64,000 nucleotides of DNA from assembly GCF_026914265.1 (NCBI RefSeq), contig NC_069135.1, positions 26,578,167 to 26,642,166 of the forward strand. Reading direction: 5' to 3'. This document shows, piece after piece, positions 1-64,000 of the stretch. A model generated the notes under the pieces. It saw nothing but the letters and a program-made list of their open reading frames with translations, made no database searches and was not told where the DNA came from. Numbering within the stretch: position 1 is the stretch's first letter; each line of letters begins with the position of its first letter. A program made the position numbers and the translations under genes. Source of the stretch: Mya arenaria. Lineage: Eukaryota; Mollusca; Bivalvia; Myida; Myidae.

Positions 1-1528
1 ATGTAAAGAAAAATATTTCGGACAATGTATTTCGGATATTTTATAAATGATAGATTATTGATATTTTGTACATGATGCTGAGTTTGAATTAGCATATATT
101 TGATAATGTAGAACATTATAGTCATACTATTGAACATTTTAATCATAATTATATTATAATATATTATTAAACAGCAGCTTTAATATTTTGAAGATCTGCG
201 GATAGATCTGCTTAACATATATATGCCTAACAATGCAATCATCTTGAACAACATCAGGTTAGGTAATACTCAAAGTGATAGTCTCAATTTTGATACAGTT
301 TTGTGTATGCTTGTTTTTTGAACATTTGCTATAAAAATGTTTCATCAAAATACAAAATGATGTTTATTTTTGATGTTTCATAAAAATCTGGATGTGCCAA
401 AACTTGCATTAAGTTAAGTTAGTTGCTTCATTTCTAAAACAAAGAACTTTTTTTTCTACTTATCGCTCGTCAGCATGGACCTATAAACCATGGATTGGCA
501 ACTCTCATCTGTGTTAATGCGATAATCTCAAACTCACGCGTGCAGCGGGATTTCATTCTGAGATCTTACCATGTGGTCTTTTTCGAGACTTCCTACATTG
601 GCTGAATATATACATGTAGGAAAACATTAATTAAAATTTACTCAAATGCGCGGTACTTTCATTTGAGTTGATAATAGTCCAATTGAATCTGATTAAAATC
701 ACAGTTAATAATTATAATTAAATCTATAATGAACAAGGCATTATTAGCAGAGTTGGCGGAAATAACTGAAGATCGCCGTTAATCACCGATCAGAGATTCG
801 GCTGAATTTTCCAATATTTGCAGAGCGCACGCTAAGAATTGTGGGTAAATTATTATTTCTTATCGTTTCTCCGATATGGGGCAGTTGCCAGTCCATAGTT
901 TATATGTCCGTGTCGTCAAGAAACTACTTTCTGAATAAACGTAACTCGCTCAGTCTTGGGACTTTATTTACCAAAGTCCATACTCAGTCTCACTAACAGG
1001 ACATTATTTTGCACATGTGTCATGACCCTGTTTTAAGATTTCCTTTATCTTAAGATTAAACTTAAGAACTGAAATAGAGTACACATACATGTACAGCAAT
1101 ACCGTACAAACTTATTGTACTGAAATGCAGCTTAAAGTTTATCAAAACATCAGTGTGATAAGCCTAAACATCATGAAATACATTTTACCAAAGATAGACA
1201 TTTCTTTGACTCAAGACAAACTTGACATAATTATTTTCCCCAATAACTTTAAAAGTATTAAGCAAAGTTGATACAATTTTGTGTGAGTACTCAGGCAATG
1301 CTGATTCAATTGTTGATCAGTTGATCAAGAATTCATTTAGTATTTTATTCATGGAAGGCAAAACAAAAATTGAACTACTCATCTCATCATTGACATTGAC
1401 TGTCACTGACTCCATTCAATTGACATTGTTTAATTACTGTTTTATTTAAAAACATGATGGTAGTTGCGAATGATATAAATACTGTTAGAAAGTTGGATGA
1501 AATTATACATTTCTGTTTTAATTTACAG
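1..1528. other. 5' flank or first intron of CCDC77
   Basis: No coding exon can be supported here. The CCDC77 exon at 1529 starts in mid-codon, so at least one short coding exon lies upstream, either in this stretch or before the window. I could not identify it from splice signals. The stretch is AT-rich. It holds a diverged inverted repeat: the strand around 470-505 (core ATGGACCTATAAACCATGG) pairs with the reverse complement of about 880-920. Short open frames at 1089-1271 and 1497-1715 are chance or exon extensions. Confidence 0.5.
463..932. repeat. diverged inverted repeat
   Basis: The sequence near 470-505 reads ATGGACCTATAAACCATGG then TTGGCAACT. The reverse complement of roughly 880-920 reads closely the same (ACGGACATATAAACTATGG then ACTGGCAACT). 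Flanking bases are weaker matches. This looks like the two arms of an old inverted-repeat element about 0.45 kb long. No target duplication was recognised and the family is unknown. Confidence 0.4.
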
Positions 1529-11304
<9,776 letters not shown>

Positions 11305-11549
11305 GGATTGTAAACTTGTATATTGATATATCTGTTGAAATATTCATTCCATTTTGAAAGATATTTTTCCTCTCATCCACAGAAAATGCACAGTGATTCA
11401 GTCATATTTCAGTAGTAACTTAAATCATTTTAATGCTAACTGTACCAGTTTGAAATGGTAAATGTTGTATCATAACCGGTAGTTTTACCATTATATGAAA
11501 TATTTAATCTTGAAAATGGGAGTCCTTTCTTATCAGCATTAGGTACATG

Positions 11550-11555
11550 AATAAA
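11550..11555 (+). terminator. possible poly(A) signal of CCDC77
   Basis: An AATAAA hexamer lies about 245 bp after the CCDC77 stop codon, in AT-rich sequence that looks like a 3' UTR. Other AATAAA hexamers lie further on, so this choice rests on distance only. Confidence 0.4.
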
Positions 11556-14400
11556 AAGTGAAGATTATTTTCTATGAAATATTGATAACATAACTTTTCT
11601 TACAAATTTAACACCATTTTGTTAGGTACATGTTTATCGCAGAAACAAAATAACTGTACTTTTGAATGTATTCTGTAGTGTTATATATAAAATATATCAA
11701 ACGTTGTTTATCAACCAGTTACCAATTTTATGATGGATAATATGCAGCTATACTCCCCAGCATATGATTTAAATTAGTTGTTTGTCCAGTGTACTCAACA
11801 CTGATTAAGCAATTTTACCTAATCATTGTCACCCCCAGCCAACATGCTCGACCCCGATCCCCCATGCATATTAATTACCCAAGCGTATTATCTACAGTTA
11901 AATTTGGTAATGAAGATATTCTCAATACGACTCGTTTTGAGTATCCTTTATTTTGCTATATTTTGTTGTCTAGTTGTGTTTGATTGTAATCTAAATCAAG
12001 CATTTGCTCTGAAATCCATCACTAGGCTGCAGTAAATAAATAGTTTATTTGATTGTTATGTACAACCAGCATTCCCCCTGCAATTCATCTCTAGGCAAGA
12101 ATAAATTGATAGTTTATTAAGCGTTTCATGACTGAAGTCCAAAAATAGAGCTTAAGATTAAAACAAAAAACAACAACAAAAACTTGCCTACCCACCAACA
12201 CCTTGATATCAAATTAGGACGGCAACAATCAAACTCTTAATATATTGTGGCCTTAAACCTTTTCTTTCAGTCACACCTGTTAATTACACCCAACAAAAAG
12301 TCTAATTACTCTTAACGTGAATTTAATTGAATTAAATCAATTTTAAATTAAGAAATTTTGTTCAATGTTAGAAGTGTTTATATAATTCATCACATCAGGT
12401 GATCATTTCGAAAAAATTGTGACTGCTTTTGTTATTCTCCAATAAATGAAGAAAGCGTTCAGGTGTGCTTTTTTCCAGTACATGAAAACTTGTCTGAATT
12501 TGAAACATTTTACAAACATGATTTAAGTTATCAAAAAAGAGAGGAATGAATCTTACTGAAAAAACTTTTGAGAGAGAAAAAAGCAACTGACAGGTTTATT
12601 AATCTTACTATTAATTTTAGATTTAGTACAAACAGATTTTGTGTATAATGATTTATTGCCAGGTAGCTTTAACCACAACAATGACAACAGTTTGAAGTAG
12701 TCACACACGTTTTTATGTTTCTCGTATCTGTATTTAGTCCATTATTTATGACAATTCTGTGATAGATTTTGTAGATAGAGGTGTATGTATTTTGTACTAG
12801 AAATAAATCCTGAAAAACTATGTTTGTTGCCTTTTTGAAATACAACGACATGTATCAAGTTCAAAATCTCTTTAAATTCAAGATAAATGGCATTTGTTAG
12901 TATAAAAAAGTCAACACAAACAAAATGCATAATTATAGTATTATGTCATCCCTGGTTAAACACAGGTTTTCAAGCAGACGCTATTGCGCTATTGTACCGG
13001 TAATATTTTTCTACTCTTTGTAAAATACCTACTTTCCCTACCTTTTTGAGGATTGCGTTCTAAAATGCCCTCAGAATGGCCAAGAATGCAGAAAATGGGC
13101 AATTGATGAAAAAAAGTTTGGTGTGTGTGTTGAGGGGGAAGGGCAGGCGGGGGGGGGGGTGTAATTGGGCCAGTTCAACAATTAAAACTTCTTCGGAACC
13201 CTGTACTGAATGTGCATCAAAACTGCGGACCCTGTTCAATTGTCATTTATTTGCTTCAAACGGTTAGTGAATATGCACTTTTGGCTCTAAAAATCTCTAC
13301 TTTTAACTAAAATAATGTTCAGTTCTTGTTCACATGAAACATTGTTTAGTGGACATCATTGTATTTTGTCTTATGAGAAAGCAGTATTTCTCAAGATTTC
13401 AAATACATTCATTAAGTAAGTCAGCAGTCAGCTTTTGGCGCAGTGTTAGTTTAAAAAGTTGCTGGCTCATCAAGTAGACCGTTTATAACAATAAAATGCA
13501 GTCCACTAAAAAGTTGTATCTTGTTAGTTTAAACAATAATTCTTTAATAACTTCTGTGAAGAAAGTTAAATCAACTCGTGCTAAGTCACTCTCGTTGACC
13601 CGATGTTGTGCAAGAGTGTAGTCTTGTGTTGTGGGGAAAACTGGTGAAAATAAACTTGTTGGGCTTTGTGACCACCAACCAAACTCGCATGCGTCCAAGC
13701 TGAGAATCGAACCCGGGCCTGTCAATATTGCACAAAATAATTGGTTTTGCGACTGCGTTGCACCAAACCATTTATATTTGTAACTACACAAATAACCTTC
13801 AACTATTACAAAATGTAGAAACATTTGACTTAGGGCGTGTAAACCCCTAAACAGGATGCAAAAACGCCTTATCCAAGAAAGGGTGGTGATCTAAATCACA
13901 TGAAATAAATGATTATTATTACGTTAGTTGAAAATACTAAAATAATCAACTTCTTCATCTTAATGAAACGAGAATTGTCTATGAAAGTAAATCCCACCTT
14001 AAATGATCTCGGTTTATATAGAGGGTAAAAATAAATTCACACTCGTATGGTTTCGCGTCAATTCAAATGAACATTTATTTTATATCATTCATCAAAAATA
14101 ATGTGTGCCTAATATGCAATGCATTAGATGAAAAGAAATGGTTAATCAAGGGCGTTTGCAAAAGGTTTAAATGCGCACAATATTGGTCGATGCCAATTTT
14201 TTTTTTTTTTTAATGCTTTATTATTTTTAGCTCATATGACTTAACGACGTGGCCACAAAATTCTGTTTAAACACCAAACATCACAATGTTCTTTTAATAT
14301 GAACACAAAACGTAACACATCAAAATTAAAAAACATTTATTTTCTAATTAACCTAGTGTGCGCCTTCATAAGGCCAACTGTACAAGCATTCGCTGTTTTA
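11556..14400. other. intergenic, AT-rich, no gene seen
   Basis: No open frame here has splice signals or recognisable protein similarity. A short poly-G run lies near 13149-13159, and one dispersed repeat copy (13587-13770) is annotated separately. The open frames of 60-113 codons are scattered on both strands and look random. Confidence 0.6.
13587..13770 (-). repeat. SINE-like dispersed repeat, family C copy 2
   Basis: It shares the block around GTGTTGTGGGGAAAACTGG with 10949-11062. On the minus strand it contains GGCCCGGGTTCGATTC, a good tRNA B-box, so a tRNA-derived SINE on the minus strand is likely. The A-box half was not clearly seen. Confidence 0.5.
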
Positions 14401-14875
14401 AAGGCGTTTTTGTTGATACCAAACCAGTTTCAGTTTTGGTGTCAATGGTTTCAGCAGTTTCGAACTCGGTTTTGATAGTTTGGCTTGAAGTAACAAATGC
14501 ATGGTTTTGTGTACAGTTTAAACAACATGGCGGAGCTACTGCATGTAGCCATTATGTTCAATTATAAATATAACCTTTATCATTTAGCTCATTTGCCCAT
14601 TGTAAGGCATTGTTATCAAAGGGATTGAGTTTCAACAAACGTGGTTGTTCACTTTCCGCCATGTTGGTTTCAAAGTAAACTAGTTTTCGGATGGAACGAA
14701 CCGATGAAACCGCCTCCGGTAGGGGTTTCAATAGTTTCGAAAACCGATTTCGGTTTTCGTTAAAAAAACACGATAAAACTGGTTTTGGTTTTTATTTGAA
14801 ACTGTAACAACAAATGCACAGTTCGTGAACCCGAAATAAAACCGAAACCATTTTATAACCAACAAAAGCGCCCTT
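14401..14875. mobile_element. inverted-repeat element (MITE), hAT-like ends
   Basis: The left end is AAGGCGTTTTTGTTGATACC. The right end is CAACAAAAGCGCCCTT, whose complement is AAGGGCGCTTTTGTTG. The inner sequence is full of CGGTTTTGG-type motifs, with partial palindromy extending beyond the ends. There is no transposase frame, so the element is non-autonomous. A hAT origin is only a guess; an 8-bp target duplication was not clear. Confidence 0.6.
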
Positions 14876-17365
14876 AATATTAAGTCTAAAACAGCTTAGG
14901 TGTGTAGATATTTACTGCAACAATCAGAATGGCGCCGGTATTTATAACACATTTTAAGTCATTTCCTAACTTAAGTCATTTACCCCTCTATTATCATATG
15001 GTATAGTAACTTTAAAAGTACCGGTATTATCTGAAATACTTTATTTTATGAAACTACATACTAAGCAAACAACTAAGTGCTTATTAGTGCACGAACAAAG
15101 TTGAACAGGTTCCAATGTAATTGACACGCGTATACCAATTCATTTCAATGATATTCAATATCTTCTCTAAAACAAAGGCCCAGTAAAACCTAGTTTTGAT
15201 CTTTGACCTACTTATTTTCTATAAACGGACGGGTGTGCCAATTAATATTTACCTTCTTGTGTAAAACAATCCCATTGATTATAAGCGCAATGCGTTTTCG
15301 ATTTTAAAACAAAAGGAACATGAAATAATAAAACAATGGTAAGTTCGTTTGCTATTAATTTATTCTTCTTAATGAAGATCCTTTAAAGTTAATATTTTAT
15401 GCTTTGAATAATAAATAATTGTTAAGTTATAATATAATTTATTATATATAAAAAAACATTCAAATCTTTTATGAGAGTTCAAAATGTATTAATAAGCATT
15501 GGGGTACCGCCTCTTTTTATGGTCAAGTGAGTGTTCTTACAAGTTGTTAACTGGTAGCATGTTTGCTTCTTGGTACGTCTCGTCCGTACTCTAGTTGATT
15601 CAGTCCAGGTAAATATAATTTTAGTCGTGCATAAGGACCTATTATTATTATTTGCGATGTAACATACATTGATAGAAGTACATATAATTGTTCCTTAAAT
15701 AAGATGATGCTTCGTATTGCACTTAATACAACTTATATTGACCTCTATTGGCGCCGCTGAGATTTGCTGTATCCAGGGCGGTCTAAGACGGACCCGGCGC
15801 GTTCCCCTCTAAACTTGTTCAAGTTTACTTTTTATTTCAGTATCAGAGACACAATGTTAAGGGAATGCAATTCAATGCCATATTTCTGACTAAAATGGCT
15901 AAATATGTCCTTTGAAACGATTTAAAGACCTAATCAACTAATTAAAACCAAGTAGTGTTCTCATTGTAAATGAGGGGTAGGAGCATGCTTTCTTACCAGA
16001 GGAGATTGGTTTAGCCCCACCTCTGACGCCAAATCCTGTCGCCGTCCCTGACATCAACAATGTGTGCGATGTCAACAAGTCTGTTGTGTATTTACGTCAA
16101 CAGATTAAAATATAACCATGCAGTACAGCTAGTGATAGTGAATAATGTTAACGATTTAAATCCAAAGTTCATACCAGTACGCCTGTAATTATCGTTTTAC
16201 CTCGACGTTTACAATACCCTCCTCGATTTGTGACGAACTTGGAGTGAGTTATTAATTGTAATGACACCAGGTGTGTGCATTTTATGCTTCTAATTTCTTT
16301 CGAGAACATGTCTATCTTCCTTACTAAAGCTGGCGTTACGTGTTGTGTGGCGGCCGTACACCGTACGTCGACCACACTGCAGTGTTTTTCTCACTCTGTA
16401 TCATTTTGTGTACATAGGTTCACAGCGTTGCACTCAACAGTGGTCAATAGGAACGTTGTTACAGAAATTATTTACATCAATTTAAGGCTAGAACCATTTG
16501 AACTATAGATCTTGTCATTCACATATCTTCGACACACGTAATGTCTTAATCAACTTATGAACTTTATGAAAAGTTCATTCAATTTAGCAACAAAGCGTAA
16601 AGGTAATAACAATAGTAGTTTAAAAGTGTACTAGGTGCACTGTAAGAAAAAATACTGCATTCACGTTTAATAACCGGACAGCGATGATAAGTGCAACGTT
16701 CAACTCCATTTATTTAATATAACTGGACATTTTTGGGGGGTTTAATATTCAAAAACACGCACTAATTTAATGTTATATTGCAAACATATTTATTTATTAT
16801 AAATGATGGTAATTAGACAAACAAAAATAGTTCTTTGAGTCCACTTTACATCTCAAAAAAAGGAAAGGTAGGCAGGCATAAAAAAAAATATATTTCATTT
16901 TTTTTAAATTGAAAACCGGGGTTTCTGTACCAAGCCGATCTATATCAGCGTAAATCACTATTGTAATAAAAGCTTATGTGTAAAATGATCAATTAAAACT
17001 TCTTTAGAAAATTACGAAAAAAATACTTTAATGGCAAAAAGTGTAGGGTCTGGAGAAAAAATATGGCCGATCGGGTTAATGTTACGAAACATTTTTTACG
17101 CCTAATAAAGCATAAAACTCAGACCTTCAATATTTAAATGAAATGGAACCTGTGTTTGATTTTGTATCGTAAAAAGACAAAACCACCTGTTGTAATAATT
17201 ATCAATATTTTATCATAACTTACTTAGGCCGCTTCAAATAATATAACTTTAAAAATAAATTAATGACCAGCTTGAATGGAATTTTTTTTTAGGTATAAAC
17301 GAATGGCTATAAAATCTACGGTTGCAATGAGGTGACATCCGCAACACTTTATTTATATTGTGGCT
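14876..17365. other. intergenic, one MITE remnant, no gene seen
   Basis: AT-rich sequence without convincing coding potential. The segment 15766-16050 looks like a diverged family D element (annotated separately). The 77-codon frame at 16275-16508 has no recognisable feature. Confidence 0.55.
15766..16050. mobile_element. family D MITE, diverged copy
   Basis: The left part, TATCCAGGGCG followed by AAGTTTACTTTTTATTTCAG, matches the elements at 19711-19976 and 55172-55416. The right end is poorly preserved, so the limit is approximate. Confidence 0.5.
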
Positions 17366-18986
17366 ACAACATAGTATTAAATAGTAAAACTTAGTAAATA
17401 GTTGCTTCAACTTAGTTACATGTGGCCACACCTTAGTAAATTGTGGCCTCAACTTAGTTACATGTGGCCACAACTTAGTAAATTGTGGCCTCAACTTAGT
17501 TACATGTGGCCACAACTTAGTAAATTGTGGCCTCAACTTAGTTACATGTGGCCTCAACTTAGTTACTTGTGGCCACAACTTTGTAAATTGTGGCCTCAAC
17601 TTAGTTACATGTGGCCACAACTTTGTAAATTATTGCCACAACTTAATTACATGTGGCCACAACTTTGTAAATTATTGCCACAACTTAGTTACTTGTGGCC
17701 ACAACTTTGTAAATTGTGGCCTCAACTTAGTTACTTGTGGCCACAACTGTGTAAATTATTGCCACAACTTAGTTACATGTGGCCACAACTTAGTAAATAG
17801 TTGCTTCAACTTAGTTACATGTGGCCACAACTTTGTAAATTATTGCCACAACTTAGTTACTTGAGGCCACAACTTTGTAAATTGTGGCCTCAACTTAGTT
17901 ACTTGTGGCCACAACTTAGTAAATTGTGGCCTCAACTTAGTTACTTGTGGCCACAACTTTGTAAATTATTGCCACAACTTAGTTACATGTGGCCACAACT
18001 TAGTAAATAGTTGCTTCAACTTAGTTACATGTGGCCACAACTTAGTAAATTGTGGCCTCAACTTAGTTACATGTGGTCACAACTTAGTAAATAGTGGCTT
18101 CAACTTAGTTACATGTGGCAACAACTTAGTTACATGTGGCCACAACTTAGTAAATAGTGGCTTCAACTTAGTTACATGTGGCCACAACTTAGTAAATTGT
18201 GGCCTCAACTTAGTTACTTGTGGCCACTGTTATGTTATGAAGAACATATGGCTGGCTGGCCTTATCATACAAGGTGAACTATAAATAGCGGGAGGAATTA
18301 ATTCATTGCCGTATAATGTTACAGCCACAACTTTGTAAATTATTGCCACAACTTAGTAACTTGATGCCACAACTTAGTAAATTGTGGCCTCAACTTAGTT
18401 ACTTGTGGCCACAACTTTGTAAATTATTGCCACAACTTAGTTACATGTGGCCACAACTTAGTAAATAGTTGCTTCAACTTAGTTACATGTGGCCACAACT
18501 TAGTAAATTGTGGCCTCAACTTAGTTACTTGTGGCCACAACTTTGTAAATTATTGCCACAACTTAGTTACATGTGGCCACAACTTAGTAAATAGTTGCTT
18601 CAACTTAGTTACATGTGGCCACAACTTAGTAAATTGTGGCCTCAACTTAGTTACATGTGGTCATAACTTAGTAAATAGTGGCTTCAACTTAGTTACATGT
18701 GGCAACAACTTAGTTACATGTGGCCACAACTTAGTAAATAGTGGCTTCAACTTAGTTACATGTGGCCACAACTTAGTAAATTGTGGCCTCAATTTAGTTA
18801 CTTTTGGCCACTGTTATGTTATGAAGAACATATGGCTGGCTGGCCTTATCATACAAGGTGAACTATAAATAGCGGGAGGAATTAATTCATTGCCGTATAA
18901 TGTTACAGCCACAACTTTGTAAATTATTGCCACAACTTAGTAACTTGATGCCACAACTTAGTAAGTTCTGGCCACAACTTAGTAAC
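17366..18986. repeat. 21-bp satellite with 42-bp dimers and a 584-bp higher-order unit
   Basis: The basic unit is 21 bp, such as CAACTTAGTTACATGTGGCCA, alternating with CAACTTAGTAAATTGTGGCCT to give 42-bp dimers. A third variant has TTATTGCCA. The array is interrupted by a roughly 98-bp non-repeat segment at 18227-18324, and the same segment recurs at 18811-18908. The offset is 584 bp, and the repeats before it follow the same order, so a 584-bp block was itself duplicated. The units are multiples of 3 and poor in stops, so long frames appear on both strands (132 and 69 codons plus, 123 minus). These are not genes: they read as simple heptapeptide repeats and lack splice or start context. Confidence 0.95.
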
Positions 18987-21204
18987 ATAAACATCATCAA
19001 TATACTGCATTGTCTTTAATATAAAATGAAACAAAAATCAAAAGTATTCTAATGGTTATGTGATGGTTCAGATTATAATAGTATATAATTTTACTAGGTG
19101 AACTGATTTATAATGACTCATATGAGCCCCTGTCATCAAGCCACTGTGGTCAGGACAGACACGTAGAAAACAAACACACATTAAGGTCGCATGTACAGAC
19201 TTTTGTAACAACACTCATTCAAACATTTAATATTAATATATAAAAAATTGCTAAAATGCGATTTCCAACACACAATTTACTTCCAGAAAACATAAGTCTA
19301 GCACAGAAGATGCGACAGAATAGGTTGGTGTCTAACAATGAGGAACTCCTTTATTGATAAAGATGATGTAATGTTGATGTCTTTTAACATTGTGTCTCGT
19401 TGAATATCTTTCTGGCATGTACCTTTATAACAAATTATTGTTTTAATTGCCTTCTTGGTTAGTCTTTGTAGATAACAAATATAGTTAGTATTGTGTTTAT
19501 GCAGATCGAGGAACCAAACGCCGAAACTCCAAGTGCTGATGCCATAGATGAAGAAAAGAAATGTAGGTGTTGCACCTCCGTCCAAGATCTTGAATTTGTA
19601 TGTGTGCATGTATGTGCGCATGTGCTTTTATATTCAAAATAACATCGAACACCATCCTTAACACTGAGTAAAGTAAAGTTCTTAAATGAGCTAAATATCA
19701 AGTACCTCTAGCGGTTCTGGGGCGCGCTACCGGCGCAATTAATCGTCCAAGTTTACTTTTTATTTCAATATAGGATAAGGAAAGTAATAAAATACGCCCC
19801 AAATGCACCATTAAGGACCAGAAACTGTTAAAATGCTCTTGTGGAGGAACCCATACCCCAATGCATACACTTTAATTAAACAAAATAAATTTCGTATCTG
19901 AGGGAGGGGCGCAAGTAAAAGGGTACATCCCTAAGTTACGCCCCCTCTAACATCGAACCCTGGATCCGCCCCTGCGCACTGCCCTTCTTTATAACACTCC
20001 CAGATAATTATGTTAGTAATTTAAATTATGTTAATATTACGTCAAATAAACTATAACTTACCCGCAATACATTTTTTACTGGTTGGATTAATTCGATTAT
20101 AATGATATTATACGTATTTAAACCAGCAACAGATATGAGGCATATCTGATTTGGCTAAATCGTTTTACAAAATTTTCAAATCGAATATCGAAAATAGTGA
20201 CTTTGACTTTGACAGGATAAAGTTTTATTTCTTCTCAATACATGAGCAAAACCTAACATAAAGCGCCACAAAGAAGTCGCAAAGGGTTGTGATTATTTGA
20301 TATTTTTATTACAAATTGAAAAACTATTTCCTGGTTAGTTATCATTTGTGTTTTATGCTCATGAATTATTGATGCATCATCTGTGAGATATTATATTATG
20401 ACCTTTAATTTTGCAATGATATTTGTCATATTTTTTATATTTAAAATTTGACACAGTGTGCAGCTAACCCAGAAACACACTTTCTTTTGAAATATTTCAT
20501 GGTCTGCTTAACACTTTAATGATATATTTTTTACACTTAAACAATTCGACATGGTATACCATTACCCCTGAACATTCCTGAGGCTGTGGTTGCGGACACT
20601 GACGTCATTACGCTCAAACGACACTGCAGTATTTTCTAATGATCTTGAAAGCCATCTTATCACGTTTTCTTCCTGAATTCAGATATCCAATCCATCATTT
20701 AGCCATACTTTTCATGATATTAACTGTTGATGCCCGATAATATTGATATGATTTTCAAGGGATTCGGCTTATGATGATGATAAAATCAAGAACAAATGTC
20801 CAACTGATCTCATATATAGATTCTTCATAACTTTATGGCAGTTTTGTTCTTTAATTATTCATTCAAAGCTTCCTAGCACTGGCATAAGTATTAGTGTTCG
20901 TTTAAGAGGTACTACTAAGTCTTAATACAGTCATTTAACAATCACCATCGTCCGATACCCACGTGCAAACCGTCGTACCGGAAATATATAATACCCGTGA
21001 GTATCCGATGATGGGTAATCACTTTATACTCTCAAATACTAGTAGGTTACATGTATTGACGGTACCCCCGATATTGATGCAGTAATGTGTTTTACTTTTG
21101 AGTAATTTAATGATTGTTTTTAGTCTTCATTCCTTGTGCTGGAATACATAATCACTGTTTATCTTTGGTGCTGGGCTTATCCGTTTAGTATTCACTGTAT
21201 CATA
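18987..21204. other. intergenic or 5' region of the calmodulin-like gene
   Basis: The first exon of the calmodulin-like gene should be here or shortly before, but I could not place it. One family D MITE (19711-19976) is present. The 107-codon minus frame at 19298-19621 has no recognisable domain. Confidence 0.5.
19711..19976. mobile_element. family D MITE (GGATCC-type ends)
   Basis: It runs from a GGCGCGCTACCGGCGC-rich left end to CCCTGGATCCGCCCCTG at the right. It shares AATCGTCCAAGTTTACTTTT and TTTCAATATAGGA with the copy at 55172-55416. The GC-rich ends, AT-rich middle and absence of a protein mark it as non-autonomous. Confidence 0.65.
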
Positions 21205-21275
21205 TATATTATCATTATTATTATCATTATCATTGTTGTTGTTGTTGTTTTTGTTGTTGTTGTTATTTTTATCAA

Positions 21276-21331
<56 letters not shown>
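21205..21331. repeat. (ATT)n microsatellite with TTG interruptions
   Basis: Trinucleotide run (ATT/TTG/ATC) of about 125 bp, just upstream of the first recognised exon of the calmodulin-like gene. It produces a spurious isoleucine/valine-rich open frame at 21136-21342. Confidence 0.95.
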
Positions 21332-21333
<2 letters not shown>

Positions 21334-21419
21334 ACCAACTAAAATAAAGATAATTAGGTTATTTAATAAATCATAATGGTCTTTAACCTATGTTTTGATT
21401 TGAGCCTTGAACATCTCAG

Positions 21420-23195
21420 ATCTACCATACGTCTGGCACCTCCTCGAAGGCGATGAGTTTGGAAGTTTGCCGTCCCGACAGATTGGACGGGTGATGAGAG
21501 CCTTCGGGAAAAACCCTTCAGAACAAGACATACAATACCTGAAATACGAACAGAAGATCGACGGTAGGAAATTTTGATGTTCTGTGTTATGTATAATAAG
21601 AACATTCAGTAACAGACCCTTGTGTATGTAAAAGGGTAAGTCAGGTCCGAAACGGGATTTGTATTAAAGGTTTATTCTGTTCAACAACTATGATTCTTGA
21701 AATACATGAATATAATGCAGTGAATGTTATTTGCTGACTACTAGCTGGTAGGCGGAGCTTATCAGATCATGCAGAGCATATCAGAGACCACTACAGGAAA
21801 GACTCGACATTTATTTATATTTTCCAAAGTGATACTTCAAATAGCCCAGAAGCGTCATAACAAGGAACATTTTTATTTGATGGACGAGTCGTAGCATTTG
21901 CATTTAGGTTTCGACATTCTTTTTTACATGAAGTAATTTTGTTTCTTTAAACTTTTCCGTTTCAGACGATCAGAATCTTTTGTACAACGAGTTTGTCACC
22001 TTGCATCGCGCCTGCGCAACGGGAGTTGATTCAAAAGAGAGGTTGATGGATGCTTTTAAAGTTTTTGACAAGGAAAACAAAGGAAAGATGAAACCCGATG
22101 ACCTCAGGTAACAAAGACTTACAGTTATTTGCCAATCATACGGTAAATGGCTGTTTTTTACAGTAATGTGAAAACCGCTAAAAGTTTATATGAATACACT
22201 CGATTCTGTATCCTTGTTAAAACATGTGAGAGATCACGAGGAAGTGTTCCTGGTAGAAATCGATTCCGGTCCGCTTATGCTAAAGGCCGGACACATTCGC
22301 TGCCTCGTCGTCCATTCGGAACTCCTCGGCCATTTTTTCAAAAACAACCTCGGATGTATGCCGGTACATTTGTTGAAGTAGTCCGTATTTTTTTGAATAA
22401 AAGCATTAATTAAATGTAGTGTTTAAGAGTTGTATTCATTGCTCTCAGTTTAAATTGATTGCCAGTGAAGTGTATTATTGCAAACATAATTACGATTCCC
22501 AAGAGTTAAGTCATAAATTTTAACTACTAAATAAGATTACTACGCGATCTATTTGCAGCGGACTTAAACGTACCACTTTTTAAGTATGAAACCGTCCATA
22601 TACATCCGAGGTTGTTTTTGAAAAAATGGCCGAGAAGCTCCGAATGCCTCGTCGTCATCAGTCATATTTGGTCGATTCCAACGACTGTACTGAAGTCATT
22701 GAATGTCCTTTACTTAGCATTATGAAAATGGCAGAAGTATGTGTGATCATTCTGCTACATTAATGAATAGCATGCTTATTTAAATGGATATGTTATCCAT
22801 TAACCCTATCAGCACAATGTTTCTAAAATGTTTGAGTAAAATATATCTTGTTGTATGTTTTTGATAGGTCACATTAGCGTTTTCATTACTTTTTCTTTCT
22901 TTTTTAAACCAGAGATATTTTGACACGCTTGGGTGAGCCGCTCTCAAATACGGAAGTAGATAAGATGCTTCAGCTGGCAATCTTTGATAGAAACGGAAGC
23001 ATTAATTATAAAGGTATATAAAGGTGTATATAAGTAAGGGGTGGCAGAATTGTTGTATCAACAGTTAAGAAAAACCCCAGGTCGGTTGCATTGTACAGAA
23101 GTTGAGTTTGTACAACATTTGCAAATTGACCTACTCACGCTTGATTGATTGATAAACTGACTGACTGATTGCTTGACTGATTAATTGATTGATTC

Positions 23196-23229
<34 letters not shown>

Positions 23230-23390
23230 CGATCTATCGATTAATTGATTGATTGGTTGATTGGTTGATTGATTGATTGATAGATATATCGATTGATTGA
23301 TTGATGATTGATTTTAATTTTAAGTTACTTGTTTTTCAAGATTTCTGTGAGCTGGTGATGTCGGACAACAGACCCAGAATCCGGACGTGA
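21420..23390 (+). CDS. calmodulin-like EF-hand protein with degenerate calcium loops (5' end missing)
   Basis: Four exons join in phase: 21420-21563, 21966-22107, 22913-23013 and 23341-23390 (TGA at 23388), giving 144 residues plus a partial first codon, near calmodulin's size. The layout is calmodulin-like: VMRAFGKNPSEQDIQYL after hand 1, FKVFDKENKGKM at hand 3, DILTRLGEPLSNTEVDKML between hands 3 and 4, and FDRNGSINYKDF at hand 4. Calcium loops are degraded. Hand 1 (EGDEFGSLPSRQ) lacks Asp at position 1 and an acid at 12. Hand 3 (DKENKGKMKPDD) has Lys at 5. Hand 4 has Ile at position 1. Hand 2 is unrecognisable. It probably acts as a light-chain-like or calcium-independent adaptor; CALML4 or myosin essential light chain are the nearest types I can name. 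Its N-terminal exon is missing. A Mutator-like MITE sits in the second intron. Confidence 0.85.
22313..22646. mobile_element. Mutator-like MITE, family B, full copy with target duplication
   Basis: The ends are inverted repeats of about 50 bp: CATTCGGAACTCCTCGGCCA at left, and at right the complement of a near copy ending TCCGAATG. Flanks CCTCGTCGTC at 22303-22312 and 22647-22656 are an exact 10-bp direct repeat. A 9-10 bp duplication with long inverted ends suits a Mutator-type element. It lies in an intron of the calmodulin-like gene. The open frames at 22147-22413 run through it and are not real. Confidence 0.85.
23143..23316. repeat. (TTGA)n microsatellite
   Basis: Tetranucleotide run of TTGA/TGAT with a few CGAT and ATCT interruptions. 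It lies in the last intron of the calmodulin-like gene and ends about 25 bp before the final exon's acceptor. Confidence 0.95.
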
Positions 23391-23601
23391 ACTTAACGAC
23401 ATATTGTTCGATATCGCAGCTGAAAGCCCTATTCACACTTGACTCATCAGTAATGACATTTTGCTATCTACACAAAATCTGCTTTTTTTGTTTCGTCATG
23501 CAATATTTGTTGAATGTGGGAGTATTTTATTGTTTCCTCTAAAATACACTGTTTGATCATTGCACTTGTTAATGTTGTATTGATCTTGTTTTTCATGTCT
23601 A

Positions 23602-23607
23602 AATAAA
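23602..23607 (+). terminator. possible poly(A) signal of the calmodulin-like gene
   Basis: AATAAA about 212 bp after the stop codon at 23388-23390. It is the first such hexamer downstream. Confidence 0.5.
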
Positions 23608-24080
23608 AGACGAACTCATATTCGCACACTAGAGTTGACACCAAAACCCCTTTGGCATTAGAAACGCCCTGGAATTTAGTTCCTTTTTTAATTTTGGTAT
23701 ACTTGTGTTCCAGTCGTTCCCACAATAAATAGATGTGAATGTCTGGGCGTGTTGAAATAATTTGGGCGTAGAGCAATTTGTGCAATAAAATTCAATATGT
23801 CATTATGTATTGACGACTTGTTTAGATACATGGCTCATAAAAGCATGCACATCGTTTGAATGATAAATAAAAACGACAAACCGGGATATTTCGATAAAAA
23901 AGTTCAAACTTAATGTAAGTGTGGCTACGCTCACGCCGCCCATTCTTGATCATTAAAATTTTAATTCATGTCATCTTACTATTACGTATAAAGTGTTATA
24001 AGCAGGCAGGTAACCAAATCATGACGTCATTTATGATAAGTTGTAAAACTTGAAATTTAATATCATTATTAATTAATTGT

Positions 24081-24311
24081 GGTGTTTAACATATATTCTG
24101 TATTACTTAGTTCAAATTGATTACTAGTGTTGATGTGTTTTGTTGAATAAATAATTAAGATTCCCAAGAGTAAAGTAGGTTTAACTGTTATATTGAAATC
24201 CCTACAAGATCTACTTGCAACGAAGTAAAATGTAAAGACTTATTACATTGTTAACCGTCCATATACATCCGAGGTTTTTGATGGAAAATTGCCGAGGTGT
24301 TTCGATTGAAG
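24081..24311. mobile_element. family B MITE, 5'-truncated copy
   Basis: It matches the inner and right part of 22313-22646, sharing GATTCCCAAGAGT and ACCGTCCATATACATCCGAG. The right end GCCGAGGTGTTTCGA is decayed and the left inverted end is missing. Confidence 0.7.
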
Positions 24312-24689
24312 ACAACAGTTATGTCCTCTACCATACTGTTGAGCTGAAATCCACACCTAAAATTTCGGTTACACCAGACAACCTCTTGCACTAGTTCAAA
24401 TTTGCGATATACTGTCAAATTGCTATACTAAGGATCTCGCACTCCCCGCGTGAATATAATTGAATGTTTGAAAGATGGGTTGTTATTTTTTTGATTACCC
24501 CGTAGCCAGACAACCACAAATTAACTTGCGACAAGTATGAATGTGGTTGCGACAGTTTTTCATATTTGTCTTTTAAAACGAGTCTTGCAGTGTGACAGCA
24601 TCCGAAAACATTCTGAGTTCGTCATTTAATTGAACAATACGTGCTAATGTTCAATTTCGATGCTAGGTGACCCCGTATAATTTTGGTAT

Positions 24690-25125
24690 TGATTGAAAGG
24701 GTATTGTCGCTGGCCCTATGCTGGTATCATTTGACAGTGTATTACCTGCTGGCCCTCTTTTGGTATCATTTGAAAGTGTTATTACCTGCTGACTCTAGGT
24801 TGGTATCATTTGAATGTGTATTACCTGGTGACCCTATGTCGGTATCCTTTGAAATTGTATTACCTGCTGGCCCTCTTTTGGTATCATTTGAAAGTGTAAT
24901 TACCTTGCTGACCATATGGTGTATTGCATGCTGGCCCTATGTTGGTATCCTTTGAAATTGTATTACCTGCTGGCCCTCTTTTGGTATCATTTGAAAGTGT
25001 AATTACCTGCTGACCAATGTTCGTATAATTTGAAAGTGAATTGCCTGTTGGCCCTATGTTGGTATCATTTGATTGAGTATAACCTGGTGACCCTATGTTG
25101 GTATCTTTTGAAAATGTTTGCCTGC
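24690..25125. repeat. minisatellite, unit about 39 bp
   Basis: About eleven imperfect copies of a unit containing TTACCTGCTGGCCCT and TTGGTATCATTTGAAAGTG, with spacing of 38-40 bp. Because copies differ in length, the plus frame of 90 codons across it (24683-24955) is accidental. Confidence 0.9.
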
Positions 25126-26004
25126 TTATTACTAATATGATAAAAAATGACCGAAAATATATTACAAATAAGGTGATGACCTCTTGTATATTAATGTCAA
25201 CTGATCCTATGATGTGATACCAATATAATGTGTGGTCAACATATATCCGAAATTCCCATTATTGTACGCTGGTACTTCGATTTTAAGATAATATAGTTTC
25301 AGCTAATTGGGGCTTAAGCTACATGTAAAACATTGACTTGTATGCATTGGGTCTAGGAAAATACAAACCAGAATATATTATATTTTATTATACAGTATAT
25401 GTTTATATATTGTAGATTACTATGTTCCAAATATAATATTGTTAAACAAAATTAATATATAACTACTTCATGACAAATGTGATTGCTGCTAATCAGACAA
25501 AGAATCAAAGTACCGATTTTACACTCGCCCACACGTAACGATATGCCGATAAAACAATCATTCTTTTGACAAAAAGTGATATATTGTTAATAGAAAATAC
25601 CCTAAGTGAGGAGCCTCCCAAATTAGTCACATGTTTATCTCGGATCATTCTTTAACTTAACTGCATACTTATTCAATTGCTATTTAACTTAATAAATCTT
25701 AAAATGTCAATCGTTTTGTATATCAATTATGATGGAGGGTTTATGCAATATATTGCATGTTCCAGTGGTTTTATATAAAAGTATTAATAGTGAAAATTAT
25801 AGGACATGCATAAAACCTGACAAAAAATGTATTTCGTGCAATATAAAGTATGATTATCACTTTTGACAATTGAATCAAAATTCAATGTGGTAAGGTGTAC
25901 ATATTGTATTTTCGATTTCTGGTCGCAATGTTACATTAATGCTTCCTGATTGTTGGCAAGACATTCACGTATGGTATGAAACGCGGTGAACGCAACAGCA
26001 TATT
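25126..26004. other. intergenic / 3' flank of the ADAMTS-like gene
   Basis: AT-rich, no open frame of note. It should include the 3' UTR of the minus-strand gene ending at 26005; no clear minus-strand poly(A) signal was found close to the stop. Confidence 0.5.
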
Positions 26005-29000
26005 TTACCCTCTCTTGAATTCCCTGTTAAAAGTTGCTAACACCTTGTAACGCATATCGCGAACATTTCTGTCTAGATGCTGAAGTATAGAGGCGTAATT
26101 CTTTATCCAAATATGCCATAGTTTCCTGTTAATATTTTCATCATCACTTGATCCGAAGTTGCTACCTTCTGCATAGCCCTGTGAAAAGATGTAAAAATTA
26201 AATCTGACTGTTTGGTCAAAAGCACACACAACTAGCCGATCACAAAATGCAGCAAAACAAATTAAACGAAACACAGAAGCGTGGATATCTTTCCACATCC
26301 TTTTACACCAGCAAGCGTTCGTTGCATCGTATTATTCAAGCAATTATTAAAATGAATGGTGTTCAAATGTGGCTAGTTTTTACAAAAATTTTTTAATCAA
26401 AATGTGTTTCATTAACCCGACAATTATCCTTAAAAAAATAACCGTTTTAAACGAAACAAAAAATCTTAAATACGCATGGAATGAAATTGAAAAGTAATTA
26501 AGTTGCAATAACGTCTATTCTGTCAATTATCATACAGAAACTAGTTTAACTGACAATGAAGTGACGTTTATGAGTTTCAAATTTGCTTTACATCATTAGC
26601 TACTAACCTCTGATTCATTTTCATATTCGCCTCTATTTTTTAGCAGTTGGTTCGATATAGATCCGTATAAGGCGTTAACATCTTTGTGAACTTCGTACCG
26701 AATATTTCGTTGGCTCTTTCGCATTGCATTTGCAATGTCATTGAACAGTCTTTGAATTGAGTCTGGAATGTCAAGGCTAATGGTGTATGGTTAATTATGT
26801 GAAGTCGACACGTTTGCTTTATGTATCCAAACAGACCACTTCGTTCAGATCAATGGTAACATACAGACATAATTTGTCCAAAGTTTATTTATATTTTGCC
26901 TAAGCTCTTGGAAAATTACAAAATTAAATTATCAGAAATGTTTGCATACCCTCTTTGAAACTTTATATGTGAATATATTTATGAATATTGAGTACCTACC
27001 TTTTCCTACTCCGTCCGTAGAGCTGATACTTTTGTTTGTAGAAGGTGTTACAGGATTAGGTCTTAATGAGTTCTGTGCCGCAAACGTGGAACATCCAGCT
27101 TGCTTGGTTGGGCAGACGCAAGGTTCCTTTTCCCGAATAGTAACTTCGTTTTCTGGATGCCTCACTGTTGTTACCATCCTATCTGTTGTTTCATCGTATT
27201 TAGCCTCAGGATTTAATAACTCAGTAGTTGTATTTGGCAGAGGGGGGATATCCGTTTCTGGATTAACTTTGTTTGTCTCGTCGAATGTAGAGGTGGAATT
27301 CCTTGTTCCTGGATTCAAACTTTCCGTGCTTTGTGGAGTGGATGTTCTTAGATCAGAAGATGTCTCATCACTAAAGGCTGTGAAATATGTTGTTGCATTG
27401 GTTGCATCATTGTGTGGACTGAAAGAGGAAGTAGTTGGCGTACCTTGAAAATCAGAAAGCGTTGGTTCACTCGCATTTGGGTTGGTAAGCAATAGTTGTG
27501 TTGAAAGTAAGATTTGAACTGGAGTTGATACTGAGCTTGACTCTCGTTGATTGTAAGGTGTTGTTGTTACTTCATCCAAAAGACTTTCTATAGGAGGAAC
27601 ATATGGGGTCGGGCCGTTCAAACAAGTCAAACAACACTTGCTGCTAACATAGGTATTACCTCCAGTTATACATTCATCGATTCGGCAGGCCGGTGATCTA
27701 TCGCCGAACTCACAACCTGTTAAATTCATCGCAATTGTCTCACAAGCTTTGCAACACGTATACCGAACCGTTTCGTTGTAACAAACAGAGACATCTTCAC
27801 GGACAAGTTGATTGCATTCAACCAACGGATCGTTCCCGAAAGCGCATGTATCAGATGTTTCCTTAGCATCTTCAAACTCGTCGCAGTTACCTTGAAAGCA
27901 ATATTTCTTATTTCCACAGGTGGTTCCATCCGCAGGTAATATGAATTCGCATGCGTCCGATTCAGGAAGTGAGCATAGCAAACCAGAGCAGATCGTTGAA
28001 TATCCAGTTCCTATTCGAACTCTACAAACATCCGACAGTGGTCCGAGTCTTTGCTGGCATTGCCTTTTGGCGCTATAAACGAATCCTTGAAGCTGCCTTT
28101 GAACATGGTTATTTCCCTGCAGTAGAGTATCATTCAAACAATTTAAGCCATTCGTATTAAGTTCATTAACATATTCGTTTATGTATTGTTGGGAGCATGT
28201 TGAAAATTTCCACCTGTTTGACGCGAATGACCGTAGTGGTAATTTGAATTTTGGTGCCATGATATAATTAAAGAACTCCAAACAGTCATTATTATCCATA
28301 TCATCTCTAGACCCAAGGCTCCGCGCAATTTGTTGGGTGGCAAAGGTTACTGTTCTATAGTCAAACAAATCTTCAACAATACTCGAATTTGAAATGTTCA
28401 AGCACATTGAAGATCCAAAAGCAAGCCCCGTGTTTCCAGCACTTCCAGCGTAAGAGAGATTTGTCCCAGTAAATAAAATTGCATGATCATAATGTGGAAT
28501 ATTCTCAGTAGTCGTGTCTAGCCAGATCTGGAATTTTTCCAATGCTTCAGACGCATTTACCATAACTCTCGGACTTCTACTATCAACCTCTAAAATGCTA
28601 CTTAAAGTCCAAAACGATTCATTCTCTGTCTTTGCAATGTGTATTCCAGATAATACAACGCTAATTGTCAAGGTATTGTCAATGTTCTGAAGTCTGTCAT
28701 TCATTCCTTTGAAGATGAAATCATAATGTTCTTTGATAAGTGCATCTGTTTTTGCATAACCCCCTCCCATATTGTTTGCCAAATTGTCCCACCATTTATA
28801 TGCAGAGTAGTCTACGACGATCAGAAGTTCCACTGTAAGAACTGACGTTTCGCGTTTGTTTCTGTCATTTGAACGTTTCAATCGCACATAATACTCGTCA
28901 GTTTCGCTATCAGAGCTCTGTTCACGTTCAGATTCCTCAAGTTGACCACAGTGAGACTGAGACGACAAAGCCATGATATTAACGTCTGTGCGAGGTGGCT

Positions 29001-29644
29001 TCGCTGGTGTAATTATATAGTTTCTTCTCCCAAGGCATAGGTTGCCATAGACATTAAAGTTCCTCTTGTTTACTTTTAAAACATTAAGGTGGTGTTTTCT
29101 GTCGTCTGATCGAAATACTTTGTTTGGAAATTTAGTTTTGCTGAATTCAAAATACTCGCTGTCGTCTTCTTTTCCATGGAACAACTTTGCCCTTCCACCA
29201 TTTGTTTTTCTCCCTGAATGAAGGTCGTGCATATGGAAATTTATTGAAATTAAGTCTTTGCCCTTTTTATCCGATGCAAATCTCAAATGTAGCATGGAGG
29301 GAAAGTCATAAATTTCTTTATTGTCGTCTTCATAACCGTATCTTATTTCAGCTGTTGTCTTAAACTCAAATTCTGTTGTTTCTTCTACTGTTTCTGAAGC
29401 TTTAAGTTAAATGCAAAATATAAATAAGATTACACTTTATTATATATATATATATATATTATATATTGATAATAGCACTTGAATATCATACGCTTTTCGC
29501 TCTCTAAAATAATAATACAATCAACAATTTAATTGCAATTAAACAACGGAATTACTTACACTGATTCGGTACCTCTAAATGAATAATATAACAGGTCACT
29601 TTTACCAAAGTCAACCAAATGAGAAACACCATTCTCCACAACAT
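26005..29644 (-). CDS. secreted ADAMTS-like pseudoprotease with mucin stalk and helical tail
   Basis: Four exons in phase (minus strand): 29644-29560, 29399-27000, 26762-26608 and 26178-26005, giving 937 residues. Residues 1-20 are a signal peptide. A propeptide follows, ending at a furin-type RNKR (208-211). The M12B (reprolysin) domain begins at VELLIVVDYSAYKWW. Its zinc site, normally HExxHxxGxxHD, reads QQIARSLGSRDD (384-395): both helix histidines are Q and R, the third is D, and the catalytic Glu is Q. The Met-turn YIMAP (about 407-411) remains. So the fold is probably kept and catalysis lost. An ADAMTS-type cysteine-rich module follows (about 476-534, with ILPADGTTCG), then two small Cys-rich repeats (about 547-581, 591-621, each with CC..C), a Ser/Thr/Pro stalk (about 624-828), and two exons of charged helix (829-937). 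No transmembrane segment was seen. A role as inhibitor, decoy or scaffold is inference. Splicing of the last two exons rests on phase and sites only. Confidence 0.85.
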
Positions 29645-30063
29645 TTTGCTGAATGTCTCATCGAATGTGGGAAAAGAAGCCAAATTGTGTCTCCGAAACT
29701 AGACAACAGGGGAACATGAAATCGAAAACCGTATTGACATCAAAACTTTAGAAATGATTGGATCGACCATTTCACAGCACGTTGACAGGTGAGCGTAGTT
29801 TTCCAAACACACTCTAAACAACTCGATCTTCCTGACTCCAATAACACAAATATACTCAATTTATCATTTCTGAATCCCAATCTCTTCTCATCAAATCAAT
29901 CAGACCTTGATCAAATCAAGATACAAGATACGAGAATCTTTATTTAAAGTCGGGTGTTCGATAACAAGAAACATTAGCTCAATCAGCTATTTTACACACA
30001 GACATAACATAACAAAACATAACAATGAACTTGTGACCTAGAAATAAAAAGCATAAAGTTTTA
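29645..30063. other. 5' flank of the ADAMTS-like gene
   Basis: This should hold the promoter and 5' UTR of the minus-strand gene. No TATA box or other site could be assigned with confidence. Confidence 0.4.
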
Positions 30064-30420
30064 AAGCTGCACTTGCACAGATTTACCATTTTTACAACTT
30101 TTTTATTTTTTGTCTTGGAAAGTGCAATTGTTTGCGTATATATCTGCAAACCAATGATATAAGGTTGCTGATAAAAAATCAGATCGTAGATTTTCATATT
30201 TCCGTTCAAAAATTGATGTTTTATTGCTTAAACCGTTACTAACGGTTTAAGAAAAATGCATAAAACATATATTTTTGAACTTAAATATAAAGATCTGCGA
30301 TCTGATTTTTTGTCAGCAGTCTTATATAACTGGTTTCCATGGATTTTCGTGAAAATTGGCTCGTTCCAAGACAAAATATAAATAAGTTGTCAAAACGTTC
30401 AATCTGTGAGAGTGCAGCTT
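30064..30420. mobile_element. TA-flanked MITE, family A, full-length copy
   Basis: A 357-bp element flanked by TA (30062-30063 and 30421-30422). The left end is AAGCTGCACTTGCACAGATT and the right end AATCTGTGAGAGTGCAGCTT, inverted copies with three mismatches. The whole element is one imperfect palindrome centred near TAAACCGTTACTAACGGTTTA (about 30222-30250). TA target and foldback shape suggest a Tc1/mariner-type non-autonomous element. It contains no gene. Confidence 0.9.
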
Positions 30421-33159
30421 TAAATACGTTACATATTGTAAAAGTGTTTAAAAAGCCGTTTATTACTATATTCGCGCAAACATTATTACAAAAGAAAGTG
30501 TATGCAATGATAGCATCAACATGATTTCCATGTTGTATGGCCAGTCCACAGGCGCACGATTACGCTAGTTGACATTTCACTGAAAATTGGTTAATTCTTT
30601 CAAGAGTGTAAATTAATGATTTTAATTGTTTACATTTTACACAGCATAGATATTGAGTATCATTAAATACATGGCGATTATAGCATGGTTTAGAAGTGTA
30701 GATGGTTAACAAATGTTATACATTATATAAAAAATAATCTACTTTGGCTTGCTAGAAAAAAAATCTTTAGGATAGATTATTTACACATTAAGCATTGTCC
30801 AAGTGCGGACTGGCCTTCTAAATTCTTGGTAGTTTTGAGAGCACCTTATTTCCTTTGGGAGGCTGTTCCATACCAGACTGACCTCAAAGAGTTTTTCCTA
30901 TATATAGTTGTTCTTATTGGTGGTACATCTACACAGGTTTCATTGCATATCTGATATTAAAATTTCATGTCTTAAATTCTACAAGGTTTTGAACATATTC
31001 TAATGAGATACCGTACAGACATTTGTAAATTTCAATAGCGAAATGGTCGAATATCCGACTGGCGAATATACCAATAAAAGTGAATTAAAACAGTGTTTGT
31101 CGAATCCCCAACTGGCAACTAGCAGGTAGTTGAATATTCGAATCCCCAACTAGCAACTGGTAAGTAGTTGATTATTCGAATCCCCAACTACCAACTACCA
31201 ACTACCTTCCAACTTTACCGTCATTACATTTTCAACCGTACCAATGCATTTACATTAACGATACGACTTCTTACAACGATACATATTTAGCCGTGAGAAA
31301 GCCATATTATTTTTTCCGTTTTTTTTCACCTACTTGATACGACAGAAAATAGCAATGCAATCAAACAATTTACAATCATCAAAGAAAATAGACTATGTTC
31401 GGATCGGTAAGCGGCTTTAAAATGTTGGTTATTGATGTGTTTAAGCTTTAAAGAATTAAACAAATGAAGTATTTTCTATGTTTAATTAGGTTACGATAGC
31501 TTTTGCATTTTCGCATGTCATTCAAAGGCCTTGACAGGAGATCGAAATAACTACGAGTGTCTGTTAACTGAAAACGAATCTAATAAACGACAAATGTTCA
31601 GCCGCCGGTTTGACAGAAGCTACCGAAAAACTTGCGTTTAGCCGTCAATTCTTGTTAGGGCGAATCATTTTCACACCAGAATGTCTGAATTGAGCGCTCG
31701 AAGCAAAAATAGCGTGAATATATCGTTACACTCTTTCCCGACCATTGACTTAGAGGCAACCATATCCATATCAACATGTGTTAATCAGAACTATATCTTA
31801 CCTACGGAAATGATTGACTTATTACAAGAATCTTATCCGAAATCTCATACAACATTTTTTTTGTATATATATTTGTTTCTTGGGCATGTGGTTTTATGTT
31901 GTACTGGTCCAATTCTGAAAATAGAACTGAATTAAACTTTTCAAAATGTCTTGTATTTGTTGCTTTATATTGAAAAACCCTTTAACTTAAGCACTGATAT
32001 GATGTTATGAACTATACAAAACAAGAATTGTATCACAATTTTTTATTTCTGACAATTGAAGAAGAGTTTGCGCGCGGGCATCTTTAGACGACATGTCGTA
32101 CCATTCGTATCATAGAACATGTAGCTGTTTTTTTAATGTACTGACCATTTAAAGCTAATTTCTGCTCCAAAGTGATTGTATACAACATGTTATAATATGG
32201 GAACATGCTTACATACGATTAAACGTATCTGCATTCTGATCACAGTTACGGTTCGCAATATCATGACTCTAGAATTCTAAATATTTAAGAATACATGTAA
32301 CAAGAAATACTTACAGTGTGTAACGACACACGTATATTTCATTTGATCAAAGCTGATCAAATATATCAGCTCATACCTATTAGTCTAAATTGAAAAGAAT
32401 GTTGTTCTATAATCTCCATTTTCATTTACACTGTAAGGTTCGTGAGATGGTGCTTGTCTGTCGGTGATAAGAATTTACGATTGACACATTCTAATCTATT
32501 GCCATGAGGTATTCTTCAAATTCCCCTTCCTTGTTTTAATAGAGATATTTATGTAATAAGAATTCAGTGAACGCTCGTCGTTTCGTTTGTGAAACATTCA
32601 ATTTACATACATTATACTGCTGTATCTTTCTGGTTTGTCTTCTTTGCTGTGAATGATGGAACGACTATATCAATTACTGTGTTTGAATAAAGCGCAAAGC
32701 GGAACTATTGATAAATAATTTGAATATAAATTAAGTAAAAATAGCATACAGGTTTTAAAAAGGGAAGATATAGACCATTTATCATATTTCTGTCACTAGA
32801 CGTCGTTATACCTGAACGTTTACTGAAGAATATAAGCGTAACGTAAACGTTTTGCGGGACAGACCTGCATGGGATCATTTGAAGGTCTTTTAACTAACTA
32901 TTCGTTGTTTAAGAGACACTCTTATTCAAAATCAATGCATACACATGTATAACAAACATAAATTTTGACTCATAAACCTTTGACTACTTACTAAATAATG
33001 CATTTATTGAAAATATTAATTACTGATAACAAGATTGTAACCGTGTATTTTATAGCAGAAAGCGCAAACATATTAAATGATTGGTGAATGCTAAACGATT
33101 TACTGTGGTCTACTATAGTCATTTCTTTCAAATTAAACTCGGTATCCTTCATATTATGC
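30421..33159. other. intergenic, no gene seen
   Basis: AT-rich, no convincing exon. A short repeat at 31105-31205 is annotated separately. The 84-codon frame at 31681-31935 starts in a plausible context but has no recognisable domain. Confidence 0.55.
31105..31205. repeat. short tandem repeat, unit about 43 bp
   Basis: About two and a half copies of TCGAATCCCCAACTAGCAAC followed by GTAGTTGA.TAT, ending in a simplified CAACTACCAACTACCAACTA run. Confidence 0.8.
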
Positions 33160-33480
33160 ACCAGTCAATTGTAACCACGCCCACCCCTCCCCCCCCCCCC
33201 AGTTCCGGGGTTATACCGGGGATAGCCGGGGAAATGGGCCGTGTTTTTACCTTTCTGGTGGCCCCGCAGTGCCGGGTGAATGCGGTGGTTTTGTCTTCGC
33301 TTTAAATATAGCGGGGAATGGGCCTTACCTAGAGTCCTTGGGGGCGGGGGCATTTGGCGGGGATTTTTACCATCTGTTCGTCCCCACAAGGGCGGGGATT
33401 TTAGCCGGGGTTGGCTGGACCGAAAGTCAAATTCCCCGCTATACCCCGGACCTTGGGAGCCGTGGTTACAATTGACTGGT
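33160..33480. mobile_element. GC-rich MITE with perfect 20-bp inverted ends
   Basis: The left end ACCAGTCAATTGTAACCACG (33160-33179) is matched exactly, inverted, at 33461-33480. The 321-bp element is unusually GC-rich (CCGGGG blocks and a C12 run) in AT-rich surroundings. It has no protein; short frames on both strands within it are by-products. The target duplication is not clear. Confidence 0.85.
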
Positions 33481-35374
33481 ACATAAGAACCATTGTTTTC
33501 GGCGTTTATTCATTCTTTTTGGAATAGGAACACAATATTATTAATTGTGGTAAATCTTATCTCGGAGTAAGAGTGCATCTTTAACATTTGCTGAATGGTT
33601 CGTGTAAATATATATCTTATTATGCTTAATGCTTGAATGATTTTTTGTGTATTTATCTTTAAAATAGATACTAATTTAATCCAATGGTTCAAGTACTTTT
33701 CATTACTGTTTCGGCAATGAATAAGCGGTGGTGCATATCATTGACCTTTATTTAATATTGTAAACAAAATGTGTCCAGCTCTCATCCAAGTGGTCGTGGG
33801 TTCGAGCTGGGGGTTCGTCTAGCTCTCATCCAAGTGGTGGTGGGTTCGGGCCGGGGGTTCGTCTTTTGTTGAAACTCATTGTGACCTTAGTCTCACCCTG
33901 ATATTTTTTGTTGGTAAATTGATTTCTCGATTTTTTTCGTGTGTTAATACTTTATGAACGTAGGAAATCATGCGAACAAGTTCTAGTAAGCTCGCTGAGA
34001 ATTAGGTTAACGACGACGTTTGTATAAAACAATAGCCGATAAATGTGACGTCAAATATCGCTTTTTAAATGACAAAATGCAAGGCGCACGTAAATTATTT
34101 TGCTTATTGAAAATCATGGTATTCTCAGTAGCTATCTTCGTTTCTGATGACATTTGGCATTCGATAGTACTCAAGATGCACCTTTACTCCCAGATAAGCA
34201 GTACAGGAGAAAGGCAATTTTATAAATTTTCCGACATTAAAAGATGAATAAATGTCGAACACAATGTTTCTTCTGAAGGATACCGTGTTTAATTCGAAAG
34301 AAAGGTGCATAAAACACGGCCATATGACCTGTAACATTTAATGATATTTGATCTACTAGCGTGATTGTTTCTGCAGTTTTACTTAAGATGTTATTCCTAA
34401 CAACGATCTCCGATATTTTTATGAATTAAAGCATTTAAATAATATCAGAAAATCTCGTAATGCCTTATAGAAATAGTGCATACTTTAAAGTCACATGCCA
34501 GTAAAATTTACAGGTCATATGACACTAAAGGAAATAGCAGAATTCAAGGCGGTATTAATTGTACTGAGACTCATAAAACATGAAAACAGTGCTGAAAAAA
34601 AAATCTGCAGCTCGTTATGAAACACTGCAAATATATTACAAGGGTCAGTCAAAACCTATTCCGTATCATGTAGGACAATAATTATAGGTACAGACTCAGC
34701 AGGCAAATCAATAGATAAAAAAACACGCACACAAAACAAGTCGGCCACTGAGAGCTAACGATTTTATTCGTCTTATCGATCAGTATAACATTTATTCGAC
34801 TGAAAGCCTTTATTGTATTCAATACACACAGATTATGGTATATAACATTTCAACTCGTTCGAAAGGAGGACATATGCTTCTTTTACTGCTTAATATCATA
34901 ACAGGTCCATTGAATAACAACTTCAGACTGATATCAAAGCAGGATGGTCCCTTGTATCGCATGCTCACATGTTCGCAAATATACACCAGGGGCATGAACA
35001 TAATTAGATGGAGCGCACTTAGGGTGTAACTTAGGTTGCGCACCCCGTCAAACAGGCACCTAAACATATTGGTTCCGGAGTGGTCTAAGGGGGGGGGGGG
35101 GGAGGAAAATATCGATAAAGTTATTCTAAAACTTTGCATTTTAGCGTCATTAATGCATACTTCATCTTCAAAAACGATCTAGTAAAATGTCCAGGAGGCT
35201 CGTCAGGTTTACTCCTTGTCTCCGCTAGAGTACATTTATGTGTGTGTATTTCAACGAAATTAATTGGAACTCGAATGCTTTTGTCATATGTAAAAGAAAT
35301 CTTGTTTCACTTCTTTTGTTTGCGTTGTACAATTAGTCGGCTACTAAACGCCAACGTCTTATCAATCATGACAG
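33481..35374. other. intergenic, short repeat only
   Basis: At 33777-33862 a roughly 45-bp unit (CAGCTCTCATCCAAGTGG then GGGTTCGAGC) is tandemly doubled. The GGTTCGAGC looks like a tRNA B-box, so it may be a SINE remnant. A poly-G run lies at about 35090-35102. No gene is recognised; the 106-codon minus frame at 34819-35139 and the 94-codon plus frame at 35134-35418 have no known features. Confidence 0.5.
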
Positions 35375-35640
35375 TGCTAACACACACCGTAAGATCATTC
35401 TGGCGCATGCAAATATAACTATTATGTTCAGTACTTACGCCGGAACACAACAAAACTAGTAAGCACTTCTTAAAAAGAAAATATGCACGTTATTATAAAA
35501 GTGGCGGCGCTGTTGCTCTAGTTATTACGTGCATATCTCCTTTTTAGGAAGAGCTTATTAGTTTTGTTATGTTCCGGCGTAAGTACGCATTATAACAGTT
35601 ATATTTGCATACGTCAGAACGTTCTTACGGTGTGTTAGCA
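35375..35640. mobile_element. foldback element with arms of about 115 bp
   Basis: The left arm (35375 to about 35493) and right arm (about 35522-35640) are inverted copies. TGCTAACACAC..CGTAAG, CAAATATAACT, TACTTACGCCGGAAC and ATATGCACG occur in the same order on opposite strands. The loop is about 30 bp. It is non-autonomous, of unknown family, and could form a strong hairpin. Confidence 0.85.
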
Positions 35641-35871
35641 ACGAAGTGTATGTGAAATGCTAGCAGATCTCAAAATAATCACAAGTCCGATTTAGGAGAA
35701 AAGCTCACCACAGTTCGCACAATATTGAAACTAAATCGCAACTAACTTGCAGAAAAATGTTATAAAAATTGTTGTAAAAATTTCTCCGATTTTCGAAATA
35801 TGTCCGTTTAATATAAAATCAAATAAATATAAACTCATTCACGTGTGTAGAAGTAAACACAGGGCATAACT

Positions 35872-36354
35872 CAATGTGTGTATACCACGTGATAAATTGC
35901 GTCATAAATGCTACGTCGGAAGGCAATCTTTTGCTTCGAATGAAAACTTTAAACAAAGATAACTTTCCTATTTATTCACCATTTTAAATGAAACATAGCG
36001 CAGTCTACGCCGCTTATGGAGCCCCACCTTCTGTCTTTTACCAGAGTTTGATTGAAAGCTTAGTTTCTAAAACACTTCTACAAACCTTTTCACAATACAG
36101 CCGTCTGACTGAGCCTTGTCTAAACATTATTTTGGAAACAGGTTCGACGAAGTGTTTGATAAAACTTATCACTTTATCAAACTCCGGTAATAAGACGAAT
36201 GCGTGGATCTTTAAGCGGCGTAGACTGCCCTTTGTTTTATTGTGGTGTAGTAAAAGAAAAGTTATCTTCGATTTAAGTCTACATTTAAAGCAAAATGTTG
36301 CCTTCTGACGTAGAATATATGACTTAATTTATCACGTGCTATACACACACTGAT
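35872..36354. mobile_element. MITE with inverted ends of about 150 bp
   Basis: The left part (TGTGTGTATACCACGTGATA, then AGGCAA, AAAGATAACTTT, GCAGTCTACGCCGCTTA) is matched inverted from about 36200 to 36354 (TGTGTGTATAGCACGTGATA and so on). The 106-codon frame at 35988-36308 lies inside and is not a gene. The CACGTGATAAATT ends are a distinctive family tag. Confidence 0.8.
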
Positions 36355-36802
36355 AACTGCACCACGGAAGTGACGACAGCTCATTTTCTTTGCATCTCCG
36401 TTAAGTGGTGGAGCTAGCGTCAAGAGGTCGTGAATTATCAGGCTATAGTTTTGAAATTGTATTACGTCTTAAGTACATGAAAGTTATCATTGGAAGGTTC
36501 ATTATAATAATCAGGGGATGTAGGGGTCTTTTCAAACATGCCCTTAAAAAGAGGTTTTTATATGATATCCGAGCCGTTCCCGCAACAAATAAAATATTTT
36601 TATTTGTAATTAATGGACATAAGTCAATATATAGTCCTATTTTATTTACTTATTTTAAATACTCGGAGGGATCCCTATTAAACTTTGACGTCGGGATACC
36701 GATCATTAGGATTAAATGGGATTCTAATGTCCATATTTATCGATGGTATGATTTTGTAACTAGTCTGACATTTTGCTTTTCCGGTGAAACAACTGGAATA
36801 TA

Positions 36803-37429
36803 CAGTCGAACCCCGTGGGCCCGATCAGACAGGGACCGGTAAAATACCTCGAGCCTCAGGAAATTAGAGCCATAAGGTAATGCTAACAATTAATAGAATG
36901 AAATCAGTCTTTCAAAAAGCAAAACAATTTTAGCTCCTTTTTAATTCAATGTAACTTTGGGTGACCAACAAAACCCTAAAAAAGGACCAAAATGTAAAAA
37001 TCATAGAATTAAAACAAAAACATCATTTTAAAGGGCAAGAATAATCTTAACATATATGTAGGAAGTAAGTTGATCTGTTGAAAAACTAATTCGTGGGAAC
37101 TGCTTAACGATATTTCCCCTGTATAACTCTATGGGCACTTTCGCTACATTAGATTTTTCCAAAGTTGGCAATGTATGTCCAGTTCGAGCCGGCATGGAAA
37201 TCCAACCAAGCTAGGTCTAGCTAACGGGGTTCGAAAGTAGTCAAGAAAGTTATTTTGGGCTAGTGTTGTGTCTCTCGTTCAATTTAGTTGTGCCCAAGCC
37301 TTGTGTCTCTAATCAGGGATTTCTGTTTTTGGTAATGCTAAGATTTAATAATAAAATCAGTCCTTTATATCCAGTTCGAGCCAGCACGGAAATCGAACCA
37401 AGCCGGTTGGAGCCAACGGGGTGCGACTG
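36803..37429. mobile_element. TA-flanked inverted-repeat element, pogo/Tigger-like ends
   Basis: The left end CAGTCGAACCCCGT follows TA (36801-36802). The right end ACGGGGTGCGACTG is followed by TA (37430-37431). A second near right end (ACGGGGTTCGAA, about 37226) precedes a tandem copy of the right part, so about 190 bp at the 3' side is duplicated (37190-37330 against 37380-37510). No transposase was seen. Tigger-like is a suggestion from TIR form and TA target. Confidence 0.6.
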
Positions 37430-38527
37430 TAGTCTTTAAATTCATTTTTGGCTGGTGTTGCGTCAACCTTTCATTTTAATTTGTGCCCAAACCTTATGCC
37501 TATAAACAGGGATTTTCTTTGTATTATGGCTCATTTAAATTCTCGGAGGTTTACTTATGATAACAATCATTATGATTAAAGGGTTTCTTATGTCTATATT
37601 TATAGAATTAATGATTTCGCGACGAACATAATGGATTATTTCCCGGTGAAACACTGTGAGTCAAGTGTATATAGTAGTTTGTGGTTTACTTATTTTAATC
37701 AGAGGTTCCCTAGTTAACTCAAGTGCGGCTCATTTCAGTTTTAGGTCATTTAGAACAAAAGGTTCACTTACTAGAAGTGCATGCGAATGAGTGGTGTATA
37801 TATATATTATATATCGCATGATTGTTTAAAAACAGAGTATCCGTATGATAGTCACATTTTTCTATTGTTCAACAAAGTGCTATAAGGTTAAAATATCCCC
37901 TAGATTACGCAATAGCCCTTGTGGGCGACCGGTTTTGTTGTCAGTTTTCCTTGACTGTACCGGCGTGTGTTCGTTCAACACTAAAACAGTTTTTTTAATC
38001 TTCATTGGTTTTTTGTTCTGTATTTCTGGTATCAAAGAGTACAATAATTATAATATAAGTGTTTTTATATACATTCCCAGAACTATAAATAATAATATCG
38101 TGAGGAAGCAACTCTACATTTTTCTAGATTAAAGGCACTAGCGGCACTTACACCCCACTAACAAAGATTAAACCTAAATTTAAAATCTAGCATGACTTTC
38201 ATTTAGCGTTGTTATCATACATTTAATTATGAAACCAAGGTCGCTGAGCGAGTGAGCGAGTCCCTTGAATAAACAATAGAACTTTATGTTATAAGATGAG
38301 TGGGAGGAACAAACAATAGAATCAACGAAAACTTTCCTATGAGTTGGTTGAAGACACTAGCGCACTCACATTCTCATAAAATTTCTTATGTAGTGGCCGT
38401 GTATTTGCTCCAGTAAATCTTAAATTTAGTCATGGAAAATTAACCTGAGACAAAACATTGCATGCCAAAATTACCTGCGACACGGTTTTTTAAACTTCTC
38501 TTAACTAGAAGCGCTTTAATTAACCTT
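37430..38527. other. intergenic, diverged duplicate of 36640-36800
   Basis: The segment 37530-37670 (AAATTCTCGGAGG.., TCATTATGATTAAA, CCGGTGAAACA) is a diverged copy of 36640-36795, so the element at 36803-37429 lies between two copies of its flank. The rest is unremarkable. The 95-codon frame at 37845-38132 shows no recognisable domain. Confidence 0.5.
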
Positions 38528-41500
38528 TATTTGAATGCATTATTTAACATGATGCGTTCTAAATTCCTTCGCTAAACCTGGTGCGCTTTTGGCTTCTCTT
38601 TGAATGTATGTTTTTACCTGATGAGTGATTTGAATGCATGTTTTAACTTGATGCGCTTTATTTGACTTGTCTTTGAATGCATGTTTTAACCTGATGCGCT
38701 GTATTTGACTTGTCTTGGAATGCATGTTTTAACCTGATGCGCTTTTTTTGACTTGTCTTTAAATGCATGTTTTAACCTGATGCGCTTATTTGACTTGTCT
38801 CTGAATGCATGTTTTAACCTGATGCGCTGTATTTGACTTGTCTTGGAATGCATGTTTTAACCTGATGCGCTGTATTTGACTTGTCTTGGAATGCATGTTT
38901 TAACCTGATGCGCTGTATTTGACTTGTCTTGGAATGCATGTTTTAACCTGATGCACTGTATTTGACTTCTCTTAAAATGCATGTTTTAACCTGATGCGCT
39001 TTATTTGACTTGTCTCTGAATGCATGTTTTAACCTGATGCGCTTTATTTGACTTGTCTCTGAATGCATGTTTAAACATGAGGCGCTTTTTTTTTTACTTG
39101 TCTCTGAATGCATGTTTTAACATGATGCGCTTTATTTGACTTGTCTCTGAATGCATGTTTAAACATGAGGCGGTTTTTTTTACTTGTCTCTAAATGCATG
39201 TTTTAACCTGATGCGCTTTATTTGACTTGTCTTTTAATGCATGTTTTTACCTAATGTACTTTATTTGACTTGTCTTTAAATGTATGTTTTAAACTGATGT
39301 ACTTTATTTGACTTGTCTCTGAATGCATGTTTTAACTTGATGTACTTTATTTGACTTGTCTCTGAATGCATGTTTTAACCTGATGCACTTTATTTGACTT
39401 GTCTTGGAATGCATGTTTTAACCTGATGCACTTTATTTGACTTGTCTCTGAATGCATGTTTAAACATGAGGCGCTTTTTTTTACTTGTCTCTGAATGCAT
39501 GTTTTAACATGATGCGCTTTATTTGACTTGTCTTTTAATGCATGTTTTTACCTGATGCGCTTATTTGACTCGTCTTTTAACGCATGTTTTAACCTGATGC
39601 GCTTATTTGACTTGTCTCTGAATGCATGTTTTAACCTGATGCGCTTATTTGACTTGTCTCTGAATGCATGTTTTTACCTGATGCGCTTATTTGACTTGTC
39701 TCTGAATGCATGTTTTTACCTGATGCGCTTATTTGACTTGTCTCTGAATGCATGTTTTAACCTGATGCGCTTATTTGACTTGTCTCTGAATGCATGTTTT
39801 TACCTGATGCGCTTATTTGACTTGTCTCTGAATGCATGTTTTTACCTGATGCGCTTATTTGACTTGTCTTGGAATGCATGTTTTAACCTGATGCACTTTA
39901 TTTGACTTGTCTCTGAATGCATGTTTAAACATGAGGCGCTTTTTTTTTACTTGTCTCTGAATGCATGTTTTAACATGATGCGCTTTATTTGACTTGTCTT
40001 TTAATGCATGTTTTTACCTGATGCGCTTATTTGACTCGTCTTTTAACGCATGTTTTAACCTGATGCGCTTATTTGACTTTCTCTGAATGCATGTTTTAAC
40101 CTGATGCGCTTATTTGACTTGTCTCTGAATGCATGTTTTTACCTGATGCGCTTATTTGACTTGTCTCTGAATGCATGTTTTTACCTGATGCGCTTATTTG
40201 ACTTGTCTCTGAATGCATGTTTTTACCTGATGCGCTGTATTTGACTTGTCTTGGAATGCATGTTTTAACCTGATGCGCTGTATTTGACTTGTCTTGGAAT
40301 GCATGTTTTAACCTGATGCGCTTTATTTGATTTTTTTTTAAATGCATGTTCTTACCTGGTGCACTGTATTTGACTTTTCTTTGAATACATGTTTTAACCT
40401 GATGCACTGTTTTTGACTTGTCTTGGAATGCATGTTTTAACCTGATGCGCTTTATTTGACTTGTCTCTGAATGCATGTTTAAACATGAGGCGCTTTTTTT
40501 ACTTGTCTCTGAATGCATGTTTTAACCTGATGCACTTTATTTGACTTGTCTTTAAATGTATGTTTTAAACTGATGTACTTTATTTGACTTGTCTCTGAAT
40601 GCATGTTTTAGCTGATGCTCTTTATTTGACTTGTCTTTTAACGCATGTTTTAGCCGGTGCACTTTATTTGACTTGTCTTTTAATGCATGTTTTAACCTGA
40701 TGCGCTTATTTGACTTGTCTTTAAATGCAAGTTTTAACCTGATGCACTTCATTTGACTTGTCTTTTAACGCATGTTGTAACCTGATGCGCTTTATTTGAC
40801 TTGTCTTTTAATGCATGTTTTAACCTGATGCGCTTATTTGACTTGTCTTTAAATGCATGTTTTAACCTGATGCACTTTATTTGACTTGTCTTTTAATGCA
40901 TGTTTTAACCTGATGTACTTTATTTGACTTGTCTCTGAATGCATGTTTAAACCTGATGCGCTTTATTTGACTTGTCTTTTAATGCATGTTTTAACCTGAT
41001 GTACTTTATTTGACTTGTCTCTGAATGCATGTTTAAACCTGATGCGCTTTATTTGACTTGTCTTTTAATGCATGTTTTAACCTGATGCGCTTATTTGACT
41101 TGTTTAAATGCATGTTTAAACCTGATGCTCTTTATTTGACTTGTCTTTTAACGCATGTTTTAGTTGGTGCACTTTATTTGACTTGTCTCTGAATGCATGT
41201 TTTAACCTGATGCGCTTTATTTGACTCGTCTTTTAACGCATGTTTTAGCTGATGCACTTTATTTGACTTGTCTTTTAACGCATGTTTTAACCTGAGCTCT
41301 TTATTTGACTTGTCTTTTAACGCATGTTTTAGCTGCTGATGCTCTTTATTTGACTCGTCTTTTAACGCATGTTTTAGCTGATGCACTTTATTTGACTTGT
41401 CTTTTAACGCATGTTTTAACCTGAGCTCTTTATTTGACTTGTCTTTTAACGCATGTTTTAGCTGATGCTCTTTATTTGACTTGTCTTTCAACGCATGTTT

Positions 41501-44273
41501 TAACCTGATGCGCTTTATTTGACTTGTCTTTTAACGCATGTTTTAGCTGGTGCACTTTATTTGACTCGTCTTTTAACGCATGTTTTAACCTGATGCGCCT
41601 TATTTGACTTGTCTTTTAACGCATGTTTTAGCTGGTGCACTTTATTTGACTTGTCTTTTAACGCATGTTTTAACCTGATGCGCTTTATTTGACTTGTCTT
41701 TTAACGCATGTTTTAGCTGGTGCACTTTATTTGACTCGTCTTTTAACGCATGTTTTAGCCTGATGCGCTTTATTTGACTTGTCTTTTAACGCATGTTTTA
41801 GCTGATGCTCTTTATTTGACTCGTCTTTTAACGCATGTTTTACCTGATGCACTTTATTTGACTTGTCTTTTAACGCATGTTTTAACCTGATGCGCTTTAT
41901 TTGACTTGTCTTTTAACGCATGTTTTAGCTGATGCTCTTTATTTGACTCGTCTTTTAACGCATGTTTTACCTGATGCACTTTATTTGACTTGTCTTTTAA
42001 CGCATGTTTTAGCTGGTGCACTTTATTTGACTTGTCTTTTAACGCATGTTTTAGCTGATGCTCTTTATTTGACTTGTCTTTTAACGCATGTTTTAGCTGG
42101 TGCACTTTATTTGACTTGTCTCTGAATGCATGTTTTAACCTGATGCGCTTTATTTGACCCGTCTTTTAACACATGTTTTAGCTGATGCTCTTTATTTGAC
42201 TTGTCTTTTAACGCATGTTTTAACCTGATGCTCTTTATTTGACTTGTCTTTTAACGCATGTTTTAGCTGGTGCACTTTATTTGACTTGTCTTTTAACGCA
42301 TGTTTTAGCTGATGCTCTTTATTTGACTTGTCTTTTAACGCATGTTTTAGCTGATGCTCTTTATTTGACTTGTCTTTTAACGCATGTTTTAACCTGATGC
42401 GCTTTATTTGACTCGTCTTTTAACACATGTTTTAGCTGATGCTCTTTATTTGACTTGTCTTTTAACGCATGTTTTAGCTGGTGCACTTTATTTGACTCGT
42501 CTTTTAACACATGTTTTAACCTGATGCGCTTTATTTGACTCGTCTTTTAACGCATGTTTTAGCTGGTGCACTTTATTTGACTCGTCTTTTAACGCATGTT
42601 TTAACCTGATGCGCTTTATTTGACTTGTCTTTTAACGCATGTTTTAGCTGATGCTCTTTATTTGACTTGTCTTTTAACGCATGTTTTAGCCGGTGCACTT
42701 TATTTGACTTGTCTTTTAACGCATGTTTTAACGCATGTTTTAGCTGATGCACTTTATTTGACTCGTCTTTTAACGCATGTTTTAGCTGGTGCACTTTATT
42801 TGACTCGTCTTTTAACGCATGTTTTAGCTGGTGCACTTTATTTGACTCGTCTTTTAACGCATGTTTTAGCTGGTGCACTTTATTTGACTCGTCTTTTAAC
42901 GCATGTTTTAGCTGGTGCGCTTTATTTGACTCGTCTTTTAACGCATGTTTTAGCTGGTGCACTTTATTTGACTTGTCTTTTAACGCATGTTTTAGCTGAT
43001 GCTCTTTATTTGACTTGTCTTTAAATGCATGTTCTTACCTGGTGCACTTTACTTGACTTGTCTTTTAATGCATGTTTTAACCTGATGCGCTTTATTTGAC
43101 TCGTCTTTTAACGCATGTTTTAGCTGGTGCACTTTATTTGACTCGTCTTTTAACGCATGTTTTAGCTGGTGCACTTTATTTGACTTGTCTTTTAACGCAT
43201 GTTTTAGCTGGTGCGCTTTATTTGACTTGTCTTTTAACGCATGTTTTAGCTGGTGCACTTTATTTGACTTGTCTTTTAATGCATGTTTTAGCTGGTGCAC
43301 TTTATTTGACTTGTCTTTTAACGCATGTTTTAGCTGGTGCACTTTATTTGACTTGTCTTTTAACGCATGTTTTAGCTGGTGCACTTTATTTGACTTGTCT
43401 TTTAACGCATGTTTTAACCTGATGCTCTTTATTTGACTTGTCTTTTAACGCATGTTTTAACCTGATGCTCTTTATTTGACTTGTCTTTTAACGCATGTTT
43501 AAGCTGGTTCACTTTATTTGACTTGTCTTTTAACGCATGTTTTAGCTGATGCTCTTTATTTGACTTGTCTTTTAACGCATGTTTTAGCTGGTGCACTTTA
43601 TTTGACTCGTCTTTTAACGCATGTTTTAGCTGGTGCACTTTATTTGACTCGTCTTTTAACGCATGTTTTAGCTGGTGCACTTTATTTGACTTGTTTTTTA
43701 ACACATGTTTTAGCTGATGCTCTTTATTTGACTCGTCTTTTAACGCATGTTTTAGCTGGTGCACTTTATTTGACTTGTCTTTTAACGCATGTTTTAGCTG
43801 GTGCACTTTATTTGACTCGTCTTTTAACGCATGTTTTAGCTGGTGCACTTTATTTGACTTGTCTTTTAACGCATGTTTTAGCTGGTGCACTTTATTTGAC
43901 TTGTCTTTTAACGCATGTTTTAGCTGGTGCACTTTATTTGACTCGTCTTTTAACACATGTTTTAGCTGGTGCACTTTATTTGACTCGTCTTTTAACGCAT
44001 GTTTTAGCTGATGCTCTTTATTTGACTTGTCTTTAAATGCATGTTCTTACCTGGTGCACTTTATTTGACTTGTCTTTTAATGCATGTTTTAACCTGATGC
44101 GCTTTATTTGACTTCTTTTTGGATGCATGTTTTTAACTGATGCACTTTTTTCTTTGAACGTATGGTTTAACCTGATGCTCTTTTTTTGAATGTATGTTAA
44201 ACCTCATGCGCTTTTTTCTTTGAATGTATGTGTTAACCTGGCGCGCTTTTTTCTTTGAATGTATGTTTTAACC
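38528..44273. repeat. 5.7-kb minisatellite, 42-bp unit, about 135 copies
   Basis: The unit is about 42 bp: TTTGACTTGTCTTTTAACGC then ATGTTTTAGCTGGTGCACTTTA. Variation is ordered. The left side is mostly TCTGAATGCATG..AACCTGATGCGC (41-42 bp); the right side is mostly TTTTAACGCATG..AGCTGGTGCAC. ACTTGTC/ACTCGTC and GATGCTC/GGTGCAC variants mix through it. Variants such as TAAACATGAGGCGC mark higher-order blocks (one at 39461, repeated at 39926, offset 465 bp). As 42 is 14 codons, stop-free frames run on both strands (up to 181 codons minus, HQLKHALKDKSNKV repeats; 172 plus, LTHVLAGALYLTCL repeats). These are by-products: they start and stop at random variants and have no splice context. Confidence 0.95.
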
Positions 44274-45648
44274 TTTAATACCTGACCATGTTTGCCGAGC
44301 ATGAGACTCGTAGCGATAATTTGATTTTCAGCGCAACCAGAAACGGAACTACAATAAAAAGTAACGCCAAACCCAAATGTATGTTACATACAATCGAACA
44401 GGTAAGATACTGCCAAACAGAAAAAAGAACTGTCTAGCCATATGCTTGCATTTACATTACGTAAATACTCACATATTGCATTCATATACGTTAAAAGCAA
44501 CACCTTGGTGTTCACCTCGCCATCAATGAGTTATGACACATGGTCATCGTCTGCAGGGGGAAATATATCTCGCTCTTTACCTGTAGGTATTGGCAGTATG
44601 TTACCTTTCTGATTAATGTAAACTCATAAAATGTGTAGATTTTAACTATTTTATTGTAAAATATATCACATCAATTTCATGCAAACAATAAGGAAATATT
44701 CAACAACAATGAATGAAAAATAAATAATCGTAGAGGCAGTTTTAAATTAATGGCACACAAGTGACTGAAATGCCTTTTCTTTGCCGACTTGTACAAACAT
44801 GGAATAATTGCTAGACAAACTAAGCAAATTGACGCTTAAGCTCTCATGAAATGATCGCTTGATGTGCATTCATATTAACTATAACAAAAAACATTTATAA
44901 ACATAACAACACATTGGTCTAAAAAAAATATTAAAAAAATGATTGAACGAGTTACAGCGAAATTAAAGAAAAGATGAGACAATATTGCCAAACTAAACTA
45001 AAATAATTTATATTTTTATCAAAAATGAAGTCAATATTAAATAAAAACAAAAAGTTTTGAACTAATTAATTCATATACTATCGATCACGATTTTTATTTC
45101 GATTTTTTATTATTCAAAGCAGAAAAAAATAATTTAGAGCTGTTCATTCTTCTTGGCATGCTTCCAAATGGCTTTGGTTAATGCAAAATAATGTTCAATG
45201 TACATTATGGTGGAAATCATCATCAAATGGACGGAACAAATTTCAGTATCCATGGTACATTTCTAAAACAAAAAGCCCTCGTGTGAGTAGCTGTCCATAA
45301 CATATATTATGCACCAATGTAAATAGTAAATAAAATAAATAAATAATAAAAAAGAGATTGCACATATGTATCACAAAATCAGTGCCATCCAAGTAACGCA
45401 CATAGCTGGAATCATATGACATGTACGCCATTGAAATCACTCAAAATCACTGTAAATTGCATGTTTTATATGATTAATTTTACACCACAATTTTCATCGA
45501 TCGTATTCGTCATTTGAGCTTTACAATCATCAATATTATTTGTGGCATTTACTAAGTAAACCTTCAATCACGTATCAAATGTCAGTTGGAAAACAGTAAT
45601 GTTTAACTTGTTTGATTGTTTCTCATGCAATTTCAGTTTTCAGCACAT
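44274..45648. other. 3' flank of the cytokine-like gene
   Basis: AT-rich; should contain the 3' UTR of the minus-strand gene whose stop is at 45649. No other gene is seen. The 65-codon minus frame at 45243-45440 has no recognisable features. Confidence 0.5.
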
Positions 45649-48600
45649 TTAAACGGTTGAAACCATTGCATCATTAATAGCCGCATAAATCCCCTTTAGA
45701 TATTTCATGACAGCTTCACTATCCTTTATAACAACATAAGCACGCAGGGTTTCGTTCGTAATGTTTTCTCCAGTGCTTTTAAAGGCTTGGGAAACTTCAA
45801 ATACCGTGGTCACATTGGAGGTATCTTCCCTCATTCCCAACAGCGCTATTTTTATATCACAAAGAATTCTATAAATTTCAATTTCTAGTTCCTCAAGCCG
45901 CATTTTCAAACTTCCCTCTTGTGTTTGCTTGCTTATCTCATTATGTGTTCGTATGTATTCCACGTGTGTCACGAGTTTAAATAACAATGAGTAATGTTCC
46001 TTCAGTGCGGTTGCAGGCTGAAAAAAAAGACAAAAGACATTAAAATCTTGCGAAAATATTACCACAAGAAATGAAATTAAAGCTGCACTCTCACAGATTG
46101 ATTGTTTTGGCAAATTGTTTTTGTCTTGAAAAGAGCCAGTTTTTGCGTAAATGTATTGAAACCAGTGATATAAAACTGCTGACAAAAGGGCAGAGAGCAG
46201 TTTTCATAATGAGCTGATTCTGAGACAAAAAAAAAACAACTAGAAAGGTCAAAACTGTCAATGTGTGAGAGTGCAGCTTTAAATTACTTTAAACCCAACC
46301 CTAAGGGAAGAAAATAGTCAAAGAATATATGGTTACTACGACGGTATCTAAAAAATTCAGCTTGAAACCCAGATTACAGTATTACGAAAGACGGTTTCCA
46401 AAACGAAGATGTTGCAACATTCTAAACTTGTGATACTCATGCACTTAATAGCTTTGAGCGTTTTTGATGTATACGCAATTTTACAACAACAGCGAGTATT
46501 TATAGTTTCTTCACTTGATTTAGACTGCAACGGTTTTCGAATGAATTTTAAACGTTGGTTTATTTTAACAAATCATTTAAAAGGGTGTGTAAAGTGTTGA
46601 TTAAACTTACGTTCTGAACTGCAGCTATTTTTGTCTGGTCGGTTAAAATCACGTCCTCCGAAGGTAAAAATGTATCATTTTCAACGTGTGAGGTCAGTGC
46701 TGCAGAACTAATGTATGTGTTTCTGACCTGAAAATAAAAACAATTAAAGTCATAAAATACTTCGGATATATTGTTTTGCATAGTGCATGTAAGGTATAAA
46801 GACATGTTGTGTTAATGCTGCAGAGCGTGTGTATATATTCGACATAAAATATTAATACATACTATCATAACGTCTTGGATTTAAATAATTACAATTTGAG
46901 CATATGGCGTGCGTTCCTATTTTCATTAAGTCATGAAAACGTGATATTCGTCAAAGGCGTGTTAAGAACGCTCAACGTATACTTTATACGCCCATCCATA
47001 CGGTTGTACGGTACGTCTAACTTAACTAAATCGTTCACTTTAATACATTCCTGAACCTTGTGAAGATCTCCCCATCTTTCCCACAAAAATTTAACAAGCT
47101 TGAAAAACGTAGGTCAGACGTAATATACGTAAACCTCCAATTAAACGACCTTGTGTAATCGGAATGCTCACTCGGACTCTTTTTTTTCCGATGTCAGCGA
47201 CAGCTATGACAATCAATGCACTAGGATTGGCGAGGTCATTGAGATAAAGGTAGAGGTTCAATAGTTTGGTCAAAAGGAAGTTAAGGTAAATTCTAATGTC
47301 CCTAAGATAGATTGTAAAACAATAGATAAAGCCATATTTAATTTTGATGTATGTACGGTATGATTGAGAGTCATACATTCCAGCATTGAGAATATTGAAG
47401 CAGGAAATGACATCTGATATTAAGACAGATGTGTAATAGTCCATTTTTTTCACATAACATTTTGTTGTATTTTTTCATTCAAATTACATGTGAAAAAAGA
47501 AGACGCGAACTTTGATGTTTAAAGTCTACTAACTCGGCTTGTTCTGATTGTCTTAAAAGACAAAATAAATCCTAGCACCCAGGATCGTTTTATCATCACT
47601 TCTTAATTGATGGATTTGAAGAGGAAATAAAGTTTTAAAAATGCATACCTGTCTTATTAATTGTTCTGAATATTAAGTAACAAATCACCAATAATAATAA
47701 TTGCCTTAATAGAGGAAGAACACTTGAATGGACTAGTAAAATTTATAATATATTATCAATTGAAATGGAAATGAATTTATCTACGGATGATTTATCATGT
47801 TCAATTTCTCTTTGCTAGTTTTTTTTCCATATGTCCAATGTAATTAGCAGTGACTGAGGAGTATACATATTACTCATCAGAGATGCGAGACATGGTTCCT
47901 TCGACTTAATTTAATAGCAAAAGTTCTGACAAAGAACAATATATTTACTCATGTTTAGTTCCTTATTGCAATTTTCAATTTAACTTTCATGTCATCACTT
48001 TGTTTAGTGTTGTTTTTTTAATTCAGGCCACAATATCAAGCCAAATCTTAATATAGATTTCAACTCATTTTACCGCTTAAAAGCAAAGTATGATTAAAAA
48101 TCTTGTACGTTTTATACTTTTTAAAACCATATATTCCATAGAATGTGTTGTTAAAAATGTATTGTCAATAATTGAATGAAAACGAATTCTTGAGCAAAAA
48201 TATACTTAAGAAATTGTAAAAAATACAATGAATTGTACTCAAGTCCATTACTTAATGTACAATATTTTCCCCTTGGAATCTACACCACAGGTTTTAATCA
48301 ACACTATTTTTTATAGAATGCTGTTTTAATAGTCGTCAAAACATATATTATTTTCAATATATTTTGATGGTTTGTGGTTAAATGAGTTGAGACTGAGTTT
48401 GCGACCTGAGTTGTGTATTTTCGTGATATTGAGTCTGGTCATCGGGCTTTTCCATGTACTTTAGATTACTTTCATAAAGACATTCGGAACACCTCGGCCA
48501 TTTTCCAACGAAAACAAGAAAACAACCCCGGATGTATATGGACGGTTTAAAATGACAGAAACCTTTATATTTAACTATGCTGCAAGGAGATAGCGTAGTA

Positions 48601-50214
48601 ATGTCAATTGAGCAGTAAACTGAATGACTTTACTCTTGGGATTCTTAATTAATTATGCAGTAATACACTTAACTGGCAATTAATTAAAACTTTGTTATAC
48701 AAATACACGTTAAACACTACAATTAATTAAAACTATTATTTAAAATTTTACAAACTACTTTATTCATGTACCGGCATACATGTGTATATCCGAAGTTGTA
48801 ATCGAAGAAAAATGACTGAGGTATTCAGAATGTCATACTGATTGTCAAATCACATAAACTAAGAACAATGCCGTTTGTGGTTACCTAAATATTGACTTTT
48901 TTAAGATAATATTATGTTTCCAAACAACTAGTTCAAATTCAGTGTGACACTTTTATTTTTATATAGGGAGATGGAGAAAATACCGTTATAAAAAAGCCTG
49001 GCCAATCTTAACATGCATCAATTGATACACTTGCAATGGTAAGCACATATTTATATCAAAAATGGTTCACTCTAGTTCCATCTTAATAAAAATATTAAAT
49101 CTAAATAAGCCAAAATATCACAGATAATGACAGTGGAACCCCACAAGTATTCACTTTCACTTACACATTAATCACACCGTTAGCAGTTACATTGCACCTC
49201 TGGTTACACGTTAACTAAGAAATATGTAAGCTAGTTTATCCCAGGAACACTTACATATTGTTTAATCTCCGCAGACGTAAGCCTGGCACCCTCTGCTCTT
49301 CTGACAAGGTCGCCAATGGCAGTTTGTATAGGTACATTAACTAGAGATTCCCCATTGTCATAAAGATTGCAGGGCCTTGAAATGTTGCCAGTAGATCGAG
49401 CTGGCCTGTTCCGAGGCATTGGTGCAGCTACTGTCGACGCCACAAGCGTTGTCATGATAATAAAGTAGGTTTTCCACCGGAAAAATGTCAGACAACCTGC
49501 AACAAAGAAAAGGAATTTAGAAAAAGACAGAAAAAAATCCGATAGAACTACTGCTGAATAATTAATTAATTAATACAGGGTTATGATAATCCAGTTTTGA
49601 TGAAATGATGAAACAGTCTCATTATGTAGAATACTCCATAAGTATCTTCGTAATAATTCATTTAGATTTGTAAATAATCCTTTCTCTTTTTCGGTTTTTA
49701 TTTTTTTAATGTGAGGCATATATATTAAGTAAAATATGTCAATACCTTTTGAGGAAATGCTAAGTAGAGTGAATATCAACTTTAAACAGTCAACGTCAAT
49801 AAACATAATGCATTGTATCAACATCCAATATGTTTAACTGAATCGAAGAACAGAGTAATATGTACTCGATGAAACAGATTTGTTCTGATTTATTTGTCTA
49901 ATACCCATTATTTATATGATATTGTGTATGGAACATCTGGGATTCCCGTTGGGTTTTCAACAATTTCACTGGCTATGATATATTTCAAAATAAATACACG
50001 TCCTAATGAGGCTTTCATCATATTGGTTATATATTTCCGCCAGTTATAAATAAAGTTAAAACTTGTAATCAAAGTATGAGAAGTATAGTCACAAGAGGTG
50101 ATTTTTTTGCAGATTTCGTTACGCATAAATAAAAAAAAAAAAAAAATATTACATATTCCGCGTTAACTTACTTTTAGGTAATATTTGAACAAGTATTTTA
50201 GCAAACGTTTTCAT
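45649..50214 (-). CDS. secreted four-helix cytokine-like protein (IL-6/CNTF-like candidate)
   Basis: Four exons in phase on the minus strand: 50214-50172, 49496-49255, 46727-46611 and 46017-45649, coding for 256 residues. All introns are GT-AG, phases 1, 0, 0. Start chosen: MKTFAKILVQILPK in exon 1; the hydrophobic stretch of exon 2 (about 24-39, ending STVAA) then forms a signal peptide. Met29 is a possible alternative start. The mature part has only Cys57 and Cys187, and likely N-glycosylation sites at 52, 202, 219 and 222. Four amphipathic segments can be read: about 68-105; LKEHYSLLFKLVTHVEYI (139-156); RLEELEIEIYRILCDIKIAL (174-193); and LRAYVVIKDSEAVMKYLKG (225-243). The long A-B and C-D loops, late helix D with a YVVI core, and tiny first exon with phase-1 then phase-0 introns match what I recall of IL-6/LIF/CNTF-type genes. 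Identity is too low to prove by eye. It could be an unrelated helical secreted protein. A family A MITE sits just upstream of exon 4. Confidence 0.7.
46080..46279. mobile_element. TA-flanked MITE, family A, short internal-deletion copy
   Basis: A 200-bp element flanked by TA (46078-46079, 46280-46281). Left end AAGCTGCACTCTCACAGATT; right end ATGTGTGAGAGTGCAGCTT. It shares TTGTCTTGAAAAGAGCCAGT with copy 2 but lacks the middle. It sits in the last intron of the cytokine-like gene, 62 bp from the final exon. Confidence 0.9.
46728..49254. other. intron 2 of the cytokine-like gene
   Basis: A 2.5-kb AT-rich intron. The 120-codon minus frame at 47091-47453 lies here. It has no splice sites in phase with the gene and no recognisable domain, so I treat it as chance. 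A family B MITE (48481-48832) is inserted. Confidence 0.6.
48481..48832. mobile_element. family B MITE, diverged full copy
   Basis: It starts CATTCGGAACACCTCGGCCA and ends with the inverted copy GAGGTATTCAGAATG. Flanks TCATAAAGA and TCATACTGA may be a decayed 9-bp target duplication. The body is in opposite orientation to the copy at 22313-22646. It lies in intron 2 of the cytokine-like gene. Confidence 0.8.
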
Positions 50215-51429
50215 TTTGTTATGTTTAAGCATACTTCTTATTATATCCTGTATCAATTGACAATGAATATATTTGATGAAGCTACATACATATATAGGTA
50301 GCTTGTTCAAATCTTTCATTATCTATAAATAGAAAATGAGTTAGCTTACCTACCTTTCAATTATGAAGTTCAAGACCTCTCCTAAAATTCTCTAACCCAT
50401 AAAGTCCCGCCGTTTTTTCGCACAGATTGTCAAATAAAAACCGTTTCTTGTCACATCCGTCACTCAACCATGAAACTAAGGTGTTCCTCTTCTGACGTAT
50501 GAACACCAGGCGTGGTTTCGACTCGGCCGATGAACGCATTTCAGTTTAAACTTTTATGAATGAAATATTAAAACAAGTCATTGCTAAATTTTCCCAGACA
50601 TCCATCAATCCCATTGTCACAACGTTTCACAACGACGTGAAATTAATCTCACCCTTTTAGCAGTCAAGCTATACTCTCACATCGTCATCTAAATGAATCG
50701 CTCTTACATATATCCAAGTGGTTAAGTTTTAAGCCTGTATTTCCCTTATAACTACATCACATTGTTTACCATAAGTGCATACAAAGTTTAATAGTGAAGC
50801 AGTACTTTCGCTAAAACATACAGATTAATATGCTCAAGCATCCGAAACGCATGGACATAATATACACCATGTTAGCTATGATAAACTATTTGCATCTAGT
50901 TTCGCAATTGTTTGACAAATTTATACTTCAATTGACACTATTTTGATTTTGTTTTGTAAATACGATAGGGATAGATGTTTTGCGTTTGCATTGGGTCACT
51001 TATAAACCCGAACTATTTTCACTGACCGACATATAACTTCATAACCTGCAATTTGACATTTTTTTATCGAAAACAACCTCAGATGTATGCCAGTACATGA
51101 GTAAACGTAGTTCGTAAAATTTTGAATAATAGTATTAATAAATTGTAGAATTGAACGTGCATTTTGTATATCTTAATTGAAATTGATTGCAGAGGGGGTT
51201 ATTAGTGCATAAATGATTATGAATCCCAAGAGTAAAGTCATTTAGTGTAAGTCATAGATTGAAATTACTACGCGATATATTTGCAGCGTAGTTAAATATA
51301 AAGATTCCTGACATTGTAACCCGTCCAATTACATCCGAGGTTGTTTTTGATGGAACACGGCCGAGGTATTCCGAATACGAAACCAGCATTAATCCCTGGT
51401 TTGCCCACCGTTTAACTTCTATACCATAT
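50215..51429. other. 5' flank of the cytokine-like gene
   Basis: Expected promoter region of the minus-strand gene. No clear TATA box or regulatory site could be assigned. It holds a family B MITE (about 51052-51376). Confidence 0.4.
51052..51376. mobile_element. family B MITE, copy with damaged left end
   Basis: It shares AACAACCTCAGATGTATGCC, GAATCCCAAGAGTAAAGTCA and the right end GGCCGAGGTATTCCGAATAC with 22313-22646 in the same orientation. The outer left inverted repeat is partly lost. Confidence 0.75.
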
Positions 51430-53735
51430 GTCTATTTTGTATTGTGACATTGTGTGTCCTTCGTTCAGTGTTCGTTCGGCCTTGAACTTTTTAAGGTCAC
51501 CGTTAAATGTCTGGCTATTTGGCTTGTCTCTGTAGTTCTATTGGAGTATGCACCCGAGCGCAATTAATTATCAATAATGCAGACGTACAAAGGCTGATAA
51601 TTATTTTATACCAATCTATCTTAGCTCCATTTTGATGAAAAATAACAACCTAATTTTTGGATCCTCTCGAGTCCGCTCCCAGGGTCAAACTCACCAGTAC
51701 TGAGTGTCCATGTGAGAGGCCACAATAACTTTCCCCGACCCTTGACCGTACCCGATACCTTTTGATCGGGAGTCGGTCATTCTACATCTGAGCCGACCCG
51801 ACCTGTATAACTTACTTGAAATGGGCGTGCATTCATAATAACAATGTATTATTCGTTCATAATATTGTTATTACGTCCAATACTTATTGTATAGTATATT
51901 GAGATTAGTTTAACTAGCAATGATAAACCATATATGTTTTAGGGAGGAGAGTACCTAGCTGTTCCGACGCTTGTCGTAGATTTGTTACGATTGACATAGA
52001 CTCTGTTTAGAAGCACGAGGTTAAAGCCCAGCAAACACTGGACGATATGCCCCCGGCCAGCTGGATACTCTCATCCCTAAAACATTTATTTTTTCCCATG
52101 ACGGTTGAAAACACACACAACGTTTTCAATGTGGGCCATGACGAAATATTTTACCCGTATAAATTACGATTTGGTATTCTTGAATTTTTTGGCTACAGGG
52201 CTTGTGCACGCAGTTTCCATTGTTTTGTTATTCATTTCACTATCAATGATCATGACAATTTGTATTTTTAATCTGATATATATTATTTTGAAGGTAGCAC
52301 GATTAACATGCTGTTCAAGAATATTCTTGTGACAAGAAAATATTAACACAACAGAACAGTAAAGTCGTTTAGTAAGACTTATAAACAAGAATATCGTCTA
52401 AATACATGAAATTATCTTATATATGCAAAATGTATGTACATTGTAAGTATGTAAATGAGCATACAATTTGTATATGTCGCAAACTAATTGAATATGCGCG
52501 ATCCAATAGTTAACATTAAGTAAATACTTTCACATTGATATAAATTACGGCTTGTGAATGAATGCAACAAGAAAAAACAGGATACGTCTCATTAAGAGGC
52601 TAAGTACCTATAATTGATATAGCTGGTACTTGTGGAGTACTTTAGGTCATCATAATACACATGATACACGCGTGGTCTTACTCAGGAGCATGGCTCTTGT
52701 CCGTCCCATTTAGTGGAAACTACATTTGATATAATGTGTATGACTTCCAATAATAATAAAAAACCTTTACGTGTGATGTGAATGACCTGGCAACCTCATG
52801 TTAAAGGCCTATGCTCCTTGTTTCGGTTTCGTAAATGTAGAATGTCCGCCCACATTCCCCGACCAAAAAGTATTAGGTACGATCCACGGTCGGGAAAAGT
52901 TCGGCGTGTGGCCTCTCACATGGACACTCAGTCCTGGTGAGTTTGATCCAGGGAGCGGACCCGAGAGGATACAAAAATTAGGCTGTTATTTTTCATCACA
53001 ACCAAGCTAGATTGGTATGAACTAACTGTTAGCCTTAGTACCTCCTCATTATTGCAAAGTAATTGCGCTCGAGTGTTTAATCAATTAAACAGGAGACAAA
53101 CTAATCAATAGTACAATGGAATTACAGGGATAAGCCCAATAACCAAACAATTAACGGTGACCTTAAAAAGGCACAAAGTTCAAGGCCGAGCAGACACCGA
53201 AGGACACAATACAAAAAACAGGGGCGAACAAGGGCATTCTCAGGGTATTAAGCTTGTTTATGGGTACCCAACTTCACAAAACCTTAACAAAACTTAAGGA
53301 ATACCGCATTGACTCGGTTTAGAAATCACACTAGGAAAATAAATATTTTTTGAACTCGAATAAAGTTCCATCGAGACAGTGTTGCCATAATGTCATAAAC
53401 CATGGCCATACAATAACTAGAACAAGAATAAACTAAACAATAATGATGTACTCTAGAAAGTCTATTAATGCAGCTTTTGCATTCGGAATACCTCGGCCGT
53501 GCTCTATCGAAAACAACCTCGGATGTATAAGCACAATGTTTATGCCTAACAACAAGCACTGAACGAGAATCGCACAAAAACAAAGATACACATACATCAG
53601 CATATCTACATTAACGAAACTGTGTATCTTTGTTGTTGTTTTATGTGTGTGATTCCCGTTCAGTATTTGATAGGCTTTACCCTTGTACTTCTAAACAGAG
53701 TCTATGTCAATCACAACAATAAACAAACAAGGCGG
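51430..53735. repeat. composite inverted-repeat region
   Basis: The segment 51430-51830 recurs inverted at about 52800-53222 (shared GTGGCCTCTCACATGGACAC on the minus/plus strand, AAGGTCACCGTTAA, CTCGAGCGCAATTA). The segment 51965-52040 (GACATAGACTCTGTTTAGAA) recurs inverted at about 53640-53735. A smaller hairpin lies at 53533-53690 (GTGTATCTTTGTT..GTTCAGT pairs with its complement). The order A, B, A', B' is not a simple palindrome. It suggests two related elements in opposite orientation or a rearranged one. No transposase frame is seen; the open frames at 52047-52388 lack features. Confidence 0.7.
53480..53529. mobile_element. solo terminal repeat of family B MITE
   Basis: CATTCGGAATACCTCGGCCG followed by GAAAACAACCTCGGATGTAT is a lone end of the family B element inside the composite inverted-repeat region. 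Confidence 0.75.
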
Positions 53736-55171
53736 CAAGAGTGATTTAAACCAAAACCAATAATCGCTTATAAAAACATGATGGGGTAACCGCCTTGGAG
53801 CGGACAGTAAAACATACAGAAATCTCAATATTTGCAAATCAAGCGTTAAAACCGATTTACGTAAGCAAAAAGAAACCTTTCCGTTTTTTGTTTGAACATT
53901 GTTGTCACAATAAAAAGCACTGAATCAAGAAACTACCGTAGAAATGTGCCCATACGCCTTACCATTGTATCGTGTGTTTTTTTAAATAAAATCACGGACA
54001 TTTTTTGAATTTTCAAATCAATGAAATCTTGCGAAATTCATGATATTATACGTTCAAATTGCTGCATGTTGTGTAAAAATGAAGTTGCTTATAAACGAAC
54101 ATGTATTTCATGTTTATGGTTGCACCATCAACTGCAATACGTAGTAATTTTTCGCAATTTTTTTTGACTATTTTATAAGCAAATCATGCGCCTTCGCATT
54201 CTATTCATTTTTTTCTAAATACCATTTTATTTTCAAATAAAAGTGTTTTTTTATTAAATGAATATCTTTGATACAGATTAATAAGTATGAAAATAGTAAT
54301 TTGTAGGAGGTATACAGGAACAAGGGTGTACAGAAAATACTCTTTAGAGAGAGAAATTGATAAAATGTATTTGTGAACAACAATTTAGTTAAAGTAAATC
54401 ATAATTCGAGTTATGCATACGTGTGAATTAGGTGAGCATGGAGTTAATACATTGTCATTGGTACAAATTTGCATGTATCTTACCCGCGTAAATATTACAG
54501 TGTCATGGACCACAAGCAACGCGTTTCGACCAGTAGGGTTCTCGAAAGACGTACACGTTGCATTTACGGTGTATCCAAGGGATTGTCATATGATGTTCGA
54601 TCATAATAATCCTGAATGGAAAGCAATGATTTGGTTGGTTACCAATAAGGATCAAAAGAATACATTGCTCATATACATCCGCATATTTTACTTAATTGTA
54701 AATGCACTAGCGATTAAAGAGGATTGTTTTTTCATAAAGGTAAACGGACTTGTAATTCAATCATGTGTAAAAATAAACAATGTCTAATCGTTACGAATAG
54801 GTTTCTTGACAAATTTTCCGCTATCCCGCGATGATGGACTTTTTTCATTTTTATTTCAAGTAAATACACTTCTTTATTTCAGTGCTATACATGTAGCCAG
54901 TTCGTTCACTTAAGCATAAATTTAACCAACAATTTGCTATTATCAATTTATTACATTGAGCACACCGATTACAAACTCATTTCGACAAACGAAAGTGTTA
55001 CAAATAGTGAACAAGTACGTATCTGTAATAAATTAAAATTAAATACCAAAATGGCTTCACCGTTTCAATACTCAACAGAAAAAAAATCAATGATTAAAAT
55101 TGAAGATTTAAGTGTTCTTATTCGAAAACCAAAGAAAATAATTAAAAAAACAACAACTGAAAGTAAGTCAT
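53736..55171. other. intergenic with one unassigned open frame
   Basis: No supported gene. The plus-strand frame 54413-54787 (124 codons) includes a non-simple stretch (ITVSWTTSNAFRPVGFSKDV) that reads more protein-like than its neighbours. It has no recognisable domain and no clear splice partner. The frame at 54934-55233 runs into the MITE at 55172. Confidence 0.4.
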
Positions 55172-55416
55172 TGGTGGATCCAGGGCGCCCCCATCCTAAA
55201 ATCGTCCAAATTTATTTTTTTATTTCAATATAGGAGATTAAGCGTAATGAAATACTCCCAAAATGCAAAAAATCGATTTAGAAATTGTCTCCCCCCCCCC
55301 CCCAATTGACAACACTTGAAACCAAATAGATTTCGTTTCGAAGGGAGGGTGCAAGTCAAAATGTAACGCCCAAAACTAATGCCCCCTCTTACGTGATCTC
55401 ATGAATCCACCAATGT
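55172..55416. mobile_element. family D MITE
   Basis: It begins GTGGATCCAGGGCGCCCC and ends ATGAATCCACC, so the ends are roughly inverted. It shares AATCGTCCAAATTTATTTTT and TTTCAATATAGGA with 19711-19976. A C14 run lies near 55291-55304. Confidence 0.7.
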
Positions 55417-56959
55417 AAGTTATACCTTAAGGCTTATTAATACATTCGAATCAGTATAGAAATAATTTGATAAAACCCACTTAACTTTACATGTATACTG
55501 CTTATTTTTTGTTTGATCATCATTTGATACATCAGTTAATCTACGGGATGCAACAGATGCTTGTTTTTATATGAATTCACACCTGTATTAATCACGTCAT
55601 TTTCCAGCGCAAATAAATAAAAATACAACAACAAAAGGTAACTAATGTTGAAACATATAAATGTGACATGGCCCGCAAAAATGGGTCTGACGGATTTTTT
55701 TTCTCCGTTTTTTTGAGGGGGAAATAGTGAGCTTCCTGACAGCCATGATAATTATACCTTTAAAAGTTTCACTTACTCAATTTTACACGTCAATCAAATT
55801 TAAATACATGGAAACACTTTTACTCCTCTTGATAAAGTTTACTTTCTCCGAGGGACTTAAGACATGAATATATACTACCGGAATGCTCGTTAAAGAAGTC
55901 TTCAAATTAGAAAGATATACAGATGATATGATTCTCAATATTTGTGGTCGTTACCCCTGTATACCAGCGTTGCATGTATATCTTAAATACAATGAAATTG
56001 AGGTGATTAACATGTAATCAGCAAATATCTCTTAATCATATTTAGCTTCTATCATGTACAACTGTTTCATCGCCCACAGTATTTCATAATCTCAAAAAAT
56101 ATACAGTTATATATACATACATTTATAACTAATAATTTTCAGCAATGTCAATTTTAATAACAAACATAACTCACTCAGTGTAACAGAGTTTGTATTAAAA
56201 CTTCATCACCGACAATAATTTTATTACAGTATGCTTATGTGAAATTGACAAGCTTTCAGACGAAACATCGCGACATTACAGTGACATTTATACAAATTCT
56301 ATTGTCTACTGTGTCGTAAATCATGCTCACTAAAACAAACTGCACGAGTTTTATACCTGTTTTATAACTAAAGTCATAATCTGTTTCAACATTACTCGTG
56401 ACATCAATTATACTTTATGAAATTAATTTGCTTTTTTGCACCACGTCCTAGTCATATCTGACGAAAAGGTCAACGTTTTTGCAAAGAAAATCAGCTGCGA
56501 CGATTATTGGTAAACATCACGTTGGGAAAGACGTCCTTTGTGCAACTTGAATGTATAGTCACCCGCTGCAATTGAAATAAGTTTGGGTTATGCATCTTTA
56601 TTTTCTAAATCCTGCTGATTATCATTCCATGTACTTCAATGCCACCTTTAACGTATATGCTTTAAAACGTTTCATTTTGTACGAAAACTGTTTGTAAGTT
56701 TTTTTTTTATATTTTGTTAAGCAAAACGATCTTGCTCATATTATTGTTTGTAGCAAAAAGATGCCATTAAATATATCTGATGTACAAATAAGTTATAATA
56801 TGTACAAATACTTTGATAAGATTTACATTTTGCGTCTTATCTTTATTAAGGATTGTTGGGATAAGAGTGAGTTTTGCACACAAACTGGTTTAAACCCCCA
56901 GTAAATTGACATTTCACTGACCGTTCCAAGGTGGTACCTAACAATCCTTTATAAACATA
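55417..56959. other. intergenic, no gene seen
   Basis: AT-rich sequence without open frames of note or recognisable repeats. Confidence 0.55.
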
Positions 56960-57008
56960 CCTATTATATATATATATATATATAATATATATAATATATA
57001 TATATATA

Positions 57009-57060
<52 letters not shown>
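56960..57060. repeat. (TA)n microsatellite
   Basis: About 100 bp of almost pure TA/AT dinucleotides, directly abutting the dispersed repeat at 57061. Confidence 0.95.
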
Positions 57061-57063
<3 letters not shown>

Positions 57064-57243
57064 TGTGCTGTTTGTGGAGTTTTTTGCTGTTATTCTATGC
57101 TTCTTGTTTGTGATTTTGTGTTCTATGTCTTTGGCGTTTGCCCATTGCCACTAAACCGTGTTTATGTTTAGACGTTTTGCTACTGAGCTTGTTTCTGTAG
57201 CTTTTTGCATTTATATTGTCAAATTAAAGACGAACGTGTTTCA
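57061..57243 (+). repeat. bivalve satellite-like monomer, plus orientation
   Basis: It contains TATGTCTTTGGCGTTTGCCC, CCACTAAACC and GCTTGTTTCTGTAGCTTTTT, and recurs inverted at 60516-60612. Sequences of this type (about 160-bp units, often in pearl-like mobile elements) are, as I recall, widespread in bivalves. The adjoining TA tract is also typical of mobile elements with microsatellite seeds. Confidence 0.6.
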
Positions 57244-57738
57244 TTTAGTTGCGTTCTGACCCTATATAATTTAAGTATCATTTTAAGGAGTATTGCTGAC
57301 TGATAAAAATTATCAAAAATAAATGACCGGAATACATTACATATAAGGTTATGATATATCGTACTGTTCTTTTTTCAATTGAAATTGAACGTGGAATGAC
57401 CTCTTTTGCAAATTTTAAGGCATGATTGTAAAAACAATCCGGTCTGTTCTTTACATATACCTTTCTCTTGACGTCAAACCCTCTGAAATGATACCGAAAA
57501 TAGTATGGCTTGAGCAGGCATTCCAAATTTACATTAATGTACTTTCGATGTCTTTCGACGGCGCACAAGCAAAAATTAAAATTAATACATTATCATGTTT
57601 AACAAATTTGACTTTTATGGTAAAAAATAAGCATATGATTTGGGTTATTATTTTTGCATCAACATAATATTGTGCGCATTTAGAAGCGAAAACATAATAC
57701 CTACATGTTAGTTTCAGGTTGATTATTGGCCGATGTCA

Positions 57739-60354
57739 CTAAAAGGTCCGAACATGACATAGCATACAGTTTTTGTGTTTTCTTTCCTTGACGTACGGCA
57801 ACAAAAATCTGGCCACCTCTGGGTAATGGATATCATTGTTCTCCTCTCCTTTGACGAGCAACTGAAGATTGTCAATGGCCTGTTGTCTGTGCACGGGACG
57901 ATGTATGCTGTTGTACGAGAGCGCCAAAAGGAAATAGGCATACACTATGGCATCTACAAATACGAAACCTGAAATTTGAAAGATTGTCCTCTATTTATCT
58001 AATGTTATGAAGTAGGAGATTATGAACACTTTTTATCCAATGTTCTACATTAACCACATTTTGGTCACCATAAATACTTTGTTAAAATATTGCTACACAT
58101 AAACGAACATTAAAAACAACATAAAATAATACTGTTAAGGGCTAGAAAATAAACCCAAAACAATACAACTGTGTCAATTTAGCTTTCAGTCAAATTTGTA
58201 TTTGTAAAACATTTTTCATTATAGATACGAGATCAAAGAATATTCATACTTTGAACTTCTTAAATATTAAGTTGCTCGACACACCGACATTCATAACAAA
58301 ACCATGCATTTTCTTCCTTTTTGATTGAATTTGTTAACAGCATCAATTGCGTAATGAAATTCATGTATCAGACATTATATACTCATACTATGTCTTGTAT
58401 TTCTCTCCGTTATTTACATACTGTAAATACTGTATGGAATTGTGTGGTTTTTTTATGAAAAAATAAATGTGTTATTAGTTTTGGAAATTCCAAAAAGAAA
58501 AAATTCGATACCTCTGTGATCGGTATCATCGTCTGTCATAGCTTCTCTGTCTTTCAGCATTTGTATGGCTTCAGGAGCAAACGGGACCTCCCATGGCCCG
58601 AATGTCAGTTCCAAAGCTGCCCATTCCATCATAGATGGCGCATTTCCAATCAATGATGTAACTGATCGATGTTTCCGCAAGGCTTTCTGCCGTTTGGACG
58701 ATTTCATTCTCCTTGTCTTATCACCCGTTGTGTTCACGATGTATTCGTTGAATTGTCTCAGCAGCTGCATAGTTATTTTGATTGTTTCATCATAGTTTTC
58801 TGTCATGTAATGAAACGTTGCAAGCTTCAGTTTGGTAGTCGCAGCGTCAACGCCGATTGCACCCTCAATGAATTTCTGTCCAGTAGGCAAAATCGTCTGT
58901 GAACCTCCCTTTCTGTTGTATGGATAACTTTTTGACAATCCCAAGTAGACAATTCCAAGATGACTCTTAATCATCAATTTCATTATGCCCGTTGTCGGTA
59001 CGTCTGGGAAGTGGACGGGGTCACGCATTGTCGGGTATTCAATAAACATCGTCATGGCGTCTATTGTCGATTGTAGGTCCTGTCTCTCCGTAAGACGAAG
59101 TATAACCCTTATTGCTGCATTGAAAAGGGTATAACATCTTTCTACCATGGAAACATTGCGCTCACATCCTTCGCTTCCCCAGTGAGTATCATAGCAGTCA
59201 CAACGCACTTGAATTTTGTGTCTTGCGAGAAGCATGTTCATGTTTGGCGGGAGGCATTGCAGTAAACATTGCCAACCTTTTTCGAGCTGGCCAGTGACGA
59301 TTGAGACCAATCTGATTCTTGAATCACCTTGAAGTTTTGGATGGAAGAGATTGTGGCTTGGTATGAAGTAATGTGGAAGAGTCCCGTCCTCTAAGCATTG
59401 CAAGAGCTTCTGCAGGCATCCAACAAAGCAAGAAGAAAGTTTGTCTTTGGTCCACTCTGTTGGATGTGTACTTTCCACCATATGAAGCATAACGGTTTTG
59501 ACATGATATGAGGATATGGTTTCAATAACTGCTGGGTTGATGACATATGTAACGAGCAACTTCAACAGGAAGAAACACTGTATCTGAGTGGTATTGAATG
59601 TGCGAATAAGCAGTTTCTCAGCAAGAGAGAAAGACCATCGCCATTCAAGATGTTTGTTGGGACTTTCCGAGTTGCCGTATGGAACAACGTGGCATCCGTG
59701 TTGCAGTATAAACTTTTTTAGTTCAACTGTCGGCCAAATGAAGCGCCTAACTCTAAATGCCCACTCTCTAGCGGCAATTGGCCAAACTGGCGAATGGACG
59801 CACAGGATTGGCTTCACACTGCTGCGAAGAACCCCAGAAACTCCTGGTGCACTTATGGTTCCGGTTCCATTTCGACTGTAAGAATCCATCAGTAATTTAG
59901 GGGCCAAAATCATCCTCCCCTGCTCATCAGCGACACAGCAACTTGGCGTCGACATGATTGATCTGCTAGAACTTGTTCCCATTAAAACGCATTGGAGTCG
60001 AACATACGAGGGATGATAGGTCTGAACAACTTTGAAAAGGTGGACGTCAGAAGAATGGGTATCAGATTGTCTTTGTGGTGCGATGCGCGTTCCAGAAAGT
60101 GTCATCATAACGTTGTAATCGGATCCCAGTTTTTCCAACCCGATTCCCTCGGCGTTACTCCCGACGTTTATAGCGTGGAACATGAAATCAACGTCAGACC
60201 CATAATTGGCTATCCCCTCAAGACTAAAGAGTGAATTGGTATAGTCGCTGAGCCAGTTTCTGTTCTTGATATCTTCTGCAGACACGCCCACTTCGCAGCA
60301 AAGCTCATAGAGATGGAATGAGTCTCGCTCTGTCTGTTCAATGCCGTTCCACAT
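57739..60354 (-). CDS. Mab-21 domain / cGAS-like receptor with altered active site
   Basis: Two exons in phase on the minus strand: 60354-58512 and 57968-57739, 690 residues. The start ATG at 60354 follows an in-frame TGA. The family signature is clear: GSNAEG (65-70) as the nucleotidyltransferase GS motif, HPSYVRLQ (114-121), SPVWPIAAREW (188-198), GCHVVPYG (220-227), LEWRWSFSLAEKLLIRTFN (236-254), and LLKLLVTYVINP. The C-terminal exon (FVDAIVYAYFLLALSYNS, RQQAIDNLQLLV) matches the helical tail of bivalve Mab-21 proteins. Active members use an acid pair and a third Asp. Here the pair reads D79-Y-N81, so the second acid is Asn, and the expected third Asp (before the VPCL-like block) aligns with Lys181. 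Catalysis is therefore doubtful. Related receptors sense nucleic acid and make cyclic dinucleotides for STING. The gene belongs to a family that is greatly expanded in bivalves. Confidence 0.9.
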
Positions 60355-60515
60355 GTTGCAATGCTTTTTGTGTCACTGCAATAGACAATGCATAGACAGC
60401 TAGTTAATAAATGCCATTAATCTACAGAAAAGGGGGGTATTTACTTGTTTTGTACCTTGTTCCATTGACACTAGATTGTATTAGCGAAACTTATAACCAA
60501 AAATGAGTGCACTAT

Positions 60516-60612
60516 TTATGCAAAAAGCTACAGAAACAAGCTCAGCAGCAAAAAGTTTAAACATAAATCCAGGTTTAGTGGCACTGGGCAAACGCCAAAG
60601 ACATAGATTCAC
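60516..60612 (-). repeat. bivalve satellite-like monomer, minus orientation
   Basis: Inverted, diverged copy of part of 57061-57243 (complement reads TATGTCTTTGGCGTTTGCCC, CCACTAAACC, GCTTGTTTCTGTAGCTTTTT). It lies about 160 bp upstream of the Mab-21 gene start, so the two copies flank the gene in opposite orientation. Confidence 0.75.
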
Positions 60613-62245
60613 TCAATTACATAATAGGTCGTAAATAATTTATCTCTCTGTATCATTTACTTCTTTCAATGTTCTAACAAACTGAAGGTTAATTTGTTGT
60701 ACAGTGTTTCAGTTATAATTAATCTTCTTTTCGTTTCCTTTATATTGTGGTATGTGATAAATCATTGTTCATTTTACTGTATGATGAAGGTTTGCTTTAT
60801 TGGTTCCTGATAAGTAATTAGTGTATTCTACCCAATGCATCCATTTTACATAGGTTAATTTCCGTACGTACGTTTTATAACTAAAAAATGTCCTTCTCGT
60901 ACAAAGACTCAGAAGCCAGATTGGCACTTAATTTTATGGATATTCTTACAAACTTATTAAAATGCACTATAATTTTAATATCTACTTAATATCTAGTTAA
61001 ATGTCAAGTTTTTTTCGTAATTATAATTGATATATCTCGCGATTTTCACAAGCTGAAATACAGGACGGACAATATGTATGGGATGTTATATTAGGAAAGC
61101 AGACAAATGCAAAAGGTCTAATAAATATCAAAGTGATTAAATTTGACATTAGAAATGTTTAATCATTTGTGGGCCACATATATTTCACGTAATTACAAAT
61201 GCTTTCCTGCTTCTGAATAATTGACGATTCGATGTAAGCATAGAGAATTACAAATTGAAGGACTGTTAATGATAATGAATAACATTTCTGGTTCAATGGG
61301 GGAAGTAAAATCACCTCACGTAATTGGCATGGCATTGAAAAGAGATCATACCACTACAATACATAATTTCATGGATGAAACATCAACTTTTAGATGTTTT
61401 TAATGTTTTTTCTTCAGTATAAATTAGGTTCTTAAAGATGCGCAGTTCACGGTGCCGTTTTGCCTTTACGATACTATTAATCGTTAGCACGTACACAAAA
61501 TATAGCATTGCGCATTTTTTTCACGCAGAGTCTTATCAAATAACGACGCGCGGTATGCTTGAATCCGCAGCGGTTTGTTACGGGTCGCCACATAACCAAA
61601 TCTTACGCAACAGGAAGTAAGCTTAAAGCTCATCATATGTCTAGAATGATGAGGCCTCGCGCTCTTTCGAGTCAGTTCGTTGCATTCTTTCTTCTTCTTT
61701 TGTGTTTGTAATGGTCTTCCCATGCCTTATGATGGCTGTATTATGACATTTCCCGATGTGACCTTAACATGCAACAACACTAGAGTGGTCCCAAGGTGGT
61801 GATATTTTGAAAGCTGCTCTTTCTATGACCACATCGCTGGTCTGCGTCGCGTCGAGGCTCTATCGGCCGCGATTATATATTTCAGTCGGCATCCTAGGAT
61901 GTCCCGTGCTTTCTTCGCGACGTGAACGCGCTAACGGATCGAAGAGGCAGGTCGTTGCATGGAAAATTCAACGTCTCAAAAACTAAATGGACTTTCTATG
62001 TACGGGGCTTATACATTCCCGCTCTTTTTTAATTGGTTAACATGTTCATTTTTAAACCGGATATAATGAAAATTTAGGCTGCTCAGCTTAAGCAACTCAC
62101 CCCAGATAGAGCGGACGCCTTTGCCCGACAGAAATATATATATGCAGTTACTTTTATGGTTTGGGGAACCTAAAAGTTTCATTTTCTGACATGTTATATA
62201 ACCCTACGGGCTGAGAAATGCTTCATTTATATTTGGCTTTCTAAT
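60613..62245. other. 5' flank of the Mab-21 gene; one possible signal-peptide exon
   Basis: No supported gene. On the plus strand, ATG at 61438 opens a frame starting MRSSRCRFAFTILLIVSTY, which looks like a signal peptide. It runs to a possible donor AGGAA/GTAAGC at about 61617. No following exon was found before the satellite, and no family was recognised, so it is left unannotated as a gene. Confidence 0.4.
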
Positions 62246-64000
62246 CTATAAAAGGAGGTTCAATATTAAAAGTACTTAGTAAATAAGATCCAATTTTGGA
62301 ACCAATCTGTTAAAGGGGGCAAAATATTGAAAAACAGTATGTACAATAAGGTCCAATATTAACACAACACTGTAAATGATTGCCCTATATTAGAACCAAT
62401 CCTGAACAGGAGGTCCAATATTAGATTCAATCTGTAAAATGAGGTCTAACATTGAAACAACTCTTCAAGCGGACATCCACTATTTACACGAATCTATGAA
62501 AGAAGGTCAACTATAGGAATCAATCTATAAAAGGTGGTCCAACATTAGAATCAATCTATAAAAGGAGGTTCACTATTAGTGTCAATTTATAAAAGGAGGT
62601 CCAACATTAGAATCAATCTATAAAAGGAGGTCCAACATTAGAATCAATCTATAAAAGGAGGTCCAACATTAGAATCAATCTATAAAAGGAGGTCCACTAT
62701 TAGTATCAATCTATAAAAGGAGGTCCAAACATTAGAATCAATCTATTAAAGGAGGTCCAACATTAGAATCAATCTGTAAAAGGAGGTCCAATATTAGAAT
62801 CAATCTATAAAAGGAGGTCCAATATTAAAATCAATCTATAAAAGGATGTCCAAACATTAGAATTAATCTATTAAAGGATGTCCAATATTAGAATCAATCT
62901 ATAAAAGGAGGTCCAACATAAGAATCAATCTATAAAAGGATGTCCAAACATTAGAATCACTCTATAAAAGGAGGTTCAATATTAGAATCAATCTATAAAA
63001 GGAGGTCTAATATTAGAAAAAATCTCTAAAAGGCGGTCCAACATTAAAATCAATCTCTAAAAGGAGGTCCCACATCAGATTCAATCCATAAAAGGAGACA
63101 CTATCTGTAAAAGGGGGTCACTATTAGAATCAATCTATAAACGGAGGTCTTTTATTAGAATTAATCTCTAAAAGGAGGTCCAATATTAACAAAACACTGT
63201 AAAATAATGTACATTAGTGGCAAAACACCGTAAAACATTGTTCAACAGTGACAAAACACTGTAAAAGAAGGCCCAATAGTGACAAAACAATGTTATAGGA
63301 GTTGCAATAACGACAAAACATCGTACAAGAAGGGCCAGTAGTGACAAAACACTGTAAAGGAAGGTCCAATAGTGACAACACATCGTAAAAGAAGGGCCAA
63401 TAGTGACAAAACACTGTAAAGGAAGGTCCAATAGTGACAAAACAATGTTATAGGAGTTGCAATAACGACAAAACATCGTACAAGAAGGGCCAGTAGTGAC
63501 AAAACACTGTAAAGGAAGGTCCAATAGTGACAACACATCGTAAAAGAAGGGCCAATAGTGACAAAACACTGTAAAGGAAGATCCAATAGTGACACAACAT
63601 TGTAAAAGAGGGTTCAGTAGTGACAAAACAATGTTAAAGGAGGTCCAATAGTGACAAAACATCGTAAAAAAGGTTAAATAGTGTTAAACACTGTAAAAGA
63701 AGGTCTAATAGTGACAACACATCGTAAAAGAAGCGCCAATAGTGACACAACATTGTAAAGGAAGGTCCAAACATTAGAATCAATCTATTAAAGGAGGTCC
63801 AACATTAGAATCAATCTGTAAAAGGAGGTCCAATATTAGAATCAATCTATAAAAGGAGGTCCAATATTAAAATCAATCTATAAAAGGATGTCCAAACATT
63901 AGAATTAATCTATTAAAGGATGTCCAATATTAGAATCAATCTATAAAAGGAGGTCCAACATTAGAATCAATCTATAAAAGGATGTCCAAACATTAGAATC
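62246..64000. repeat. 31-bp satellite with two alternating subfamilies, runs off the window
   Basis: Subfamily 1 (about 62246-63190 and 63763-64000) has unit AATCAATCTATAAAAGGAGG plus TCCAACATTAG. Subfamily 2 (about 63190-63762) has GTGACAAAACACTGTAAAGG plus AAGGTCCAATA. Both are about 31 bp and share the AAAGGAGGTCCAA core. The last 238 bp repeat 62721-62958 almost exactly (offset 1042 bp), showing a higher-order unit. Inside subfamily 2 a 155-bp (five-unit) block is repeated (landmark TGTTATAGGAGTTGC at 63291 and 63446). The minus-strand frames of up to 158 codons across it (VLSLLDLPLQCFVTIG-type repeats) are by-products. Confidence 0.95.

Follow-up and report, generated by a model that had tools for sequence, protein, structure and literature searches.

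A protein family of the clam Mya arenaria with the predicted fold of long-chain class I cytokines

Do molluscs make helical cytokines of the kind that vertebrates use? In the portions of PMC13203501 (2026) that concern the pathway, IL6R, JAK and STAT are traced to Mollusca and no IL6 is reported in invertebrates; the insect Unpaired proteins (Upd1-3) appear there as invertebrate ligands of the gp130-like receptor Domeless, which can also be served by different molecules, a shrimp C-type lectin for instance. The corresponding portions of PMC8226699 (2021) place a gp130-type receptor first in molluscs in the text, while a figure legend has GP130 first in lampreys. Among the titles and beginnings of abstracts listed in searches of an open-licence literature library, none describes a molluscan class I helical cytokine. 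A gene in a 64-kb stretch of the Mya arenaria genome (C14:26578167-26642166, hereafter the window; genome of 1.216 Gb in 18 contigs) had been proposed by a first-pass annotation to encode an IL-6/CNTF-type cytokine. We here ask how much of this proposal holds.

The gene lies on the minus strand. Reading of the splice sites yields exons of 43, 242, 117 and 369 nt (stop included), which add up to 771 nt or 256 amino acids; the introns are of phases 1, 0 and 0, and all three have a GT donor and an AG acceptor. Isoform X1 of NCBI LOC128218222 (P0001), an “uncharacterized protein” of Mya arenaria, shares 98% identity with this protein over 97% of the query. The NCBI model, however, begins at a different first exon (49824-49746). 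Exons 2-4 are therefore agreed, whereas exon 1 is a candidate. Thus, of the four in-phase exons and 256 residues originally claimed, exons 2-4 are backed by the NCBI model, by a paralogous array and by purifying selection (see below), while the tiny 43-nt first exon differs from that of X1. The phases 1-0-0 claimed along with it were measured as such, and the first intron is of phase 1 with either candidate. The features, in positions of the window, are:

50172..50214, minus strand: candidate coding exon 1 of the first-pass annotation, 43 nt, ending in phase 1, MKTFAKILVQILPK plus 1 nt; canonical GTAAGT donor; absent as first exon of NCBI isoform X1
49746..49824, minus strand: alternative coding exon 1 of NCBI LOC128218222 isoform X1, 79 nt, phase 1; matches the N-terminus of P0001; donor GTATTG
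49255..49496, minus strand: exon 2, 242 nt, ending in phase 0; remaining hydrophobic leader, N-terminal segment with the conserved RPCNL cysteine, most of helix A
49423..49496, minus strand: presumed signal peptide, exon-2 part, ending ...VASTVAA; read by eye from the sequence
49255..49329, minus strand: helix A, exon-2 part; residues 71-99, running into exon 3 (46727-46716); helix 83-111 of the P0001 model (P0001 numbering), low confidence
46611..46727, minus strand: exon 3, 117 nt, phase 0 at both ends; last turn of helix A and AB loop; from splice sites
45649..46017, minus strand: exon 4 with stop codon, 369 nt; helices B, C and D; from splice site, C12 paralogs and model helices
45946..46017, minus strand: helix B, residues 135-158; low-confidence model; counterpart in paralog P0005 helix 114-137, better model
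45835..45915, minus strand: helix C, residues 169-195, with conserved Cys 187; low-confidence model; counterpart helix 147-176; invariant Cys column
45658..45756, minus strand: helix D, residues 222-254, core LRAYVVIKDSEAVMKYL; low-confidence model; counterpart helix 199-227; sequons 219 and 222 at its start

Exon 2 is based on splice sites, P0001, a homologous exon of the C12 array and a full-length profile alignment. On the 3' side, at a distance of about 1.5 kb from the cytokine-like gene, lies a minisatellite (38629-44148) with about 130 copies of 42-nt units, which is open in several frames and gives rise to long spurious ORFs. Two other open frames of the window, both on the minus strand, carry recognisable domains. 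The one at 26932-29406 (824 residues) matches Reprolysin (M12B) and the ADAMTS cysteine-rich domain 2; since no typical HExxH zinc site is apparent by eye, its product may be an inactive ADAMTS-like protein. The one at 58453-60372 (639 residues) matches the Mab-21 nucleotidyltransferase and its C-terminal domain, and might therefore be a cGAS-like receptor.

The protein had been described as poor in cysteine and as carrying N-glycosylation sites, and counting bears this out. Of its three cysteines, one (16) belongs to the presumed leader and two (57, 187) to the mature part; N-x-S/T sequons number five (52, 112, 202, 219, 222). A hydrophobic leader can be read by eye in both loci of the family; that of the window protein ends near ...VASTVAA. 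Conserved across both loci are a cysteine ahead of helix A (in a PCN motif) and one in helix C. The amphipathic character ascribed to the four segments did not stand out, the hydrophobic moments of the four modelled helices being reached by 500, 625, 810 and 898 of 2000 shuffles.

The gene has relatives on another chromosome. When the window protein was searched against the genome, eleven weak hits turned up at C12:53.46-53.65 Mb, with E from 0.006 to 1. P0002, a metagenomic relative discussed below, found the same array with E down to 1.5e-5, and P0005, a full-length array protein, found (E up to 1) the array and two C14 copies only, among the best candidates scored; these searches cover the best-scoring candidates, and more distant paralogs may exist. 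The 240 kb of C12 examined hold 15 gene units, all with homologs of exons 3 and 4 and 14 with a homolog of exon 2. The acceptor of exon 3 ends in AG in 15/15; this exon is again of phase 0 and measures 117 nt, or 105 nt in four genes, the GT donor standing at exactly this distance in 14/15 units. Exon 4 is open over 116-118 codons in 13/15. By pattern match alone, 7 of 14 units show a putative phase-1 first exon of 13-16 nt no more than 700 nt upstream, and the N-termini of the NCBI models P0005, P0007 and P0008 fit such an exon. NCBI lists several of the array genes as uncharacterised proteins (LOC128210786, LOC128211239, LOC128211240 and LOC128211243 among them); five LOC numbers of the family are absent from the open-licence library mentioned above.

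The array has its irregularities. Two units look broken (C12:53560067-53561957 and 53452583-53454426): in g9 there are in-frame stops, a GT donor at 123 nt and no exon 2 that could be found, and in g1 the exon-4 frame is interrupted. An extra exon-2 copy lies near C12 53527255. In the annotated array protein P0010 (MAR_016164), a second copy of the exon-2 sequence at the end replaces helix D; it is probably an annotation fusion of two adjacent units.

When a profile of P0001 and P0002 was aligned with one of seven array proteins, the match extended nearly end to end (219 columns, probability 97.8, E 6.6e-13); the real profile scored 87.2, against 17.1 for the reversed array profile and no more than 19.5 for any of 40 column-shuffled ones. 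Judged by this alignment, the C14 gene and the C12 array are one family with at least two loci in Mya. Twelve of the 15 array genes, those whose exons 2-4 could be extracted cleanly, are under purifying selection: the median dN/dS is 0.37 and no value exceeds 1 (63 of 66 pairs, those with dS above 0.05).

On C14 itself, an inverted second copy of the gene lies at 27.12 Mb; its four exons are identical to the letter and the surrounding 8 kb are 99.8% identical. The window as a whole appears, from its sequence, to be part of a large inverted duplication, with a partner at C14:27105560-27169559, about 0.5 Mb away. Both ends of the window have inverted matches in short stretches at the mirrored positions, the left end at 96-99% and the right end, within tandem repeats, at 92.5%. 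The inverted copy may be a real duplication or an assembly artefact.

Outside the genus the family is elusive. A look for orthologs in other bivalves had been proposed; in about 5.8 billion proteins no relative from a named species other than Mya was found. As this search requires common words of five residues, it can overlook distant orthologs. The sole relative without a Mya label is P0002, from a metagenomic JGI contig of 4906 bases and 63% identical over exon 4. It is probably genomic DNA of another bivalve, since its first 20 or so residues resemble intron sequence.

What fold does the family adopt? The model of the window protein itself (P0001) is of low confidence (pLDDT 49.6). The paralog P0005 is predicted to form four long helices, arranged up-up-down-down with long AB and CD loops, and four helices are present in both models. 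Among the 50 structural matches listed for P0005, 49 are long-chain class I cytokines, with CNTF at the top (170 residues matched by VIA-align); unrelated helical bundles are not among them, nor is EPO, and a family beyond those listed may match as well. The Z values of CNTF (17.2), IL-11 (16.2), G-CSF (15.6) and prolactin (15.5) lie within 2 units of each other. The four-helix bundle sought by structure prediction, with class I cytokines leading the matches, was thus found in the paralog. As homology links the two loci, the window protein, its own model being of low confidence, is assigned this fold by way of P0005.

Sequence searches made no connection to a known family. Pfam scans of six proteins with E up to 10 revealed no cytokine family, and PDB sequences yielded no cytokine match, be it with the single protein or with the family profile as query. 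An NCBIfam scan hit no known family, which has little weight with a bacterial and archaeal library, and nothing clear emerged from a viral structure library. In hhalign comparisons with eight human cytokines, nothing was significant. The best of these, IL-11, in which residues 73-120 paired with helix B and its loop, was collinear with the helices and likewise not significant; the match to IL-6 was out of register, and the comparison is therefore given no weight. The profile relationship to IL-6, LIF and CNTF, for which a search had been proposed, hence did not materialise in Pfam, the PDB profile or hhalign, and the proteins are not placed in these families proper for want of a match in Pfam (E up to 10) or the PDB profile. 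Of the designation “IL-6/CNTF-type cytokine”, the long-chain helical fold is retained on the P0005 model; the narrower label is not, given the close Z values and the missing Pfam and PDB-profile matches. We class the proteins as a new molluscan family with the predicted long-chain class I cytokine fold, and not under IL-6, LIF or CNTF.

The gene plan can be compared as well. The first intron of the window gene (phase 1) splits the leader; the second (phase 0) lies at residues 95|96, so that four residues of helix A follow it (74|75 in P0005); and the third (phase 0) lies at 134|135, i.e., at the first residue of helix B (113|114 in P0005), so that in the low-confidence model helix B begins with the first codon of exon 4. 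The coding exons of human IL-6 measure 19, 191, 114, 147 and about 168 nt, with phases 1-0-0-0; its second intron falls near the end of helix A and its third where helix B starts, and G-CSF, GH and EPO are built alike. A source for this class I exon scheme was not found in the open-licence library. The vertebrate pattern invoked at the outset agrees in its phases 1-0-0, but the final vertebrate intron, in helix C, is missing in the Mya genes. Compared with CNTF, IL-11, LIF, OSM and IL-6, the Mya family lacks significant sequence similarity, is laid out in a 15-unit tandem array and keeps helices B-D in one undivided last exon, where IL-6 and G-CSF have one more intron. Nor did Pfam or the PDB profile give a sequence match to G-CSF, GH/prolactin, leptin or EPO, and the Mya proteins have nothing equivalent to the cysteine bridges at the C-terminus of GH and prolactin.

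Taken together, we consider it quite probable that the gene encodes a secreted, probably glycosylated long-chain class I four-helix-bundle protein, and that it belongs to a family with no fewer than two loci in Mya: its own, which occurs as two inverted copies, and the 15-unit array on another chromosome. Other readings have to be weighed. That chance open frames were joined by eye into a spurious gene can practically be dismissed: the disagreement with NCBI over the first exon would fit this idea, but exons 2-4 are NCBI's own, and conserved splice sites across the array, the profile match and the dN/dS values mean that these are working genes, not chance frames. A class II, i.e., interferon- or IL-10-like, helical cytokine is very improbable. 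Such cytokines carry a fifth helix where the CD crossover would be. Among the matches listed for P0005, an interferon ranks below 41 class I entries. Fish type I interferon genes have four introns, all of phase 0, according to the part of PMC4929537 that describes them; the type I interferon reading was rejected and the class II reading is disfavoured because the present gene has phases 1-0-0 with either first exon, its phase-1 first intron recurring in the 7 array units in which exon 1 was seen.

More serious, though still rather unlikely, is the possibility of a secreted four-helix protein that is no cytokine at all, such as a clam-specific antimicrobial, lipid-binding, reproductive or shell-matrix protein, with a bundle that came to resemble cytokines by convergence. 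Against it stands the near-exclusive dominance of class I cytokines in the structural matches listed. Moreover, a first intron of phase 1, with phase-0 introns where helix A ends and where helix B starts, fits class I genes, and convergence would require this as a second coincidence. If the family is indeed of the class I type, it might be a true orthologous lineage of the vertebrate long-chain cytokines that has kept the intron plan of its ancestor: a phase-1 intron within the signal peptide, then phase-0 introns close to where helix A ends and where helix B begins. To this we give somewhat less than an even chance.

Is there a receptor? The Mya genome encodes a STAT domain, on C5. A search of the genome with Pfam IL6Ra-bind gave one match with E 0.65, below the cut-off, and part of human gp130 gave 18 weak matches (best E 0.006). 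Short stretches of three of the 18 looked by eye like ordinary fibronectin-III domains, and WSxWS was present in none of the three; the genome may nevertheless encode such a receptor. For molluscs, the oyster protein CgIFNLP is reported to act as an interferon-like cytokine (PMC8218723).

For the role of the Mya family, from secretion, glycosylation and disulfide to receptor and signalling, we infer the following course. The protein would be exported by virtue of its signal peptide and fold into the up-up-down-down bundle, possibly held by a single disulfide that joins helix C to the PCN cysteine of the N-terminal part. It would then cross-link gp130/Dome-like cytokine receptors on haemocytes or other cells and thereby activate JAK-STAT. 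The C12 array would supply diversified ligands.

Searches of the BLAST type, with identities of at least 30%, can miss fast-evolving helical cytokines. A molluscan family that combines the class I fold with the class I gene plan offers specific candidates, and the Mya proteins may be the missing ligands of the molluscan receptor pathway. Should the family be a true orthologous lineage, the ancestor shared by protostomes and deuterostomes would already have possessed a helical cytokine ligand, and the clam array would now diversify this ligand as an immune set acting on the molluscan IL6R/Dome-JAK-STAT module. If confirmed, the finding would make helical cytokines older than the protostome-deuterostome split and direct attention to other invertebrates; it would also bear on the biology of clam haemocytes, including the transmissible neoplasia of Mya arenaria.
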